Positions 1 through 64,000 of a stretch of 64,000 nt of DNA are shown piece after piece (within the stretch, counting starts at the first letter, position 1; every line of letters starts with the position of its first letter). Both the position numbers and the translations under genes were made by a program. The stretch covers positions 2,469,725 to 2,533,724 of the forward strand of contig NZ_DF820425.1 in NCBI RefSeq assembly GCF_000617845.2, in the 5' to 3' direction. The notes under the pieces were generated by a model, which did no database searches, was not told the origin of the DNA, and saw nothing but the letters and a program-made list of their open reading frames with translations. Origin of the DNA: Bradyrhizobium sp. DOA9. Lineage in GTDB: Bacteria; Pseudomonadota; Alphaproteobacteria; Rhizobiales; Xanthobacteraceae.

Positions 1-94
1 GGAGGACGATCGACGCTCACTGAACTGCAAAGAACCCCTCGCGGCGGCGTTCACGAGACGCAATCAACGAACACAAGAGCGGGAGGAAGTGCAA

Positions 95-1810
95 ATGAGG
101 AAACAGTGGCTCAGCTCGGTCTTGCCTGCCGTCGTTGCGACATTTGCAGCGACGGCGGCATTGGCTCAGTCCGTCGATACGGGCCGTATCGAGGCGGCCG
201 GCCAGAACGATTGGCTCACCTATCACGGTTCGTACAAATCCCATCATTACAGCCCACTTGCGCAAATCAATGCGAGCAATGTCGGCAATCTGGGCGTGGC
301 GTGGATGCACATTCCCGGACGATCGACGCGCGGGCTGCAATCGATGCCGCTCGTCGCCGACGGCGTGCTGTACTATTCGGGTTCCTACAGCCGGGTCTTC
401 GCGCTGAACGGTGCGACCGGCGAAGTCAACTGGTCGTTCTTTCCGGAGCTGGATGAGGCGCTGATCAGCCGCCAGACCCACTCTCCTTACAATCGCGGCG
501 TCGCTCTCGGCGAAGGCAAGGTGTTCGTCGGCACCATGGATGGCCGTGTCTTCGGGCTGGACGCCAAGACCGGAAAGGTCCTCTGGGAGACCAGGCTGAT
601 CGACTCGCAGAAGCTGACGGTCGGCTTCACCGGCGCGCCGCTCTACGCCAAGGGCAGCGTGATCATCGGCGCGCAAGGCGGCGAATGGCCGGGCCGCGGC
701 CCGATCTTCGCGCTCGATGCCGCGACCGGAAAGAAGAAGTGGGAGTTCCTGACGGTCGCAGGCACCGAAGAGGCCATGAAGACCTGGGGCAACGAGTCCT
801 GGCGCACCGGCGGTGGTGGCGGCTGGATGCCGGGCACCTACGATTCCGAGACCAACACCGTCCTATGGGGCACTGCGAACCCGGCGCCGCTCTACGATTG
901 GTCGGGCGCAGACTACAAGACCCAGGGCGCGCGTCCTGGCGACAATCTCTATACCAGCTCGGTGATCGGGCTCGACATCGATACCGGCAAGCTGAAATTC
1001 TACCATCAGGAACTGCCGCACGATGCCTGGGACTTCGACAGCTCGGTCGGCGAATTCGTGATGCTCGAGCGAGACGGCCAGAAATACGTGGTCCATCCGA
1101 ACAAGGGCGGCTTCGTCTTCGTCTACGACCGCAATCTCAAAGTGCAGAACGTCTGGCGGCTGGTCGAGAACATCAACTTCGTCAAGGATATCGATCCCAA
1201 GACCGGCGCGCTGATCGGCCGTCGCGACTTCCCGGTCGGGAAGGTCACCGAACCACCGCTGTGTCCGTTCATCGGCGGCGGCATCAGCTGGAACGCCGGC
1301 TCCTACAGCCCCAAGACCGGTCTCTATTACAAGATCGGACAGGAATGGTGCATGACGCTGGATATCCAGAAGACAACACCGGTCACCGCGCCGCAGGCCC
1401 AGCTCAACATCGGTGCCGATTTCAAGATGGTGCCTCCTCCGGGTGGCGAGATCTACGGACATCTCGACGCGCGCGATCCCATCACCGGCGCGAAGAAATG
1501 GGAGGTTCGCTATCCCGAGCCTCCGCTCGGAAGCGTGCTGTCGACCGCGGGCAACCTGGTCTTCGTGCCTGATTCCCGCGGCGTGCTGCACGCCTATGAT
1601 GCCGAGACCGGCGCCGAGCTGTGGAAGCACAACAACGGCACCGGCCATCAGGGCGGCATCGTCAGCTACTCCGTCGGCGGCAAGCAATATATCGCCGTGA
1701 CGGCGGGCTTCGGCGGGATGCTGGCGGACGAATATGCGCCGAACTTCGGCGGCGTCTACAAGAGCATGCCGCGTGACGACGGCGCCTTGGTCGTCTTCAG
1801 CCTGAAATAG
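95..1810 (+). CDS. PQQ-dependent alcohol-type dehydrogenase, probable lanthanide-binding type
   Basis: A periplasmic quinoprotein of 571 aa that should oxidise an alcohol or aldehyde and pass electrons to cytochrome c. It has a signal peptide (cleavage near AALAQ, about residue 25) and an eight-bladed propeller fold with repeated DAxTGK-type turns. Metal/PQQ-site residues can be placed: E197 in GGEWPGRG, N262 in TANPAP, the catalytic D313 in AWDFD, and D315 two residues later. In methanol dehydrogenases Asp at this +2 position marks lanthanide enzymes (XoxF/ExaF), while calcium enzymes have Ala or Ser. There is no vicinal Cys-Cys; the only cysteines (C390, C419) lie in the middle. No cytochrome domain is fused, so the next gene probably takes the electrons. 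I prefer ATG 95, 8 nt after GGAGG, to GTG 89. The substrate is unknown. Confidence 0.9.
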   Translation: MRKQWLSSVLPAVVATFAATAALAQSVDTGRIEAAGQNDWLTYHGSYKSHHYSPLAQINASNVGNLGVAWMHIPGRSTRGLQSMPLVADGVLYYSGSYSRVFALNGATGEVNWSFFPELDEALISRQTHSPYNRGVALGEGKVFVGTMDGRVFGLDAKTGKVLWETRLIDSQKLTVGFTGAPLYAKGSVIIGAQGGEWPGRGPIFALDAATGKKKWEFLTVAGTEEAMKTWGNESWRTGGGGGWMPGTYDSETNTVLWGTANPAPLYDWSGADYKTQGARPGDNLYTSSVIGLDIDTGKLKFYHQELPHDAWDFDSSVGEFVMLERDGQKYVVHPNKGGFVFVYDRNLKVQNVWRLVENINFVKDIDPKTGALIGRRDFPVGKVTEPPLCPFIGGGISWNAGSYSPKTGLYYKIGQEWCMTLDIQKTTPVTAPQAQLNIGADFKMVPPPGGEIYGHLDARDPITGAKKWEVRYPEPPLGSVLSTAGNLVFVPDSRGVLHAYDAETGAELWKHNNGTGHQGGIVSYSVGGKQYIAVTAGFGGMLADEYAPNFGGVYKSMPRDDGALVVFSLK

Positions 1811-1833
1811 TCTGCCGCAGCTGTTCTGATCCT

Positions 1834-1855
1834 GGAGCGGGCGCAAGCCCGCTCC
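1834..1855 (+). promoter_or_regulatory. intra-operon hairpin
   Basis: A perfect 9-bp stem (GGAGCGGGC / GCCCGCTCC) with a GCAA tetraloop lies between the dehydrogenase and cytochrome genes. No T-run follows, so it is more likely an mRNA-stabilising or processing element than a full terminator. It could lower expression of the downstream genes relative to the enzyme. Confidence 0.5.
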
Positions 1856-1902
1856 TTGATCGACGTCGCGGCCGTGCGTGGATCAGGAATGGAGCGTAGC
1901 TG

Positions 1903-2241
1903 TTGAGACTGCCTTGCAAGACGATTCCGGTCGGGCTGGTTGCCTCGTTGCTGTGGGCTGCGCTGGCCCAGGCACAATCGGCCACGCCAGTGCCGGAGAA
2001 CGGAACGCTCGAGGTCGAGCAGGTGTTCGCGGGGACGTGCGGCTTCTGTCACTCCGACGGGGGCCGGGCTGCCGGCAAGGGGCCGCAACTGATGAATTCG
2101 CCGCGCGACGACGACTTCATTCGCAATCGCATCAAGCAGGGCAAGCAGGGGGCGATGCCGGCCTTCGACGGCGCCTTCACCGACGCCCAGATCGACCAGA
2201 TGGTCAAGTACATCCGCGCCCTGAAACCGCGCGAGGGTTGA
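1903..2241 (+). CDS. class I cytochrome c, likely electron acceptor of the PQQ dehydrogenase
   Basis: A small secreted c-type cytochrome of 112 aa. It has a signal peptide ending near ALAQAQ, one haem-binding motif CGFCH at about residues 46-50, and a distal methionine candidate in GAMPAFDG, as in cytochrome cL/XoxG-like proteins. The start is TTG at 1903; no ATG or GTG in frame fits as well, and a weak GGAG lies about 8 nt upstream. It sits 92 bp after the dehydrogenase and 17 bp before the binding-protein gene. This dehydrogenase-cytochrome-binding protein order matches xoxF-xoxG-xoxJ. The partner role is inferred from position. Confidence 0.85.
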   Translation: MRLPCKTIPVGLVASLLWAALAQAQSATPVPENGTLEVEQVFAGTCGFCHSDGGRAAGKGPQLMNSPRDDDFIRNRIKQGKQGAMPAFDGAFTDAQIDQMVKYIRALKPREG

Positions 2242-2258
2242 ACCGCAGAGAGCGCGGA

Positions 2259-3026
2259 ATGAAGGTCTTCGTCCCGGTCGTCGCTGCTGCCGCCATCGCC
2301 CTCTCTGGGCAGGCGGCGGCGCGACCGCTGGAGGCGATCCGCTCCAGCGGTGTGATCGGGCTCTGCGCACATCCCAATTCGCTTCCCTTCGCGCACAAGA
2401 CCGGCGATCCGGCCGGCTTCCAGGTCGAGCTCGGCCGGGTGCTGGCACGCGAGCTCGGTGTCGCGCTGAGGCTCGACTGGATCATCACGCAGTACCAGAT
2501 GCGCAGCGCCGGCTGCGACATTCTCCTGGACGTCATCGCCGATCAACAAGCGCAAGGCGAAACCCGCCTGAGAATCTCCAAACCGTATTACCGCACGGGC
2601 GTCGCGCTCGCCGTGCCCGCATCCAGCGCGCTCACGTCCTTCGCCAGCCTCAACGAATCGACCAAAGTGGGCGTGCAGGTTGGATCGATCGCAGCGATGA
2701 TCATCGGCCAGCGGCGCGTGCCGATATCGACCTTCGGCTTCGAGAGCGACAGCCTGGAGGCCGTGTCGAACCGCGAGATCGATGCCGCCGCGGTTACGCC
2801 CATTGCGGCGAGCTATTTCAATCTGACCCATCCGGACAATCCGCTCCGGATCCTGGATCGCGACGAGAGCACGGCCGACCTGAACTGGAATGTCGGCGTC
2901 GGCATGGTCCGCCCGGACGATGCGTTGCGCGAAGCCATCGACGCAGCGGTGGAGCGGCTGCGCAGCGACGGCACGATCGACCGGATCTACCGCCGCTACG
3001 GCATCGCGCTGCAGGCGCCGAGATAG
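2259..3026 (+). CDS. MoxJ/XoxJ-like periplasmic substrate-binding-type protein
   Basis: A 255-aa periplasmic protein of the bacterial solute-binding family 3 fold, of the kind encoded beside quinoprotein dehydrogenases. It has a signal peptide (cleavage near GQAAA), then the two-lobed domain with family-like segments PFAHKTG, GFQVELGR and a C-terminal DGTIDRIYRRYG, the usual end of family 3 binding proteins. XoxJ/MxaJ proteins have this fold but are thought to help activate or load the dehydrogenase rather than feed a transporter, and no ABC permease or ATPase is adjacent. I chose ATG 2259 because it gives the signal peptide; a longer in-frame extension overlaps the cytochrome gene and is not credible. 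Confidence 0.8.
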   Translation: MKVFVPVVAAAAIALSGQAAARPLEAIRSSGVIGLCAHPNSLPFAHKTGDPAGFQVELGRVLARELGVALRLDWIITQYQMRSAGCDILLDVIADQQAQGETRLRISKPYYRTGVALAVPASSALTSFASLNESTKVGVQVGSIAAMIIGQRRVPISTFGFESDSLEAVSNREIDAAAVTPIAASYFNLTHPDNPLRILDRDESTADLNWNVGVGMVRPDDALREAIDAAVERLRSDGTIDRIYRRYGIALQAPR

Positions 3027-3062
3027 CGCGCTGCCACGCGAACACGGAGCTCCCGTGCAGCG

Positions 3063-3707
3063 TCAGGCCGCCGCCTTCTTCCGCGCGAGCTCGGCCTTGT
3101 ACAGCTCGAACTCCTCGGCGATCGCCCTCGCGATGGACGGCCGCTGACGCAGCCGCTCGTGATACGCCTTCACGTTCGGCCATTTCGCAAGCTCGATCGG
3201 CGGCGTCGCCATGGTCCAGTTGATGACCGTGACGAGATAGGCATCGGCCACGCTGAAATGATCGAGCAGGAACTCGCGTCCCTCGAGGTGTTTGTCGAGA
3301 TAGTCGAGCCGCGACAGGTTCTTCTCCAGGGCATAGGCCTTGGCGTCCTGCGGCGCCTTGCGGTCGAGCAGAGGCACGAACAGACCCTTGTGCAGCTCGG
3401 TGCCGATGAAGCAGAGCCATTGATGCAGCCGCGTGCGTTCGATGCCGGCGCTGGCGTCAAGGCCGGCTTGCGGGAAACGGTCGGCGACGTATTGCAGGAT
3501 CGCGGCGTTCTCGGTCAGCACCACGCCGTCGTCGGTGCGCAGCGTCGGCACCAGGCCGATCGGATTGACGGTGCGGAAGTCGGAGCCGTCGTTCAAGACC
3601 TTCTTTGTCGGCGGATCGACTTCGAGGTAATTCGCCTCGGCGCCGGCTTCATACAGCGCGACGCGCGTCGCCATCGAGCAGGCAAGCGGCGAGAAATAGA
3701 GATCCAT
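3063..3707 (-). CDS. glutathione S-transferase family protein
   Basis: A cytosolic GST-fold protein of 214 aa. The N-terminal thioredoxin-like half (about residues 1-80) starts MDLYFSPLACSMATRVAL; the ACS segment resembles the cysteine-type active site of beta-class bacterial GSTs. The cis-proline is visible in GLVPTL and the glutathione-contact pair in TENAAIL. The all-helical C-terminal half follows, with DHFSVADAYLV as the usual N-capping box. A strong AGGAGG stands 7 nt before the chosen ATG; a longer frame upstream runs into the regulatory region. It is divergent from a TetR gene, and the shared promoter carries a long inverted repeat, so TetR control is likely. Substrate unknown. Confidence 0.9.
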   Translation of the reverse strand: MDLYFSPLACSMATRVALYEAGAEANYLEVDPPTKKVLNDGSDFRTVNPIGLVPTLRTDDGVVLTENAAILQYVADRFPQAGLDASAGIERTRLHQWLCFIGTELHKGLFVPLLDRKAPQDAKAYALEKNLSRLDYLDKHLEGREFLLDHFSVADAYLVTVINWTMATPPIELAKWPNVKAYHERLRQRPSIARAIAEEFELYKAELARKKAAA

Positions 3708-3761
3708 CTGGTAGCCTCCTTGGACAATTTCTCTTTGGGTGTCGCTCAACCTGGCCAGATT

Positions 3762-3828
3762 GATTTTTGTACCATCTTGCATAATATACATGCGGTCAAG
3801 GATTATTTTGCGAAATGGTACAAAAATC
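3762..3828. promoter_or_regulatory. inverted repeat in the GST/TetR divergent promoter
   Basis: Two perfect 14-bp arms, GATTTTTGTACCAT at 3762-3775 and its complement at 3815-3828, are separated by 39 bp. The spacer is AT-rich (ATAATATAC) and can hold -10 elements for both directions. The right arm begins exactly on the ATG of the TetR gene. The centre-to-centre distance is 53 bp, about five helical turns, which would place two repressor dimers on one DNA face. A role as TetR operator is inferred. Confidence 0.7.
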
Positions 3829-4459
3829 GAAGCCGCCAGCTGCTGCCACTCAGCCCAAGCGCCGCGGGCGTCCGCGCGCCTACGAGCCGGATATCGCGCT
3901 CGGCAAGGCGCTCGATCTGTTCCGCAAGCAGGGTTTCGCGGCCACCTCGCTCGACGATCTCAGCGCAGCCACCGGCATGAACCGGCCGAGCCTCTACGGC
4001 GCCTTCGGCGACAAGCGCGAGCTCTACATCAAGAGCTATCAGCGCTATCGCGACGAGGCCGCCGCGGCGATGGTCGCGATCTTCCGCGCTGAGATGCCGC
4101 TGCGCCAGCGGCTGGAGCGCATCTACGCAGCCGCGCTCGATATCTATCTGTCGGGCGACACCGGGCCGCGCGGCTGCTTCACGGTGGTGACCGCGGCCTC
4201 CGAGGCGGTCGGCGATCCCGAGATCCGCGCCATGGTGCTGGACGGTCTCACCGGCCTCGACAAGGGATTTGCCAGTTGCTTCCGCCGCGCCAAGGAAAGA
4301 GGTGAGTTGCCGGAGAGCGCCGATACGTTCGCGCTGGCGCAGATCGCATCGGCCACCATCCACACCATCGCCATCCGCTCCCGCGCCCGCGTTCCGCGCA
4401 AGGAGCTGGAGGCGATCGTGAAGGGCGCAATTGACGTGATGGTGGGAGCCAAAAGCTAG
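3815..4459 (+). CDS. TetR/AcrR family transcriptional regulator
   Basis: A 214-aa regulator with a basic N-terminal tail (PKRRGRPRAY) and a TetR helix-turn-helix at about residues 25-75; the recognition region reads TGMNRPSLYGAFGDKRELY. The effector domain follows and contains the TetR_C-like segment GPRGCFTVVTAA. The ligand is unknown. It is divergent from the GST gene, and an arm of the long inverted repeat overlaps its own start codon, so autorepression plus control of the GST is the simplest reading. AAGGA lies about 12 nt before the ATG, which is rather long spacing. Confidence 0.88.
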   Translation: MVQKSKPPAAATQPKRRGRPRAYEPDIALGKALDLFRKQGFAATSLDDLSAATGMNRPSLYGAFGDKRELYIKSYQRYRDEAAAAMVAIFRAEMPLRQRLERIYAAALDIYLSGDTGPRGCFTVVTAASEAVGDPEIRAMVLDGLTGLDKGFASCFRRAKERGELPESADTFALAQIASATIHTIAIRSRARVPRKELEAIVKGAIDVMVGAKS

Positions 4460-4544
4460 AGCATGATCCGGAAAAGTGTGCAGCGGCTTTCCGAAAGATC
4501 ATGCTCGAACAAAAACCTAAAGCGCGATCGCATCGCGCTTTAGG
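4459..4544. repeat. composite palindromic intergenic repeat, copy 1
   Basis: The first hairpin runs 4459-4506, with GAGCATGATC pairing with GATCATGCTC. The second, 4516-4544, has perfect 13-bp arms CCTAAAGCGCGAT / ATCGCGCTTTAGG around a CGC loop. Related copies occur at 8412-8510 and 27638-27706. The element begins at the stop codon of the TetR gene and lies between convergent genes, so it may also act as a bidirectional terminator. I recognise the family as common in Bradyrhizobium and relatives. Confidence 0.85.
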
Positions 4545-4554
4545 CCGCCAAGCC

Positions 4555-5520
4555 TCAATACCCCCTTGCCCGGTCCACCACGTTCTCCAGCGCGCCGCCC
4601 GCCTCGAACCGGGCGATCTGTTCGGCGACATAGGCGGAGATCGCATCCGCGTCTGTGTCGGCGGCATTGTGCGGCGTCAACACCACCTTGGGGTGGGTCC
4701 AGAACCGGCTGTCCTTCGGCTGCGGCTCCTGCACGAAGACGTCGAGCGAGGCGGCGCCCAGCGTGCCGTCGTCGAGGCAGGCGAGAATATCGGCCTCGTT
4801 CTGCAGGCCGCCGCGGCCGGCATTGATCAGCACCGGCGCGCCGAGCGGGCTGTTGCGATTGAGCTTTTTGAAGACCTCGCGGTTGAGGATGCCGTGCGTG
4901 TCTGGTGTCAACGGCAGCAGGCAGGCCAGGATGTCGGTCTTGCGCAGGAACGCGTCCATTCCGGCGGCGCCGTGGAAGCATTCGACGCCGTCGATCGTGC
5001 GCGGGCTGCGGCTCCAGCCGGCGACGCGGAAGCCGAGCCGCCGCAGCACGTCGGCCGCGTCGACGCCAAGCGTGCCCAATCCCATGATTCCGACGGTGAT
5101 CGCGCTCGCCGGCCACTGATATCTGGGCTCCCAGCGCTTCTCGCGCTGCGATTGCCGCAGGTAGAGCTCCTGGCGGTGATGCATCAGAACGTGCAGCACG
5201 ACATATTCGGTCATGCGGTTGGTGAGATCAGGCACGGCGACGCGCACCAGCGGCACCTCGGGCAGGCTCTTGTCGGCCATCAGTGCGTCGACGCCCGCGC
5301 CGAGGTTGAAGATCGCGCGCAGATTGGGGAACGCACCGAGATCGCCCGGCACCGGCTTCCACACCGCCGCATAATGCACCTCCGCCGGATCGAGCCCGGC
5401 GTCCGGCAGCAGCACCACGCGGCGATCCCCGCAGACGGCGTCGAAGCGGGCCTTCCAGCGTTCCGGCAGCCAGTTCTGCTGCGTGCTGTTGATCAGGACG
5501 GCCAGTGTGCCCAGGGTCAT
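4555..5520 (-). CDS. D-isomer-specific 2-hydroxyacid dehydrogenase (GhrA-like)
   Basis: A cytosolic NAD(P)-dependent reductase of 321 aa, of the type that reduces glyoxylate or hydroxypyruvate. The Rossmann motif GIMGLGTLG follows a divergent N-terminal catalytic segment. The three catalytic positions of the family are visible: Arg in NAGRGGLQNE, a Glu in VQEPQPKDSRFW, and His in LTPHNAAD. Length and the C-terminal segment (YVAEQIARFEAGG) fit glyoxylate/hydroxypyruvate reductase A. I chose ATG 5520, with GAGG 8 nt upstream; a longer frame upstream overlaps the promoter of the next unit. It converges with the TetR gene across a repeat. Exact substrate not determinable here. Confidence 0.87.
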   Translation of the reverse strand: MTLGTLAVLINSTQQNWLPERWKARFDAVCGDRRVVLLPDAGLDPAEVHYAAVWKPVPGDLGAFPNLRAIFNLGAGVDALMADKSLPEVPLVRVAVPDLTNRMTEYVVLHVLMHHRQELYLRQSQREKRWEPRYQWPASAITVGIMGLGTLGVDAADVLRRLGFRVAGWSRSPRTIDGVECFHGAAGMDAFLRKTDILACLLPLTPDTHGILNREVFKKLNRNSPLGAPVLINAGRGGLQNEADILACLDDGTLGAASLDVFVQEPQPKDSRFWTHPKVVLTPHNAADTDADAISAYVAEQIARFEAGGALENVVDRARGY

Positions 5521-5659
5521 TCGAAGTGCCTCATAAGGTTCCGCTTTTGGTGACCCTCCTTGGCACGATCTGCCGGAGTTTTCTTGCAATTTTTTTCCGC
5601 AGCGCTGTCGGGGCGGGGCATATTGGCGCGTCTTCACAACAGACGAGGAAATGCCGGCC

Positions 5660-6028
5660 ATGCTTTACGCCATTCTTTGCTATCACGATGAGGATTTCGT
5701 CGGCTCCTGGAGCAAGGACCAGGACGAGGCCGTGATGAAGAAGCTCGCCGTGGTGCAGGACAAGCTCACCAGGCAGGGCCGGCTCGGGCCGGTGGCGCGG
5801 CTGTTGCCGACGACCGCGGCGGCGACCCTGCGCAAGGAGGATCCGCCGCTGGTGCTCGACGGCCCCTATGCCGAGACCAAGGAGCAGCTGCTCGGCTTCT
5901 ACATCGTGGACTGCAAGAATCTCGACGATGCGCTCGACGTCGCACGCGAACTGGGTGCTGCCAACCCCGGCGGCGCCTATGAGGTGCGTCCCGTCGGCGT
6001 ATTCCGGCCCGGAGGAAACCTGACGTGA
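5660..6028 (+). CDS. YCII/DGPF-family protein paired with ECF sigma factor
   Basis: A small 122-aa cytosolic protein with the ferredoxin-like YCII fold and the DGPF-type signature in LVLDGPYAETKEQ (about residues 69-81). Proteins of this kind are the conserved genomic partners of ECF42 sigma factors; their biochemical role is not known. The stop overlaps the GTG start of the sigma gene by 4 bp (GTGA), so the two are translationally coupled. ATG 5660 has GAGG 11 nt upstream; ATG 5651 lies only 2 nt after it and is less likely. Confidence 0.87.
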   Translation: MLYAILCYHDEDFVGSWSKDQDEAVMKKLAVVQDKLTRQGRLGPVARLLPTTAAATLRKEDPPLVLDGPYAETKEQLLGFYIVDCKNLDDALDVARELGAANPGGAYEVRPVGVFRPGGNLT

Positions 6029-7311
6029 GCGAGGCCGATACCGCCTGGATCGAGACTGCGCTGACCTCGGCGCGACCCCAGGCGGTCGGCGCGCTGCTGC
6101 GCTATTTCCGCGATCTCGACACGGCCGAGGAGGCGTTTCAGAACGCGTCCTTGCGCGCGCTGAAGACGTGGCCGCAGAACGGGCCGCCGCGTGATCCCGC
6201 GGCCTGGCTGATCATGGTCGGCCGCAACGTTGCGATCGACGAGGTACGCCGCGCGCGCCGGCAGCAGCCGCTGCCCGAGGACGACCAGGCGATCTCCGAT
6301 CTCGACGATGCCGAAGGCGCACTCGCCGAGCGGCTCGACGGCTCGCACTATCGCGACGACATCCTGCGGCTGATGTTCATCTGCTGCCATCCGCAGCTGC
6401 CGGCGACGCAGCAGATCGGGCTGGCGCTGCGCATCGTCTCGGGCCTCACCGTGAAGCAGATCGCCCGCGCGTTCCTGGTTTCGGAAGCCGCGATGGAGCA
6501 GCGCATCACGCGCGCCAAGGCAAAGGTCGCCGAGGCCGGGACGCCGTTCGAGGCGCCCGGCGCGGTCGAGCGCTCCGAACGGCTCGCCGGCGTCGCCGCG
6601 ATGATCTACCTGATCTTCAACGAAGGCTATTCGGCGAGCGGCGACACAGCCGAGATCAGGAAGCCGCTGTGCGAGGAGGCGATCCGGCTGGCGCGGCTGC
6701 TGCTGCGGCTGTTTCCGAGTGAGCCGGAGATCATGGGCCTGACCGCGCTGATCCTGTTGCAGCACGCGCGCAGCGCGGCGCGTTTTGCCGCGGACGGGTC
6801 GCTGATCCTGCTCGACGATCAGGATCGTTCCTTGTGGAACGGCACCTTGATCGCGGAGGGCCTCGCGCTGATCGACAAGGCGATGCGCCACCGCCGCAGC
6901 GGACCCTACCAGATCCAGGCCGCGATCGCCGCGCTGCATGCGCGCGCGTCGACGCCGGAGGAAACCGACTGGACGCAGATCGATCTGCTCTATGGCGCCC
7001 TCGAACTGGTGCAGCCCTCGCCGGTGGTGACGCTCAACCGCGCGGTCGCGGTCTCCAAGGTGCGCGGACCGCAGGCCGCGCTCGAGCTGATCGAGCCCTT
7101 GGCGCCGAAGCTCGCCAACTACTTCCACTTCTATGGCGTGCGCGGCGCCTTCCTGATGCAGCTCGGTCGCAACGACGAAGCGCGAATTGCCTTCGACCGG
7201 GCCATCGCGCTCGCGAACACCTCGGCCGAAGCCGCCCACATCCGGATGCATCTCGACCGCCTGATCCGGGACAGCCAGCCGAAGGCAAAGGAAAGCGCCA
7301 AGGCGAAGTAG
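6025..7311 (+). CDS. ECF RNA polymerase sigma factor, ECF42-type with long C-terminal extension
   Basis: A 428-aa sigma factor. Region 2 lies at about residues 15-85 (YFRDLDTAEEAFQNASLRAL, then AWLIMVGRNVAIDEVRR) and region 4 at about 115-170 (GLTVKQIARAFLVSEAAMEQR). A 250-residue helical extension follows, typical of ECF42 and rich in TPR-like helices (LNRAVAVSK, FDRAIALA near the end). ECF42 factors have no classical anti-sigma; the extension is thought to regulate activity, and the DGPF partner gene is fused to this one by a 4-bp overlap. GTG start. The stimulus cannot be read from the sequence. Confidence 0.9.
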   Translation: MSEADTAWIETALTSARPQAVGALLRYFRDLDTAEEAFQNASLRALKTWPQNGPPRDPAAWLIMVGRNVAIDEVRRARRQQPLPEDDQAISDLDDAEGALAERLDGSHYRDDILRLMFICCHPQLPATQQIGLALRIVSGLTVKQIARAFLVSEAAMEQRITRAKAKVAEAGTPFEAPGAVERSERLAGVAAMIYLIFNEGYSASGDTAEIRKPLCEEAIRLARLLLRLFPSEPEIMGLTALILLQHARSAARFAADGSLILLDDQDRSLWNGTLIAEGLALIDKAMRHRRSGPYQIQAAIAALHARASTPEETDWTQIDLLYGALELVQPSPVVTLNRAVAVSKVRGPQAALELIEPLAPKLANYFHFYGVRGAFLMQLGRNDEARIAFDRAIALANTSAEAAHIRMHLDRLIRDSQPKAKESAKAK

Positions 7312-7425
7312 GCCCGTCTGTTTCCACGCCATGACGTGGGGGGCGCAGTGCGCCGAAGAATTTCTGCTCCATTGTCGGGCCTGGCCTCCCCCGTTCGTCC
7401 TTTGCCCGTATCCACGGAGCCCCTC

Positions 7426-7965
7426 ATGCTGAAAGCCATTGCCGTCATCGCCATCGTTCTCGCCGTCGGCCTTGCCGCGGTCCTCGTCTTTGCCCTGACA
7501 AAACCCGACACCTTCCGTGTCGAACGCAGCCTCGCCGTGAAGGCGCCGGCTGCTGCGATCTATCCGCTGGTTGCCGATTTCCATCGCTGGACAGCGTGGT
7601 CGCCCTATGAGACCCGCGATCCCGCCATGAACCGGACGTTCGGCGGAACCGCGGCAGGGAAGGGCGCGACCTATGCCTGGGACGGCAATAACAATGTCGG
7701 CGCCGGCCACATGGAGATCCTGGAGGCCAACGGGCCTGCCAAGCTCCGCATCAAGCTCGATTTCGAGCGGCCGTTCGAAGGCCACAACACCGCCGAGTTC
7801 ACCTTTGTGCCGCAAGGCGATGGCACACTGGTCACCTGGGCCATGTACGGTCCGGCCCCGTTCCTGTCCAAGCTGATGCAGGTGTTCTTCAACATGGACG
7901 GCATGATCGGCAAGGACTTCGAGACTGGCCTCGCCAGCCTGAAGAAGCTCACCGAGAAGCAATAA
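7426..7965 (+). CDS. membrane-anchored SRPBCC (START-like) family protein
   Basis: A 179-aa protein with one N-terminal membrane segment (about residues 2-26, AIAVIAIVLAVGLAAVLVFAL) followed by a polyketide-cyclase/START-like domain. Family features include AAAIYPLVADFHRWTAWSPYE near the start of the fold, a central WDGNNNVGAGHMEI, and a terminal helix (FETGLASLKKLTEK). The soluble domain is probably periplasmic and binds a hydrophobic ligand; no catalytic site is recognised. GGAG lies about 7 nt before the ATG. It is followed after 30 bp by a VOC protein on the same strand, so the two may be co-transcribed. Confidence 0.8.
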   Translation: MLKAIAVIAIVLAVGLAAVLVFALTKPDTFRVERSLAVKAPAAAIYPLVADFHRWTAWSPYETRDPAMNRTFGGTAAGKGATYAWDGNNNVGAGHMEILEANGPAKLRIKLDFERPFEGHNTAEFTFVPQGDGTLVTWAMYGPAPFLSKLMQVFFNMDGMIGKDFETGLASLKKLTEKQ

Positions 7966-7995
7966 GCCTCACTGCAAACGAAGAGGAGAGAAACG

Positions 7996-8409
7996 ATGCT
8001 CAATCCCTACCTGTTCTACCAGGACAATTGCGAAGCCGCGTTCAACTATTACGCCAAGGTTCTCGGCGGCAAGATCGACGCAATGATGCGCGCATCGGAT
8101 GCTCCGCCGGAGGTGCCGGCCGCGCCCGGCCGCGAGAAGATGATCATGCATGCCCGCATGACGTTCCCCGACGGCAGCGTGCTGATGGCGTCCGACGCGC
8201 CGGCCGAGCACTTTCAAAAGCCGCAGGGCTTCTCGATCTCGCTTACGGTCAAGGACCCCGCGGATGGCGAGCGCAAGTTCAACGCGCTCGCCGACGGCGG
8301 TAGCGTCAACATGCCCTTCAGCAAGACGTTCTGGGCCAAGGGCTTCGGCATGTGCGTCGACAAGTTCGGCATTCCCTGGATGGTGAATTGCCCGGCCGAG
8401 GGCATGTGA
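7996..8409 (+). CDS. VOC-superfamily protein, PhnB-like
   Basis: A 137-aa cytosolic protein of the glyoxalase/bleomycin-resistance (VOC) superfamily, PhnB-like branch. The typical opening LNPYLFYQDNCEAAFNYYAKVLGG and the closing GMCVDKFGIPWMVNCP are present, as is the central FPDGSVLMASDAP. PhnB-like proteins generally lack assigned enzymatic function, and the metal ligands of true glyoxalase I are not clearly conserved. AGGAGAG stands before the ATG. A composite repeat follows immediately after the stop. Confidence 0.85.
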   Translation: MLNPYLFYQDNCEAAFNYYAKVLGGKIDAMMRASDAPPEVPAAPGREKMIMHARMTFPDGSVLMASDAPAEHFQKPQGFSISLTVKDPADGERKFNALADGGSVNMPFSKTFWAKGFGMCVDKFGIPWMVNCPAEGM

Positions 8410-8411
8410 TA

Positions 8412-8510
8412 GAGCATGATCCGGAAAAGTGTGAAGCGGTTTTCCGAAAAGATCATGCTCAAACAATAACCTGAAGCGCGATGACGATTCATCCTAATCG
8501 CATCGCGCTT
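8412..8510. repeat. composite palindromic intergenic repeat, copy 2
   Basis: The hairpin at 8412-8460 has GAGCATGATC pairing with GATCATGCTC and an inner CCGGAAAA/TTTTCCG pairing. The second stem-loop, 8474-8510, has arms AAGCGCGATG / CATCGCGCTT. It is the same composite element as at 4459-4544, but the loop of the second hairpin is longer. Confidence 0.85.
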
Positions 8511-8606
8511 TGGGCGCGACCGTCGCGTTGCGATCCCCTTTCTCCAATGCTGCGGGAGAGAAGACGTACGCTTCGTTACGTTACGGGCCGATCGGCCGTT
8601 GTCCTC

Positions 8607-8957
8607 TCACCGGATGGATCCGGTGACGTCCTCGGGCGGCGGCGAGGATTCCACGCAGCGAGGACAAATCACGAGCTTGGCGCCGAGCTTCCTGTCGTTC
8701 TCGGCCTGTATCTCATCCTGCACCGCCCACCACGCCTCGGAATATGGGTGCAATGTGCCGAGCACCTTTTCCCGCTCCTGATTGGGATCATTCGCCGCCG
8801 GCGCGCCCGTCGTGACGCGCCGCTTGACGACCTGCGGACGGTTCGGATCCTTGCCGAGGCCATCCCATGCGATGGCGCGGCGTTCCTGCGCCGGCGCCTC
8901 TGCGCATCCGATCAGCGCTGTGCAAAAAGTGAGCATGATGAAGCCGTGTCGTAGCAT
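8607..8957 (-). CDS. small putative lipoprotein
   Basis: A 116-aa hypothetical protein. From ATG 8957 it begins MLRHGFIMLTFCTALIGC, a short type II signal with lipobox LIGC (Cys at residue 18), so it is probably a lipoprotein. The mature part is hydrophilic with two close cysteines (CPRC) near the end and no family I recognise. GGAGG lies 12 nt upstream, rather far. A longer frame (to 9032) lacks the N-terminal signal and is less likely. A stand-alone gene between repeats. Confidence 0.55.
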   Translation of the reverse strand: MLRHGFIMLTFCTALIGCAEAPAQERRAIAWDGLGKDPNRPQVVKRRVTTGAPAANDPNQEREKVLGTLHPYSEAWWAVQDEIQAENDRKLGAKLVICPRCVESSPPPEDVTGSIR

Positions 8958-9223
8958 GCCGGGCTTTTGCCTCCATAAGCGGCGCGCAGAATCTGCGTGA
9001 GACACGCGCATCGTCGGTTCAATGGAACTCAAGCCAAAACAAGCTCGCCGGCATGGCCGAATATGAGTCGTGCTTTCGCATCACTTTGCGGACGCAGTGA
9101 GGCACCAGCTGCATCGCACAACAATTGGCGCAATATTGGGCTGTGATATGCACGAGCGAATCGCTATTGGTGAGTCATAAAAGCTACAAACTGGGATGGA
9201 CGTCACGAAGAGGGGAGCGACCG

Positions 9224-9316
9224 ATGGCGACGGCGCTGCAGATCAACTTTGCTCTTTGGGGAATGCTCATTTGCGCCAGCGCGAAGCTGGCGCCGGTGAT
9301 CCAGACGCTGTTTTGA
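9224..9316 (+). CDS. 30-aa hydrophobic small protein
   Basis: A short ORF (MATALQINFALWGMLICASA...) with AGGGGAG about 7 nt before the ATG. The peptide is largely hydrophobic and could be a single membrane helix or a small amphipathic peptide. I do not recognise it; it is supported only by the ribosome binding site and composition. The surrounding gap of about 380 bp holds nothing else convincing. Confidence 0.4.
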   Translation: MATALQINFALWGMLICASAKLAPVIQTLF

Positions 9317-9341
9317 AAGCGGTTGGCGGCTGCCGGCTGTA

Positions 9342-9776
9342 TCAGCGGCAACGCGGATAGATCGCGGCGAGATCGCGCCCCTTCAACAGCAGCAACCGCG
9401 AGGTCAGGCCGCCACGGCGGCTGATCCAGTCGCGCACCGGGCCGGGATAGGCGGCAAGCACCGCGACCGATGCTTCCGGCTCGGCATAGAAGCGGCCGCG
9501 CCGGTCCACCGAGCGTGCCGCGTGGAAGCCGAGCACCGCGCGCTTGGTGACGCAGATGCGCTCGCCAGGCACGATGCTCAGCACCAGCGTGCAGGCGGAC
9601 AGGCAGGGGCCGTCGATCACCACGCGCTCGCCACTCTCGCGCACCTTTTCGAACAGATCGAGGAACGGCCCGACCTGTCCACCCGGGGACTGGATGATGC
9701 GGATCTCCGCCGCCGCAGGCGCGGCGAGCAGCGCGGATGCAAGCATCAGGGCTTTGAGGAAGGTGATGCGTTGCAT
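9342..9776 (-). CDS. secreted ClpP/SDH-like (COG3904-type) protein
   Basis: A 144-aa secreted protein with a signal peptide (cleavage near APAAAE, residue about 24). The mature domain has the crotonase/ClpP-like pattern of periplasmic COG3904 proteins: a GG-containing strand (QSPGGQVGPF), then VVIDGPCLSACTLVLS where Ser sits in the position of the ClpP nucleophile, then AVLGFHAA with the conserved His. Enzymatic activity is unproven for this group. I chose ATG 9776 because it gives a clean signal peptide. It stands alone, upstream of a repeat element. Confidence 0.65.
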   Translation of the reverse strand: MQRITFLKALMLASALLAAPAAAEIRIIQSPGGQVGPFLDLFEKVRESGERVVIDGPCLSACTLVLSIVPGERICVTKRAVLGFHAARSVDRRGRFYAEPEASVAVLAAYPGPVRDWISRRGGLTSRLLLLKGRDLAAIYPRCR

Positions 9777-9800
9777 GGCACTCTCCACGAACTCGATTCC

Positions 9801-9935
9801 GTAGGGTGGATTAGCTGAGCGATTGCGCGAAGCGCAATGGCTCGGCGTAGCCAATCATGTCCGGCCTCGCTTGAGAAGTGGTGGGCTACGCGCCGCGACC
9901 GCGCTTCGCGCAGCCGCAGCGCCAACCCACCCTAC
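9801..9935. repeat. GTAGGGTGG-type palindromic intergenic repeat
   Basis: The element is bounded by GTAGGGTGG at 9801-9809 and its complement CCACCCTAC at 9927-9935. It has an inner stem ATTGCGC/GCGCAAT at 9822-9838. The layout (GTAGGGTGG ... GGGCTACGC ... CCACCCTAC) is a repeat I recognise from Bradyrhizobium intergenic regions. It lies between two genes on the minus strand. Confidence 0.7.
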
Positions 9936-9940
9936 ATCTC

Positions 9941-10729
9941 CTACCCGTTGCGCCTCTGCCCGCGCAGCGTCGGCAGGCCGATACCCGCCGCATCGAAGCC
10001 GCCGTCCACGGCCAAAATTTGGCCGGTGATGTAGCTCGCGCGGCCCGAGCACAGGAAATAGATCGCTTCCGCGAGCTCCTCCTCCAGGCCGTAGCGGTTG
10101 AGCGGAATGGCGTCGTGATAGTCGGCGCGGATCTCCTTGGTGTGCACCTGCTTCGCCATCGCGGTATCGACCGGTCCCGGTGCGACCGCGTTGACGCGGA
10201 TATTGAGGGAGGCGAGCTCGACCGCGAGCTGCTTGGTGAGGTGCGCAAGGCCTGCCTTGCTGGTGCCGTAGGCCGAGCGCAACGTCGAGGCGCGCACGGC
10301 CGAGATCGAGGTGATGTTGACGATGGCGCCGCCACCACCGTCGCGCATCAAGGGTGCCGCCGCCTTGGTGCAGAGAAACGGGCCGGTGAGGTTGACCTCG
10401 AGCACGCGGCGCCAGTCGGCATCCGACGTCTCCATCAGCGGCGCGAACACTGCGATGCCGGCATTGTTGACCAGCGCATCCAATCGGCCGAACCGCCGCT
10501 CGATTCCCGTCATCGCATCGCTGACTGCGGCCGCGTCCGAAACGTCGCAGGTCAGCGCCAGCGTCGCCTCGCTCCGGCCGATCTCGGCAACCGCGCGGCC
10601 GAGCAGCTCGCCCTCGATGTCGAGCAGCGCGACGCGCCAGCCTTCTGCGAGGAACTTCTTCGCGGTCGCAAGCCCGATGCCGCGCGCGGCTCCGGTGACG
10701 AGGGCGACTTTTTCCGGCGAAGCAGGCAT
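9941..10729 (-). CDS. short-chain dehydrogenase/reductase (SDR)
   Basis: A 262-aa classical SDR. The cofactor motif TGAARGIG is at about residues 12-19, NNAG at about 88-91, the catalytic Ser in ITSISAVRAS and the YGTSK catalytic pair at about residues 154-158. Asp in LLDIEG after beta-2 suggests NAD(H) preference. The C-terminus has the usual GQILAVDGGF. The substrate is unknown; there is no operon partner (a 107-bp gap separates it from the chemoreceptor gene upstream). Confidence 0.9.
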   Translation of the reverse strand: MPASPEKVALVTGAARGIGLATAKKFLAEGWRVALLDIEGELLGRAVAEIGRSEATLALTCDVSDAAAVSDAMTGIERRFGRLDALVNNAGIAVFAPLMETSDADWRRVLEVNLTGPFLCTKAAAPLMRDGGGGAIVNITSISAVRASTLRSAYGTSKAGLAHLTKQLAVELASLNIRVNAVAPGPVDTAMAKQVHTKEIRADYHDAIPLNRYGLEEELAEAIYFLCSGRASYITGQILAVDGGFDAAGIGLPTLRGQRRNG

Positions 10730-10836
10730 GGGTTGATCTTGTCCTTCTGTGGGAACGGAAGCCGCACGGGCGGCCAGCGCCTTTTACTGCGCTTTCGTTC
10801 CGGCAAGAAGGACGTAGATCGAGAAAGGCTGTTTTC

Positions 10837-12501
10837 CTACGAAAGTTCCGCCGAGGCCCGCTGCATGTTGGCGGACATGTCCGACGTCACGATGCTCTGC
10901 TCCTCGACGGCGGCTGCGGTGGATGCGATGAACTCGTTGACGCCGGCAATCGCGGCTTTGATCGCTGTCAGCGAGCTGGCGACGTCGCCCGAGATGACGT
11001 TCAGGGCTTCGATTTCGGAGGTGATCGTGTCGGTCGCCTGCTTGGCCTGGTTCGCGAGGTTCTTCACCTCGGAGGCGACCACCGCAAAACCGCGGCCGGC
11101 TTCGCCCGCGCGCGCCGATTCGATCGTGGCGTTGAGTGCGAGCAGGTTGATCTGGCTGGTGATGCCCGAAATCATCTCCACGATGCCGCTCATGGCTTGC
11201 GCAGCTGTGGCCAGCTTCTGGGCCTGACCGTCCGCCGATTCGACTCGCGTCGTGGCGACCTTGGACGTTTCTCGCGACTTTGCCATGGTCTCCGAGATCT
11301 CGCGGATCGATGCGCTCATCTGTTCGCTGCCGGCCGCGACCGCCTCGATCAGTCCGCGCGCATTGTCGGCTTTCTTGCGGCCGATCGCCTGCGCGGTGAT
11401 GTCGGTGGCGTACTTCACCACCTTGTAAGGCTTGCCGTTGAGGTCGAAGATCGGATTGTAGGAGGCCTGGATCCAGATCTCTCGGCCGCCCTTGGCGATG
11501 CGCTTGTACTCGGCGGCCTGGTATTCGCCGCGATTGAGCGTCTCCCAGAACTGGCGATAGGCCGCCGAATTCTTTTCGTTCGGCTCGACGAACATGGAAT
11601 GGTGCTGGCCTTTGATCTCTGCCAGCGAGTAGCCCATCGCCTTGAGGAAATTGTCGTTGGCGGTGCGGACCGTGCCGTCCATGTTGAACTCGATCACGGC
11701 CTGCGACTTCTGGATCGCGGCAAGCTGACCGTTATTGTCGGCGGCCTGCATCTTCTGCGCCGTGACGTCGGTTGCGAACTTCACCACCTTGAACGGCTTG
11801 CCGTTCTCGTCGAGGATCGGGTTATAGGTCGCGATGATCCAGATCTCCTTGCCGCCCTTGCCCAGCCGCTTGTATTCGGCGGCCTCGAACTCGCCGCGGT
11901 TCAGCTTGGCCCAGAACGCGGCATAGGCCGCGCTCGCCCGGTCCTCGGGCGTCACGAACATGCTGTGATGCTTGCCCTTGATCTCGTCGAGCGAGTAACC
12001 CATCGTCTTCAGGAAGTTCTCGTTTGCGGTGACGATGGTGCCGTCCATGTTGAACTCGATCACCGCCTGCGCGCGATTGATCGCGGCGATCTTGCCGGAA
12101 TCCTCCATCGTTTTGATCTTGTACGCTGTGATGTCGGTGGCAAATTTGATGAAGCTGACCACCTTGCCGCTCTCGTCGCGCAGCGGCGCGTAGGAGGCGT
12201 GGACCCAGACTTCCTTCCCGCCCTTGCCGAAACGTTTGTATTGGGTGGTCTGAAATTCGCCCCGGTTGAGGCTGGCCCAGAAATCGCGATAGCGGGCGCT
12301 CTCGCGCTCGGCCGGGCTGACGAAGATGCTGTGGTGCTTGCCCTTGATCTGGGCGAGCGTGTAGCCGCTCATCTTCAGCAGGTTCTCGTTGGCATCGAGG
12401 ATGGTGCCGTCGAGGCCGAATTCGATCACCGCCTGCGACTGGTCGAGCGCCTCGACTTCCGCGATGGCGTGCCTGACCTTCTTGCTTTGGAAGTTGAACA
12501 C
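10837..12501 (-). CDS. soluble triple-PAS methyl-accepting chemotaxis protein
   Basis: A 554-aa cytoplasmic chemoreceptor with no membrane segment. Three tandem PAS domains of about 122 residues (about 18-135, 140-257, 262-380) are very similar to each other; each begins with a QAVIEF-type strand and contains GKGGKE/AKGGRE and a closing FATDIT-type strand. The methyl-accepting signalling domain covers about 385-554, with the conserved tip [16 protein letters not shown] then [15 protein letters not shown]. The architecture resembles BdlA of Pseudomonas (PAS-PAS-MCP), which links energy or redox sensing to biofilm dispersal. There is no CheR-binding pentapeptide at the C-terminus. GTG start with GGAG 5 nt upstream. 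No che genes are near, so it is an orphan receptor. Confidence 0.92.
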
Positions 12502-12626
12502 GTGAGCTCCGTATTATTGCAGGTAGCGATCGGGAGGACTGCCGTACCGTTCTCCGATGAAAAAAGTGGCATCCACGTCTTGACCGTCTGTTAACCTCGC
12601 CACTGCCTACGAATTTCGGGCGGTTT

Positions 12627-12836
12627 TCACGCGTCCTGGCTACGTCCTTCAATTGAAAAGGTTTTCAGCTCTGTGTGCACGTTAAGCGACATACGGCTTC
12701 CCGTATTCGTACGGAATGAAATGCGCATGATTTTTCGCGCCGGGTTGCCGGGGCCTGCGTAAATGGCAGGCACGGCGTCTTGAGCATCATCTGGCGCAGC
12801 CATCAGATCGGCCCAGAAGAATTTCCCAAATTGCAT
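12627..12836 (-). CDS. hypothetical small protein
   Basis: A 69-aa ORF beginning MQFGKFFWADLMAAPDDAQD, with AGGGAA about 6 nt before the ATG. No family is recognised; no signal peptide or membrane segment. It lies in the 419-bp gap between the chemoreceptor and the YCII gene, which otherwise shows nothing clear. Confidence 0.35.
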   Translation of the reverse strand: MQFGKFFWADLMAAPDDAQDAVPAIYAGPGNPARKIMRISFRTNTGSRMSLNVHTELKTFSIEGRSQDA

Positions 12837-12920
12837 GTCGGTTCCCTGAAAGTCCGCTCGTCTTGAAGGTGAAGGCGGACGGCTCCGCCGTTCCTCCCGA
12901 CAATGAAGGCAAGGAACACC

Positions 12921-13325
12921 ATGCGATTCATGATGCTGATGATCCCGCTCGGCTATGAGAACGCGCCGCCGGAGGTGCCGCTCGATCCCGAGCGCGTCGC
13001 CGCGATGATGCGCTACAACGAGGCGCTGAAGGACGCAGGCGTGCTGATCACGCTCGATGGGCTGCACCCGCCGTCGACCGGGGCGCGCGTCTCGTTTGCG
13101 ACCGGCCAGCCCATCGTCACCGACGGGCCTTTCGCGGAAGCCAAGGAAGTCCTGGGCGGCTATTGGATGATCGAGGTCGCCTCGCGCGCCGAGGCGATCG
13201 CCTGGGCCAAGAAATGTCCCGCTTCAGCCAACGAGATCATCGAGGTCCGCCAGGTGCAGGAGATGGCCGATTACTCGCCCGAAGTGCAGGAGATCGTCTC
13301 CGGGTTTGGCGACCTGAAGACGTAG
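12921..13325 (+). CDS. YCII/DGPF-family protein
   Basis: A 134-aa protein with the YCII fold and the DGPF signature in IVTDGPFAEAKE (about residues 63-74), followed by GGYWMIEVASRAEAIAWAKKCP as in DGPF proteins. It is a paralogue of the protein at 5660-6028, but here no sigma factor is adjacent. ATG 12921 has AAGGA upstream and starts the fold exactly; a longer frame adds six residues. It is followed after 47 bp by a second YCII-like gene. Function unknown. Confidence 0.83.
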   Translation: MRFMMLMIPLGYENAPPEVPLDPERVAAMMRYNEALKDAGVLITLDGLHPPSTGARVSFATGQPIVTDGPFAEAKEVLGGYWMIEVASRAEAIAWAKKCPASANEIIEVRQVQEMADYSPEVQEIVSGFGDLKT

Positions 13326-13372
13326 ACGAGACAGCCTATGCACGATTCCAAATCAACCCGAGGAGAAAACCC

Positions 13373-13738
13373 ATGAGCACCGAACACAAATTTCTCGCCA
13401 TCTATCTCGGCAGCACGAGCGGATCGAAAATGGCGGCGTGGCGCGCGCTGCCCGAGTCCGAGCGGAAGGCGAAGGAGCAGGAGGGCATGGCGGCCTGGCA
13501 CGGCTGGGTCGAGAAGCACAAATCCGTGATCGTCGAGATGGGCGGCCCGCTCGGCAAGACCCGCAGGATCGACGGGAGCGGCATCACCGAGGTCAGCAAT
13601 GCGCTGACCGGTTTCACGGTGGTGCGCGCCGCCTCGCAGGAGGACGCTGCAAAGCTGTTCGAGAACCATCCGCATTTCGCGATCTTCCCGGGCGAGGCGA
13701 TCGAAGTCATGCCCGTGCTGCCTATTCCGCAGATGTAG
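13373..13738 (+). CDS. YCII-like protein
   Basis: A 121-aa protein of the same small-domain superfamily, with the usual C-terminal half (AASQEDAAKLFENHPHFAIFPGEAIEVMPVLPI) but MGGPLGKTRRI where DGPF proteins have their signature. AGGAG lies 7 nt before the ATG. It is likely co-transcribed with the preceding DGPF gene. No activity can be assigned. Confidence 0.8.
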   Translation: MSTEHKFLAIYLGSTSGSKMAAWRALPESERKAKEQEGMAAWHGWVEKHKSVIVEMGGPLGKTRRIDGSGITEVSNALTGFTVVRAASQEDAAKLFENHPHFAIFPGEAIEVMPVLPIPQM

Positions 13739-13909
13739 CTTCCAGCGGATCGCCATTCCGGGCGGTCCGCAGGACCGAACCCAGAATCTCGAGATTCTCC
13801 GGTGCGCCAGCACGCACCGGCGCTTGATGCTGGCGCATCGCCCGGAATGACTGCGGAGAATACGGGTTAATCAAACTCGTCCGCCGCTAGTGACCTTCGC
13901 GCCCTGCTC

Positions 13910-13928
13910 ATGTAAAGGTCGTTCACAT
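13910..13928. promoter_or_regulatory. TetR operator, site 1 (autoregulatory)
   Basis: The 19-bp site ATGTAAAGGTCGTTCACAT is a near-perfect inverted repeat (ATGTAAA-N5-TTYACAT). Flanking bases extend it to GCTCATGT...ACATGAGC (13906-13932). It overlaps the ATG of the TetR gene at 13927. A matching site at 14735-14753 precedes the DUF2852 gene, which supports a real operator. Confidence 0.72.
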
Positions 13929-14667
13929 GAGCTGGCGCAAGGAGCAGCGCCGCGCCGAGCGCGGCTATCACCACGGCAATCTGAAGGAAGCCCTGTTGCA
14001 GGCGGCCCTCGGGCTGATCGCCGAGAAGGGGGCGGCCGGCTTCACCTTCGCCGATGCCGCGCGCATGGCCGGCGTCAGTGCGGCGGCGCCCTATCGGCAT
14101 TTTCGCGACCGTGACGAGCTGTTGTCCTCGATCGCCCAGCGCGGTTTCGAGCAGTTCGAGGCGCGCCTGTCCGCTGCCTGGGACGACGGGCGGCCCGATA
14201 CGGTCACCGCCTTCGAGCGCGTCGGCAAGGCCTATCTCACCTTCGCCCGCGAGGAGCCGGCCTTCTACAATGCGATGTTCGAATCTGGCGTGCCGGTCGA
14301 TGCCAATCCTGCACTTCAGGCGGCCAGCGAACGCGCCTTCAACATCATTCGCGCCGCAGCCGAGCGGCTCGCCGCGCTGACGCCGCCCGGCACGCCCCGC
14401 CCGCCGGCGATGATGATGGCGCTGCACATCTGGTCGATGGCGCATGGCGTGGCCTCGCTGTTCTCGCGCGGCGATGCCGCGCGGCGCAAGCTGCCGATGT
14501 CGCCGGACGAACTGCTGGAGGCCGAGGTGCTGATCTATCTGCGAGGCCTCGGCTTCCCGACCGACCGCCGTCCTGCGGCCAGGGGCGCCGAGCCGCCGCC
14601 GGTGCCGCCGGAGGCTCCCTCCGGTTCGGGCGTCCCGCCCGGCGGCCCCTGGGGCAAGCCGAAATAA
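13927..14667 (+). CDS. TetR family regulator with WHG-type C-terminal domain
   Basis: A 246-aa regulator. The HTH covers about residues 18-65 (GFTFADAARMAGVSAAAPYRHFRDRDELL). The C-terminal domain carries the segment MMMALHIWSMAHGVASLFSRGD, typical of TetR_C_33/WHG regulators. The last 35 residues are a Pro/Gly-rich tail. The same 19-bp inverted repeat sits over its own start codon and before the next gene (DUF2852), so it probably represses both. Ligand unknown. Confidence 0.88.
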   Translation: MSWRKEQRRAERGYHHGNLKEALLQAALGLIAEKGAAGFTFADAARMAGVSAAAPYRHFRDRDELLSSIAQRGFEQFEARLSAAWDDGRPDTVTAFERVGKAYLTFAREEPAFYNAMFESGVPVDANPALQAASERAFNIIRAAAERLAALTPPGTPRPPAMMMALHIWSMAHGVASLFSRGDAARRKLPMSPDELLEAEVLIYLRGLGFPTDRRPAARGAEPPPVPPEAPSGSGVPPGGPWGKPK

Positions 14668-14707
14668 AATTACGCAAATAATCACGCGGGCGTGTCTTGC
14701 GGGCAGC

Positions 14708-14753
14708 TTGACAAAATCGCGGGATGGTCTAGCTATGTAAATGTTATTTACAT
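14708..14753 (+). promoter_or_regulatory. promoter with TetR operator, site 2
   Basis: A consensus -35 TTGACA at 14708-14713 is followed, after 16-17 bp, by a TAGCTAT-like -10. The perfect inverted repeat ATGTAAATGTTATTTACAT lies at 14735-14753, immediately overlapping and downstream of the -10. It matches site 1 at 13910-13928 in length, spacing and half-site. It should drive the DUF2852 gene at 14789 and be shut by the neighbouring TetR. Confidence 0.72.
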
Positions 14754-14788
14754 TCACAACGGCGCTGGTGCCGTGATGGAGATGGGAA

Positions 14789-15280
14789 ATGGCCTACACC
14801 GCTGACGTCAATCGCTGGCGCGGCCCTTCGGACCAATACCAACAGTACGAGCGCCCCCGCATGCTCGATACGCCCTGGCATCCGGGCTGGATCGCCGTGA
14901 CCATTCTCGGCTTCATCATCTGGTGGCCGATCGGACTCGCCCTTCTCTTTTTCACACTCGGGAGCAGAAGAATGTCGTGCTGGAGCCACCAGGATCGCTG
15001 GCAGAACAAGATGGAAAAGATGCAGTACAAGATGGATCGCATGCGCGACCGCATGGAGCGCCGCGGCTTCGGCTTTGGCTTCGGCCCGCCGTCCTCCGGC
15101 AACCGCGCCTTCGACGAGTATCGCAGTGAGACGCTGCGCCGGCTCGAGGAAGAGCAGGTCGAGTTCAAGAACTTCCTCGACCGCCTGCGTCACGCCAAGG
15201 ATAAGGAAGAGTTCGACCAGTTCATGGCGCAGCACAAGACGCGTCCGACCCCGCCGCCGACCGACCAGCAGCAGGGCTGA
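14789..15280 (+). CDS. DUF2852 membrane protein
   Basis: A 163-aa alphaproteobacterial protein of the DUF2852 family. One membrane helix lies at about residues 34-58 (IAVTILGFIIWWPIGLALLF), then a Met/Lys/Arg-rich coiled coil (about 68-92, repeating heptads such as MEKMQYKMDRMRDRMER), then a charged helical tail. Function unknown; the topology suggests an inner-membrane anchored coiled coil. GGAGATGGG precedes the ATG. A TetR-type operator in its promoter links it to the regulator just upstream. Confidence 0.85.
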   Translation: MAYTADVNRWRGPSDQYQQYERPRMLDTPWHPGWIAVTILGFIIWWPIGLALLFFTLGSRRMSCWSHQDRWQNKMEKMQYKMDRMRDRMERRGFGFGFGPPSSGNRAFDEYRSETLRRLEEEQVEFKNFLDRLRHAKDKEEFDQFMAQHKTRPTPPPTDQQQG

Positions 15281-15399
15281 TCCGAAGGAGCCCACCTCTC
15301 AAAGCCTTCAGGCGCATGCCCCCAAAGTCCTGATGGCCCCGAGCCGCGCGTCTGCGCAACCCGCAGGCGGGCGGTTTGGTTTTGGCGTCCTCGCAGACT

Positions 15400-16563
15400 T
15401 CAGCGCACGGCCGCGAGCTGCGTGCGAACCGACGCCAGGAAGTGGTCGTAGGCGTGGTCGACGATCTCGTTCAGCGATCTCGTGCGCGCGAACATCGCCT
15501 TGGCCTCGGCGAGAAACTCCTCGCGTGTCGGAATCTTCGGCAGATGCAGATGCGTCAGCGCGTCGACACCTTCATGTGCACGGTTGAGAATGTCGTGCAG
15601 TGACGGCAGCTGCAATTGAGCAAGGTCGGCCCGGCGCCGCGCCGACGAGATCGCATGCGCCAGAGTCTGCGCATCGAAGCGTCCGGCAAGCTCACGGGCC
15701 GCCCGCTGGATCACCCGCGCGCCAAGCAGTTGTTCGTTGCGCAGCACCTGCTCGGGCGGTGCCTTCATGTTCCAGACGATTCCAATCCACGACAAGACCG
15801 TGAGGACGTAATAGGTCACGTCGACCTCCCACCAGCGAAAGCCCTGTCGCACGCTGCTCTGATAGGCGTGGTGATTGTTGTGCCAGCCTTCACCCAGCGT
15901 GAACAACGCCAGCAGCCAGTTGTTGCGGGAATCATCGCCCGTCACGTAGCGTTTGCGCCCGTGCACATGGGCGAGCGAATTGATGCAGAAGGTCGCGTGA
16001 TAGAGCAGCACCGTGCTCCAGAGGAAGCCGACCACCAGACCCGGCCATCCCGCCACCAGGAAGCAGAGTCCTGCCAGCACGAACGCCGGCAGCAGCTCCA
16101 GCCGGTGCAGCCACATCAGCTCGGGATAGGCGGCGAGATCGCCGACCTTCACGAGGTCGGTCGCATCGTGCTGCCGGTAGAAGATCCAGCCGAGATGGCT
16201 ATACAGGAAGCCGCGGTGACGCGGTGAATGCACGTCGTTCTCGGTGTCGGAATGCAGGTGATGGTGGCGATGCTTGGCCGCCCACCACAACACGCTCTTC
16301 TGGGCGCTGCTTTGCGCGAGGCAGGCTAGGATGAACTGAAACACCCGGCTGGTCGCAAACGCCCGATGCGAGAAATAGCGATGATAGCCGGCGCCGATCG
16401 CGAACATCCGCAAGCAATAGAGTGAGACGCAGATCGCGACCGCCTGCCAGGTGACGCCCGACCAGATTGCCGCCACGCAGCCGAGATGGACCAGCAGGAA
16501 CGGTATGGCGGAGGGATACATGATGTCGTCGTGGTGGTCGTCGGCGTGGGCGTTGAGCGACAT
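15400..16563 (-). CDS. fatty acid (delta-9 type) desaturase
   Basis: An integral membrane di-iron desaturase of 387 aa that should introduce a double bond into acyl-CoA or lipid-bound acyl chains. The three histidine boxes are present: HRYFSH (about residues 59-64), HRHHH (about 97-101) and HNNHH (about 228-232). Membrane segments surround them. The C-terminal 100 residues form a helical extension typical of proteobacterial homologues. ATG 16563 was chosen because the family begins shortly before the first membrane helix; the frame stays open further upstream through a structured leader. The ribosome binding site is weak. The leader with competing hairpins (16635-16692) suggests post-initiation control. 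Confidence 0.9.
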   Translation of the reverse strand: MSLNAHADDHHDDIMYPSAIPFLLVHLGCVAAIWSGVTWQAVAICVSLYCLRMFAIGAGYHRYFSHRAFATSRVFQFILACLAQSSAQKSVLWWAAKHRHHHLHSDTENDVHSPRHRGFLYSHLGWIFYRQHDATDLVKVGDLAAYPELMWLHRLELLPAFVLAGLCFLVAGWPGLVVGFLWSTVLLYHATFCINSLAHVHGRKRYVTGDDSRNNWLLALFTLGEGWHNNHHAYQSSVRQGFRWWEVDVTYYVLTVLSWIGIVWNMKAPPEQVLRNEQLLGARVIQRAARELAGRFDAQTLAHAISSARRRADLAQLQLPSLHDILNRAHEGVDALTHLHLPKIPTREEFLAEAKAMFARTRSLNEIVDHAYDHFLASVRTQLAAVR

Positions 16564-16634
16564 ATCTTCAGCGTGACCTTGGATGACGTGGATTCGAAAA
16601 CTCGCTTCGGCAGCTGGGCGGCGCCGGGTACGAA

Positions 16635-16692
16635 AAACCCGCGGTGGGGGATCACCGCGGGTTTCGGCCGAAACCGACCGACTATACGGTCG
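16635..16692 (-). promoter_or_regulatory. attenuator-like leader with three consecutive stem-loops
   Basis: Read on the minus strand, upstream of the desaturase: a 6-bp stem CGACCG/CGGTCG, then the 16-bp palindrome GGTTTCGGCCGAAACC (16660-16675), then a 12-bp GC-rich stem AAACCCGCGGTG/CACCGCGGGTTT (16635-16664) followed by TTTTTCG, which has the form of an intrinsic terminator. The second and third share AAACC, so they exclude each other, as in antiterminator/terminator pairs. It lies 72 nt before the desaturase start, and no gene on this strand lies between it and 17619. No short leader peptide with repeated codons was found. Confidence 0.55.
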
Positions 16693-16840
16693 CGGTTGCC
16701 TGGCATGCAAGCTCGTAGCCGCACGGGGAGCATGGGACTCGCGCAGCTGCGCGTGCAATTGCCGCCAATTGGCATGTGGGCTGCACGCAGCCTATATTCG
16801 TGAGCGAGAAGGAAGCGTCAAAACACCGCAGGCGGCGAAG

Positions 16841-17608
16841 ATGGCGAAGGCTGCGATCATGGCGAGCGAGACCCTCTGGGAGCAGATCCGCGGCGAGGCG
16901 CAGCGCGCCGCAGCGGCGGACCCGATCTTCGGCAAGGCGCTTGCCGGCGCCATTCTCGTACATGACGATTTTACCGCCGCCTTGGCCGACCTGATCGGAC
17001 GTCGGTTGGGCGGCACAACGGCCGAACGCGAGCGCTTCACAACGTGTTCCTGCGATGCCTTTCGTGGCCAGCCGGATCTGGTCGAAGCGGCCGCCCGCGA
17101 CTTGCGCGCCATCGTGCGCCGCGATCCCGCCATCGCCGGACTGTTGCCGCCGCTGCTGCACTTCAAGGGGTACCTCGCGCTGCAGGCCTGGCGCGTCTCG
17201 AGCTGGCTCTGGCGCCACGATCATCGCGACGCCGCGCTGCTGTTTCAGAACGAGGCCTCGAACCTGCTGCAGGTCAGCATTCATCCGGCTGCCTGCATCG
17301 GCTCCGCGGTGTATCTCGACCACGCCACCGGCATCGTGATTGGCGCCAACGTCGTCATCGGCGACGACGTCACCATTCTCCAGAACGTCAGCATCGGCCG
17401 CAGCAGTGAACTGCCGGCGCGCTCGCCCCGCATCGGCCGCGGCGTCTTCATCGGCGCCGGCGCCAGCATCCTCGGCGACATCAGCATCGGTGATCTCGCC
17501 AAGATCGGCGCAGGCACCGTCGTGACGCGCGATATCCCCGCCGGCTGCACGGCGGTCGGCAATCCTGCGCGGCTGACCAACTGCCCCGAGGCAGCATCAG
17601 CCGCCTGA
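16841..17608 (+). CDS. cysE: serine O-acetyltransferase (CysE-like)
   Basis: A 255-aa cytosolic acetyltransferase that makes O-acetylserine for cysteine synthesis. The N-terminal helical SATase domain (about residues 6-110) contains HFKGYLALQAWRVSSWLW. The left-handed beta-helix of hexapeptide repeats covers about 145-235 (IHPAACIGSAVYLDHATG, then IGANVVIGDDVTILQNV). The catalytic His/Asp pair is likely DHATG plus the His in IHPA. ATG 16841 or ATG 16859 (MASETLWEQ) are both possible; the second has GAAGG 9 nt upstream. It is divergent from the desaturase, across the structured leader. Confidence 0.85.
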   Translation: MAKAAIMASETLWEQIRGEAQRAAAADPIFGKALAGAILVHDDFTAALADLIGRRLGGTTAERERFTTCSCDAFRGQPDLVEAAARDLRAIVRRDPAIAGLLPPLLHFKGYLALQAWRVSSWLWRHDHRDAALLFQNEASNLLQVSIHPAACIGSAVYLDHATGIVIGANVVIGDDVTILQNVSIGRSSELPARSPRIGRGVFIGAGASILGDISIGDLAKIGAGTVVTRDIPAGCTAVGNPARLTNCPEAASAA

Positions 17609-17618
17609 GCTCCCTCGC

Positions 17619-18137
17619 TCATGCGGCGCGGCGATGGTTCTCGCCGCCATGATGCGGGTTGACCGGCTCTGAACTGGTCTGGCCCGGCGCATCCAGCACC
17701 GCGACGTGGTGGCGGTACACCATCTCCCAGCCTTTCCATCCCGTGAACAGGAGGATGCCGACCACGATCAGGGACAGCACGACGCCCCAAGGGTTGATCG
17801 CCGCCTCCGCGCCTTGGGCGTAGCGGAGATAGAAATTGACCAGGGCCAGCACCACCGCCGCGAGATTGCCGACCATGTGGTACCAGGCATCGTTCAGGCG
17901 GCGGATGCGCGGCTCGCTGAAGAAGTCCGTGAAGCCGGCCGCGGCGGCAACCAGCGCCATGACGATGCCGGCGCCGATCAGCCAGATCGCGGCGCGCGCC
18001 CAGAAATTGTCGCCGGTTCCGATGAAGGCGAGATCGGCGATGGGGGCGCCGACCAGGAATGCGACGGGGAACGGGATCAGCATGGGGTGCAGCGGGTGAT
18101 CGCCGATCGCGGCGGTCGTCTTGGGGTTGATGGACAT
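17619..18137 (-). CDS. DUF2231 membrane protein
   Basis: A 172-aa inner-membrane protein of the DUF2231 family with the characteristic early segment DHPLHPMLIPFPVAFLVGA. Four membrane helices are predicted (about residues 19-38, 45-65, 80-100, 115-132), with WYHMVGNLAAVVLALVNF in the third. The C-terminal tail is His-rich. Function unknown; some homologues carry haem. It is convergent with the cysE-like gene (10 bp between stops). CGAGG stands 7 nt before the ATG. Confidence 0.85.
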   Translation of the reverse strand: MSINPKTTAAIGDHPLHPMLIPFPVAFLVGAPIADLAFIGTGDNFWARAAIWLIGAGIVMALVAAAAGFTDFFSEPRIRRLNDAWYHMVGNLAAVVLALVNFYLRYAQGAEAAINPWGVVLSLIVVGILLFTGWKGWEMVYRHHVAVLDAPGQTSSEPVNPHHGGENHRRAA

Positions 18138-18554
18138 GGTACAACCTCGCTGAGGGTGATTTTCCGGACAATTTTTGGCGCGAGAGCTGGTTCCTCCGGC
18201 CTGCATGGACGCGGAACTCGTGCCGATCCCCTTGCGCGGACTGCCGTTCCCGCAGCCAAATGCGCCGCCGGTAACCCCGCATTAACCATCGGCAGGCTCT
18301 GGTAAGGCTGGACAGGCGTGCCCGAAGCCCGACGTCAAGGCCTGGGGTCGAGGCCCCTTAGTTTTGACATCTTGGCGGGGAATGCAGGCGGCCGGCTTTG
18401 GACAAGCCTTTGGACGAGCCCTGCAACCCCAGAAAGACAAGGCTTTGAGCGGGCTTGCCGGCCGCGCGGGTCCAGCGCGGCTGTTGGGGAATACCGGCCG
18501 CGATTTGCTGGCCGAAGGACATTAGGTAACGATCGCCTTGAGAGGATACTGCTT
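18138..18554. other. intergenic region before tolQ
   Basis: A gap of 417 bp with no convincing ORF. It holds the upstream region of DUF2231 (minus) and the leader of the tol operon (plus). AGAGGA before tolQ is the only clear signal; a TTGACA near 18365 has no good -10. The ybgC and ruvABC genes often found upstream of tolQ in other bacteria are absent here. Confidence 0.5.
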
Positions 18555-19271
<717 letters not shown>

Positions 19272-19314
19272 CGGACGGCATGTATGATGTGAAGGGCAAG
19301 TTGGGCACGCGATC

Positions 19315-19767
19315 ATGGCCATGAACGTTGCGAGTTCGTCCGGCGGCGGCGGGCGCCGCGGCCGGCGCAAGCCGGTCGTGGCCGAGATCAACGTCACGCC
19401 GATGGTCGACGTCATGCTGGTGCTGCTCATCATCTTCATGGTGTCGGCACCGATGCTGACGGTCGGCGTGCCGCTCGACCTGCCCCAGACCCAGGCCAAG
19501 AGCCTCGAGAACAACGACCAGAAGCCGATCCAGATGTCGGTCGACATCAAGGGCAAGGTGTTCATCAACGATACCGAGATTGCGCTGAACGAGCTGATCC
19601 CGAAGCTGAAGGCGATCACCGACGCGCGCGGCGGGCTCGAGGAGCGCATCTATCTGCGCGCCGACAAGAAGGCGGATTACGGCACCGTCGCCAAGGTGAT
19701 GGGCCAGCTCTCGGGCGCCGGATTCAAGAAGCTGGCCCTCGTCACGGAAGCGGATCAGGGGTCTTGA
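19315..19767 (+). CDS. tolR: Tol-Pal system proton channel subunit TolR
   Basis: A 150-aa ExbD/TolR protein. A short Gly/Arg-rich cytoplasmic N-terminus precedes one membrane helix with the essential Asp in INVTPMVDVMLVLLIIFMV (Asp at about residue 31). The periplasmic domain covers about 50-145, with the typical IYLRADKKADYGTVAKVM. It lies 43 bp after tolQ and next to tolA. A second in-frame ATG at 19321 is an alternative start; neither has a strong ribosome binding site. Confidence 0.97.
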   Translation: MAMNVASSSGGGGRRGRRKPVVAEINVTPMVDVMLVLLIIFMVSAPMLTVGVPLDLPQTQAKSLENNDQKPIQMSVDIKGKVFINDTEIALNELIPKLKAITDARGGLEERIYLRADKKADYGTVAKVMGQLSGAGFKKLALVTEADQGS

Positions 19768-19771
19768 GGCC

Positions 19772-20731
19772 GTGAAGGTGAACGTCGACAAGACACTCGT
19801 TGCGTCGATTGCCCTGCATGTCCTCGTGCTGGGATGGGGGCTCGTCACCTTCAGCAGCAAGGCCTACATCGCGCCGGAGGAGTCGCTTCCGGTCGACATC
19901 ATCTCCACCGACCAGCTCGCCAAGATGATGGCGGGGCAGAAGACCGGCAAGAAGGAAGAGCCGAAGCCGAAGGTCGAGAAGATCGCCGAACCCAAGCCCG
20001 AGGAAGACGCCGTCGGCAAGGTCACCGAGAAGAAAGAGCTGATCAAGACCAATTCGCAGCCGGAGCCGCCGCCGAAGCCTGTCGAGAAGCCGGTCGAGAA
20101 GAAGCCGGAGCCGCCCAAGCCCGTCGCCGAGGCCAAGCCGAAGGAAGAGCCGAAGCCGCAGGAAAAGAAGCCTGATCCGGCCAAGGAAGATCCGATCGCC
20201 GAGCTGCAGAAGAAGATGGAGACCAAGAAGCCGCCGCCGAAGCCGGTGGAGCAGAAGGTCGCGGCGGTGCAGCCGCAGCAGCAGCCGAAGCCCAAGGAGC
20301 GCACCTTCGATCCCGCGCAGATCCAGCGCGACCTCGACAAGCGCGCCGCGACGCGGCACGAGCAGACCGGCGCGGCGCTGAATGCGTCGGCGTCGCTGGG
20401 ATCTGCGACCGGGACTGCAGCCAACAACGTCGCGACCTGGCAAGGTGCGTTCTTGTCAGCGGTCAAACGCTGTTTCACACCGACCTATAACGGCCAGGAT
20501 GCCGATCAATACGAAGCTGACATTGATATTTACATGAAGATCGATGGAACGCTGGCATCCGAGCCGGTCGTCGTTGCGGTAAGGGGACCGTCTCGTTCGA
20601 TCGCCCAGGCGGTGGCGGACAGCGGCAAGCGCGCTATCATGCAATGTCAGGCCTATTCGTTCCTGCCGAAGCAACAGTATGACACTTGGAAAACTATTCC
20701 GATGCGCTTCGGCCTGAAGGATATGTTGTGA
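19772..20731 (+). CDS. tolA: Tol-Pal system protein TolA
   Basis: A 319-aa protein that spans the periplasm and couples the TolQR motor to TolB/Pal. The N-terminal membrane anchor is at about residues 8-27 (LVASIALHVLVLGWGLVTF). A long Lys/Glu/Pro-rich region (about 60-185, with many KPEPPK and EEPKPK units) forms the extended domain II. The globular domain III at the end contains SAVKRCFTPTYNGQD and a conserved Cys pair. GTG 19772 is used here; GTG 19778 sits 8 nt after GAGG and may be the true start, removing two residues. Spaced 4 bp from tolR. Confidence 0.92.
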   Translation: MKVNVDKTLVASIALHVLVLGWGLVTFSSKAYIAPEESLPVDIISTDQLAKMMAGQKTGKKEEPKPKVEKIAEPKPEEDAVGKVTEKKELIKTNSQPEPPPKPVEKPVEKKPEPPKPVAEAKPKEEPKPQEKKPDPAKEDPIAELQKKMETKKPPPKPVEQKVAAVQPQQQPKPKERTFDPAQIQRDLDKRAATRHEQTGAALNASASLGSATGTAANNVATWQGAFLSAVKRCFTPTYNGQDADQYEADIDIYMKIDGTLASEPVVVAVRGPSRSIAQAVADSGKRAIMQCQAYSFLPKQQYDTWKTIPMRFGLKDML

Positions 20732-20755
20732 CATCCGAACAAAAAGAATTTTGCG

Positions 20756-22117
20756 ATGAATGACGTTCGATCAATGAACCGCCGCCGCTTCATGACGCTG
20801 ACCGGATCCGCGCTCGCGACGTTTGGGGCTGGACATACCCTCGCCCAAGCGCAAAAGCGGCTTGAAATCAATCCAACCGAATTCCAGCCGATCCCGATCG
20901 CGATCACCAATTTCCTGCCCGGCTCGCCCTCCGACGGTGACGTCGGCAACGGCGTCACGCAGGTCATCACCAACAATCTGAAGCGCTCGGGCCTGTTCGC
21001 GCCGATCGACCAGGCTGCCTTCATCGAGCGCATCAACAACATGGACGTCGCGCCGCAATTCCAGAACTGGAAGACGCTCAACGCGCAGGCACTCGTCACC
21101 GGCCGGATGACGCGGCAGTCCGATGGCCGCCTCAAGGCCGAATTCCGTCTGTGGGACGTCATCTCCGGCCAGCAGCTTGCGGGCCAGCAATATTTCACCT
21201 CGCCGGAATATTGGCGCCGCATCGCCCACATCATCTCCGACCAGATCTACGAGCGGATGACCGGCGAGAAGGGCTATTTCGACAGTCGCGTCGTGTTCGT
21301 CGACGAGACCGGGCCGAAGGAGCGCCGCGTCAAGCGGCTCGCGATCATGGATCAGGACGGCGCCAATGTCCGCTATCTGACCCGCGGTTCCGATCTCGTG
21401 CTGACGCCGCGCTTCTCGCCGAACTCGCAAGAGATCACCTACATGGAGTTCGGCCAGGGCGATCCGAAAGTCTACCTCTACAACATCGAGACCGGCCAGC
21501 GCGAGATCGTCGGCAATTTCCCCGGCATGACCTTTGCGCCGCGCTTCTCGCCGGACGGCCAGCGCGTCATCATGAGCCTGCAGCAGGGCGGCAATTCCAA
21601 CCTGTTCGTGATGGATCTGCGCTCACGTTCGACCACCCGCCTCACCGACACGCCGGCGATCGACACCTCGCCGTCCTATTCGCCGGACGGCAGCCGCATC
21701 TGCTTCGAGTCCGATCGCGGCGGCCGGTCGCAGATCTACGTGATGAGTGCGGGCGGCGGACAGGCGCAGCGCATCTCCTTCTCCAAGGACGACACCAACG
21801 CCAGCTATTCGACGCCGGTGTGGTCGCCGAAGGGCGATTACATCGCCTTCACCCGGCAGGGCGGCGGCCAGTTCGCGATCGGCGTCATGAAGCCGGACGG
21901 CTCCGGCGAGCGCATCCTCACCTCCGGCTTCCACAATGAAGGCCCGACCTTCTCGCCGAACGGCCGCGTGCTGATGTTCTTCCGCGATCCCGGCGGCAAT
22001 GGCGGGCCGTCGCTGTACTCGGTCGACATCTCCGGCCGCAACGAATTGAAGGTGCCGACGCCGGGCTTTGCCTCGGACCCGGCATGGTCGCCGCTCCTGT
22101 CCTCGACGTCGGGCTGA
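20756..22117 (+). CDS. tolB: Tol-Pal system protein TolB
   Basis: A 453-aa periplasmic protein that binds Pal and TolA. It carries a twin-arginine signal ([17 protein letters not shown]), so it is probably exported by Tat, as in other Alphaproteobacteria; E. coli TolB uses Sec. The N-terminal TolB_N domain runs about residues 40-170, followed by a six-bladed propeller of PD40 repeats ([47 protein letters not shown]). A downstream ATG at 20774 would start exactly at the Tat motif. An intrinsic terminator at 22135-22164 ends the tolQRAB unit. Confidence 0.96.
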
Positions 22118-22134
22118 CGAACATCGCAGTTGAG

Positions 22135-22164
22135 ACATCGCGCGTTCAGACGCGCGATGTTTTC
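22135..22164 (+). terminator. intrinsic terminator after tolB
   Basis: A perfect 11-bp stem ACATCGCGCGT / ACGCGCGATGT with a TCAG loop is followed by TTTCG. It separates tolQRAB from the GGDEF/EAL gene downstream, so that gene is likely its own unit. Confidence 0.75.
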
Positions 22165-22377
22165 GAAAAAGCGCGCCGATTTTTCCGCATTCTTCATCAA
22201 GGGAAACACTTCCTTCACCTTGTGCCCCGGCAGGACTTGCCTACCTGCTTGATATTTCAGCTGGAAATCAATTCGCTGCTGCCGAAAACAACTCGACTTT
22301 AACGATGTTCCCTCAGAAAGGCTTCACCTGGAGTGGGTAAAAGTACGCGGCAAAACAGGACGCGCGTACAAACACCG

Positions 22378-24696
22378 ATGCAGTTTGCAAGCCAGAGCAG
22401 AGAGCCGGACCAGGCCTCGCCGACGATTTCGGCGGCGCTGACGGATTCGCTGTTCGAAGCTCCCGGCACGGTGCTGACCGGCATTGTGTTCTCGGCGTTC
22501 TCGGCCTCGCTGACGGCGCTCAAGACCGGGCAGATGCTGCTCTGGAGCTTTGTTCCGCTGCTCATCCTCGCGGGCGTGATCCGGGCAATCGATTTGCACC
22601 GGTACCTGAGCAAGAAATCGACCCTCTCCGCTGAACAGGCGGCCAGCTGGCAGACGCGCTACCGGATCGGAGCGCTGATCCAGGCTGCGGTGATCGGCCT
22701 GTGGTGCGCGACCTCCCTGTTGAGCAACGACGATGCCGTGGTCCACATGATCGCGCTCTCGGTCACCACGGGAATCGTGGCGGGAGCGGCCGGACGGGCC
22801 TACGGACGGCAGTCGATATTCCGCCTGCAGGCCGTGCTGATATTCGGCCCGGCCGTGGTCGCGATGGCGCTGCGCGGCACGCCCTATTACATCGCGATGT
22901 CCGGTGTGTGCGCGGCGTTCCTGTTCGCGGTCATGCAGCTCTCGGGCAACCTGCACAGGATATTCCTGCGCGCGGTTCTGGCGCGCGAGCGCGAGGCCGC
23001 GCTCGCCGGCCAGTTCGACACGGCACTCAACAACATGCCGCACGGGCTCTGCATGTTCCACCGCGACGGGCAGCTCGCGGTGATGAACCATCGTTTCGGC
23101 GAGATGATGAACCTGCCGGACGATCTCGTGCAGAGCGGCATCACCGCCCGGGGTATCGTCCAGGCCTGCGTCGGCGCGGGATGCATCTCCGCCGCGAGCG
23201 GCGAGGAGATCATCGCGGACTTCGAGAGCCTGCAGGCAAAGGAGATCATCACGAACGACCAGAGGAACCGTTCGCTGTCATGGACCATCCAGCCGATGGC
23301 CGATGGTGGCGCGGTGGTGCTGCTCGAGGACATTACGGAGCGGCGCACGGCGGAGGCGAGGATCAGCCATCTCGCCCGCTTCGACGATCTCACGGCGCTG
23401 CCGAACCGCGTCAACTTCCGCGACGAGATCGAGCGACTGCTGGCGAGCGCGCACAATGCCGGGCGGCTCTCCGCACTGCTGTTCATCGATCTCGATCAGT
23501 TCAAGCAGGTCAACGACACGCTCGGCCATCCCTGCGGCGACCAGCTCCTGTGTGCGGTGGCCAACCGCCTGCGCGAGATGTTGCGGCCCGAGGATTTCGT
23601 CGCCCGCTTCGGCGGCGACGAGTTCGTCGTGTTCCAGCAGAGCCTCGCTTCGCCCGAGGACGCCGCGGCGCTCGCCCGCCGCATCGTCGAGCGGCTGAGC
23701 GAGCGCTATCGCATCGACAATCACCTGGTCGAGATCGGCGCCAGCGTCGGTATCGCGCTGACCTCGCCGGATGGCACCAGCGCCGACACGCTGCTCAAGA
23801 ATGCCGACATGGCGCTGTATCGCGCCAAGGCCGACGGCCGCGGCACCTTCTGCTTCTTCCGGGACGAGATGGCGGCGACCGTCGAGGCCCGCCGCATCCT
23901 CGAGCTCGACCTGCGCAAGGCGCTCGCCAACGAGGAGTTCGAGCTGTTCTACCAGCCGCTGGTCAATCTGAAGTCCGGCAAGATCACCACCTGCGAAGCG
24001 CTGCTGCGCTGGAATCACCCGGTGCGCGGCACGGTGTCGCCGATCGACATCATCCCGGTCGCCGAGGACATGGGCCTGATCGTCGATCTCGGGCGCTGGA
24101 TCCTGCGCCGCGCCTGCGTGGAATGCATGAAGTGGCCGGAAGGCGTCAGCGTCGCCGTCAACTTCTCGCCGCAGCAATTCCACCAGCGCGACGTCCTGAG
24201 CGAAATCCGCTATGCCCTCGAAGTGTCCGGCCTGCCGGCGCATCGGCTCGAGATCGAGATCACCGAATCCTCGCTGCTGCGTAACACGCAGCTGACGCAC
24301 GACATCCTGTCGCAATTGCACGCGCTCGGCGTGCGGATCTCGCTGGACGATTTCGGCACCGGCTATTCGAGCCTCAGCTATCTGCACAATTTCCCGATGC
24401 AGAAGGTGAAGATCGACCGTTCCTTCCTCGAGGGTATCGACACCGACCGGCCGCTGACCCTGCTGCGCGGCGTGGCGCGGCTGTCCGCCGACCTCGGCAT
24501 GTCCGTCGTGGTCGAGGGCATCGAGACCAACGAGCAGCTCGAGCTGATCAGCGCCGACGGGACGGTGAGCGAAGGGCAGGGCTACCTGTTCAGCCGGCCG
24601 GTTCCCGCAGTGCGGATTCGCCAATTGCTCAATGCCTCGCACGGCCGTCGCCTCGGCGAAGAGGAAATCGCCGCGGCCTCGCGATCGATCGCCTGA
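22378..24696 (+). CDS. membrane GGDEF/EAL protein (bifunctional c-di-GMP enzyme)
   Basis: A 772-aa protein with about four to five membrane helices in residues 25-200, a PAS-like segment at about 215-320 (FDTALNNMPHGLCMFHRDGQLAVMNHRF), a GGDEF domain at about 330-495 and an EAL domain at about 505-760. The cyclase signature GGDEF (residues 412-416) and an inhibitory RxxD site (R403-D406, five residues before it) are intact. The phosphodiesterase signature EALLRW starts at residue 540, and the DDFGTGYSSLSYL loop is intact, so both activities are possible. ATG 22378 is preferred; GTG 22333 overlaps its own GGAG. It sits between tolB and pal. Confidence 0.93.
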   Translation: MQFASQSREPDQASPTISAALTDSLFEAPGTVLTGIVFSAFSASLTALKTGQMLLWSFVPLLILAGVIRAIDLHRYLSKKSTLSAEQAASWQTRYRIGALIQAAVIGLWCATSLLSNDDAVVHMIALSVTTGIVAGAAGRAYGRQSIFRLQAVLIFGPAVVAMALRGTPYYIAMSGVCAAFLFAVMQLSGNLHRIFLRAVLAREREAALAGQFDTALNNMPHGLCMFHRDGQLAVMNHRFGEMMNLPDDLVQSGITARGIVQACVGAGCISAASGEEIIADFESLQAKEIITNDQRNRSLSWTIQPMADGGAVVLLEDITERRTAEARISHLARFDDLTALPNRVNFRDEIERLLASAHNAGRLSALLFIDLDQFKQVNDTLGHPCGDQLLCAVANRLREMLRPEDFVARFGGDEFVVFQQSLASPEDAAALARRIVERLSERYRIDNHLVEIGASVGIALTSPDGTSADTLLKNADMALYRAKADGRGTFCFFRDEMAATVEARRILELDLRKALANEEFELFYQPLVNLKSGKITTCEALLRWNHPVRGTVSPIDIIPVAEDMGLIVDLGRWILRRACVECMKWPEGVSVAVNFSPQQFHQRDVLSEIRYALEVSGLPAHRLEIEITESSLLRNTQLTHDILSQLHALGVRISLDDFGTGYSSLSYLHNFPMQKVKIDRSFLEGIDTDRPLTLLRGVARLSADLGMSVVVEGIETNEQLELISADGTVSEGQGYLFSRPVPAVRIRQLLNASHGRRLGEEEIAAASRSIA

Positions 24697-24787
24697 ATTC
24701 TTTCCATTGATGTCTGGCGTTGCTGCCCCCGCAATCTTACGGAGGCACAAAGGTTAACCCTAACCGTTCTAATGCTTTGCAATTCTG

Positions 24788-24802
24788 TTAAGGGACCATT
24801 AA
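24788..24802. promoter_or_regulatory. CtrA-type box (TTAA-N7-TTAA)
   Basis: TTAAGGGACCATTAA matches the full CtrA recognition consensus of Alphaproteobacteria. It lies 49 bp before the start of the N-acyl amino acid synthase-like gene. A half-site (TTAACCC) is near 24754. Binding is inferred from sequence only. Confidence 0.6.
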
Positions 24803-24850
24803 TCTTTTCGCTACTCGCGGAAGTTGCTTGCAAGTGTGTAGAGGTCATAG

Positions 24851-25582
24851 ATGAAGTCCGGAGCCGAATCGTCCACGGCGCTTCTTCCGCGGGGAGCTGC
24901 GCTGTTTGATCGCATCGATTACCGGCTCATCGAAACGCCGGAGGACAAAGACAGCCTGTATCGGATGCGGTACCGGGCCTATCTGCAGGCCGACCTGATC
25001 GTGCCCTCGGAGTCGCAGCGGGTCATCGATCGTTTCGACGATGCGCCCAATGTCTGGAATTTCGGGGTGTATGTCGACAACGAGCTTTGCAGTGCCGTTC
25101 GCATTCACATTCTGACGGCCGAATGGCGGGCTTCGTACACGACCGAAGTGTTCGGCGACGTCCTTCATCCACGTCTCGACCGCGGCGAGGTCTTCGTCGA
25201 TCCCTGCCGGTTCGTCGCCGATCCCGAGATGCATCAGCGTTTTCCGGAGCTGCCGTACCTGACCGTCCGCCTGCCTTTCGTCGCCTGCGAACATTTCAAC
25301 GCCGATGTCGGCCTGGCGATGGTGCGCACCGATCACCAGGCGTTCTACCGGCGGGTGTTCCTGTCCGACCCGCTCACGGAACCGCGCCCATTTCCCGGAT
25401 GGCATTCGAAGAAGGTCATCCTGATGGGGTCCGACTACCCCAAGGTGCGCGAGCGAATTCTGACGCGTTTTCCGATCATGCGCTCGAGCGCGTTCGAGCG
25501 GCGGATGCTGTTCGAGCGCAGCAGCCAGCGCAAGACCATGCCCCGGCCGATGCTGGTTACAGACGCCGCGGCGCAGGCCTGA
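24851..25582 (+). CDS. N-acyl amino acid synthase FeeM-like / GNAT-type protein
   Basis: A 243-aa cytosolic protein of the LuxI/FeeM branch of the GNAT fold. The opening DKDSLYRMRYRAYLQADLI, the FDDAPNVWNFGVYVDNELCSAVRIHIL strand pair and the VFVDPCRFVADP segment match the FeeM N-acyl amino acid synthase domain, which transfers acyl groups from acyl-ACP to amino acids such as tyrosine. It lacks the full set of LuxI residues, so a homoserine lactone product is less likely. It lies between a c-di-GMP enzyme and pal, with a perfect CtrA-type box in its promoter. The product is unknown; only the fold and branch are supported. Confidence 0.7.
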   Translation: MKSGAESSTALLPRGAALFDRIDYRLIETPEDKDSLYRMRYRAYLQADLIVPSESQRVIDRFDDAPNVWNFGVYVDNELCSAVRIHILTAEWRASYTTEVFGDVLHPRLDRGEVFVDPCRFVADPEMHQRFPELPYLTVRLPFVACEHFNADVGLAMVRTDHQAFYRRVFLSDPLTEPRPFPGWHSKKVILMGSDYPKVRERILTRFPIMRSSAFERRMLFERSSQRKTMPRPMLVTDAAAQA

Positions 25583-25775
25583 ATCCGTCGGGTTCGGTGG
25601 CCGGAGGTCCGGGCGGTCTTGGTGCGTCCTGACCGCGGGCTGGCCCAGAATCGCGGCAGCGCCGGGCCTTTTGCCGCTCAACGCGGCTTGCCTTCACCCT
25701 CGTGCCACATTTACAACCCATTAACCATGGCGTTTGCTTTTCGCTGGTTGGGGGCATTTGACCGGCTATGGCAAG

Positions 25776-25797
25776 GTTCCGTCAAGGTTGACGGAAC
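25776..25797. promoter_or_regulatory. 22-bp palindrome upstream of pal
   Basis: Perfect 10-bp arms GTTCCGTCAA / TTGACGGAAC are separated by only two bases. The short loop disfavours an RNA hairpin, so a protein-binding site on DNA is more likely. The right arm contains TTGACG, a possible -35 for pal, whose start is 66 bp downstream. Confidence 0.6.
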
Positions 25798-25862
25798 GTT
25801 CGCTTAACCAACCCCCTGTAGACCGGACAGCAGTGGACTAACGTGAGCGTGGAGGCTCCGGA

Positions 25863-26351
25863 ATGAAACATCCTATGCGTATCCTCCAGGGATTGAAGCT
25901 GGCCGCAGTGCTCGCCGTCGCGCTGTCGATGGGCGCCTGCGCCAACAAGAATGCCGCGACGGATGCGATGGCCAATGCGGCGACGCCGGGCAGCCAGCAG
26001 GACTTCGTCGTCAACGTCGGCGACCGCGTGTTCTTCGAAAGCGACCAGACCGATCTGACCCCGCAGGCGATCGTGACCCTGGAGAAGCAGGCGCAGTGGC
26101 TCCAGACCTATCCGCGCTACTCCTTCACCATCGAAGGTCATGCCGACGAGCGCGGCACCCGCGAATACAACATCGCGCTCGGCGCCCGCCGTGCCCAGTC
26201 GGTGCGTTCGTTCCTCGCCTCGCGCGGCATCGACCCGAACCGCATGCGCACGATCTCCTATGGCAAGGAGCGGCCGGTCGCCGTCTGCAACGACATCTCC
26301 TGCTGGTCGCAGAACCGCCGCGCGGTCACTGTCCTGAACGCGAGCTCCTGA
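25863..26351 (+). CDS. pal: peptidoglycan-associated lipoprotein Pal
   Basis: A 162-aa outer-membrane lipoprotein that anchors the outer membrane to peptidoglycan and binds TolB. The lipobox is MGAC (Cys at about residue 24). The OmpA-like domain covers about 45-160, with the peptidoglycan-binding motif IEGHADERGTREYNIALGARRA and FFESDQTDLTPQA before it. C-terminal CNDISCWSQNRRAV matches alphaproteobacterial Pal. GGAGG precedes ATG 25863. It is separated from tolB by two signalling genes and has its own promoter region. Confidence 0.97.
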   Translation: MKHPMRILQGLKLAAVLAVALSMGACANKNAATDAMANAATPGSQQDFVVNVGDRVFFESDQTDLTPQAIVTLEKQAQWLQTYPRYSFTIEGHADERGTREYNIALGARRAQSVRSFLASRGIDPNRMRTISYGKERPVAVCNDISCWSQNRRAVTVLNASS

Positions 26352-26410
26352 CGATCGGTCGGGTCGCCGGCGGTCAGTCAGGTGCCGTTCAGCTTTGCAA
26401 TTGGATGATG

Positions 26411-26440
26411 CCGGCGCCCTCTCGGGCGTCGGTTTCGTTT
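26411..26440 (+). terminator. intrinsic terminator after pal
   Basis: The stem CCGGCGCCC / GGGCGTCGG (one G-T pair) with a TCTC loop is followed by TTTCGTTT. It lies 60 bp after the pal stop. Confidence 0.6.
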
Positions 26441-26448
26441 CAGCATTC

Positions 26449-26484
26449 TGTGACTGAAAACCCCTTGGTATCAGTCACATTTTT
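26449..26484 (+). terminator. second hairpin with T-run between pal and cpoB
   Basis: Perfect 9-bp arms TGTGACTGA / TCAGTCACA around a 13-nt loop are followed directly by TTTTT. It has terminator form but a weak, AT-containing stem. It could instead be an operator for cpoB, whose start is about 80 bp downstream. Confidence 0.5.
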
Positions 26485-26558
26485 GGCGTACTCCACTTCA
26501 ATGTGTGGAGCGTCGAGGGTTCCGTCGCAGGCCAGTTCGCTTTCGTCGTCAGGACAAG

Positions 26559-27638
26559 ATGTCATCCAGATTTAAGGTCTTTACCGGCACCGTGGCGACC
26601 GCCGCGCTGCTCTCCTTGTGCTCGCCCGCACTTGCGCAATCGGGCTATGGGCAGTCGGAAGATGCCGACCCGGAGATGCGGATCGAGCGGCTGGAGAACC
26701 GGCTGCGCCAGCTCACCGGCCAGAACGAGGAGCTGCAATATCGCAACCGCCAGCTCGAAGAGCGGCTGCGGGCGCTCGAGGGCGGCGCGCAGGGCGCGCC
26801 CGGGCAGGCACCGAATGTCGCGGCGATGCCGCCCGCGCAGATCGCACCGAGCCAGATTGCACCGGGTCAGGTCGCGCCCGGCTATCGCCAGCCTCCGCAA
26901 CAGCAGGCCGCGCAGCCTGCTTACGAGCAGCCGCAGATCGCCGCGCCCGCGCCGATCGTTCAGGAGCAGCCGGCGCCAGGCGCGCCCGGTACGCGCCGCC
27001 GCGGCGATGCCTTCGACCCAAACCAGAACCCGAATGCGCCCGGCGCCCCGCGCGCACTCGGCGGCGGGCAGCAGCCGATGCCGGCGGTCACGCCAGGCGG
27101 CGGCCGCAATCCGGGCGAGCCGCTCGATCTCGCCAACACCAGCCCCCGCTACCAGCAAGGTGTGCCGCCAGCCGCGCAGCCCGGCTATCCGCCGGCGCAA
27201 TCGAATTATCCGGCACCGGCCGGTGGCACAGCTTTGGCCACCCTGCCGCCCTCGGCGACGCCGCGCGACGAGTTCGACCTCGGCATCGGCTACATGCAGC
27301 GCAAGGACTACGCGCTGGCCGAGCAGACCATGAAGAACTTCACGCAGAAATTTCCGGGCGACCCGCTGGTCGGCGACGCCCAATACTGGCTCGGCGAGAG
27401 CTATTTCCAGCGCCAGCAATATCGCGATTCCGCCGAAGCCTTCCTCGCCGTCACCACCAAATACGAGAAATCGGCGAAGGCCCCGGATGCGCTGCTGCGG
27501 CTCGGCCAGTCGCTTGCCGCGCTGAAGGAGAAGGAGGCCGCCTGCGCCGCCTTCGGCGAGATCGGCCGCAAATATCCCCGCGCTTCCGCCGGCGTCAAAG
27601 CCACCGTCGATCGCGAGCAGAAGCGGGTGAAGTGCTAG
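26559..27638 (+). CDS. cpoB: cell division coordinator CpoB (YbgF)
   Basis: A 359-aa periplasmic protein that works with TolA to coordinate outer-membrane constriction and peptidoglycan synthesis. It has a signal peptide (cleavage near SPALAQ), a short N-terminal coiled coil (about residues 38-68, RIERLENRLRQLTGQNEELQ-type heptads), a long Pro/Gln/Gly-rich linker (about 75-225) and the C-terminal TPR domain (about 235-355, DEFDLGIGYMQRKDYALAEQ, YWLGESYFQRQQY, ALLRLGQSLAALKEK). The linker is longer than in E. coli YbgF. ATG 26559 follows AGGA and gives the signal peptide; a longer frame upstream does not. Confidence 0.93.
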   Translation: MSSRFKVFTGTVATAALLSLCSPALAQSGYGQSEDADPEMRIERLENRLRQLTGQNEELQYRNRQLEERLRALEGGAQGAPGQAPNVAAMPPAQIAPSQIAPGQVAPGYRQPPQQQAAQPAYEQPQIAAPAPIVQEQPAPGAPGTRRRGDAFDPNQNPNAPGAPRALGGGQQPMPAVTPGGGRNPGEPLDLANTSPRYQQGVPPAAQPGYPPAQSNYPAPAGGTALATLPPSATPRDEFDLGIGYMQRKDYALAEQTMKNFTQKFPGDPLVGDAQYWLGESYFQRQQYRDSAEAFLAVTTKYEKSAKAPDALLRLGQSLAALKEKEAACAAFGEIGRKYPRASAGVKATVDREQKRVKC

Positions 27639-27706
27639 AGCATGATCCGGACCCGGAGGGCCGCGCAACGCAAAGTGTGCAGCGGTTTTCCGAAAAGATC
27701 ATGCTC
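27638..27706. repeat. palindromic intergenic repeat, copy 3, with internal insert
   Basis: Outer arms GAGCATGATC / GATCATGCTC match the copies at 4459 and 8412. After CCGGA this copy has about 22 extra bases (starting CCCGGAGGG) before AAGTGTGCAGCGG. The second hairpin of the composite element is absent. It begins on the stop codon of cpoB, as copy 1 begins on the TetR stop codon. Confidence 0.8.
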
Positions 27707-27783
27707 AAACAGGAGCATTCGCTGACAAAGCGGATGGCGTTGCGCTAAACACTCGGTCCATTCCCGCGGACGATTGCAGCGTC

Positions 27784-28839
27784 ATGTCAGACGACGACGA
27801 TTCACCGATCTCGGCGCGCGAGGCGAGGCGGCTGTTCGCGGGCCTGAAAGATGCGCCGGCGCTGGTGCTCGCGGTCTCCGGCGGGCCCGACTCGGTCGCG
27901 CTGATGTGGCTTGCGGCGCGCTGGCAGCGCAGCCTTGCGCGCGGCCCGCAAATCACGGTCGTCACGATCGACCACGGCCTGCGCCCGGAAGCCGCCCGCG
28001 AGGCGCGCGAGGTCAAGCGGCTCGCCGCCGAACTCGGATTGCCGCACCGGACCCTGCGCTGGCGCGGCGAAAAGCCGAAGACGGGATTGCCTGCCGCCGC
28101 GCGCGAGGCCCGTTATCGCCTGCTCGCACGAGCCGCGCGTGCCGCTGGCGCCAGCCATGTCCTGACGGCCCACACCCGCGACGACCAGGCCGAGACCCTG
28201 TTGATGCGCCTGTTCCGCGGCAGCGGACTTGCCGGGCTCTCGGCCATGGCTCGTTTCACCGCGCGCGACGGAATCGTGCTGGCGCGTCCGTTGCTCGATG
28301 TCCCGAAATCGCAGCTGATCGCGACGTTGCGGCGGGCGAGGATCGGCTTTGCCGAGGACCCCAGCAACCGGGACACCGCCTTCACCCGGCCGCGGCTGCG
28401 CGCGCTGCTGCCGCTTCTCGCGGCCGAGGGCGGCGATGCCAGAAATCTGGCGCGGCTGGCAGCGAGGCTGGCGCGGGCCAATGCGGCGGTCGAGGTGCTC
28501 GCGGACGGCGCCGAGCGCTTCCTCCGCCTGCGGGATCGCGGCGATGCGCCGCAGGTGGGTGTCCGCAGCTTCGAGGCCTCGGCCTTTGCCGCCCTGCCGG
28601 AGGAGGTGCGGCTGCGGCTCTTGCTGCGGGCCATCAACGCGCTCGGCCATGAAGGGCCAGCGGAACTCGGCAAGGTCGAAACCCTGATGTCCGTGCTCGA
28701 TCGGGCGATCGCCGGCCGCCGTGCAGCCGCAAATGGCCGGCCGGTCCTGAAGCAGACCCTTGCGGGAGCCTTGATCAGCCTTGCCGGCGGGCGTATCCAG
28801 GTCGCGCCGGCGCCGGCCCGGCGGCGTAAGGGCAGATGA
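27784..28839 (+). CDS. tilS: tRNA(Ile)-lysidine synthase TilS
   Basis: A 351-aa ATP-dependent enzyme that modifies cytidine 34 of the CAU-anticodon tRNA-Ile to lysidine, so that it reads AUA. The P-loop SGGPDS is at residues 32-37. The TilS segments TIDHGLRPEAAREA and AHTRDDQAETLLMRLFRGSGLAGLSAM are complete, followed by EDPSNRDTAFTRPRLRALLP. The long C-terminal tRNA-binding domain of E. coli TilS is shortened, as usual in Alphaproteobacteria. It lies upstream of ftsH, a widely conserved arrangement. Confidence 0.96.
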   Translation: MSDDDDSPISAREARRLFAGLKDAPALVLAVSGGPDSVALMWLAARWQRSLARGPQITVVTIDHGLRPEAAREAREVKRLAAELGLPHRTLRWRGEKPKTGLPAAAREARYRLLARAARAAGASHVLTAHTRDDQAETLLMRLFRGSGLAGLSAMARFTARDGIVLARPLLDVPKSQLIATLRRARIGFAEDPSNRDTAFTRPRLRALLPLLAAEGGDARNLARLAARLARANAAVEVLADGAERFLRLRDRGDAPQVGVRSFEASAFAALPEEVRLRLLLRAINALGHEGPAELGKVETLMSVLDRAIAGRRAAANGRPVLKQTLAGALISLAGGRIQVAPAPARRRKGR

Positions 28840-28954
28840 GCGCGAAGAGAGCGGATCATGACACCGGTCAATTCGCGTCCGCGCCGTCAGGCCACCTTAA
28901 CCAGGCAGGAAAAACCCCGGTTTGGCGCCATGATTTCAGCGGGAATCGCGGTAA

Positions 28955-28975
28955 GATGGGATAAATAGTCCCATC
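28955..28975. promoter_or_regulatory. small inverted repeat in the ftsH upstream region
   Basis: Perfect 7-bp arms GATGGGA / TCCCATC around TAAATAG lie in the 268-bp gap before ftsH. It may be an operator or mRNA stem-loop; no known motif was identified. No other signal in this gap is certain. Confidence 0.35.
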
Positions 28976-29107
28976 TCGTTCCCTTGGCAGCGACGGGGGC
29001 GGCACCTAAATTCCAACGATGAGGATTCCTTGGGGATTTCCTCGCATTGACCAAATTCACTGCCCAAGGATCAGGGTCGCGATCCGCGCGACCACGAAGG
29101 AAGATCG

Positions 29108-31030
<1,923 letters not shown>

Positions 31031-31051
31031 CGCAAGCGGCATCGTGAATCG

Positions 31052-31079
31052 AAAACGCGGCGGAAACGCCGCGTTTTTT
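31052..31079 (+). terminator. intrinsic terminator after ftsH
   Basis: The stem AAAACGCGGCG / CGCCGCGTTTT with a GAAA loop is followed by a T-run (TTTTTT across the end). It is 22 bp after the ftsH stop. Confidence 0.88.
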
Positions 31080-31087
31080 GTTGGCCT

Positions 31088-31167
31088 CGTCATTGCGAGC
31101 GCAGCGAAGCAATCCAGCGTCTTTACGCGGAGGCAGTCTGGATTGTTTCGCTGCGCTCGCAATGACG
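31088..31167. repeat. GTCATTGCGAGCG-type inverted intergenic repeat
   Basis: Arms of about 30 bp (CGTCATTGCGAGCGCAGCGA... at 31088-31117 and its near-perfect complement at 31138-31167) flank a short centre. I recognise this repeat as abundant in Bradyrhizobium-type genomes. It lies between convergent ftsH and the hydrolase gene. Confidence 0.85.
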
Positions 31168-31263
31168 ATGTGGACGCAGCTCACGCAATAATTTGGTACC
31201 GCCTCTCGGCTGTCGCCACAGGAGTGATGGGCGCGCCGTCGCTTGGCCCGCTCTGCGATAATC

Positions 31264-32121
31264 TCACTTCGCCGCTGCTCCGCCGCGCTCGAGAAACCGC
31301 AGCACATCCTGATTGAATTGCTCCGGGTCCTGCAGGAACGAGAAGTGGCTGACCTCCGGCTGGATCAAGAGGCCGGCGCCCGGAATGTTCGCGGCCATGA
31401 ACTCGGTGTTCTCGCGCTTGATCGCCTCGTCGTGATCGCCATCCACGATCCAGGTCGGCACCTTGATCGCCGCGAGATCTGACGCCGTCCATTTCGGCTG
31501 GCTCTCCCACATCCTGGTGATGTCGTCGACGAAGCCCTTGTACTGCGTCGGCGTCGGCGACAGACGCTTGTACTCTTCGCCCGCCCGCGCGATGTAGGCG
31601 TTGAAGACCTCGCTCGAGGCGATGTCCGCAACGCCTGACGGGTCCGAGTTCGCCGCGAAGGCGAACAGCCTGCTCACCCGCTCCGGATGCTTCATCGCGA
31701 TGTCGAGACCGATGATCGCCCCGTCGCTCCAGCCGACGATCGCCGCCTTCCTGATCTTGAGATGGTCGAGCAGGGCGACCACGTCCGAGGCCATCAGATC
31801 GTAGCCATAGGGCTCCTGGTTGCGGCTGCTGCGGCCATGGCCGCGGCTCTCCGTGACGATGACCTGATAATGCCGTTGCAGCGCGCGGACCTGGTGGCCC
31901 CAATAGTTGGCGTTGGCCAGGCCGCCATGCAGCAACAGGACGGGCTCGCCGCGGCCGAACACGGCGTACCAGACCTTGATGCCGTTGACGGGCGCAAGGC
32001 CGCTCTGTGCCGCCTTGGGCAAGGTTGGCGTTGGCGGCAGGCTGAGCCATTGCGGCGCTGCGTGCGCCGTCGTGACCGAGACCGTGATGAGAAGTGCAAT
32101 GAAGAGATTGCGAAGCAGCAT
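31264..32121 (-). CDS. secreted alpha/beta hydrolase
   Basis: A 285-aa secreted hydrolase with a signal peptide (cleavage near TTAHA, residue about 22). The fold shows the oxyanion-hole segment LLLHGGLANANYW, the nucleophile elbow GWSDG, an acid in VDGDHDEA and the catalytic His in PEVSHFSFLQDP. The order matches the alpha/beta-hydrolase_1 family, esterase or lactonase-like; the substrate is unknown. GGAAGG lies 4 nt before ATG 32121; a longer frame upstream has no better start. Separate transcription unit, convergent with ftsH. Confidence 0.85.
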   Translation of the reverse strand: MLLRNLFIALLITVSVTTAHAAPQWLSLPPTPTLPKAAQSGLAPVNGIKVWYAVFGRGEPVLLLHGGLANANYWGHQVRALQRHYQVIVTESRGHGRSSRNQEPYGYDLMASDVVALLDHLKIRKAAIVGWSDGAIIGLDIAMKHPERVSRLFAFAANSDPSGVADIASSEVFNAYIARAGEEYKRLSPTPTQYKGFVDDITRMWESQPKWTASDLAAIKVPTWIVDGDHDEAIKRENTEFMAANIPGAGLLIQPEVSHFSFLQDPEQFNQDVLRFLERGGAAAK

Positions 32122-32296
32122 GACACCTTCCTTCTCGGCCATCGGATGATACCGCATGACTGAACGGGCGCGTCAGTTCCCAAGACTGTCCGCACCGAGA
32201 AGTGAACGCAGCGTGCGATCATGCCGGCCTGCCTTGGGGCAAAGGCGCGAAAACCCTAAAGAAGAACTTAACGCTTGCGGCCTATTTTGGCCCGCC

Positions 32297-33739
32297 ATGA
32301 CTGATCAGGTCGTCGACAGCGCGGTTCAACCGTTTTCGGCACGTGCAGCGCTCCCTTGGGCGGTGGGGCTGTTGCTCTATGCCGTGCTGCTGGCTATCGG
32401 CCCGCGGCTGCTCGGTGACCCCGACAGCTATTCCCACATCGAGGTCGGACGCTGGATCATCGCGCACGGTTCCCTGCCGACCAGCGACCCGTTTTCGTTC
32501 TCGAAGCACGGCGCGCCCTGGATCACCTTCGAATGGTTGTCCGAGGTCATCTATGCCGCCGTCTATGCGCTGGCCGGCTGGCCGGGCGTCGTCGCCATCG
32601 CGGCCGCGGCGATCGCGCTCGCCTTTGGCCTGCTCACGTACTTCCTGCTGCGCGAGCTTTCGCCGGCCCTGACCATCCTGATGGTGATCGCGGCCGTCGT
32701 CCTGCTGGCGCCGCACATGCTGGCGCGGCCCCATGTCCTCGTGCTGCCGCTGATGGTGACCTGGGCGGCCGCACTGGTTCGCTGCATGGACCGCAGCACG
32801 CCTCCGCCATATTGGGCCCTGCCGCTGCTGGTGCTGTGGACCAATCTGCATGGCAGCGTGGTGCTGGCGCTCGGATTGATCGGCCCGGCGGTGCTCGAGG
32901 CGCTGCTGCGCGAGCAGCGCAGCGAATGGCCGCGCGTGCTGCTGCGATGGCTGCCGTTCTCGGCGCTCGCCCTGGCGGCGTCCTGCCTGACGCCGCACGG
33001 CCCGGAACCGCTGCTGATGCCGCTGACCACGCTCGGCCTCGGCTCCGCGCTCGCCTGGATCACGGAATGGCGGCCGCAGGATTTCAGCCGCATCGGCGGC
33101 TTCGAGCTGCTGCTGCTGGGGAGCATCTTCGCGCTCTCGCGCGGCGTGACGCTGCCGGTCGTGCGGACCCTGGTGGTGATCGGCTTGCTCCATTTCGCGC
33201 TGGCGCAAATGCGCAATGCGGATCTGTTGGGCATGCTGGCGCCGCTCTATCTGGCGGCCCCGCTGGGCCGCACCTTCGGTGGGCCGAGCGAGAGCGAGAC
33301 CGAAGGCTCCTCGCGCGGCTTGAACCTGGCTGCATTCGGCGTCCTGGCCGCGATCAGCGGCTTGGCACTGGCGCGCGACATCCGGCCCGCGCCGATCATC
33401 ACGCCCGAGGCCGCCATCGCGCGGTCCGGCCTCGCCAAGGCGGAGCGCGTGCTCAACGATTATTCCTTCGGCGGCTATCTGATCTATGCCGGCATTCCCA
33501 CCTTCATCGACGGCCGCGGCGAGCTCTATGGCGGGCCGTTCATCGACCGCTACAACCGCGCCCTGGCGCTGGTCGACCTCGGCGATCTGCTCAAGCTGCT
33601 CGACGAATACAGGATCGGCGCGACGCTGCTTGCGCCCGGCACGCCGGCCGTCGCGCTGCTCGACCGGCTGCCGGAGTGGCAGCGCGTCTACGGCGACGAT
33701 GTGGCGGTCGTGCACAAGCGGCGGGCGACGCCGCAATAA
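32297..33739 (+). CDS. multi-pass membrane protein, GT-C-like glycosyltransferase, paralogue of 37194-38684
   Basis: A 480-aa protein with about ten membrane helices. The first loop after helix 1 carries acidic residues (GDPDSYSHIEVGRWI) followed by PTSDPFSFSKHGAPWITFEWLSE, as in GT-C glycosyltransferases that use lipid-linked sugars. The C-terminal soluble part has NDYSFGGYLIYAGIPTFIDGRGELYG. The paralogue at 37194-38684 shares all these segments, in opposite orientation. ATG 32297 is used; the upstream part of the frame is not protein-like. The sugar donor and acceptor are unknown. It ends 2 bp from the convergent methyltransferase gene. Confidence 0.8.
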   Translation: MTDQVVDSAVQPFSARAALPWAVGLLLYAVLLAIGPRLLGDPDSYSHIEVGRWIIAHGSLPTSDPFSFSKHGAPWITFEWLSEVIYAAVYALAGWPGVVAIAAAAIALAFGLLTYFLLRELSPALTILMVIAAVVLLAPHMLARPHVLVLPLMVTWAAALVRCMDRSTPPPYWALPLLVLWTNLHGSVVLALGLIGPAVLEALLREQRSEWPRVLLRWLPFSALALAASCLTPHGPEPLLMPLTTLGLGSALAWITEWRPQDFSRIGGFELLLLGSIFALSRGVTLPVVRTLVVIGLLHFALAQMRNADLLGMLAPLYLAAPLGRTFGGPSESETEGSSRGLNLAAFGVLAAISGLALARDIRPAPIITPEAAIARSGLAKAERVLNDYSFGGYLIYAGIPTFIDGRGELYGGPFIDRYNRALALVDLGDLLKLLDEYRIGATLLAPGTPAVALLDRLPEWQRVYGDDVAVVHKRRATPQ

Positions 33740-33741
33740 TT

Positions 33742-34425
33742 TCAGGCGGTGCCGAACGCGGCATATTGGCCGCCGAGCCAGACGCCGCCCAGCGCGCCTT
33801 CGAGGCGCCGCGCCGGTTTGTTGTCCCAGGGCAGCAGCAGGAAATGCCGCGCGCCGATCTCGCGCAGGCCGCTCGCCGCCATCAGCTTCCGGGTGGTGCC
33901 GGCCCCGAGCAACACGGCGTCCCGGTCGAACGCGCAGCGCGCAACGGCGAGGCGCGTCAGCGGGTTGTACGGATTGTGCTCGATCACGCAGACGAGCCCG
34001 CCGGGGCGCGTCACCCGCCGCATCTCGGCGATGAACTGCGCCCATTCGGCCGGCACGATGTGGTGCATCACGCAGATGGCGGTGACCAGGTCGAAGCTGG
34101 CATCGGCGAACGGAAAATTGCGGCCGTCATACTCCCGGTAGTCGACCCCGTGGTTGTGCGCGCGCGCCTGCGTCAGGCTGGCGGACGAGACGTCGATGCC
34201 GCTGAGGCGGCCGACCATGCCGTGCAGCAGCGGATGAAGGCTGCCGACGCCGCAGCCGACGTCCAGCATGTCTGGCTTCGCCGTGTCCAGCCGCTGCGCG
34301 ATCAGGTCGCGCAGCAGGTCGGCCTTCGCGCGCATGAAGAAATCATGCGACAGACCCGAGAAGTCGATCGAGGATTGCACCACCTCGCGGTAATTGTCGT
34401 GATAGCCATCGAACAGCTCGGCCAT
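33742..34425 (-). CDS. class I SAM-dependent methyltransferase
   Basis: A 227-aa cytosolic methyltransferase. Motif I is DVGCGVGSLHP (about residues 54-64); the acidic residue after beta-2 lies in LSGIDVSS; motif IV is FDLVTAICVMHHI, and MRRVTRPGGLVCVIEHNPYNP follows. The substrate is unknown; the neighbourhood (GT2 nine bases upstream on the same strand, GT-C-like membrane proteins) suggests modification of a glycan or its lipid carrier. Confidence 0.87.
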   Translation of the reverse strand: MAELFDGYHDNYREVVQSSIDFSGLSHDFFMRAKADLLRDLIAQRLDTAKPDMLDVGCGVGSLHPLLHGMVGRLSGIDVSSASLTQARAHNHGVDYREYDGRNFPFADASFDLVTAICVMHHIVPAEWAQFIAEMRRVTRPGGLVCVIEHNPYNPLTRLAVARCAFDRDAVLLGAGTTRKLMAASGLREIGARHFLLLPWDNKPARRLEGALGGVWLGGQYAAFGTA

Positions 34426-34434
34426 GTGCCTAAG

Positions 34435-35430
34435 TCACTCGTTGACGGCGTGGATTGCGGGTGTCGTCGCGGCCTCGCCGCGGTCGAAGCCGATGCGCGC
34501 CTGCACCACGTAGAGCGGGCGGCGTTTCACCTCGGCATGGATGCGGCCGACATAAAGCCCGACGATGCCCGTCATCAGCATGTTGATGCCGCACAAGAGC
34601 GACACGACGACGATCGTCGAGGACCAGCCGGTGACGAGATGGCTGTCCTTGCTGAGCCACAGCAGCACCACCCAGCCGCCATAGAGCAGCGCGAGCCCGG
34701 AGACCGTCAATCCGCACCAGATCGCCAGCCGCAGGGGCAGATCGGAAAAGCCGAGCGCGGCGTTCACCGCAAGGCGCACCATCTTGAACAGCGGATATTT
34801 GGTTTCGCCCGCGGCGCGCTCGAGGCGATGGAAGGCGACCTCGGCCTGGCGGAAGCCGAGCCAGGCGATCATGCCGCGCACGAAGCGATCCTGCTCCGGC
34901 ATCTGCCTGAGCGCGTCGAGCACCTTGCGATCGATCAGGCGGAAGTCGCCGACATCGGCGGGGATGCCGACGGACGACATCCTGCCGAGCAGCCGGTAGA
35001 ACAGATGCGCGGTCGCGCGCTTGAAGCGGCTTTCGCCCTCGCGCGACAGGCGGCGGGCGTGGACGATGTCGTTGCCTTCCTTCCACTTCGCGATCAATTG
35101 CTCGATCACTTCGGGCGGATCCTGCAAATCGGCGTCCATGACGATGATGGCATCGCCCTGCGCGGCGTCCATGCCGGCGGTGATGGCGATCTGATGGCCG
35201 AAATTGCGCGACAGGCCGATGTAGCGAAAGCGCGTGTCGCGAACGGCGAGCGCTCGCAGCACGATCGAAGAGGAATCGCTGCTGCCGTCATCGACGAAGA
35301 TCGCTTCGGCCGGTCCGTCGAGCCTGGACATGACCTGGTCGAGCCGGCGGAGCAGCACCGGCAGCACCGCTTCCTCGTTGAACACGGGGATGACGAGGCT
35401 GTAGCGGATCGATCTGGAATGGGCCGCCAT
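34435..35430 (-). CDS. family 2 glycosyltransferase (GtrB/DPM1-like) with C-terminal membrane anchors
   Basis: A 331-aa enzyme. The GT2 catalytic domain (about residues 8-235) has VFNEEAVLPVLL, FVDDGSSDSS, the DxD-type MDADLQDPPE, and the SREGESRFKRATAHLFYRLL acceptor segment, as in undecaprenyl- or dolichyl-phosphate sugar transferases. Two membrane helices follow (about 240-265, 275-300). It should load a sugar onto a polyprenyl phosphate, supplying the GT-C-like enzymes nearby. It lies 9 bp before the methyltransferase gene, forming an operon. Confidence 0.92.
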   Translation of the reverse strand: MAAHSRSIRYSLVIPVFNEEAVLPVLLRRLDQVMSRLDGPAEAIFVDDGSSDSSSIVLRALAVRDTRFRYIGLSRNFGHQIAITAGMDAAQGDAIIVMDADLQDPPEVIEQLIAKWKEGNDIVHARRLSREGESRFKRATAHLFYRLLGRMSSVGIPADVGDFRLIDRKVLDALRQMPEQDRFVRGMIAWLGFRQAEVAFHRLERAAGETKYPLFKMVRLAVNAALGFSDLPLRLAIWCGLTVSGLALLYGGWVVLLWLSKDSHLVTGWSSTIVVVSLLCGINMLMTGIVGLYVGRIHAEVKRRPLYVVQARIGFDRGEAATTPAIHAVNE

Positions 35431-35592
35431 GCGAGGGAGTCCGGCTGGGGTTGCAGGGGCGGAAGTCTATGAGCAGGTGGTTAAGGCCGCCTTGCCGCAA
35501 CCGTTAAGGGTCTATCGCCCGGAGCATTGGTGAGGGCGCGGACCGGAATGGTGAAGCGCGGTTAACCACGCTTTCGCCGCCGCGGCTTCGCC

Positions 35593-37149
35593 CTAGGGCG
35601 TGCGGCGAATCCTGTAGAGGACAAACCGCTTCGAGGTCTCCAGCACCTCCAGCCGATCCGGCAGCGGATTTGCGGCCGGCGATCCCAGCACATAGAGGTA
35701 GTCGAAATCCCGGTCCCAAGTGCGGACGAATGGCGGAGTGTCCGCCGGCGCCTGGCCCGCCGCGATCACGGCAAGCAGGGCTGACGGGACCGGTCCGCCA
35801 TAGGGAATGGCAATGTTGCGCACCGCCTCGCGCGGCCGCACGGGCTGCTTGCCCGTTTCCGTGAACAGGTTGGGCACGAACGCGCTGGCATAGTGCACCG
35901 CCAGCGTCGGCGCATAATACATCGGATAGGAGGTGAGGTCGGCGAAGGGCGGATCTCCCTTGTCGTCCGTGCTGCCGACGAGAACGCGCGCGCCGCGATC
36001 GATCTTCCGGAACGAGGCGATCATCGCCGCATAGTCGGCACGGTAAGGCAGCCAGACCGCGAGCACGACAGCGAGATTGAGCAGTATGATGCCGCTGATC
36101 GCAGCGAGCGCAGCCATTCGCCACGGCCGGCCCGGCAAGGACAGCGAGCAGAACGCCGGCAGGATCAGCGCCGCGGCGGGAATCATGCGAAGGTCGACGA
36201 ACGAGGTCCCGAGCAGCTTCGAGGGAATGGCGAGGTAAAGCAGCGCAAAGCCGGTTGCGATCCAGATCCCGGCCGGCTCGAGCCGGAGCACGCCGCGCCT
36301 TGCGGCGAACAGCAGCGCGATCATCAGCGCCAGGCCAGTGACCGCCGCGATCGTCAGATTGTAGCCGTTCATGATGCGCAGCGGCCAGACCGGCTTGAAT
36401 GCGACGAACCAATCGTTGCCTTCGCTTCCGATCGCGCCTGCCGTGACATGCATGAGCGCAAGCAGCGCGAGCGCCGGCAGGGCCAGCGCGCCGAGCCGCG
36501 CGGCCGCGACGGGATACCCGCCTTGGCGGATGCGCGACAGCTCGAAAAGGCCGAGCGTCGCGCCGTAGATGCCGAGCGAGAAGAAATGCGCCACGTAGAG
36601 CGCGGCGACGAAGACCAGATTGGCGGCGAAGCGCAGCGGCCAGGGGCCTTCGGCCAGCATCAGATAGACGGCGATGCCCCACAGCGCGAGGCCGAGCCCG
36701 AACTCGAAATTCACGAAACCCCAGCTGAACGGCAGGCAATAGAGGAAAGCGAGCGCGGCGAAGCCGGCGAGATGGATGCGTCCCTTCCTGACCCGTTCGA
36801 GCAGCAGCGCACCGGTGACGATCAGGACCTGGCTCAGCAGCAGAAACAGCCGCGTGGCGTTCTCGACGCTCATCAGCCGCGCCAGCTGCGGGACCAGCAG
36901 GTCCATGCCGAGGTTGGGATAGAAGGCCCAGGTCACCTCGTAATACGGATTGGCCCCCGGGGTGCCGTTCTGGCTCAGAATGTACATGCGGGCGAGGTGA
37001 TTGGGATAATCGACCATCGCCGGGATGGGCGTCAGCAGCACCGGAACGAACGAGACGACTGCCAGCACCGCAAGCACGATCATCGCCGCGGCTCGGTCCG
37101 GGTCGGGACCAGCCGGGTCTGTCAGGGTCGGCTTGCTGAAAGGAACCAT
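35593..37149 (-). CDS. multi-pass membrane protein, glycan-related
   Basis: A 518-aa protein with about ten membrane helices and a C-terminal soluble portion. The first periplasmic loop has PIPAMVDYPNHLARMYIL, with an Asp shortly after helix 1, as in GT-C proteins, but the rest is not closely similar to its two neighbours. Several Gly/Phe-rich helices follow (FSWGFVNFEFGLGLALWG). Function not assigned; the context suggests a role in surface glycan assembly. ATG 37149 is chosen; the frame is open upstream but enters the neighbouring gene. The ribosome binding site is weak. Confidence 0.7.
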   Translation of the reverse strand: MVPFSKPTLTDPAGPDPDRAAAMIVLAVLAVVSFVPVLLTPIPAMVDYPNHLARMYILSQNGTPGANPYYEVTWAFYPNLGMDLLVPQLARLMSVENATRLFLLLSQVLIVTGALLLERVRKGRIHLAGFAALAFLYCLPFSWGFVNFEFGLGLALWGIAVYLMLAEGPWPLRFAANLVFVAALYVAHFFSLGIYGATLGLFELSRIRQGGYPVAAARLGALALPALALLALMHVTAGAIGSEGNDWFVAFKPVWPLRIMNGYNLTIAAVTGLALMIALLFAARRGVLRLEPAGIWIATGFALLYLAIPSKLLGTSFVDLRMIPAAALILPAFCSLSLPGRPWRMAALAAISGIILLNLAVVLAVWLPYRADYAAMIASFRKIDRGARVLVGSTDDKGDPPFADLTSYPMYYAPTLAVHYASAFVPNLFTETGKQPVRPREAVRNIAIPYGGPVPSALLAVIAAGQAPADTPPFVRTWDRDFDYLYVLGSPAANPLPDRLEVLETSKRFVLYRIRRTP

Positions 37150-37193
37150 GTGATGGAGCCGCTGAGGCCGACCACGCGCGCTGGAGCAGGTCC

Positions 37194-38684
37194 TCACTTC
37201 GCAGGCGCCGCGGTCGCGCCGTCTGCGCTGTCGCGCACGTGGATGACGGCGATGTCGTCCGCGTAGATCCGCTTCCAGCCCTTGAGCTGGTCGAGGATCT
37301 GCGGGCCCGGCGCATCGGCGCCCAGCAGCGTCGCGTCGATCCTGTACGCGTCGAGCAGGCGCGGCAGCAGCTCGGGCTTCTTGCCCTCGGTCGCCCTGAA
37401 GAAGTCCATGATGAACTTCTCGCCGTAGAGCTCGGCGCGGCCGTCGACGAAGACGGGGATATCGCGCGAGATCAGATAGCCGCCGAACTGGTAGGCGTTG
37501 AAGACGCGCTGCACCTTGCGCTGCTCGAGCAGGTCGACCGCCGCAACCGGCGTCTGTGTCATCGTGAAGCTGAAGCGGTGGTGCCCCAGATAGAGCGAGG
37601 TCGAGGTCCAGCTTGCCGCCACGATCATCAGCGCGCCGAGCGCCGTGAGGGTGCGGCCCGGCCAACTTTCGGCACCGGCGGCGTCAGTCGCCGGCTGCGG
37701 GAACATCTCGCCGAGTGGCTTTGCCAGCACCAGCGGCACCAGGAACGCAAACGCGTCGATGCTCCTGACGTGGCTCAGCGCGCTCCAGGTCAGGAACAGG
37801 ATCAGGAAGATCCGGGGCGCCGACAGCACCAGGCCGCGATAATAGCCGAAGGCGATCAGGGCGAGCAGGGCGCCTTCGAACGGGGTGAACGTGGCGAAGT
37901 TCGCCGGCATCCATTCGAGGATCAGCGTCAGTAGCTCGCCGAGGCTGAGGATGTTGGTCGCGCCCTGCAGCGTTCGCCAGCCATAGGGCGTGCAGCAGCT
38001 TGCAGCCAGCGCTCCGATTCCGAACAGCACCCAGCGCGTGAACAGGGCAAGCCGCCGGCCCTTCTCGGCATGCTCGACCGCCTCCAGCGAGATCGGGCCG
38101 ATCAGCGCGAGCCCGAGCACGAAGCCGCCATGCAGGTTCGCCCACAGCGCCATCAGCGGCAGCCAGGTCCAGGACGGAACGCTCCTGCGGTTCGCAGCCG
38201 CCATCAGCAAGCCGGCCCACGCCACCATCACGGGCAACGCCAGGATGTGCGGGCGCGCCAGCACGTGATGGATCGACAGCAGCAGCGCCAGCATCGCGAA
38301 CAGCACCGCGCGCGGGGCCCCGATATGCGCCTCGAGGAAATGGACGAAGATCGCGACGGTGAGCGCGACGGCGGCCGCGGTGAGGATGACGGGGCCCGCC
38401 CAGCCCCATTGCGCATGCGAGAAGGCGAACGCGACCTGCGACAGCCAGGACGTCGAGATCCACGGCGCGCCCGTCCGCGTGAAGGAATAGAAGTCGATCG
38501 TGGGCATGGCGCGGTGATCGAGGATCCATTGCCCGATCTTGATCTGCCAGAACGAGTCGGAATCCTGAAGCAGCGTATCGCCGAGGAACAGGAAGAACAG
38601 ATAGGCGCCGGCGCCGACGCACAACGGCACCAGGGCGCGCGCGCGGCCCTGCACCGCGATGCTGTTGGCGAAGGAAATGGACAT
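37194..38684 (-). CDS. multi-pass membrane protein, GT-C-like glycosyltransferase, paralogue of 32297-33739
   Basis: A 496-aa membrane protein closely related to the one at 32297-33739. Shared segments include QDSDSFWQIKIGQWIL, TGAPWISTSWLSQV, VLARPHILALPVMVAWA, WANLHGGFVLGLALIGP and NAYQFGGYLISRDIPVFVDGRAELYG. It has about ten membrane helices and a soluble C-terminal part. GAGG lies just before ATG 38684. It is probably the first gene of a minus-strand block (this gene, 35593-37149, GT2, methyltransferase), although the 162-bp gap before GT2 may hold its own promoter. Confidence 0.78.
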   Translation of the reverse strand: MSISFANSIAVQGRARALVPLCVGAGAYLFFLFLGDTLLQDSDSFWQIKIGQWILDHRAMPTIDFYSFTRTGAPWISTSWLSQVAFAFSHAQWGWAGPVILTAAAVALTVAIFVHFLEAHIGAPRAVLFAMLALLLSIHHVLARPHILALPVMVAWAGLLMAAANRRSVPSWTWLPLMALWANLHGGFVLGLALIGPISLEAVEHAEKGRRLALFTRWVLFGIGALAASCCTPYGWRTLQGATNILSLGELLTLILEWMPANFATFTPFEGALLALIAFGYYRGLVLSAPRIFLILFLTWSALSHVRSIDAFAFLVPLVLAKPLGEMFPQPATDAAGAESWPGRTLTALGALMIVAASWTSTSLYLGHHRFSFTMTQTPVAAVDLLEQRKVQRVFNAYQFGGYLISRDIPVFVDGRAELYGEKFIMDFFRATEGKKPELLPRLLDAYRIDATLLGADAPGPQILDQLKGWKRIYADDIAVIHVRDSADGATAAPAK

Positions 38685-39031
38685 GCCGCCTCGTCGTCCT
38701 GGTGTTCTTGCCGGTCCGGCCATGATCCGGAGGGCAGCGTGCGCACCACCCCGCCCGCGCTTCAGTCCGGGCGGGCGGCATTGGACCACGCCGGTCATAA
38801 CTTCGGGTAAACCGGTCGCGCCAGGCCGGATTCATATGTTTACAATTTAACGGATTGTTTCGAACTTCGATTTACCATGGGCCAATACACGCAATCCGCC
38901 GAGTGTTTACGCGGTCGAATTAACTGCGGCGCAATTCTTTGCCTCTACGTTCCGTTGTCATGGTCGGGCGGCGCTGGGAAGCCGAAGAGACCTGAACAGT
39001 TGTAGCCTCGTGTACTCATTTGGAGCACTCT
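38685..39031. other. intergenic region with flp pilin promoter
   Basis: A 347-bp gap. The right half is AT-rich (near 38830-38920) and should contain promoters for the divergent glycan block and the pilin gene; no consensus -35/-10 pair is clear. GGAG sits 7 nt before the pilin ATG. No additional gene is seen. Confidence 0.45.
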
Positions 39032-39196
39032 ATGAAGAACCTCGTTGCGCGTTTCTTGAAGGATGAATCCGGCGCCACCGCCATTGAATACGGCCTGATC
39101 GCTGCCGGCATCGCGCTGGCGATCATCACCGTCGTCAACAACCTCGGCACCACGCTGAACGCCAAGTTCAGCTCGATCTCGACCAGCCTCAAGTAA
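39032..39196 (+). CDS. Flp/Fap-type pilin subunit
   Basis: A 54-aa type IVb pilin precursor. A short charged leader (MKNLVARFLKDESG) precedes the hydrophobic helix ATAIEYGLIAAGIALAIITVV, which contains the Flp motif with Glu at position 5 and Tyr at position 6 of the mature chain; the prepilin peptidase should cut after the Gly. The last 15 residues are polar. No tad/cpa assembly genes are in this window, so it is an orphan pilin whose machinery must be elsewhere. A strong terminator follows. Confidence 0.93.
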   Translation: MKNLVARFLKDESGATAIEYGLIAAGIALAIITVVNNLGTTLNAKFSSISTSLK

Positions 39197-39220
39197 GCTG
39201 GACGATCAGCGAAATAGCGA

Positions 39221-39249
39221 AGAGCCCCGTCATCGACGGGGCTCTTTTG
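39221..39249 (+). terminator. intrinsic terminator after the pilin gene
   Basis: A perfect 11-bp stem AGAGCCCCGTC / GACGGGGCTCT with a short ATC loop is followed by TTTTGCTTTG. It is 25 bp after the pilin stop, as expected of a highly expressed monocistronic gene. Confidence 0.92.
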
Positions 39250-39304
39250 CTTTGCCTTGTGCCGCCGGGCAGGGCGCTCGCATCTGGGAGTGATCTCGCT
39301 TGTG

Positions 39305-39438
39305 GCCATCCTTCGAGACGCCCGCCTCCGGCGGGCCCTCAGGATGAGGACGGCGTGTGTGGCAGCAGTCGAGCGGTCGCCGATGCTGCTTGGCCTCATC
39401 CTCAGGAAACCGCGAAGCGGTCGTCTCGAAGGACGAGG
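39305..39438. repeat. CCTTCGAGACG-type inverted intergenic repeat
   Basis: The left part is CATCCTTCGAGACGCCCGCC followed by CCTCAGGATGAGG; the right part runs CCTCATCCTCAGG then CGTCTCGAAGGA. Two nested half-elements are arranged as a large inverted repeat, with an inner GCCCGCCTCCGGCGGGC stem. I recognise it as a widespread Bradyrhizobium-type repeat. It fills most of the 340-bp gap before the GT87-like gene; nothing else is seen there. Confidence 0.75.
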
Positions 39439-39536
39439 CGCCGGGGGCTTCGACCAGCGGGCTTAAGCCTCCTTCAAGCCAGTCAGGTGTATCGCTTGAA
39501 CGCATCTCGCGTCACCGTATCGCGTAAGGAAGCCGC

Positions 39537-40766
39537 ATGGCCGAAGCCTCGTCCGTCCCGCCTGCCGCCCGCCGCCACGGTGCGATCCCTGCGATCCTCG
39601 TCAACATCTCCTTCGTGCTGGCGATCGTCACGCTGGCGTATTTTCCGACGGCCTATCTCACACACCTGTGGATCTTTGACGCCGACGGGCGCGGCATCCC
39701 CACCGATTTCGTCAATGTCTGGGCAGCCGGAAAGCTGGCGCTCGAGGGTCATCCGGCCCAGGCCTGGGATTGGGACATCCAGAAGCAGGTCGAGCTTGCG
39801 CTGCTCAAGCAGGATTTCGTCGGCCATTTCGCCTGGCACTATCCGCCGCCCTTCCTGTTCGTCGCGTCCTTTCTTGCGCAATTTCCCTATGCAACGGCCT
39901 TCATCGGCTGGGTGGCGTTCAGCATGGTGCCGTATCTCGCCGTGATGCGCACGATCGTCGGGCGCAATGCGGGCCTGGTGATTGCAGCTGGATTTCCGGC
40001 CGCCTTCATCAACATCCTGGTCGGGCAGAACGGCTTCCTCACGGCATCGCTGATCGGCGGCATGCTCTATCTGCTGCCGACGCGGCCGGTGCTGGCCGGA
40101 ATCTGCCTCGGCCTCTTGAGCTACAAGCCGCAATACGGATTGTTGTTTCCGCTTGCACTGCTCGCCGCCGCCGAATGGACCGTGCTGTTCACCGCCGCGA
40201 TCGTCACCATTGCGCTCGCTGCGCTATCCTGGTTCGCGTTCGGCACCGAAAGCTGGCAGGCGTTCTTCCACTGGATCCCGATGTTCTCCCAGGCCTTCCT
40301 GACCGAGGGCCGGGCGCCATGGTTCAAGATGCAGAGCATCTTCGCGCTGGTGCGCTACGTCGGCGGCACCGAGCAGCTCGGATGGATCTTCCAGTGGGTG
40401 TTGACCGCTTCTGTGGCCGTGGTGCTGGTCGGGGTGTGGCGGAGCCGGCTGCCCTACGCCCTCAAGGCGGCGATGCTCGCGACCGCGGCGCTGCTCACGA
40501 CGCCCTATCTTTTCATGTACGATCTGGTCGTGCTGGGCATCGCGGTCGCCTTCCTCATCCGCGCCGGGCTCGACGAAGGGTTCGCGCGGCACGAGGTGAT
40601 GGCGCTGGCGCTCGTCTTCGCGCTGCTTGCGAGCTTCCTGTTTCTCGGGCAACCGGTCGGCTTCCCGGCGATCCTGGTCGTGTTCGGGCTGATCCTCGGA
40701 CGCTGCGCAGCCTGGCGGAGTGCCGAGGCCGCATCGGTGCAGCTCCCGATCACGCGAACGAGCTGA
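39537..40766 (+). CDS. GT87-like (DUF2029) membrane glycosyltransferase
   Basis: A 409-aa membrane protein with about nine to ten helices. After helix 1 the loop has PTDFVNVWAAGKLALEGHPAQAWD and then FAWHYPPPFLFVASFLAQFPY, the DF...YPPP pattern of the GT87/DUF2029 family of polyprenol-dependent mannosyl- or other transferases. VGQNGFLTASLIGGMLYLL and CLGLLSYKPQYGLLFPLALL are also family-like. It stands alone. The sugar is unknown; it could belong functionally with the glycan block to the left. Confidence 0.85.
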   Translation: MAEASSVPPAARRHGAIPAILVNISFVLAIVTLAYFPTAYLTHLWIFDADGRGIPTDFVNVWAAGKLALEGHPAQAWDWDIQKQVELALLKQDFVGHFAWHYPPPFLFVASFLAQFPYATAFIGWVAFSMVPYLAVMRTIVGRNAGLVIAAGFPAAFINILVGQNGFLTASLIGGMLYLLPTRPVLAGICLGLLSYKPQYGLLFPLALLAAAEWTVLFTAAIVTIALAALSWFAFGTESWQAFFHWIPMFSQAFLTEGRAPWFKMQSIFALVRYVGGTEQLGWIFQWVLTASVAVVLVGVWRSRLPYALKAAMLATAALLTTPYLFMYDLVVLGIAVAFLIRAGLDEGFARHEVMALALVFALLASFLFLGQPVGFPAILVVFGLILGRCAAWRSAEAASVQLPITRTS

Positions 40767-40989
40767 GAAGCTCGACCAGGCTCTGATCGGTTCGGGCGAG
40801 ACTCCAGGACATCACGCAGAGCCGTTTGCTGTCAGCCATGTCGATGTCTGAATTGAGGTAGCATCGCACCTCGGGCAGATTGCTGAAAATTCTAATTGCC
40901 TTTGAACAAAACGAAGACGTTCTTTGTTGATGGGAAGTTAATGCAACAACGATGGAGGCAGGAAAAGCAGGGGCTCATGGAGGAGTATC

Positions 40990-41985
40990 ATGCGTTCAGG
41001 AATGCATCTTTGTGGAGTAGCACTGGTAGCTTTGATATTTGGAACCCCGACTCTTGGTGCCACAGCCCTAGGCGCGCAGCAGAAGGGGGTGGAGCACCCC
41101 AAGAAGGCCAAACACGTCAATCGGGCGAATGGGCTTCGCGCAGTCGATTATCGGGCGCATAGGGTTCGCCCAAATTGTTGGATAATGCCGCATCATCCAG
41201 CGTGCGATGCGTTTGCATTCTGGGGTGATGTTGGAGTCGACCCCGGCCCCGGCTTCGGTGCTGGACTTGGTGCTGGTCTTGGAGCTGGTCTTGGAGCTGG
41301 TCTTGGAGCTGGCCTTGGAGCTGGCCTTGGTGGCCCCGGCGGTGGAGCTGGTGCCGGCGGTGGACCTGGCGGCGGAGGTGGCTCCGGCAGCGGCGGCGGA
41401 CCTAGTGCCGGCGGTGGACCCGGTGGCGGCGGTGGCCCCGGCAGCGGCGGTCCCGGTGGCGGCGGCGGACCTGGTAGCGGTGGCGGTGGCGGCGGTGGCC
41501 CTGGTCCCGCTCTTGGAAATCCTGGTAACGCGCTCTCTGTTGGACGTGCAACCGAAGGGCCGCCCAAGGGCACCAATCTCAGTGTCTTTGGATTTCCGCC
41601 GGGTATCACCGGGAGATCTTCAGCAACTCCGAATTCGGGATCTATGAGTCCGACGACGGGCCAAGGTATTGGCCCCGGTAATTCTTCCTCCGGCCACGGC
41701 GCTGCTTCGGCCGCTGCAGCTGGTGGTCCCGGTGGAGGACCTGGCGGCGGCGGTGGACCCGGTGGTGGAGCCGGAGCCGGAGGCGGTGGCGGAGCTGGCG
41801 GAGGCGGTGGAGCCGGTGGTGGCGGAGGCGGCGGCGGAGCTGGCGGCGGCGGCGGAGCCGGTGGTGGCGGAGCCGGAGGTGGTGGCGGAGCTGGAGGCGG
41901 GGGCGGAGCTGGAGGCGGGGGCGGAGCTGGAGGTGGAGGAGGGGGCGGAGCTGGAGGTGGGGGCGGAGCTGGAGCTGGTAGGTAG
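40990..41985 (+). CDS. secreted glycine-rich repeat protein
   Basis: A 331-aa predicted secreted protein with a signal peptide (cleavage near TLGATALGA). A Lys/Arg/His-containing segment (about 30-80) with two cysteines (NCW, HPACDAF) precedes six tandem GAGL units (about 90-113), then long runs of GGGG, GAGG and GGPG blocks to the C-terminus. A middle section (about 180-240) is ordinary in composition. No catalytic domain. GGAGGAG lies 5 nt before the ATG, so translation is likely. Glycine-rich proteins of this kind are usually structural surface or matrix proteins. A terminator follows. Confidence 0.7.
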   Translation: MRSGMHLCGVALVALIFGTPTLGATALGAQQKGVEHPKKAKHVNRANGLRAVDYRAHRVRPNCWIMPHHPACDAFAFWGDVGVDPGPGFGAGLGAGLGAGLGAGLGAGLGAGLGGPGGGAGAGGGPGGGGGSGSGGGPSAGGGPGGGGGPGSGGPGGGGGPGSGGGGGGGPGPALGNPGNALSVGRATEGPPKGTNLSVFGFPPGITGRSSATPNSGSMSPTTGQGIGPGNSSSGHGAASAAAAGGPGGGPGGGGGPGGGAGAGGGGGAGGGGGAGGGGGGGGAGGGGGAGGGGAGGGGGAGGGGGAGGGGGAGGGGGGGAGGGGGAGAGR

Positions 41986-42004
41986 TCGATAAACCCAGCA
42001 TCAG

Positions 42005-42043
42005 GAGTCCCCGCCGAATGCGCTTGGCGGGGACTCTTGTTTT
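42005..42043 (+). terminator. intrinsic terminator after the glycine-rich gene
   Basis: A perfect 11-bp stem GAGTCCCCGCC / GGCGGGGACTC with a 10-nt loop is followed by TTGTTTT. It also supports that the long repeat ORF upstream is a real transcribed gene. Confidence 0.85.
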
Positions 42044-42084
42044 GAGTCGCGCAATCCAGGTGACGTGTGAACGAGTCTCTTTGA

Positions 42085-42873
42085 TCAGACGGTCGGGACG
42101 GTGCCGCCGTCGACAACAAACTCAGCACCGTGGATCGAGGCGGCGCGATCCGAGGCCAAGTAGGCAATGACGTCGGCGACCTCATAAGGTTCGGCCGCAC
42201 GGCCGATGGAAATCCCGCCCAGACTATCCAGGACGACTTGCCGCGCCTGTTCGATGGAACCGCCATTGGCAGCCTGAATGCGCTTCAGCAGGTCGAGGGA
42301 GGACTCGGTCATGATCCAGCCGGGAGAGACGACGTTGACCCGCACGCCCTTCGGTCCCAGCTCCTTGGAGATCGACTTGCTGTAGGTTCTGAGCGCAGCC
42401 TTGGCGGCGGCGTAGGCGGTGGTCGCTTCGGGAAGCGGCAGGACCGACTGGATGGAGGTGACGTGCACCACCGCGCCCGCGCCCCGCTCGATCATTTGCG
42501 GGATCAGGAGGCGGTCGAGGCGGACCGTGGCCAGCAGGTTCAGGTTTAGTTCGGAGAGCCAGTGGTCGTCCGTCAGGGCTACAAAGCCGCCGCCCGGCGT
42601 GGACGATCCGCCGATCACATGGGCCAGGATGTCGACGCCGCCCAAACGCTCGAGCGCCGCCTTGGCCAGGGCTTCCCCGCCTTCGGCCGTGGTCAGGTCC
42701 GCCTGGACGAATTCGACGGCGCCCATTGGCTCCATCGCTCCGCGGGCGGCGGTGATCACCCGGGCGCCGCCGGCGAGGAAGCGGTCGACTGTGGCCCGAC
42801 CCAGCCCCTTGGTGCCGCCGCTGACGAGCACGCGTTTGCCCGCGAACTCGGTCGGATCAGCCTTGATGGTCAT
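42085..42873 (-). CDS. SDR family oxidoreductase
   Basis: A 262-aa SDR. The cofactor motif SGGTKGLG (about residues 18-25) is followed, where NNAG normally stands, by AHVIGG. The catalytic Ser lies in TSIQSVLP and the YAAAK pair at about 154-158. RVNVVSPGWIMTES and GAEFVVDGG complete the fold. The substrate is unknown. It overlaps the preceding NTF2-like gene by 4 bp (ATGA), so the two are translated together, and a LysR gene is divergent. Confidence 0.88.
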   Translation of the reverse strand: MTIKADPTEFAGKRVLVSGGTKGLGRATVDRFLAGGARVITAARGAMEPMGAVEFVQADLTTAEGGEALAKAALERLGGVDILAHVIGGSSTPGGGFVALTDDHWLSELNLNLLATVRLDRLLIPQMIERGAGAVVHVTSIQSVLPLPEATTAYAAAKAALRTYSKSISKELGPKGVRVNVVSPGWIMTESSLDLLKRIQAANGGSIEQARQVVLDSLGGISIGRAAEPYEVADVIAYLASDRAASIHGAEFVVDGGTVPTV

Positions 42874-43199
42874 GCCGTGATCTCCAGGGCCTTGATGGCG
42901 TCGTCTTCCAGCGTGAAGCGGTAGGTGAAGCGGATCGGGCTGCCCTTGAAGTCGCCATGGCCAGGACCTTCGACGACGACCTGGCCGTCCTCGTGCCGGA
43001 CGGTGTCCGGCGTGAAAATCGCCTTCGCCCCGACCACCGCTTCTTCGAGCAAATGCTTTATTTCGGCGTGCCCCCGAAGAACGTCGCCGTTATCGCGGAG
43101 GATGGCGTCGGCTGCGAAGGGTTTGAGCATGCCGTCAACATCCAGGCGGGCATTCGCGGCCACATACGCGGCGATCGGGGATGGAAGTTCGAGCGTCAT
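42870..43199 (-). CDS. NTF2-like / SnoaL-type protein
   Basis: A 109-aa small protein of the NTF2-like cone fold: an N-terminal helix ([21 protein letters not shown]), the [22 protein letters not shown] loop and three beta strands ending [17 protein letters not shown]-like. Such proteins act as small isomerases/hydratases or binding proteins; the catalytic residues cannot be named here. It precedes the SDR by a 4-bp overlap, and the two probably share the LysR-controlled promoter. Confidence 0.78.
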
Positions 43200-43295
43200 T
43201 GTCCTTGTCCTGCTTGCTGCGGGCGAAGCCGCGGCGGATGCAATTGTGGTTGCCGACCAAGATAGCGATAGACAGGTCGCGCAATAATCAGGACA

Positions 43296-43326
43296 ATTCG
43301 GGATGTATCATCACGAAATCCGGGAT
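43296..43326. promoter_or_regulatory. candidate LysR binding direct repeats
   Basis: ATTCGGGAT (43296-43304) and ATCCGGGAT (43318-43326) are near-identical direct repeats 22 bp apart, two helical turns, in the divergent promoter between the NTF2-like/SDR pair and the LysR gene. LysR proteins often bind such spaced sites. Low certainty. Confidence 0.4.
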
Positions 43327-43330
43327 AATT

Positions 43331-44284
43331 GTGCAAAGTAGCCTGAACGAATTGGACGCAGTTCTCATGGTCGCCCGCCGGGGCAAGTTCCGAACGGCTG
43401 CGCTTGAGCTTGGGGTCTCAACGACCGCGCTCAGCAACGCGGTCGGAAAGCTGGAGCGCACGCTCGGCGTCCGGCTCTTCAATCGGACGACGCGAAGTGT
43501 CTCCTTGACCGAGGCAGGTCAGCGGTTCGTCGCGCAGGTCGCTCCTGCCGTGCAGGACATTCATGAGGCGATGGAAGTTGCGCGCTCTCAACAGGCCACG
43601 CCTTCGGGCACACTGCGCATCAATGCCTTTCCGACAGCGGCGCGAGAAATCTTCTCGTGGCTTGTCCTGCCATTTCTCCGAGCGCACCCTAAGGTTCACA
43701 TCGACATCGTCACGGAGGGGCGCCTGGTGGACATTGTCGCGGCCGGTTTTGACCTCGGCGTCCGTAGGACCGACCTCGTGCCGGCCGATATGATCGCACT
43801 CCCATTGGGTGTCGCGCGGCGCAGTGTCGTCGTGGGCACGCCGACCTATTTGCAAGCGCACGGGACGCCCCTGACTCCCCAGGACCTCACCAAGCATGCT
43901 TGTCTGCGCGTTCGGCTCCCCAATGGCGCGATCCATCGCTGGCCGTTTGAGAAGGATGGACAATCGGTCCATATCGACGTCGAGGGCGCCGTCACGCTCG
44001 ACGAAGCCAGCCTCGCACGCGCCGCAGTCCTCGCCTCGGTCGGTCTGGCCCTGGTAATGGAATCCGACGTACGAGACGACATCGAGGCAGGCCGCCTTGT
44101 GCGCGTGCTAGAGGATTGGACGCCCATTCTGTCGCCGTTGAGTCTCTACTATCCGAGCCGACGCAACCCGACCGCCGCGTTCAAGGCATTCGTCGACTTC
44201 GCGCGGCGGCAAAGTGGAGCCAGTATTGCCCTGACGCCGTCCAGAGGTTCGGAAGCGCCACTAACGGACATTCGACCGCTGTAA
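43331..44284 (+). CDS. LysR family transcriptional regulator
   Basis: A 317-aa regulator. The HTH is at the start ([59 protein letters not shown], about residues 6-65). The periplasmic-binding-like effector domain follows, with [15 protein letters not shown] and [22 protein letters not shown]. The start is uncertain: GTG 43331 gives the usual few residues before the HTH; the frame stays open upstream with unlikely sequence. Divergent from the NTF2-like/SDR pair, which it probably controls. Confidence 0.87.
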
Positions 44285-44442
44285 ATTCAACGCCGGTTAT
44301 GGGTCAAAACCGTTTGCCGGCTGAAAGCCGGAGATTTCGGCTGAGCGCCAGAAGCGCAACGCAGCTGGCAGTTTACCGAAGCTTAGCGCTCGTTGCGGCA
44401 CAACCGACAGATATTGCGCCTTCGCACGAGGGATGTCCGCGC

Positions 44443-44823
44443 GTGAGAACGCTGCTCAAAATTGCCATCGTGGCGGTCTGCGCTGCAATCTTCACGGCAG
44501 TGCTCGTGGTCATCGTCGTGGCTGGCATCCTGGGGATGCCATGGAGCAGGACGTTGCAAATATTGAGCTCCGAGACGGGACTGTATCTCTTGCCAACCAT
44601 CATCTTCTTCGAATTCTATTTCCTCACGAACGATCTGTTGGCCTATCTTTGCGAGAAATACGAGCTGGACCTCGGGCTACGTTTCTCGGAGGTGTCATTC
44701 AAGTTCGACCTCGACAACCTTGACACACCCATTCCGCTCAGGACGAAGCTCGTTCAGCTGTATCCGCTCGGCATTCTGCTCGCTCTGCTTGGGTTGGTTG
44801 TCGCGCTGACGATGCGGCAATAG
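44443..44823 (+). CDS. hypothetical membrane protein
   Basis: A 126-aa protein with a clear N-terminal membrane helix (AIVAVCAAIFTAVLVVIVVAGIL), a second hydrophobic stretch (TGLYLLPTIIFFEFYFL) and a third near the C-terminus (LGILLALLGLVVAL). No family recognised. GTG 44443 is chosen, with GAGGGA 9 nt upstream; a longer open frame to 44116 overlaps the LysR gene and is out of character. Monocistronic by appearance. Confidence 0.6.
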   Translation: MRTLLKIAIVAVCAAIFTAVLVVIVVAGILGMPWSRTLQILSSETGLYLLPTIIFFEFYFLTNDLLAYLCEKYELDLGLRFSEVSFKFDLDNLDTPIPLRTKLVQLYPLGILLALLGLVVALTMRQ

Positions 44824-44891
44824 GGCCGGTCCCTCAGGGGCAGCAGCGGGTCAAAGGCGGTCAGGAGGCCGGCTAAGCAACGTCAGAGTGT

Positions 44892-45881
44892 CTACTCGAT
44901 GACTGCGTCGGCGCGCGTAAGCAGGGTGGGCGGCACGTTGATGCCGAGTGCCTTGGCGGTCTGGAGATTTATGACGAGTTCGTACTTTGTCGGCCGTTCG
45001 ACCGGCAGATCACCGGGTTTCGTACCCTTAAGAATCCTGTCGACAAGAGTCGCGGACCGACGAAATTGATCGGCCAGGTCGATTCCGTAGCTCAAGAGAA
45101 GGCCCGCTTCGGCGTATTCTCTCACGGCAGAGATGGCAGGCAGCCGATTTCTGACGGCCATGACTCCAATCTCGCCGCGATGGTTGAACAGCACCCCATC
45201 GCTCAACACGACAAGCACCTGCGCGCGCTCCCTCACCAGTGTCGCGAATGCCGGTTCGAGTATGTCCGGGCCGCGAGCCTCGGCCGAAACCAGGGTCAAG
45301 CCCAGCGTCTGGCCGGCTTCGCGCAGCGATGCCAGCCGCTTCTGGTTGGGCGCAAAGTCGGGATTCCACAGAATCCCCACCCGCGAGACATTCGGCAGGG
45401 TGTCCTTCAGAAATTCGAGCCGCTTGCCGTTGATCTCGTCGCCGGGCTCCGAGCTGAAGCCCGTGACATTGCCGCCAGGGCGCGCAAGACTGGCGACCAG
45501 CCCTGCGCTAACCGGCTCGGCACTGTTCGCCATCACGATCGGAATCGTCCGGGCCGCCTTCATGGCCGCAACCGTGGTCGCGTTGGTCCCGGAAACGATG
45601 ATGTCCACACCGAGACCCGCGACCTCCGTGGCCAGCGTCGCCAGCCGCCCCATGTCTCCGTCGGCAAAACGGTACTCGATGACGATATTCTCGCCGACGC
45701 GGTAGCCGAGGCTTCGCAGGCCCGCTTCAAAGGCTCCAATATTACGGAGTGTTTGCTCCCGCGACGCGCTCGCGAGGTAACCTATTCTATAGACCTTCGT
45801 TGCCGGTTGTTGCGCACGGATGCCTGACGGCCACGTCGCTGCCGCACCGCCGATCAGCCCCATGAACTCGCGTCGTCGCAT
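44892..45881 (-). CDS. ABC transporter substrate-binding protein (TrpX/DUF534-like)
   Basis: A 329-aa exported protein of the ABC_sub_bind (DUF534) family. The twin-arginine signal is MRRREFMGLIGGAAATW. The two-lobe domain contains IGYLASASREQ, IEYRFADGDMGRL, DIIVSGTNATTVAAMKA, GGNVTGFSSEPGDEINGKRLEFLKD and a closing YELVINLQTAKALGINVPPTLL, all typical of the family. No permease or ATPase is adjacent, so this is an orphan; such orphans are numerous in Bradyrhizobium. Ligand unknown. The ribosome binding site is weak. Confidence 0.85.
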   Translation of the reverse strand: MRRREFMGLIGGAAATWPSGIRAQQPATKVYRIGYLASASREQTLRNIGAFEAGLRSLGYRVGENIVIEYRFADGDMGRLATLATEVAGLGVDIIVSGTNATTVAAMKAARTIPIVMANSAEPVSAGLVASLARPGGNVTGFSSEPGDEINGKRLEFLKDTLPNVSRVGILWNPDFAPNQKRLASLREAGQTLGLTLVSAEARGPDILEPAFATLVRERAQVLVVLSDGVLFNHRGEIGVMAVRNRLPAISAVREYAEAGLLLSYGIDLADQFRRSATLVDRILKGTKPGDLPVERPTKYELVINLQTAKALGINVPPTLLTRADAVIE

Positions 45882-46078
45882 TGAGCACCGCGGAGGAAAC
45901 GCCGGTTCAAAGCCTAGCACCTTGCGACGAGATGGCCAGTGAGAATAGGCAATCAATGATGTCCGAGCTGCGTCTCAACGTCCGCTTCGGGTCATATGCG
46001 GGCGTCGAATCATGGTGTCACGTCTGGCAGCGACTCGTTCCTAGTTCAGCGTGGGCCATTGAATCACTCGCCGCCGCA

Positions 46079-46267
46079 TCACAGAGCTTTCAGCAGGCGC
46101 TGATGGAGCGCTGCGGCATTGGGCTGCCGAGCGACCCACTCCAGGTTACGTTCGCCGTCGATCTTCACCCGATACGTACGCGTAGGCGGATGGCCGTGGA
46201 CATGAGCAGAGCCGAGAACGGCGACACCGAGGACCGGGAACGCTGCGATGGCACGCTTGATCTTCAT
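46079..46267 (-). CDS. hypothetical small secreted protein
   Basis: A 62-aa ORF starting MKIKRAIAAFPVLGVAVLGSA, which could be a signal peptide or short anchor, followed by HVHGHPPTRTYRVKIDGERN. No good ribosome binding site and no family recognised. It may be a real small protein or a remnant in this accessory stretch. Confidence 0.3.
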   Translation of the reverse strand: MKIKRAIAAFPVLGVAVLGSAHVHGHPPTRTYRVKIDGERNLEWVARQPNAAALHQRLLKAL

Positions 46268-46327
46268 CTTAGATTCTTACAGGCCTTTGCCGCTTGGCTT
46301 TGAACGAAGGACGGTAGGTGCACACTT

Positions 46328-46555
46328 TCAATCGCGCATTTGCTGGCGCTGGCGATGAAAGACAAAGATCATCACGCCGTTCACGACAAAAACACCGTAG
46401 AAAACGACGGCTGCGTATTCGGCGGGAACCTGAAAAAACATCATTGCAAAGAGCAGGACGATCGCCCATCCGGCGTTAATCATGACTCTCTTGAGCAGCG
46501 CTCCATGGGTAGGGACACCTGCGAACCAGTCGCTCAAGAAGTACCACAGACTCAT
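46328..46555 (-). CDS. hypothetical two-helix membrane protein
   Basis: A 75-aa protein with two membrane helices (about residues 27-43, VMINAGWAIVLLFAMMFFQV, and 49-66, AVVFYGVFVVNGVMIFVF) and a basic tail RQRQQMRD. GAGG lies 5 nt before the ATG. Function unknown. Confidence 0.55.
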   Translation of the reverse strand: MSLWYFLSDWFAGVPTHGALLKRVMINAGWAIVLLFAMMFFQVPAEYAAVVFYGVFVVNGVMIFVFHRQRQQMRD

Positions 46556-46624
46556 ACGGGCCTCATTGTGGCGAGCTGCAATGGATGGGTACGACTCCTG
46601 TAGTCGAACGGTGCTAAGCGTGCA

Positions 46625-46775
46625 TTAACTGGCGCGTGCAACCCGGCACTCCAAAAGCGCCACTTTGTCGCTGACGATCAAGACGACCATTCGTCCCTGA
46701 TTGGCCGAGGATGAAGTAGGTCGCGGGCCGGTCGAGCTCGTGGGCGATCTTCGGCCGGTAGACGTCGGACCAGGG
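46625..46775 (-). pseudogene. possible frameshifted gene remnant
   Basis: On the minus strand one frame reads SDVYRPKIAHELDRPATYFILGQ and then becomes unlike protein, while the next frame takes over with GRMVVLIVSDKVALLECRVA and a stop at 46625. Joined, they read as the C-terminal end of one protein interrupted by a single frameshift near the GQSGTNGR codons. No start or complete domain is visible. It lies in a 450-bp gap (46556-47005) that otherwise has only the TetR promoter. Confidence 0.25.
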
Positions 46776-46903
46776 ACGGTGCCCACCAGTCGGCCGGTCC
46801 TGCACCGTTGGAGGCGGCCTCGACAGAGATGCCGCCCAACGCAGCCTTGGCGCCCCCGTCCGCTCACCATGACGCTTCACGCATTTGCATCTTGTCATTC
46901 ACT

Positions 46904-46919
46904 CTGAATAGTTGTTCAG
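46904..46919. promoter_or_regulatory. candidate TetR operator
   Basis: CTGAATAGTTGTTCAG has 5-bp inverted arms CTGAA/TTCAG and lies about 85 bp before the TetR gene. An 11-bp direct repeat ATTTGCATCTT occurs on both sides (46883 and 46933, 50 bp apart). Either could be the regulator's binding site. Confidence 0.4.
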
Positions 46920-47005
46920 TCCTTGCGGGGCGATTTGCATCTTTTTGCGTGAGAAACGTTCGGCCGCAGGGCGTGCGGCCGGCGTGGTGGGACAGGAAGC
47001 GCGCC

Positions 47006-47686
47006 ATGGTTTATCGGCGGACGCATCAAGTGGTGAAGCGCCTTGCGGCGCGGCGCAGCGCGATTTTGGCGGCAGCGCGGGAGGCGGCGGCGGAAGGCGG
47101 GATGGCGGCGGTGCAGATCGCGCCGGTCGCGGTCCGGGCCAATGTCGCGGCCGGCACGGTCTACCGCTATTTCCCCTCCAAGGCAGAGCTGATCTCCGAG
47201 CTCATTGCCGAAGTCTCCCGCGATGAGCTCGCGGCGATCCGAAGGGCGGCCGATGCCGCGCCGGGGCCGTCCTCGGCGCTGGCCGCCGCGGTCACCACCG
47301 TGGCGGTCCATACGCTGTCGCAGCGCCGGCTGGCCTGGGGCATCCTGGCCGAGCCGGTCGATGTCGATGTCAGCGCCTCCCGCCTTGCCAGCCGGCGCGA
47401 GATCGCCGGCGAGATCGCTGGCCGGATCGACGCTGCAGTGCGCGCCGGCCATCTGCCGGCACAGGACACCGCGCTCGCCGCCACCGCCTTGCTCGGCGCG
47501 CTGCACGAGGCTCTGGTCGGCCCGCTCGCGCCCGACAATCTCGATGATCCCGTCAAGATGCGCGATGCGGTGCAGACCGTGACGTTGCTGGCGCTGCGCG
47601 CCGTCGGCGTCATGGACGCCCGCGCCCGTGGTCTCGTGGTGCAGCAGACGCTGCTGCCGACGACCAAGGCGCTGGTCGGCGCGTAA
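47006..47686 (+). CDS. TetR family transcriptional regulator
   Basis: A 226-aa regulator. The HTH is at about residues 15-60 (ARRSAILAAAREAAAEGGMAAVQIAPVAVRANVAAGTVYRYFPSKAELI). The C-terminal domain includes LGALHEALVGPLAP, typical of TetR_C domains. Ligand and targets unknown; no divergent or co-directional partner is close except the converging pyruvate kinase gene, so it may act at a distance or only on itself. AGGAAG lies 6 nt before ATG 47006; a longer frame upstream is not protein-like. Confidence 0.85.
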   Translation: MVYRRTHQVVKRLAARRSAILAAAREAAAEGGMAAVQIAPVAVRANVAAGTVYRYFPSKAELISELIAEVSRDELAAIRRAADAAPGPSSALAAAVTTVAVHTLSQRRLAWGILAEPVDVDVSASRLASRREIAGEIAGRIDAAVRAGHLPAQDTALAATALLGALHEALVGPLAPDNLDDPVKMRDAVQTVTLLALRAVGVMDARARGLVVQQTLLPTTKALVGA

Positions 47687-47841
47687 GAAAAAGCGCGCCG
47701 CGGGCGAGGTGGCGAGGTGATCGCGCTCAGGCCGTTGCCCGAGCGGGTCTTTTCGCAAAACCCCCGCAAATCCGGCCGAGCGGGCCGGCTACTGTGCATG
47801 GGGTTGTTTTTCGACTTTTTGTTTGGCCGCCCCCGGCGGGG

Positions 47842-49278
47842 CTACATGTTGGCGTCGCCCTCGGGACCGACCGAGGCGATGCGCACCATGTTGGTGGTGC
47901 CGGGAATGCCGAGCGGCACGCCGGCGACGATGATGACGCGCTGACCGGCGCGGACGAAGCCGTCGCGGAACGCGATCTGGCCGGCGCGGCTGACCATGTC
48001 GTCCTGGTCGCGCGCGTCCTCCGCCACCACGCAATGCACGCCCCAGGTCACCGCGAGCCGTCGGCCGGCGGTGATGTTCGGCGTGATCGCCACGATCGGC
48101 GGCTTCGGCCGCTCGCGCGCCACGCGCACGGCGGTCGAGCCCGACGAGGTCCAGCAGATCAAGGCCGGCAAATCGAGCGTCTCGGCGATCTGCCGGGCGG
48201 CGTCGGCGATGGCATCGCCCGCGGTGGATTCCGGCGCCGGACGCTGCGCCATGATCACCGAACGATAGGTCGGGTCGCGCTCGACCTCCTCGCCGATCCG
48301 GTTCATGGTCGAGACCGCCTCGACCGGGAATTTGCCGGCCGCCGATTCCGCCGACAGCATGATGGCATCGGCGCCCTCATAGACCGCGGTGGCGACGTCG
48401 GAGACTTCGGCGCGCGTCGGCACCGGAGACTGGATCATCGATTCCAGCATCTGGGTCGCGATCACCACCGGCTTGCCGGCGCGGCGCGCCATCCGCGTCA
48501 TCTGCTTCTGCAGGCTCGGCACCCGCTCCAGCGGCAGCTCGACGCCGAGGTCGCCGCGCGCCACCATCAGCGCATCGGAGGCCTCGATGATGTCGGCGAG
48601 GCGGTCGATCGCCTGCGGCTTCTCGATCTTGGCCATCACGGCGGCGCGGCCGCGGATCATCTTCTTGGCTTCGATCACGTCGTCGGCGCGCTGCACGAAG
48701 GACAGCGCGATCCAGTCGACGCCGGTGACCAGGGCCGCCTCGAGATCGGCGCGGTCCTTGGGCGTCATCGCCGAGACCGGCAAATCGGTGTCGGGCAGGC
48801 TGACGCCCTTGCGGTCGCTCATCCTGCCGCCGACGACGACGCGCGTCACGGCATGCTGCTTGGAGGTCTCCTCCGCGATCAGCCGTACCTTGCCGTCGTC
48901 GAGCAGCAGCGCATGGCCGGGCCTGAGCGCGGCCAGGATCTCCGGATGCGGGAGATGGACGCGCGTGGCATCGCCCGGCGCCTTGTCGGAATCCAGCGTG
49001 AAGGTCTGGCCGTTCTGGAGCTGGATCGCCCCTTCGGCAAAGGAGCCCAGTCTCAGCTTCGGGCCCTGCAGGTCGACCAGGATGCCGATCGGCCGGCCGT
49101 AGCTAGACTCGACGTTGCGGATCGTCGCCACCAGCTCCCGCATCTTGTCATGCGGGGTGTGGCTCATGTTGATGCGGAACAGGTCGGCGCCGGCCTCGAA
49201 CAGGCGGCGGATCATCGCGAGGTCTGAAGAGGCCGGTCCCAGGGTCGCGAGAATCTTGATACGGCGAAGACGCCTCAT
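47842..49278 (-). CDS. pyk: pyruvate kinase
   Basis: A 478-aa glycolytic enzyme that converts phosphoenolpyruvate and ADP to pyruvate and ATP. The signature is complete: IKILATLGPAS, FRINMSHT, ILVDLQGPKLR, the active-site segment VMAKIEKPQAIDRL (catalytic Lys), DALMVARGDLGVELP, TQMLESMI and ADAIMLSAESAAGKFPVEAV. The C-terminal domain has ICWTSSGSTAVRVARERP. Its ATG overlaps the stop of the DUF1036 gene (ATGA), so the two form an operon. It ends near the converging TetR gene. Confidence 0.98.
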   Translation of the reverse strand: MRRLRRIKILATLGPASSDLAMIRRLFEAGADLFRINMSHTPHDKMRELVATIRNVESSYGRPIGILVDLQGPKLRLGSFAEGAIQLQNGQTFTLDSDKAPGDATRVHLPHPEILAALRPGHALLLDDGKVRLIAEETSKQHAVTRVVVGGRMSDRKGVSLPDTDLPVSAMTPKDRADLEAALVTGVDWIALSFVQRADDVIEAKKMIRGRAAVMAKIEKPQAIDRLADIIEASDALMVARGDLGVELPLERVPSLQKQMTRMARRAGKPVVIATQMLESMIQSPVPTRAEVSDVATAVYEGADAIMLSAESAAGKFPVEAVSTMNRIGEEVERDPTYRSVIMAQRPAPESTAGDAIADAARQIAETLDLPALICWTSSGSTAVRVARERPKPPIVAITPNITAGRRLAVTWGVHCVVAEDARDQDDMVSRAGQIAFRDGFVRAGQRVIIVAGVPLGIPGTTNMVRIASVGPEGDANM

Positions 49279-49856
49279 GGCTTATTTCCAGGCGGGGGTG
49301 GCAGGCCGGGCGAGCCCGGGGGCGTAGCACCGGGCGGGCTATTGGGCAAACCCGGAACGCCGCCCGGGCCCACCGGGCCGGGCAGGCCAGGCACGCGTTG
49401 TTGCGCCGGCTGTTCGTTGGCGTCGGTCAGCTGCACCGTCCAGGCCCGCTGCTCGCCGGTGTCGACCTCGAAATAGCCGGTGCGGTCATAGCCGCGCGCC
49501 AGGCAATCCTCGGTGCCGCGGATGGTGAACTCCTTGTCGCGGGAGCACATGAAGGCCTGGCCCGACCATTCGCCGCCGCGGTCGTAGTCGATGGCGTAGA
49601 TGTAGTAATAGCGGGCGACCAGCGTGCCCCGCAGCAGCGTCTCGCAGGAGCGGGACGAAATGTTCCACCAGCCCTCGGTGGTCCAGCCCTCGGCGTCCTT
49701 GTAGCCGAGCGCAATCCCGACCCGGCTCGACGTGTTGTTGCAGAGGCGGAAATCGGCGGAGGCGGGGCTGGCGGCGAGGCACAGCAGGGCGACCGCCAGC
49801 ACCGGGACCAACCGGGCAAGCAGACGAAGCGGGAAGCGGGAAGATTCGGTCGTCAT
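49275..49856 (-). CDS. DUF1036 secreted protein with Pro/Gly tail
   Basis: A 193-aa protein with a signal peptide (cleavage near ASPASA, about residue 35) and the DUF1036 domain (about 36-140). Conserved aromatics and cysteines are visible: FRLCNNTSSRVGIALGYKD, TEGWWNISSRSCETLL, YYYIYAIDYDRGGEWSG, FMCSRDKEFTIRGTEDCLARGYDRTGYFEVDTG. A Pro/Gly-rich tail of about 45 residues follows. Function unknown. It is translationally coupled to pyk, a pairing I recognise in Hyphomicrobiales. Confidence 0.92.
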   Translation of the reverse strand: MTTESSRFPLRLLARLVPVLAVALLCLAASPASADFRLCNNTSSRVGIALGYKDAEGWTTEGWWNISSRSCETLLRGTLVARYYYIYAIDYDRGGEWSGQAFMCSRDKEFTIRGTEDCLARGYDRTGYFEVDTGEQRAWTVQLTDANEQPAQQRVPGLPGPVGPGGVPGLPNSPPGATPPGSPGLPPPPGNKP

Positions 49857-50011
49857 TGTCGCGGAAGCTATACCAGATCATTGACGATTTGGCGTTGGGC
49901 CGGGGTCAGCCGGGCTGTGCCCCTTTGCGCCGCGATATGGCAAAATCTGTGACAACACCCACCTGATCCCCTAAGGGTGACTTCCATCGGGACGGGTTAG
50001 GGACGACAGCC

Positions 50012-50317
50012 ATGGCCATCGACGACAAAACCAGAACGGAGCTCGAGGCGGCCGCTTTCCGGCGCCTGGTTGATCATTTGCGGAGCCGGACGGACGTCCA
50101 GAACATCGACCTGATGAATTTGGCCGGTTTCTGCCGCAACTGCCTCTCCAACTGGCTGAAGGACGCCGCGGACGCCCAGGGCGTCGCCTTGAGCAAGGAC
50201 GAGAGCCGGGAGGCCGTCTACGGCATGCCCTACGAGACCTGGAAGGCGAAGCACCAGGGCACGGCCACGTCCGAGCAACTCGAGGCGATGAAGAAGGTCC
50301 ATCCCCACGGGCATTGA
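50012..50317 (+). CDS. DUF1244 protein
   Basis: A 101-aa protein of the DUF1244 family with the conserved block IDLMNLAGFCRNCLSNWLKDAADAQG (about residues 33-58), including a CxxC-like FCRNC pair, and YGMPYETWKAKHQ. Structurally characterised homologues are small helical proteins; function unknown. It lies upstream of gapR in the same direction. Confidence 0.93.
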   Translation: MAIDDKTRTELEAAAFRRLVDHLRSRTDVQNIDLMNLAGFCRNCLSNWLKDAADAQGVALSKDESREAVYGMPYETWKAKHQGTATSEQLEAMKKVHPHGH

Positions 50318-50502
50318 ACGGCCGAGCCCTGAGTCGCACCACACAACAGCTTTCTTTGCATCAGTGCAGGAAGGTGTGGGCGCGCTGTGGACGAGCGCGA
50401 TGCTTGCTTGAACGCTGGGAGCGCCGATCCTAAGGGTCTACCCAGCACGCGCGGTGGATGCCGGCGTCACCTCGTTTTGCCAGTTCCATTGGGAGTACCA
50501 AG

Positions 50503-50775
50503 ATGGCCACCTCCGCCGCCGTCCGCGACGACGAGCCCGCGACGAAATTTGCCAAGGACCAGCTCAAATCCATCATCGAGCGCATCGAGCGGCTGGAGGA
50601 AGAGAAGAAGGCGATCTCCGACGACATCCGCGACGTCTATGCCGAGAGCAAGGGCAACGGCTACGACGTCAAGGCGCTGCGCACCATCGTGCGCCTGCGC
50701 AAGCAGGACCCCAACGAGCGCGCCGAGGCCGAGACCATTCTCGAGACCTACATGCAGGCGCTGGGGATGCTCTGA
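50503..50775 (+). CDS. gapR: nucleoid-associated protein GapR (DUF2312)
   Basis: A 90-aa helical protein of the DUF2312 family. In Caulobacter GapR binds overtwisted, AT-rich DNA ahead of replication and transcription, helps topoisomerases and is needed for normal growth. The core [54 protein letters not shown] is complete, with the coiled-coil N-terminal helix. ATG 50503 follows GGGAG at 7 nt and matches the family start; an upstream frame adds 15 unlikely residues. Monocistronic by spacing. Confidence 0.95.
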
Positions 50776-50860
50776 GGACCTCGCCCCGTCCGCGTTGCAG
50801 CGCACCAAGCTTGGGCAACATCTCGGCATCTGCTAGATTGCTCGGTGAAGGGACCGAGCG

Positions 50861-52627
50861 ATGGATGTGCCGGGACCAGAGCGCAGGCTTGCCGCGGTTC
50901 TCGCCGCCGACATGGTCGGCTTCAGCCGGCTGATGGAGGTCGACGAGGCCGGCACGCTTGCGCGTCTCAAGACCCATCGCGTCGAGCTCATCGATCCCGC
51001 CATTGCCAAGAATCGCGGCCGTATCATCAAGACGACCGGCGACGGCATGCTCGCGGAATTCCACAGCGTCGTCGATGCCGTGCTGTGTGCGGCCGAGGTT
51101 CAGCGCCGCATGGCGCGGCGCAACGCCGACGTCCCGCCGCCGCGGTGGATCCAATTCCGCATCGGCATCAATCTCGGCGACGTCATCGTCGATCAGAACG
51201 ACATCTTCGGCGATGGCGTCAACGTCGCGGCACGGCTGGAGACGCTCGCCGAGCCTGGAGGAATCTGCGTCTCCGGCGCGGTGCGCGATCAGGTCGGCGA
51301 CCGGCTGGACGGCGTTCAGTTCGACGATCTCGGTGAACAGAGCGTCAAGAACATCGCCCGTCCCATCCGCATCTTCCGCATCCGGCTGGCGGAGGGGCCT
51401 GCAAGCCTGCCTGACGGGTCCAGTCGTGCTCTGACGCAGCCGGGTGTTTCGAAGAAGCCGTCCATCGCCGTGCTGCCGTTCGCCAATATGAGCGGCGATC
51501 CGGAGCAGGAGTTCTTCGCCGACGGTCTCACCGAGGACATCATCACCGAGCTTTCACGCTTCCACGACCTGCTCGTCATCTCCCGCAACTCGACGTTCGT
51601 CTACAAGGGCAAGGCCGTAAAGGTGCAGGACATCGGCCGCGAGTTCGGGGTCGACTACGTCATCGAAGGCAGCGTTCGCAAGGCCGGGGAGCGCGTCCGC
51701 GTCACCGTGCAGCTGATCGATGCAGAGACCGACCGCCATATCTGGGCCGAACGCTACGACCGCGAGCTCCGGGATATCTTCGCCATCCAGGACGAGATGA
51801 CCCGCGCGATCGTGGCGACGTTGCCGGGTCGGGTGGAAGCCGCAACGCACGACCGCACCAAGCGCAAGCCGACCGACAATATGCCCGCTTACGAATGCGT
51901 GCTGGCCGCAAAGCTCCTGCATCATCGCTCGACCCGCGACGACAACGCTCAGGCGCAGACGCTGCTCAATCGCGCGCTGGCCATGGATCCGAACTATGCC
52001 CACGCTCATGCCTGGAAGGCATGCGTGCTCGGCCAGTGCTGGATCTATGGCTGGTGCGCCGACCGCGAGGCGACCTTCGAGCAGGTGGCTTCCGAGCTGG
52101 AAATTGCGTTGGCGCTCGACGACAACGACGCGGACGTGCACCGAATTCTCGCCGCGCTCAATCTGACGCGACACGACTACGAGAAGGCCACCTATCATCA
52201 GGAGCGTGCACTCGCCCTCAATCCGAACTACGACCTGGTGGTCGTGCAGCAGGGAGAGCTTCTGACCTGGCTCGGCCTGCCGGAGGAAGGCATCGACTGG
52301 ATCAGGAAAGCGATGCGTCTCAACCCCTATCATCCCGAGCGCTTCTGGAGCCATCTCGGCCGCGCTTATTATTGCGCGGAGAAATACGCCGAGGCCGTCG
52401 AGGCATTTTCAAGGATTACGCGCCCCGACTATACCCATCACGCCTTCCTGGCGGCGACATTCGCGCAGATGAAGAACGCGATCGCGGCCGGCGCTCACGC
52501 CGCGGAGGTCTTGAAGCGCGAGCCGGGCTTCTCGGTGGCAGCTTATCTTGCGACGCTGCACTACAAGCGCGAGCCCGACCGGCAGCGCCACGAGGCCGGC
52601 CTCATCGCGGCTGGCTTGCCGGCTTGA
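50861..52627 (+). CDS. class III adenylate/guanylate cyclase with TPR domain
   Basis: A 588-aa soluble protein. The N-terminal class III cyclase domain (about residues 8-180) has metal Asp D17 (ADMVGFSRLME) and D61 (KTTGDGMLAEF). K57 and the IFGDGVNVAARLE segment fit an adenylate cyclase. A FlgO/TolB-N-like domain follows (about 203-330, SIAVLPFANMSGDPEQEFFADGLTEDIITEL) and then TPR repeats (about 370-575). The three-part architecture is common in Bradyrhizobium and Rhizobium, which have many such cyclases. Likely makes cAMP in response to an unknown input through the TPR part. Confidence 0.9.
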   Translation: MDVPGPERRLAAVLAADMVGFSRLMEVDEAGTLARLKTHRVELIDPAIAKNRGRIIKTTGDGMLAEFHSVVDAVLCAAEVQRRMARRNADVPPPRWIQFRIGINLGDVIVDQNDIFGDGVNVAARLETLAEPGGICVSGAVRDQVGDRLDGVQFDDLGEQSVKNIARPIRIFRIRLAEGPASLPDGSSRALTQPGVSKKPSIAVLPFANMSGDPEQEFFADGLTEDIITELSRFHDLLVISRNSTFVYKGKAVKVQDIGREFGVDYVIEGSVRKAGERVRVTVQLIDAETDRHIWAERYDRELRDIFAIQDEMTRAIVATLPGRVEAATHDRTKRKPTDNMPAYECVLAAKLLHHRSTRDDNAQAQTLLNRALAMDPNYAHAHAWKACVLGQCWIYGWCADREATFEQVASELEIALALDDNDADVHRILAALNLTRHDYEKATYHQERALALNPNYDLVVVQQGELLTWLGLPEEGIDWIRKAMRLNPYHPERFWSHLGRAYYCAEKYAEAVEAFSRITRPDYTHHAFLAATFAQMKNAIAAGAHAAEVLKREPGFSVAAYLATLHYKREPDRQRHEAGLIAAGLPA

Positions 52628-52676
52628 TCGACCCGGGGCAAGGACGAACAGAGGGAGCTTTGCTGGTATCCAGGAC

Positions 52677-54272
52677 TCAGCGCAGCGCGGCGGTGCGCAT
52701 GACGAACGACGTCGTCTCGAGTTTTGCGGTCGCGCTGCCCGAGAAATTGTCGCAGGACAGGCCCTGCATCGGGTCCTCGGAGAAGCCCATCGCGATCACG
52801 GCGTTCGGCTTGACGAAATAGCCGCGCAGCGCCGCGGTATCGAGCTCGCCCATCAGCGTCACCGACATCGCGTGGCTGGCGCTCGGCGACAGCATCACGA
52901 TCTTGAGCCAGATGCTCTCGCCCTTGGCCGCGGAGAGGCGGGTGGCGGTTGCGATCCTGCCGTCGATGCTCTTGCCGACCACCGTGTTGATCTCCGTCGC
53001 CTGGGCCACGCTGCGGGGGCGGGCGGTGCGCGGGATCGGCGCGGAGGCGGCGACGACATTGGCGCGGTCGACCGGGGAGGCCGCCGGCGCGAAAGCCAGG
53101 GCTTGGAGGGCCGCGTTGGACACGCTCGCGGTGGGTTGCGGATCGGTGGCCGCGGCCAGGGCCTGGCGCGCCTTCAGCGCTGCGACCTGCGCCGGCGTCG
53201 CCTGCTGCGGCGTCGCCGGAACGTCGTCCCAGAAGCCGCGCGCATTGATGATGTCGGCCGGGGTCTCCGGCTTGCCGGAAGCGGGCTTGTCAGCCACGGG
53301 CGCGGGCTTTGGCTTCGGCGCCGCGACGATCTGCGCATCGGCCGAGGCGAGCTGGAGGACCTGCGGCTTGGCGCGCGGCGTCGGAACCGGCTCGGCGGGC
53401 TTGGCGGCGGCTGCGACGACGGTCGGTGCCGACGGCTTCGCGGCCGGGGCGGGTGCGCCCTCGTCATCCTCGTCGCCGGCGGGCGGAGCTGCCGGCTTGC
53501 TCCTGAACAGCGCAGCAAAGAAATTCGGCTTGCTGCCGGCATCGTCGCCGCTGCCGCGACGCTCGATCTCGGCCTTGGCGAGCTCATAGTTCTTGAGCGG
53601 CACGCCGTCGGTCGGCAGATGCACCGTCTTGCCGTCCGGGAACACGCGTGCGAGCTGGTCATGCGTCATGCGCGGCCAGTGCCGGACGCTGCCGGTGTCG
53701 AGGTGCACGAAGGGCGAGCCGGAGGTCGGATAGAAGCCGACGCCGCCCCGCTGCAGGCGCAAACCGGCAAAGCGGATCTGCTCCAGCGGCACACCCGGGA
53801 TGTAGAAGTCCATCGCATGTCCCAGCATGTGTTGGCTGGCGCGCGCCACGCCGGAGGAGCGGCGCCGGAGCATGGCGTTGGTGGCCGGGGAGCGATAGGA
53901 GGAGATGATCTGGATCGGCTGCTTGCCGTCGACGTCGCGATAGACTTCCCAGAGGATGTCGAACAGGCGGCGGTCCATGACCGTCTGCTCCTGGGTGCGC
54001 CAGTCGCGCAGGAAGTGGTTGAGCTGCTTCAGCGCCGCTTCGTCGTAGCGACCGTCGCGCTTGAAGGTGACGGTGAGGTCTTCGCCGGAATGGGTGTGAT
54101 GGAAGGAGAGCGTCTTGGTCTCGTTCAGCGCGGCGGCGTCATGAACCGAACCGGCGGCCGCGAGCAGCAATGCAGCCGCGAGGCCGATCCGGGATCCGGC
54201 CTTCACGCCCGCATGGGACAACGACAGCACAGCAAGTTGGCGTGCGAGACCAGTCAGCACGTATGAGCCCAC
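52677..54272 (-). CDS. DUF882 (peptidase M15-like) secreted protein with long low-complexity tail
   Basis: A 531-aa exported protein. The N-terminal export signal is about residues 20-48 (LAAALLLAAAGSVHDAAA). The DUF882 domain (about 50-215), similar to YcbK/M15 metallopeptidases, has SSYRSPATNAML, the zinc site QHMLGHAMDFYI (H and D) and a later FVHLDTGSVRHW (H). A Pro/Ala/Lys-rich linker (about 240-370) precedes a C-terminal portion of no recognised family. It probably trims or binds peptidoglycan. GTG 54272 start. Confidence 0.82.
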   Translation of the reverse strand: MGSYVLTGLARQLAVLSLSHAGVKAGSRIGLAAALLLAAAGSVHDAAALNETKTLSFHHTHSGEDLTVTFKRDGRYDEAALKQLNHFLRDWRTQEQTVMDRRLFDILWEVYRDVDGKQPIQIISSYRSPATNAMLRRRSSGVARASQHMLGHAMDFYIPGVPLEQIRFAGLRLQRGGVGFYPTSGSPFVHLDTGSVRHWPRMTHDQLARVFPDGKTVHLPTDGVPLKNYELAKAEIERRGSGDDAGSKPNFFAALFRSKPAAPPAGDEDDEGAPAPAAKPSAPTVVAAAAKPAEPVPTPRAKPQVLQLASADAQIVAAPKPKPAPVADKPASGKPETPADIINARGFWDDVPATPQQATPAQVAALKARQALAAATDPQPTASVSNAALQALAFAPAASPVDRANVVAASAPIPRTARPRSVAQATEINTVVGKSIDGRIATATRLSAAKGESIWLKIVMLSPSASHAMSVTLMGELDTAALRGYFVKPNAVIAMGFSEDPMQGLSCDNFSGSATAKLETTSFVMRTAALR

Positions 54273-54471
54273 CCAGTCGACGAGCGTTCAAATGGACTCT
54301 CCCGCCAACCCCGTAGCAGCGCGAAAGAGGGTGAACGCTTTCTTAAAGCGAGAAGGTTAATTTGAGGTTGACCTTCCCGCCCCCAAACCAAGTCAGGCTA
54401 CAATCCTAAGCGGTTGACTGTGGCAAAAAAACGCCCGCCGCCCCATCGCAGCTCGCAGCATGGTTAACGTT

Positions 54472-54502
54472 CAGCGACCCCATCCTGGGGACGGGGTCGC
54501 TG
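54472..54502. terminator. hairpin between two minus-strand genes
   Basis: Perfect 10-bp arms CAGCGACCCC / GGGGTCGCTG around an 11-nt loop lie 42 bp after the L,D-transpeptidase stop (minus strand). No T-run follows, so termination strength is uncertain. The surrounding 271-bp gap should also contain the DUF882 promoter. Confidence 0.5.
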
Positions 54503-54543
54503 ATATCCTTGCAGAATCTCAGGAACGAGGCGCCGAACGGGCG

Positions 54544-56718
54544 TCAGCGGGTAAACACCCGCTGCTGTTGCGTACGACGGCCGACCGGCGCCGGCGGCGC
54601 GGCCTGGGTCGGCGCCCCGAACAGCCGCTCGAAGAAGTTTGGCCCCGACGAGCCGAAGCCTCCGCCGTTATTGGCCACCGCCACGCCCGAGGGCAGCGTC
54701 GTCGCCGGACGCGAATAGCTCGGCTGGGAATGCGCCACGACAGCCTCGAGGTCCTTGCCGCGGTTGTTCTTCAGGATGTTGATCATGGTCGCGTCGCGGC
54801 CATAGACGTCCTTGCGGAATTGCAGCTTGCCGGCCTCGTCCACGAACGCAGTCTGATAGGTGATGTTGACCGGGATCGGGGTCGGGAATTTCAGGTCGAT
54901 CTCGCTCTTGCCGTACATGCTGCGCACGCGCTCCGGCGTGTACTTCTCGTTCGGCATGACGATGTTGAGCAGAACGGAGGCGTACTGATCCGGATTCTGC
55001 ACCCGCATGCAGCCGTGGCTGAAGGCGCGCTCGTCCCTGGCGAACAGGTGCTTGTCCGGCGTGTCGTGCTGATAGACCAGGAACTTGTTCGGGAAGTTGA
55101 AGCGGATGCGGCCGAGCGCGTTGGCTTCGCCGGGCGGCTGCGAGATGTGCACCGAACCGTCGCGGTTCTGCTCCAGCCTGAGGCCCATGCGCTGAAGCAC
55201 GGTCGGGTCCTGCTGCAAGGCCGGCAGATATTCGTTGTAGACGATCGACGGCGGCACGTTCCAGGTCGGATTGACCGTGATGTACTTCATCGTCTCGGTG
55301 AGCAGCGGGGTCGCATGGGAGCCCGGCTTGCCGGTCACGACGCGGGTGGTCCAGACCTGCTGGCCGCGCTGCATCACCTTCAGCGTGAAGTCCGGAATGT
55401 TGAGGATGACATAGGCATCGCCCAGCGACGGCGCGCCGAGGTCGCGCGGCAGCCAGCGCCAGCGCTCCATGTTCACCAGCACCACGTCGATCTGCTTGTC
55501 GCGCTTGGGAGTGTTGAGCGCCTTGACCGTCTTGTCGTCGAGGATGCCGGTCGCCTTCATCTCGGCGCCGGTCTGGAATTTGCGCACGGCTTCGGCGACT
55601 GCCGCGTCGTAGCGGGTGTCGCTGGCATTCTCGGCGAGGCCGAGCTTGGCGCGCAGTTGCGGCACGCGCGGATCTTCCACGACGATCTCGGCCTGCTTCT
55701 TGCCGGCCGGGGTGTATTTCAGCGCAGGGCCGTCGGCGATCTCGATCACCGGACCGCTGCCCTGGCCGCGCAGCTCGGCGAGCTTGGCCTTCAGCTCCTT
55801 GTAGAGCTTGTGCGGCGGGTTGTAGCTGTCGAGCGCCGCGGAGGCGTCGGTCGCGGTCGTGACCTTGGCGAGCACCTCGCCGGGGTCGACCGGATGCTCG
55901 GGATAGAGGATGTCGCCGCTGACCTGCGACCAATGCATGCGGCCGCTCTGGGCGTGGCGCGCATAGTCGAACATGCCGGCGGTGAGCTTGAGCTCGGCAT
56001 CGGCTAGCGCATCGGGCGTGGTGGCGGCAGCGAAATCCGGCACCGGATAATCGGCCGGATTGAGGCCGTCGGAGGCGGCGTCCTTGAGCCGCGCGATCAC
56101 GCCCTTGGCCGCAGCGGTCAGGTTGCCGCCTTGCGTCCAGACCGGCGCGAAATCGCGCGCGCCGTAAAACTTCTCGACGGCCGCGCGCTCGTTCTTGCGA
56201 TCGAAATGGCGCGAGGTCTTGGCGCCGATCATGTCCTTGAGCCTGTCCGCGACCGGCTGGTCGGCGGCGGGCACGTTGCTTGCGGTCTTCACCGGTTCTG
56301 CGGCGGGAGCCGTTGCAGTGGTCGGCATCGCCGGAGAAGCAGGCTCGGCCTTTGCCGGCTCGGTCTTCGCAGTCTCGCTCTTCGGCGCTTCCGGCGCGGG
56401 TGTGGTGGCAACGTCGGACGGCTTGGTCTCGACCTTGTCCGGCGCCGGCGCTGTGTCCGCCTTGGCGGAGTCCCTCGCGTCGTCCTTCGTGGAATCCCGC
56501 ACCGTGGCGGTGGTGTCGAGCTTGATGTCGGCTGCAGTCGGGGGCGGGACGTTTGCAGGCTCGGGGCGCGGGATCGCAGCTTCGATCGCGAGTTCGGCGG
56601 CGCTGCTGCGCGGCAGATCCTGCGCCAGGGCCGAGCTGGCCGACACCGTGAGGAAGGTCGCCGCGACCGTCATCAAGACACGGTCAAAGCCCACACGATG
56701 GTTCAAACAGTCACGCAT
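54544..56718 (-). CDS. L,D-transpeptidase (YcbB/LdtD-like)
   Basis: A 724-aa exported enzyme that cross-links peptidoglycan through 3-3 bridges. The export signal is about residues 15-33 (VAATFLTVSASSALAQ). A long Ala/Pro/Lys-rich linker (about 35-155) precedes the conserved YcbB scaffold domain (about 165-330), a PG-binding_1-like domain (about 355-410, AVAEAVRKFQTGAEMKATGILDDKT) and the YkuD catalytic domain (about 425-600) with the nucleophile C570 in SHGCMRVQNP. The tail is Gly/Pro-rich. GAGGGG lies 9 nt before ATG 56718. Confidence 0.93.
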   Translation of the reverse strand: MRDCLNHRVGFDRVLMTVAATFLTVSASSALAQDLPRSSAAELAIEAAIPRPEPANVPPPTAADIKLDTTATVRDSTKDDARDSAKADTAPAPDKVETKPSDVATTPAPEAPKSETAKTEPAKAEPASPAMPTTATAPAAEPVKTASNVPAADQPVADRLKDMIGAKTSRHFDRKNERAAVEKFYGARDFAPVWTQGGNLTAAAKGVIARLKDAASDGLNPADYPVPDFAAATTPDALADAELKLTAGMFDYARHAQSGRMHWSQVSGDILYPEHPVDPGEVLAKVTTATDASAALDSYNPPHKLYKELKAKLAELRGQGSGPVIEIADGPALKYTPAGKKQAEIVVEDPRVPQLRAKLGLAENASDTRYDAAVAEAVRKFQTGAEMKATGILDDKTVKALNTPKRDKQIDVVLVNMERWRWLPRDLGAPSLGDAYVILNIPDFTLKVMQRGQQVWTTRVVTGKPGSHATPLLTETMKYITVNPTWNVPPSIVYNEYLPALQQDPTVLQRMGLRLEQNRDGSVHISQPPGEANALGRIRFNFPNKFLVYQHDTPDKHLFARDERAFSHGCMRVQNPDQYASVLLNIVMPNEKYTPERVRSMYGKSEIDLKFPTPIPVNITYQTAFVDEAGKLQFRKDVYGRDATMINILKNNRGKDLEAVVAHSQPSYSRPATTLPSGVAVANNGGGFGSSGPNFFERLFGAPTQAAPPAPVGRRTQQQRVFTR

Positions 56719-57066
56719 TGTGTCGCACCCCTCGGGTGAACTGTTCCTCGTGGAACAGCTTCGTTGTCGCCATTGATGAGTTTCGGCTAAACCGCGCCGG
56801 CCTCTCGAAAGTTGCACGCCTGCACGCAACGATTCTGACGCAGACGATATACAGGCCCCGATTTTGCAGCCAGCGCTACCCGGGACAACTCACGACAAAC
56901 TGACTTCAAGGGAGCCTCTTGGCAACGGATTGTACGCTTCTGCCACGCGCTTTTCCCTCTGTCTGTCACTTCCAAGTCACGGTTCAAATCGCAGTCGAAT
57001 TGCAGCGTCATGCGAACGGCTTAGCGCGGTCTCGCACCGCGGTGTGCTCCCCCGTTCCCGCTGGGA
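56719..57066. other. intergenic region between sigma-54 regulator and L,D-transpeptidase
   Basis: A 348-bp gap on the minus strand: the end of the regulator gene and the leader of the transpeptidase. No ORF is convincing and no clear hairpin was found; the transpeptidase promoter should lie here. Confidence 0.4.
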
Positions 57067-58563
57067 TCAGTGCGTCTCCTCGCCGCTTTTGCCGCCATGC
57101 CCTGGAACCCCGGCCTCGTCGAGCTTGCGGTAGAGCGTCGAGCGGCCGATTTTGAGGCGGCGGGCCACTTCGGACATCTGGCCGCGATAATGCGAGATTG
57201 CGAAACGGATGATCTCGTTCTCCATCTCTTCCAGCGGGCGGACATCGCCGGTCGCAGTGAGCAGGGAGAGCGTCCCCACCAGGGGGAGCGGAGCGATGGG
57301 TATTTCATTACCTGATACCAGTGAAGGCGTCGCCGCCGGCTCGAGCATCAACGGGGCGGTCGGAATATCCGTGGCGGGATGCGGCTGCGAGGCGAGCAGG
57401 GGGAAGTCGCCGAGACCGAGCTGGTCCCCATCGCTCATCACCACGGCGCGATAGACCGCGTTCTCGAGCTGGCGGATGTTGCCAGGCCAGTCGAGCTGGG
57501 CAAGGTGGGCCACCGCCTCGCCGCTGATCCCGGTGATCGGGCGGTTCTCCTCGGCGGCGAAGCGCGCGATGAAATGCCTGAGCAGATGCGGGATGTCCTC
57601 ACGCCGCGCGCGCAGCGAGGGGATCGTCAGCGGCAGCACGTGCAGCCGATAAAACAGGTCTTCGCGGAAATGTCCCTGCTTGACCCGCTCCAGCAGCTTG
57701 CGATTGGTGGCCGAGATGATGCGGACGTCGACCTTGACCGGCTTGCGGCCGCCGACCGCCTCGACCGCCCCTTCCTGGAGCGCGCGCAGCAGCTTCACTT
57801 GCGCCGCCAGCGGCAGCTCGCTGACCTCGTCCAGAAACAGCGTGCCGCCATGGGCCTCGACGAACTTGCCCGTATGCCGCTCGGTGGCGCCGGTGAAGGC
57901 GCCCTTCTCATGGCCGAACAGGATGGACTCGACGAGGTTGTCGGGAATCGCGCCGCAATTGACCGCGACGAACGGCTTGGCCTTGCGCTCGCCGCTGCCA
58001 TGGATGGCGCGCGCGAACATCTCCTTGCCGACGCCGGACTCGCCCTCGATCAACACGGGAATTGCGGAGTTTGCCGCCTTCTGGGCGGCGCGCATCACGC
58101 CAGCCATCGCTTCGGAGCGGGTGATGATATCGGCGAAGGTGAGCCGTCCTTCGCGGCTGTGACGGATGCGCTGCAATTCGCCCTTGAGTGCGGAGGTGTT
58201 GAGGGCGTTGCGAAGCGAGACCTGGAGCCGCTCGACGCCGACCGGCTTGACGACGAAATCGGCCGCGCCCGCGCGCATCGCGGAGATCACGTTGTCGATG
58301 CCGCCATGGGCGGTCTGCACGATGACGGGGACACTCAGGCCGGCTTCGCGGATCTTCGCCAATACGCCCATGCCGTCGAGGCCGGGCATCACGAGATCGA
58401 GGATGACCGCGTCGATGGCCGGTCCGTCGGGGGCGGTGAGGGCGGCAATTGCGGCATCGCCGGAGTCCACGACGACCGTCTCATAGCCGCATTTCTGCAC
58501 CATGTTCTCGACCAGCCGGCGGGCTACAGCGTCGTCGTCGGCGATCAAAATACTGGCAGCCAT
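57067..58563 (-). CDS. sigma-54-dependent response regulator (NtrC family)
   Basis: A 498-aa activator. The receiver domain (about 5-115) has phosphoacceptor D56 (VILDLVMPG). The AAA+ domain (about 145-375) has Walker A GESGVGKE (174-181) and the intact GAFTGA loop (221-226) for contact with sigma-54. A C-terminal Fis-type HTH ends the protein (about 440-490, MENEIIRFAISHYRGQMSEVARRLKIGRSTLYRKLDEAG). No histidine kinase gene is adjacent, so its sensor is elsewhere. A perfect CtrA-type box lies in the promoter shared with the divergent oligopeptidase gene. Confidence 0.95.
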   Translation of the reverse strand: MAASILIADDDAVARRLVENMVQKCGYETVVVDSGDAAIAALTAPDGPAIDAVILDLVMPGLDGMGVLAKIREAGLSVPVIVQTAHGGIDNVISAMRAGAADFVVKPVGVERLQVSLRNALNTSALKGELQRIRHSREGRLTFADIITRSEAMAGVMRAAQKAANSAIPVLIEGESGVGKEMFARAIHGSGERKAKPFVAVNCGAIPDNLVESILFGHEKGAFTGATERHTGKFVEAHGGTLFLDEVSELPLAAQVKLLRALQEGAVEAVGGRKPVKVDVRIISATNRKLLERVKQGHFREDLFYRLHVLPLTIPSLRARREDIPHLLRHFIARFAAEENRPITGISGEAVAHLAQLDWPGNIRQLENAVYRAVVMSDGDQLGLGDFPLLASQPHPATDIPTAPLMLEPAATPSLVSGNEIPIAPLPLVGTLSLLTATGDVRPLEEMENEIIRFAISHYRGQMSEVARRLKIGRSTLYRKLDEAGVPGHGGKSGEETH

Positions 58564-58624
58564 GGTGTTCCCCGCACGCTACTACTATCTCTGTCTCGAA
58601 TCGGGGCACTCTGGCCGAAGCCGA

Positions 58625-58639
58625 TTAACGCACGCTTAA
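58625..58639. promoter_or_regulatory. CtrA-type box between divergent genes
   Basis: TTAACGCACGCTTAA matches TTAA-N7-TTAA exactly. It lies 62 bp before the sigma-54 regulator start (minus) and 54 bp before the oligopeptidase start (plus), so either or both genes could be cell-cycle controlled. Confidence 0.6.
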
Positions 58640-58692
58640 ACCTTGATGCCCCCGCCCGCCGCCGCGATTGCTGAACACAGGTTTCCCACACA

Positions 58693-60630
58693 ATGAATTC
58701 GCGCTCCAAATCTGCCTTGAAAAAGTCTGCCTCGAACAAGTCTGCCTTGAACAAGACCGCTCTCAAGAGGTCCGCTCCCGGCAAGCCCGCTCTCCGCAAG
58801 CCAAGCCCCAAAAAATCCGCCGCCAAGGCAAGGCCCTCCAGAGCTGCGAGCAAGACCGGCAAGCTTCCAGAGTGGAACCTGGCCGACCTCTATTCCGGGA
58901 TCGACGCGCCGGAAGTGGCGCGCGATCTCGAGAAGATGGATGCCGACTGCGTCGCCTTCGAGACGGACTACAAGGGCAAGCTGGCGACAGGGACAGCAAA
59001 CGAAGATGGCGGAAAATGGCTCGCCGAGGCGGTGCGACGCTATGAGGCGATCGACGATCTCGCCGGCCGTCTCGGCTCCTATGCCGGCCTCGTCCATGCC
59101 GGCGACAGCGTGGACCCTGCAATTTCAAAGTTTTACGGCGATGTGTCCGAACGCCTGACGGCGGCGTCCACGCATCTGTTGTTCTTCGCGCTCGAGCTCA
59201 ACCGGATCGATGACGATATTTTGAATCGCGCGATGCAGGCCGCCGAGCTCGCGTACTACCGTCCCTGGATCGAGGATCTGCGCAAGGAGAAGCCGTACCA
59301 GCTCGACGACAAGCTCGAGCAGCTCTTCCTGGAGAAGGCGCAGACCGGCTATTCCGCCTTTAACCGGCTGTTCGACCAGACCATCTCCAGCCTGCGCTTC
59401 AAGGTCGGCTCCAAGGAGCTCGCGATCGAGCCGACACTCAACCTGTTGCAGGACCGCGACGGCTCCAAGCGCAAGAGCGCGGCGGAGGCGCTGGCCAAGA
59501 CCTTCAAGGCCAACGAGCGCACCTTTGCGCTGATCACCAACACGCTCGCCAAGGACAAGGACATCTCCGACCGCTGGCGGGGCTTCAAGGACGTCGCGGA
59601 TTCCCGCCATCTGAACAACCGTGTCGAGCGCGAGGTCGTCGACGCGCTGGTCGCCTCGGTGCGCGCAGCCTATCCGAAACTGTCGCATCGCTACTATGCG
59701 CTGAAGGCGAAATGGTTCGGCAAGAAGCGGCTGGCCTATTGGGACCGCAACGCGCCGCTGCCTTTTGCGGCGACCGACGTCATCGCCTGGCCGGAGGCGC
59801 GCAGTATGGTGCTGACGGCCTATCGCGGCTTCTCGCCCAAAATGGCCGATATCGCCGAGCGCTTCTTCACCGACCGCTGGATCGACGCGCCGGTGCGGCC
59901 CGGCAAGGTGCCGGGGGCGTTCTCGCATCCGACCACGCCGTCGGCGCACCCTTACGTGCTCATGAACTACCAGGGCAAGCCGCGCGACGTAATGACGCTC
60001 GCGCATGAGCTCGGCCATGGTGTCCATCAGGTGCTCGCGGCAAGGAATGGCGCGCTGATGGCGCCGACGCCGCTGACGCTGGCGGAGACCGCGAGCGTGT
60101 TCGGCGAGATGCTCACCTTCAAGCGGCTGCTGGCCCAGACCAAGAACGCGAAGCAGCGCCAGGCGCTGCTCGCCGGCAAGGTCGAGGACATGATCAACAC
60201 CGTGGTGCGGCAGATCGCGTTCTACTCCTTCGAGCGCGCCGTCCACACCGAGCGCAAGAACGGCGAGCTCACTGCGACGCGGCTCGGCGAGATCTGGCTG
60301 TCGGTGCAGGGCGAGAGCCTCGGGCCGGCGATCGAGATCAAGGCGGGCTACGAGAATTACTGGATGTACATCCCGCATTTCATCCACTCGCCGTTCTACG
60401 TCTACGCCTATGCGTTCGGCGACTGTCTCGTGAACTCGCTCTATGCAGTCTACGAGAATGCGAACGAGGGTTTTGCCGAGCGCTATCTCGACATGCTCGC
60501 TGCCGGCGGCACCAAGCACTATTCCGAGCTGCTGCGTCCGTTCGGGCTCGACGCCAAGGACCCGAAGTTCTGGGACGGCGGGCTCAGTGTCATCGCGGGC
60601 ATGATCGACGAGCTGGAGGCGATGGGGTGA
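58693..60630 (+). CDS. pepF: oligoendopeptidase F (M3 family)
   Basis: A 645-aa zinc oligopeptidase that degrades short peptides in the cytosol. The catalytic motif is HELGH (438-442), with the third ligand Glu in TASVFGEM. The PepF domain starts at about residue 55 (EWNLADLYSGIDAPEV). The first 55 residues are an added basic tail of repeated KSALKK/SNKSALNK/KTALKRSA-type units, not part of the usual M3 fold. Length of the core is normal. ATG 58693 is the only plausible start. Divergent from the sigma-54 regulator across a CtrA-type box. Confidence 0.94.
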   Translation: MNSRSKSALKKSASNKSALNKTALKRSAPGKPALRKPSPKKSAAKARPSRAASKTGKLPEWNLADLYSGIDAPEVARDLEKMDADCVAFETDYKGKLATGTANEDGGKWLAEAVRRYEAIDDLAGRLGSYAGLVHAGDSVDPAISKFYGDVSERLTAASTHLLFFALELNRIDDDILNRAMQAAELAYYRPWIEDLRKEKPYQLDDKLEQLFLEKAQTGYSAFNRLFDQTISSLRFKVGSKELAIEPTLNLLQDRDGSKRKSAAEALAKTFKANERTFALITNTLAKDKDISDRWRGFKDVADSRHLNNRVEREVVDALVASVRAAYPKLSHRYYALKAKWFGKKRLAYWDRNAPLPFAATDVIAWPEARSMVLTAYRGFSPKMADIAERFFTDRWIDAPVRPGKVPGAFSHPTTPSAHPYVLMNYQGKPRDVMTLAHELGHGVHQVLAARNGALMAPTPLTLAETASVFGEMLTFKRLLAQTKNAKQRQALLAGKVEDMINTVVRQIAFYSFERAVHTERKNGELTATRLGEIWLSVQGESLGPAIEIKAGYENYWMYIPHFIHSPFYVYAYAFGDCLVNSLYAVYENANEGFAERYLDMLAAGGTKHYSELLRPFGLDAKDPKFWDGGLSVIAGMIDELEAMG

Positions 60631-60673
60631 GGTGCCCGGGCGCTCTTAGGGATGGGCGCACGTAAAACATCTG

Positions 60674-60712
60674 TTGAACTAAGGCTTCGGCGATGTTATA
60701 CATATGTATAAC
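60674..60712 (+). promoter_or_regulatory. toxin-antitoxin promoter and operator palindrome
   Basis: -35 TTGAAC (60674-60679), a 17-bp spacer and -10 TATACA (60697-60702). A perfect 18-bp palindrome GTTATACATATGTATAAC (60695-60712) covers the -10. Palindromes of this kind are the usual operators for autoregulated antitoxins. GGGAG follows before the antitoxin ATG at 60730. Confidence 0.82.
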
Positions 60713-60729
60713 TCGCGGGAGTCCATGCC

Positions 60730-60954
60730 ATGAAGATCGAGATCAAGAAGATTGGCAATTCCGACGGACTATTGCTGCCCCGCGAATTGATGCAGCGGCT
60801 CGATCTCAAGCGCGGACAGCAATTGCACATCGTGGAATTACCCGGCGGTGGTTTTCAGTTGCTGCCTTACGATCCCGACTTCGAGCGGACGATGGAAATC
60901 GCCGACGAGGTGATGGACAAGTATCGCGACACGCTCGCGGCGCTTGCGAAATAG
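60730..60954 (+). CDS. AbrB/MazE-family antitoxin
   Basis: A 74-aa protein with the swapped-hairpin DNA-binding domain (MKIEIKKIGNSDGLLLPRELMQRLDLKRGQQLHI, about residues 1-35) of AbrB/SpoVT and MazE antitoxins, then a helical tail (ERTMEIADEVMDKYRDTLAALAK) that should bind the toxin. It is the first gene of the pair, with its own operator palindrome. The Doc-like toxin starts 11 bp downstream. Confidence 0.9.
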   Translation: MKIEIKKIGNSDGLLLPRELMQRLDLKRGQQLHIVELPGGGFQLLPYDPDFERTMEIADEVMDKYRDTLAALAK

Positions 60955-60965
60955 TCGGCCATGCA

Positions 60966-61361
60966 ATGAGCGATCCCCAGGAGCCGCTCTGGATCACTTA
61001 CGAGCAGGCCGTGGCCATTCACGGGCGGCAACTCCGACGCTTCGGAGGCGCGCCTGGACTGCGTGACGAAGGCATGTTGCGGTCGGCGCTCGATCGCCCG
61101 ATCAACAAATGGCGCTACGAGCAGGCGCCGTTGGACGAGCTTGCCGCAGCCTATGCAGTGGGGCTCGCGAAGAATTATGCGTTTGTGGATGGAAACAAGC
61201 GTATTGCCTTCTTGGCGATGATGATTTTGCTGCACAAGAATGGCGTGGCGTTCAGTCCCGATCCGGCGGAAGCAACGATCATCATCCTCTCTCTCGCTGC
61301 CGGTGAAGTCAGCGAGGAGAGCCTGACGCGCTGGATCCGCGACAATCTGGATTCCAAATGA
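60966..61361 (+). CDS. Doc/Fic-family toxin, catalytic His replaced by Tyr
   Basis: A 131-aa Doc-type protein (death on curing). Family segments: WITYEQAVAIHGRQLRRFGG, PGLRDEGMLRSALDRP, LAAAYAVGLAKN and FVDGNKRIAFLAMMILL. The Fic/Doc motif H-x-F-x-[DE]-G-N-K-R reads Y-A-F-V-D-G-N-K-R here, with Y71 (TAT) at the position of the catalytic His (CAT or CAC); the rest of the motif is intact. Doc phosphorylates EF-Tu; Fic proteins transfer AMP. The ORF is full length and not otherwise damaged. ATG 60966 follows the antitoxin stop by 11 bp. Confidence 0.9.
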   Translation: MSDPQEPLWITYEQAVAIHGRQLRRFGGAPGLRDEGMLRSALDRPINKWRYEQAPLDELAAAYAVGLAKNYAFVDGNKRIAFLAMMILLHKNGVAFSPDPAEATIIILSLAAGEVSEESLTRWIRDNLDSK

Positions 61362-61458
61362 CCCGATTTGCGGGAAAACCCCGCCTCGGTGCCGTTGCCC
61401 TGTCTAAATCTTTCAGGTATCCCAGCCCGAGAATTCGAGTTTCGACTGGGGACATTCC

Positions 61459-61611
61459 ATGGCTGACCATAGCGAAGTGGCGTACACCACCGCCGACGGC
61501 AACGACTACGTTGCCCACGAGCAGACCTATGAGGGCTTCATCAAGCTGGTGAAGTACGGCACGGCCTCGGTCGCGCTCATCGTGATCCTGATGGCGATCT
61601 TCCTCACCTGA
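61459..61611 (+). CDS. aa3-type cytochrome c oxidase subunit IV
   Basis: A 50-aa protein of the small alphaproteobacterial subunit IV family. Hydrophilic head (MADHSEVAYTTADGNDYVAHEQTYEGF), then one membrane helix (LVKYGTASVALIVILMAIFL). The DYVAHEQTYEGFI segment is the family signature. It stands upstream of the transhydrogenase genes, a neighbourhood I recognise in Hyphomicrobiales. It is separated from the other oxidase genes, which are not in this window. Confidence 0.92.
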   Translation: MADHSEVAYTTADGNDYVAHEQTYEGFIKLVKYGTASVALIVILMAIFLT

Positions 61612-61748
61612 TCCATCGCCTGCCGCACCGCCAGCGCTGTCGGTGCCCACAAAATTTGCATTCAAGCCGGTTCTAAAACCGGTATCCAACGTTGCGGGAG
61701 TAACGCTAAGTTCGCGTGCGCGCTTTGTCCCGCGTCGCCGGAGGGCCT

Positions 61749-62876
61749 ATGAAGATCGCCGTTGCCAAGGAAATCGATCCGTCGGAGCCGCGTGTCGCCG
61801 CTTCGCCCGATACGGTGAAAAAGTTCAAGGCGCTCGGCGCCGAGATCGCCGTCGAGCCGGGCGCCGGCATCAAGTCGGGCCTTCCGGATTCCGAATTCAC
61901 CGCGGTCGGGGCCACCGTCAGCACCGACGCGCTCAAGGACGCCGACATCATCATCAAGGTGAAGCGTCCCGAGGCGTCCGAGCTTGCGCAGTACAAGCGC
62001 GGCGCGCTCGTCATCGCCATCATGGACCCTTACGGCAACGAGGCCGCGCTGAAGACGATGGCCGACGCCGGCGTTTCCGCCTTCGCGATGGAATTGATGC
62101 CGCGCATCACCCGCGCGCAGGTGATGGACGTGCTGTCCTCGCAGGCCAACCTCGCCGGCTACCGTGCCGTGATCGAGGGCGCCGAGGCCTTCGGCCGCGC
62201 CTTTCCGATGATGATGACCGCAGCCGGCACCGTGCCCGCCGCAAAGGTGTTCGTGATGGGCGTCGGCGTCGCCGGCCTCCAGGCGATCGCGACCGCGCGC
62301 CGTCTCGGCGCGGTCGTGACCGCGACCGACGTGCGGCCCGCCACCAAGGAGCAGGTGGAATCGCTCGGCGCGAAATTCCTCGCCGTCGAGGACGAGGAGT
62401 TCAAGAACGCGCAGACCGCCGGCGGCTACGCCAAGGAAATGTCGAAAGAATACCAGGCCAAGCAGGCCGCGCTCACCGCCGAGCACATCAAGAAGCAGGA
62501 CATCGTCATCACCACCGCGCTGATTCCGGGCCGCCCGGCGCCGAAACTCGTCAGTGCCGACATGGTCAAGTCGATGAAGCCGGGTTCGGTGCTGGTCGAT
62601 CTCGCCGTGGAGCGCGGTGGCAATGTCGAGGGCGCCAAGGCCGGCGAGGTCGTCGACCTCGATGGCATCAAGATCGTCGGCTACACCAACGTCGCCGGCC
62701 GCGTCGCGGCCTCGGCCTCCAGCCTCTATGCCCGCAATCTGTTCTCCTTCATCGAGACCATGGTCGACAAGAAGGAGAAGAAGCTCGCCGTCAACTGGGA
62801 CGACGAACTGGTCAAGGCCACGGCGCTGACCAAGGACGGCGCCGTCATCCACCCGAACTTCCAGCCGAAGGTTTAA
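61749..62876 (+). CDS. pntAA: NAD(P) transhydrogenase subunit alpha, part 1 (PntAA)
   Basis: A 375-aa soluble NAD(H)-binding subunit (domain I) of the proton-translocating transhydrogenase. Alanine dehydrogenase/PNT family features: KIAVAKEIDPSEPRVAASPDTV at the start, FVMGVGVAGLQAIATARRLGAVV for NAD, and PPATKEQVESLGA-like after it. The split of alpha into two genes is usual in Alphaproteobacteria. ATG 61749 follows GGAGG at 5 nt. First of pntAA-pntAB-pntB. Confidence 0.97.
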   Translation: MKIAVAKEIDPSEPRVAASPDTVKKFKALGAEIAVEPGAGIKSGLPDSEFTAVGATVSTDALKDADIIIKVKRPEASELAQYKRGALVIAIMDPYGNEAALKTMADAGVSAFAMELMPRITRAQVMDVLSSQANLAGYRAVIEGAEAFGRAFPMMMTAAGTVPAAKVFVMGVGVAGLQAIATARRLGAVVTATDVRPATKEQVESLGAKFLAVEDEEFKNAQTAGGYAKEMSKEYQAKQAALTAEHIKKQDIVITTALIPGRPAPKLVSADMVKSMKPGSVLVDLAVERGGNVEGAKAGEVVDLDGIKIVGYTNVAGRVAASASSLYARNLFSFIETMVDKKEKKLAVNWDDELVKATALTKDGAVIHPNFQPKV

Positions 62877-62888
62877 AGGAGGCCCGCC

Positions 62889-63206
62889 ATGGAGCATGCA
62901 GCACAGGTCGTCGACCCTTTCGTCTTCCGGCTGTCGATCTTCGTCCTCGCCGTCTTCGTCGGCTACTTCGTGGTGTGGTCGGTGACGCCGGCCCTGCACA
63001 CGCCGCTGATGAGCGTAACCAACGCGATCTCCTCGGTGATCGTGGTCGGCGCGCTGCTCGCAGGCGGGGTGGCCAACGTATCGAGCGGCTCGGGCTGGGC
63101 CCGTGCCTTCGGCTTCGTGGCGCTGATCTTTGCCTGCATCAATATCTTCGGGGGCTTCCTTGTCACCCAGCGCATGCTGGCGATGTACAAGAAGAAGTCG
63201 AAGTAA
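62889..63206 (+). CDS. pntAB: NAD(P) transhydrogenase subunit alpha, part 2 (PntAB)
   Basis: A 105-aa membrane subunit with three helices (about residues 12-32, 42-62 and 74-94; [33 protein letters not shown] is the family hallmark). It forms part of the proton channel of the transhydrogenase with PntB. It follows pntAA by 12 bp with AGGAGG between them. Confidence 0.96.
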
Positions 63207-63245
63207 GCGGCCACCTCGGGCTGAAGGGATCAATGGGGACCTGAG

Positions 63246-64000
63246 ATGAGCGCCAACCTCTCTGCATTCTTGTATCTCGTGGCGGGAGTGCTGTTCATCC
63301 TGTCGCTGCGTGGGCTGTCGAGCCCGGCTTCGTCGCGTCAGGGCAATCTGTTCGGCATGATCGGCATGGCGATCGCCGTCGCCACCACGCTCGCCAATCA
63401 TCCGCCGGCGGACGGTCTTGCCTGGCTGCTCGTCATCGTCGGCATCGCGATCGGCGCTGCGATCGGCGCGGTGATCGCGCGCCGCGTGCCGATGACCTCG
63501 ATGCCGGAACTGGTCGCCGCCTTCCACTCGCTGGTCGGCATGGCCGCGGTGCTCGTCGCGGCCGGGGCGTTCTACGCGCCCGAGGCCTTCGACATCGGAA
63601 CGCCCGGCAACATCCATGCCGCCAGCCTGGTCGAGATGTCGCTCGGCGTCGCCATCGGCGCGCTGACCTTCACCGGCTCGGTGATCGCGTTCCTGAAGCT
63701 GTCCGCCCGCATGAGCGGGGCGCCGATCATCCTGCCGTTCCGCCACGCCATCAACATCGCGCTGGCGCTGGCGCTGGTATTCTTCATCGTCGGCCTGGTC
63801 CGCTCCGGCAGCGCGGTCGATTTCTGGTTGATCACCATCATCGCGCTGGTGCTCGGCGTGCTCATGATCATCCCGATCGGCGGCGCCGACATGCCGGTCG
63901 TGATCTCGATGCTGAACTCCTATTCGGGTTGGGCGGCCGCCGGCATCGGCTTCACGCTCGGCAATTCCGCGCTGATCATCACCGGCGCGCTGGTCGGCTC
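63246..64000 (+). CDS. pntB: NAD(P) transhydrogenase subunit beta (PntB), truncated by window edge
   Basis: The first 251 residues of the beta subunit, which carries membrane helices and, beyond the window, the NADP(H) domain III. Visible: multiple membrane helices, [39 protein letters not shown], and [44 protein letters not shown], the conserved PntB core. The ATG at 63246 lies 39 bp after pntAB. It has no stop before the end of the window. Confidence 0.96.
   Translation, partial: [251 protein letters not shown]

Follow-up and report, generated by a model that had tools for sequence, protein, structure and literature searches.

The closest described relative of the locus reported here is the Phd-Doc toxin-antitoxin (TA) pair of P1. 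P1 Doc phosphorylates EF-Tu, and proteins that carry the family rule HxFx(D/N)(A/G)NKR are expected to be kinases, according to PMC4177925. As presented in PMC3920265, repression is strong by the Phd-Doc complex and weak by Phd alone. The laboratory mutant DocH66Y is described as non-toxic (PMC2686095, PMC10467106) and has served as a control that cells can overproduce in the absence of antitoxin (PMC10467106). How genomes escape or domesticate addictive TA modules is an open question. Corepressor activity is reportedly retained by DocH66Y, a finding attributed to the 1998 work of Magnuson and Yarmolinsky.

Chromosomal TA pairs are reported in reviews to decay by drift, inactive toxin mutants included (PMC7167474, PMC2654758). 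For instance, ccdO157 of E. coli (Mine et al. 2009, as related in these reviews) is, like the present locus, a chromosomal pair degenerating within a species; unlike ccdO157, the Bradyrhizobium locus shows recurring missense at one catalytic residue with the frame kept. Fic-fold proteins with altered motifs such as EcFicT have been proposed to have other activities (PMC5033356). The chromosomal Phd-Doc of Enterococcus faecalis has, as described in PMC13034048, an antitoxin whose N-terminal domain binds DNA at a single palindrome through a beta-sheet, which the AbrB-like antitoxin of the present locus might resemble; its Doc is described there as having the conserved motif HXFX(D/N)(A/G)NKR and differs in this, by description, from the toxin studied here. 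In the same genus, bat/bto of B. japonicum is also a chromosomal type II pair; it was considered as the same locus and rejected, because it is classed as vapBC in PMC8436566 and PMC6902015 and is thus a separate system. A search of the open-access literature yielded no account of Doc losing its His recurrently in nature.

The locus lies in the window, that is the whole stretch of 64,000 nucleotides that was analysed, and shares with DocH66Y of P1 (3dd7, 3dd9) the fold, the aligned active site and the identical His-to-Tyr change. As in P1 Phd-Doc, the antitoxin gene adjoins the toxin gene and a palindrome may mediate autoregulation. Unlike the laboratory mutant, the window locus is natural, chromosomal and apparently vertically inherited; unlike P1 Phd-Doc, its antitoxin is AbrB/MazE-like and not Phd. 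The same exchange with which Doc is studied at the bench arose here on three or more occasions.

The toxin and its operon

The features of the operon are collected in Table 1. The translation of the toxin frame contains GLAKNYAFVDGNKRIAF, and its start is most likely the ATG at 60966, since 90% of the rows with a residue in alignment column 1 have Met there. The span 60695-61361 given by the first-pass annotation holds as the stretch from the operator to the toxin stop, whereas the toxin proper most likely occupies 60966-61361.

Table 1. Features of the toxin-antitoxin locus and its neighbours, in window positions.
Feature	Position	Strand	Basis
pepF-like M3 oligopeptidase, normally found upstream (sometimes with an insert between)	58693..60630	+	profile and neighbourhood comparison
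Sigma70-like promoter TTGAAC-17-TATAC(A), -10 inside the palindrome	60674..60701	+	sequence pattern
Perfect 18-bp palindrome GTTATACATATGTATAAC, putative operator overlapping the -10	60695..60712	.	sequence pattern
Antitoxin gene, 74 aa, AbrB/MazE-like (P0002)	60730..60954	+	open frame, sub-cut-off profile matches
Toxin-like gene, Doc family, 131 aa (P0001), His-less	60966..61361	+	translation, profile searches, fold model
Active-site motif YAFVDGNKR; family rule HxFx(D/N)(A/G)NKR	61176..61202	+	translation, PDB alignment
Codon 71, TAT (Tyr) where the catalytic His is expected	61176..61178	+	sequence, orthologue alignment
aa3 cytochrome oxidase subunit IV (PF07835), normally found downstream in this genus and in near ones	61459..61611	+	profile and neighbourhood comparison

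The toxin scored 56.6 bits against Pfam Fic (PF02661, cut-off 24) and 60.8 bits against NCBIfam DOC_P1 (TIGR01550, cut-off 38.65), which places its assignment beyond chance. In a phmmer search of PDB sequences, chains of P1 Doc came on top (3dd7/3dd9 at 1.3e-15, 3k33, 3kh2); the stretch 'knyafvdgnkr' was aligned on 'rgyifndankr' of 3dd7, Tyr on Tyr, since 3dd7 is by its entry title the engineered DocH66Y. An AlphaFold2 model of the toxin (pLDDT 91.8) showed six helices as in the Doc fold. Its best structural match was 3dd7_A (DocH66Y-Phd; TM 0.84/0.89, rmsd 1.5, 32% identity), and all five PDB matches of the model with E <= 0.001 were P1 Doc. The catalytic motif deviates in the His alone. The predicted protein belongs to the Doc family by descent and fold, but its motif is not that of an active Doc toxin. 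This bears out the first-pass annotation, which had claimed a Doc-like toxin whose catalytic His is replaced by Tyr. On the toxin's own branch two further replacements were found at well-conserved columns, F65V (column 93% conserved) and F88L (99%). The only other Fic-domain match in the window's genome (L001, G000:C1:5604316-5604606, minus strand; 67 bits, above the Pfam cut-off) aligns poorly with the window Doc.

The antitoxin stayed under the cut-offs of PF04014 (MazE/AbrB; 22.3 bits against 24.7) and of TIGR02609 doc_partner (50.3 against 55.9). Its profile searches of Pfam and NCBIfam gave no Phd model at E <= 0.001, and the PDB sequences gave no match at E <= 1. As the antitoxin is AbrB-like, the locus is, judged on these profiles, not a P1-type Phd-Doc pair, and fold complementation as well as conditional cooperativity would be borrowed here from P1 by analogy. 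The window antitoxin is identical at 74 of 74 residues to several relatives.

Antitoxin and toxin are adjacent, a palindrome lies at the promoter and the two genes are co-inherited, as in a type II operon, with regulation predicted from the sequence. The promoter, operator and antitoxin that the first-pass annotation had listed are thus present, promoter and operator being putative. Among the 160 distinct full-length loci described below, the promoter pattern was matched 5' of the antitoxin in 147, including 17 of the 19 His-less loci, and the operator pattern GTTATAC-N2..6-GTATAAC in 129 (13 of the 19 His-less and 116 of the 141 His loci). The strict operator pattern was therefore unmatched in 6 His-less and 25 His loci, and each of these six, inspected by eye in the printed upstream stretches, showed a near-match such as GTACAAC or GTTGTAC.

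Histidine at codon 71 across the orthologues

The homologues place the window in Bradyrhizobium, and a set of 265 genomes of this genus was searched for the toxin. The gene was matched in 140 of them and was of full length in 136, full length meaning at least 100 aligned residues, so that frameshifts past about residue 127 would escape notice; the other four are the remnants of G182, G008 and G235 and the distant match of G004. The genus set was pooled with the best 80 of 90 relatives and identical coding sequences were merged, giving 160 distinct full-length sequences, the other Fic gene (L001), the remnants (L210-L212) and the distant match of G004 (L222) having been excluded before counting.

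His occupies column 71 in 120 of the 136 full-length genus orthologues, and 16 are without it (R 7, P 5, Y 2, V 1, C 1). In the 160 distinct sequences His was found in 141, the 19 others having R (8), P (5), Y (3), Q, C or V (one each). Somewhere in the motif HxFx[DE]GN[KG]R, 23 of the 136 genus orthologues deviate. An annotation of an intact-frame Doc can thus hide a probably non-catalytic protein, as in these 16 of 136 genus orthologues.

On a maximum-likelihood tree of the 160 sequences built with codon 71 left out, His is the ancestral state of the locus and its distribution requires at least 17 changes; 200 sampled bootstrap trees gave 17 changes in 190 cases and 16 in 10. Shuffled labels gave 16-19 changes, so the His losses are scattered almost at random. 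All losses but one lie on tip branches, which suggests that dead toxins are short-lived, and a His-less clade of several members occurs just once (L112, L117, L145). A single conserved locus thus provides 17 or more natural changes of one catalytic codon, for which the His-bearing sisters serve as controls.

The sister clade of the window toxin (L100, L092, L094, L007) has CAT at codon 71 in all four sequences, which makes a single C-to-T change the simplest origin of the window's TAT, as the first-pass annotation had proposed. Tyr arose separately in at least two further lineages (L021/L111 and L040). A subfamily with conserved Tyr was considered and rejected, the Tyr lineages being scattered and their nearest relatives having His. 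The first-pass annotation had also named as a refuting outcome that all close homologues have His and that the strain alone is mutated; the first half holds, but the strain is not alone. His-less copies occur in isolates and in MAGs alike (record titles naming a MAG: L040, L059, L060, L071). Additional motif changes are present in several His-less lineages (L117, L139, L145, L180), and the toxins of L139 and L145 look to be eroding.

Codon 71 underwent 18 amino-acid changes, more than any other of the 65 columns whose conservation reaches 85%; one of the 18 is a P-to-V change inside an already His-less clade. The other motif columns changed far less (N70 1, F73 5, D75 0, G76 2, N77 3, K78 5, R79 0), and the control His H19 showed no amino-acid change in 31 codon changes. 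Among the six motif codons 71 and 75-79, 18 of 28 changes fell on codon 71 (P=2e-8 under equal rates, a test that ignores mutation bias between codons). Three nucleotide changes recur at this codon, C>T, A>G and A>C. Read from these counts, the pattern is neither a mutational hot spot nor a general loosening of the loop.

When 347 genomes of the order were searched for Doc motifs of the GNKR type, 87 matches were obtained; of the 80 that lie outside the genus, 4 are without His (R 3, P 1, by eye), a count that omits more eroded genes since the pattern fixes the remaining motif. The difference from 16 of 136 in the genus is not significant (P=0.14), so recurrent His loss may reach beyond the genus and cannot be called a peculiarity of Bradyrhizobium on these counts. 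Two of these four, L230 and L233, have Arg and belong to one family. L233 adjoins pepF, as do His-bearing loci of other families (L228, L232, L240, L241, L244, L251, L252), and the pepF-linked pair therefore seems to be old in the order, with His lost outside the genus too.

Constraint after His loss and probable deletion of the operon

The toxin showed 0.59 replacements per synonymous change on His-less tips against 0.36 on His tips (P=4e-5), and the antitoxin 0.31 against 0.18 (P=0.007); these ratios come from Fitch parsimony, which on tips blends the time before and after His loss. The excess on His-less tips was strongest in the active-site loop, residues 66-82 minus 71 (odds ratio 3.7, P=6e-4). 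It was also seen at columns conserved at 95% or more (odds ratio 2.3, P=0.003) and at the weakly conserved remaining columns (odds ratio 1.5, P=0.004), this test of loop and columns, and not that of the tip ratios, being run without the long outgroup tip L060. Even so, the ratio of His-less toxins is far under the roughly 3 replacements per synonymous change that neutral mutation would supply, as computed from L084 (871 missense and 38 nonsense among 131 x 9 = 1179 changes). This suggests that catalysis is no longer selected in His-less lineages, with the remainder of the toxin still partly held.

In the 16 His-less genus copies, the toxin frames span 123-131 aa and the antitoxins 72-74 aa. 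The antitoxin accompanies all 136 full-length genus toxins and was matched in 137 of the 265 genomes, the extra match (G184) covering bases 4-201 of a contig. No clear antitoxin-only genome was found among the 265, and such an end state was rejected, the antitoxin of G184 lying at a contig end and that of G073 being an extra copy besides a full pair. This second antitoxin-like gene of G073 (G073:C5:38186-38401) is 67% identical.

Of the 265 genomes, 125 have no toxin match; pepF is present in 260 and oxidase subunit IV in 259. Among the matches listed, short gaps between these two neighbours were observed in the toxin-minus genomes G224 (154 bp), G014 (141 bp) and G061 (213 bp), against 832 bp in the window; other toxin-minus genomes have an insert of some 3-5 kb in the gap, for example G105. 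When the junctions of G224, G061, G105 and G182 were compared with the window, all four aligned from window 61299-61328 onward. Their scars (L255, L256, L253 and L257, respectively) comprise the last ~10-20 toxin codons, with ends that are similar and not identical. As the toxin 3' end is kept at four of four junctions, the pair would most simply have been present formerly and then deleted. The insert of G105 (L253, 408-3431) carries a membrane ORF of 1007 aa between pepF and oxidase subunit IV, which we take to be patatin-like from its GGGIR and GTS motifs. In G022, a stretch of some 3-5 kb lies between pepF and a full toxin-antitoxin pair.

Proposed origin and fate of the His-less toxins

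The best explanation, with a probability of about 0.6, is that the Doc kinase has been disarmed recurrently and kept as antitoxin partner and corepressor, the operon being sometimes deleted afterwards. A chromosomal type II TA operon would have been inherited vertically, its Doc-family kinase toxin would have been disarmed in the window by one missense, H71Y, and many sister lineages would each have been struck independently at the same catalytic codon. By analogy with DocH66Y, the window toxin may have lost both kinase activity and toxicity. The dead toxin, which stays full length, probably binds and stabilises the antitoxin and may act as corepressor on the palindromic operator, as in P1; a truncated Doc could presumably do none of these things. 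That a dead toxin is usable as a partner and a truncated one is not would account for missense with hardly any nonsense. Disarming would also lift the lethal cost of operon loss, because no active toxin is left once the antitoxin decays, and relatives may then have lost the operon by deletion, disarming coming first. The first-pass annotation had offered a silenced toxin, a different activity or a sequencing error, and the first of these is best supported, both by the description of H66Y as non-toxic (PMC2686095, PMC10467106) and by the relaxed loop.

Several observations speak against recurrent disarming with retention. The losses lie nearly all on tips, a pattern that fits plain decay too, and constraint is relaxed over the whole toxin, at weakly conserved columns and in the antitoxin as well. 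The latter argues against full domestication, as a fully domesticated corepressor should not relax. The eroding look of L139 and L145, the AbrB-like antitoxin with its distance from the P1 model, and the six His-less loci off the strict operator pattern count on the same side. A bolder version can be entertained only tentatively. In this version, His loss would be a recurrent selected first step that turns a kinase into a dead partner or corepressor, maybe still binding target or nucleotide, with both genes and the operator kept and the addictive operon deletable only from the disarmed state. If it were true, the genus would be a natural time series of the defusing of an addiction module. The ideas of disarming before deletion and of a dead corepressor become directly testable at this locus.

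The main rival is neutral decay only, in which drift inactivates the toxin of a functionless pair and loss follows, the inactive protein being idle. Such decay is in line with the cited reviews (PMC7167474, PMC2654758), and it accounts for the losses on tips, for the relaxed constraint and for deletion, with nearly half of the genus genomes lacking a toxin match and toxin scars at every junction compared. It does not account for the scarcity of truncations. Drift predicts about 4-5 nonsense changes per His missense (a mutation supply of 3.75-5.5:1, frameshifts not counted), but of the 139 genus genomes with a recognisable toxin (G004 left out) 136 have open frames, unbroken over about residues 6-126 or more, and 3 have remnants. 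In G182 and G008 only the last ~24 codons are left, and G235 is decayed with an in-frame stop, the sole stop among the 139; very short remnants such as the toxin 3' scars escape the toxin search. Under this supply, one nonsense or none in 15 events has a probability of 4e-9 to 5e-11, the events being the 14 His-loss events of the genus (17 minus L040, L059 and L060) plus G235. In addition, drift fits poorly with the much rarer change of the other residues of the catalytic loop and with the want of a clear antitoxin-only genome. Neutral decay only is on balance unlikely.

Far less probable is that the changed residue confers a new catalytic activity, as proposed for altered-motif Fic-fold proteins such as EcFicT (PMC5033356). 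Six different replacements (Y, R, P, Q, C, V) were found at codon 71 with no convergence, which leaves a different activity unsupported; further motif changes in several lineages and the relaxation of the loop also speak against it. More remote still is a sequencing or assembly error or a mutation of laboratory passage. The window codon itself may be in error, and culture can select toxin-inactivating mutations, but error is a poor explanation of at least 17 changes at one codon in isolates and MAGs, and replacements such as F65V and F88L would be expected in a toxin that died some time ago. The most remote alternative is a mutational hot spot, which is disfavoured despite the top rank of codon 71 among conserved columns, given the silent control H19 and the three different nucleotide changes that recur.

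Finally, the operator core GTTATAC..GTATAAC is extended to a long palindrome in L108, L110, L125, L132, L141, L144, L145 and L217, the longest being that of L144 with 50 perfect bp and that of L145 being similar with mismatches; the window has no extension. At least 6 extra perfect base pairs surround the core in 13 of the 129 core-bearing loci, with different flanks in all 13. These flanks vary between species yet stay self-matching, which resembles the outcome of template switching that perfects palindromes, or of selection for a hairpin.
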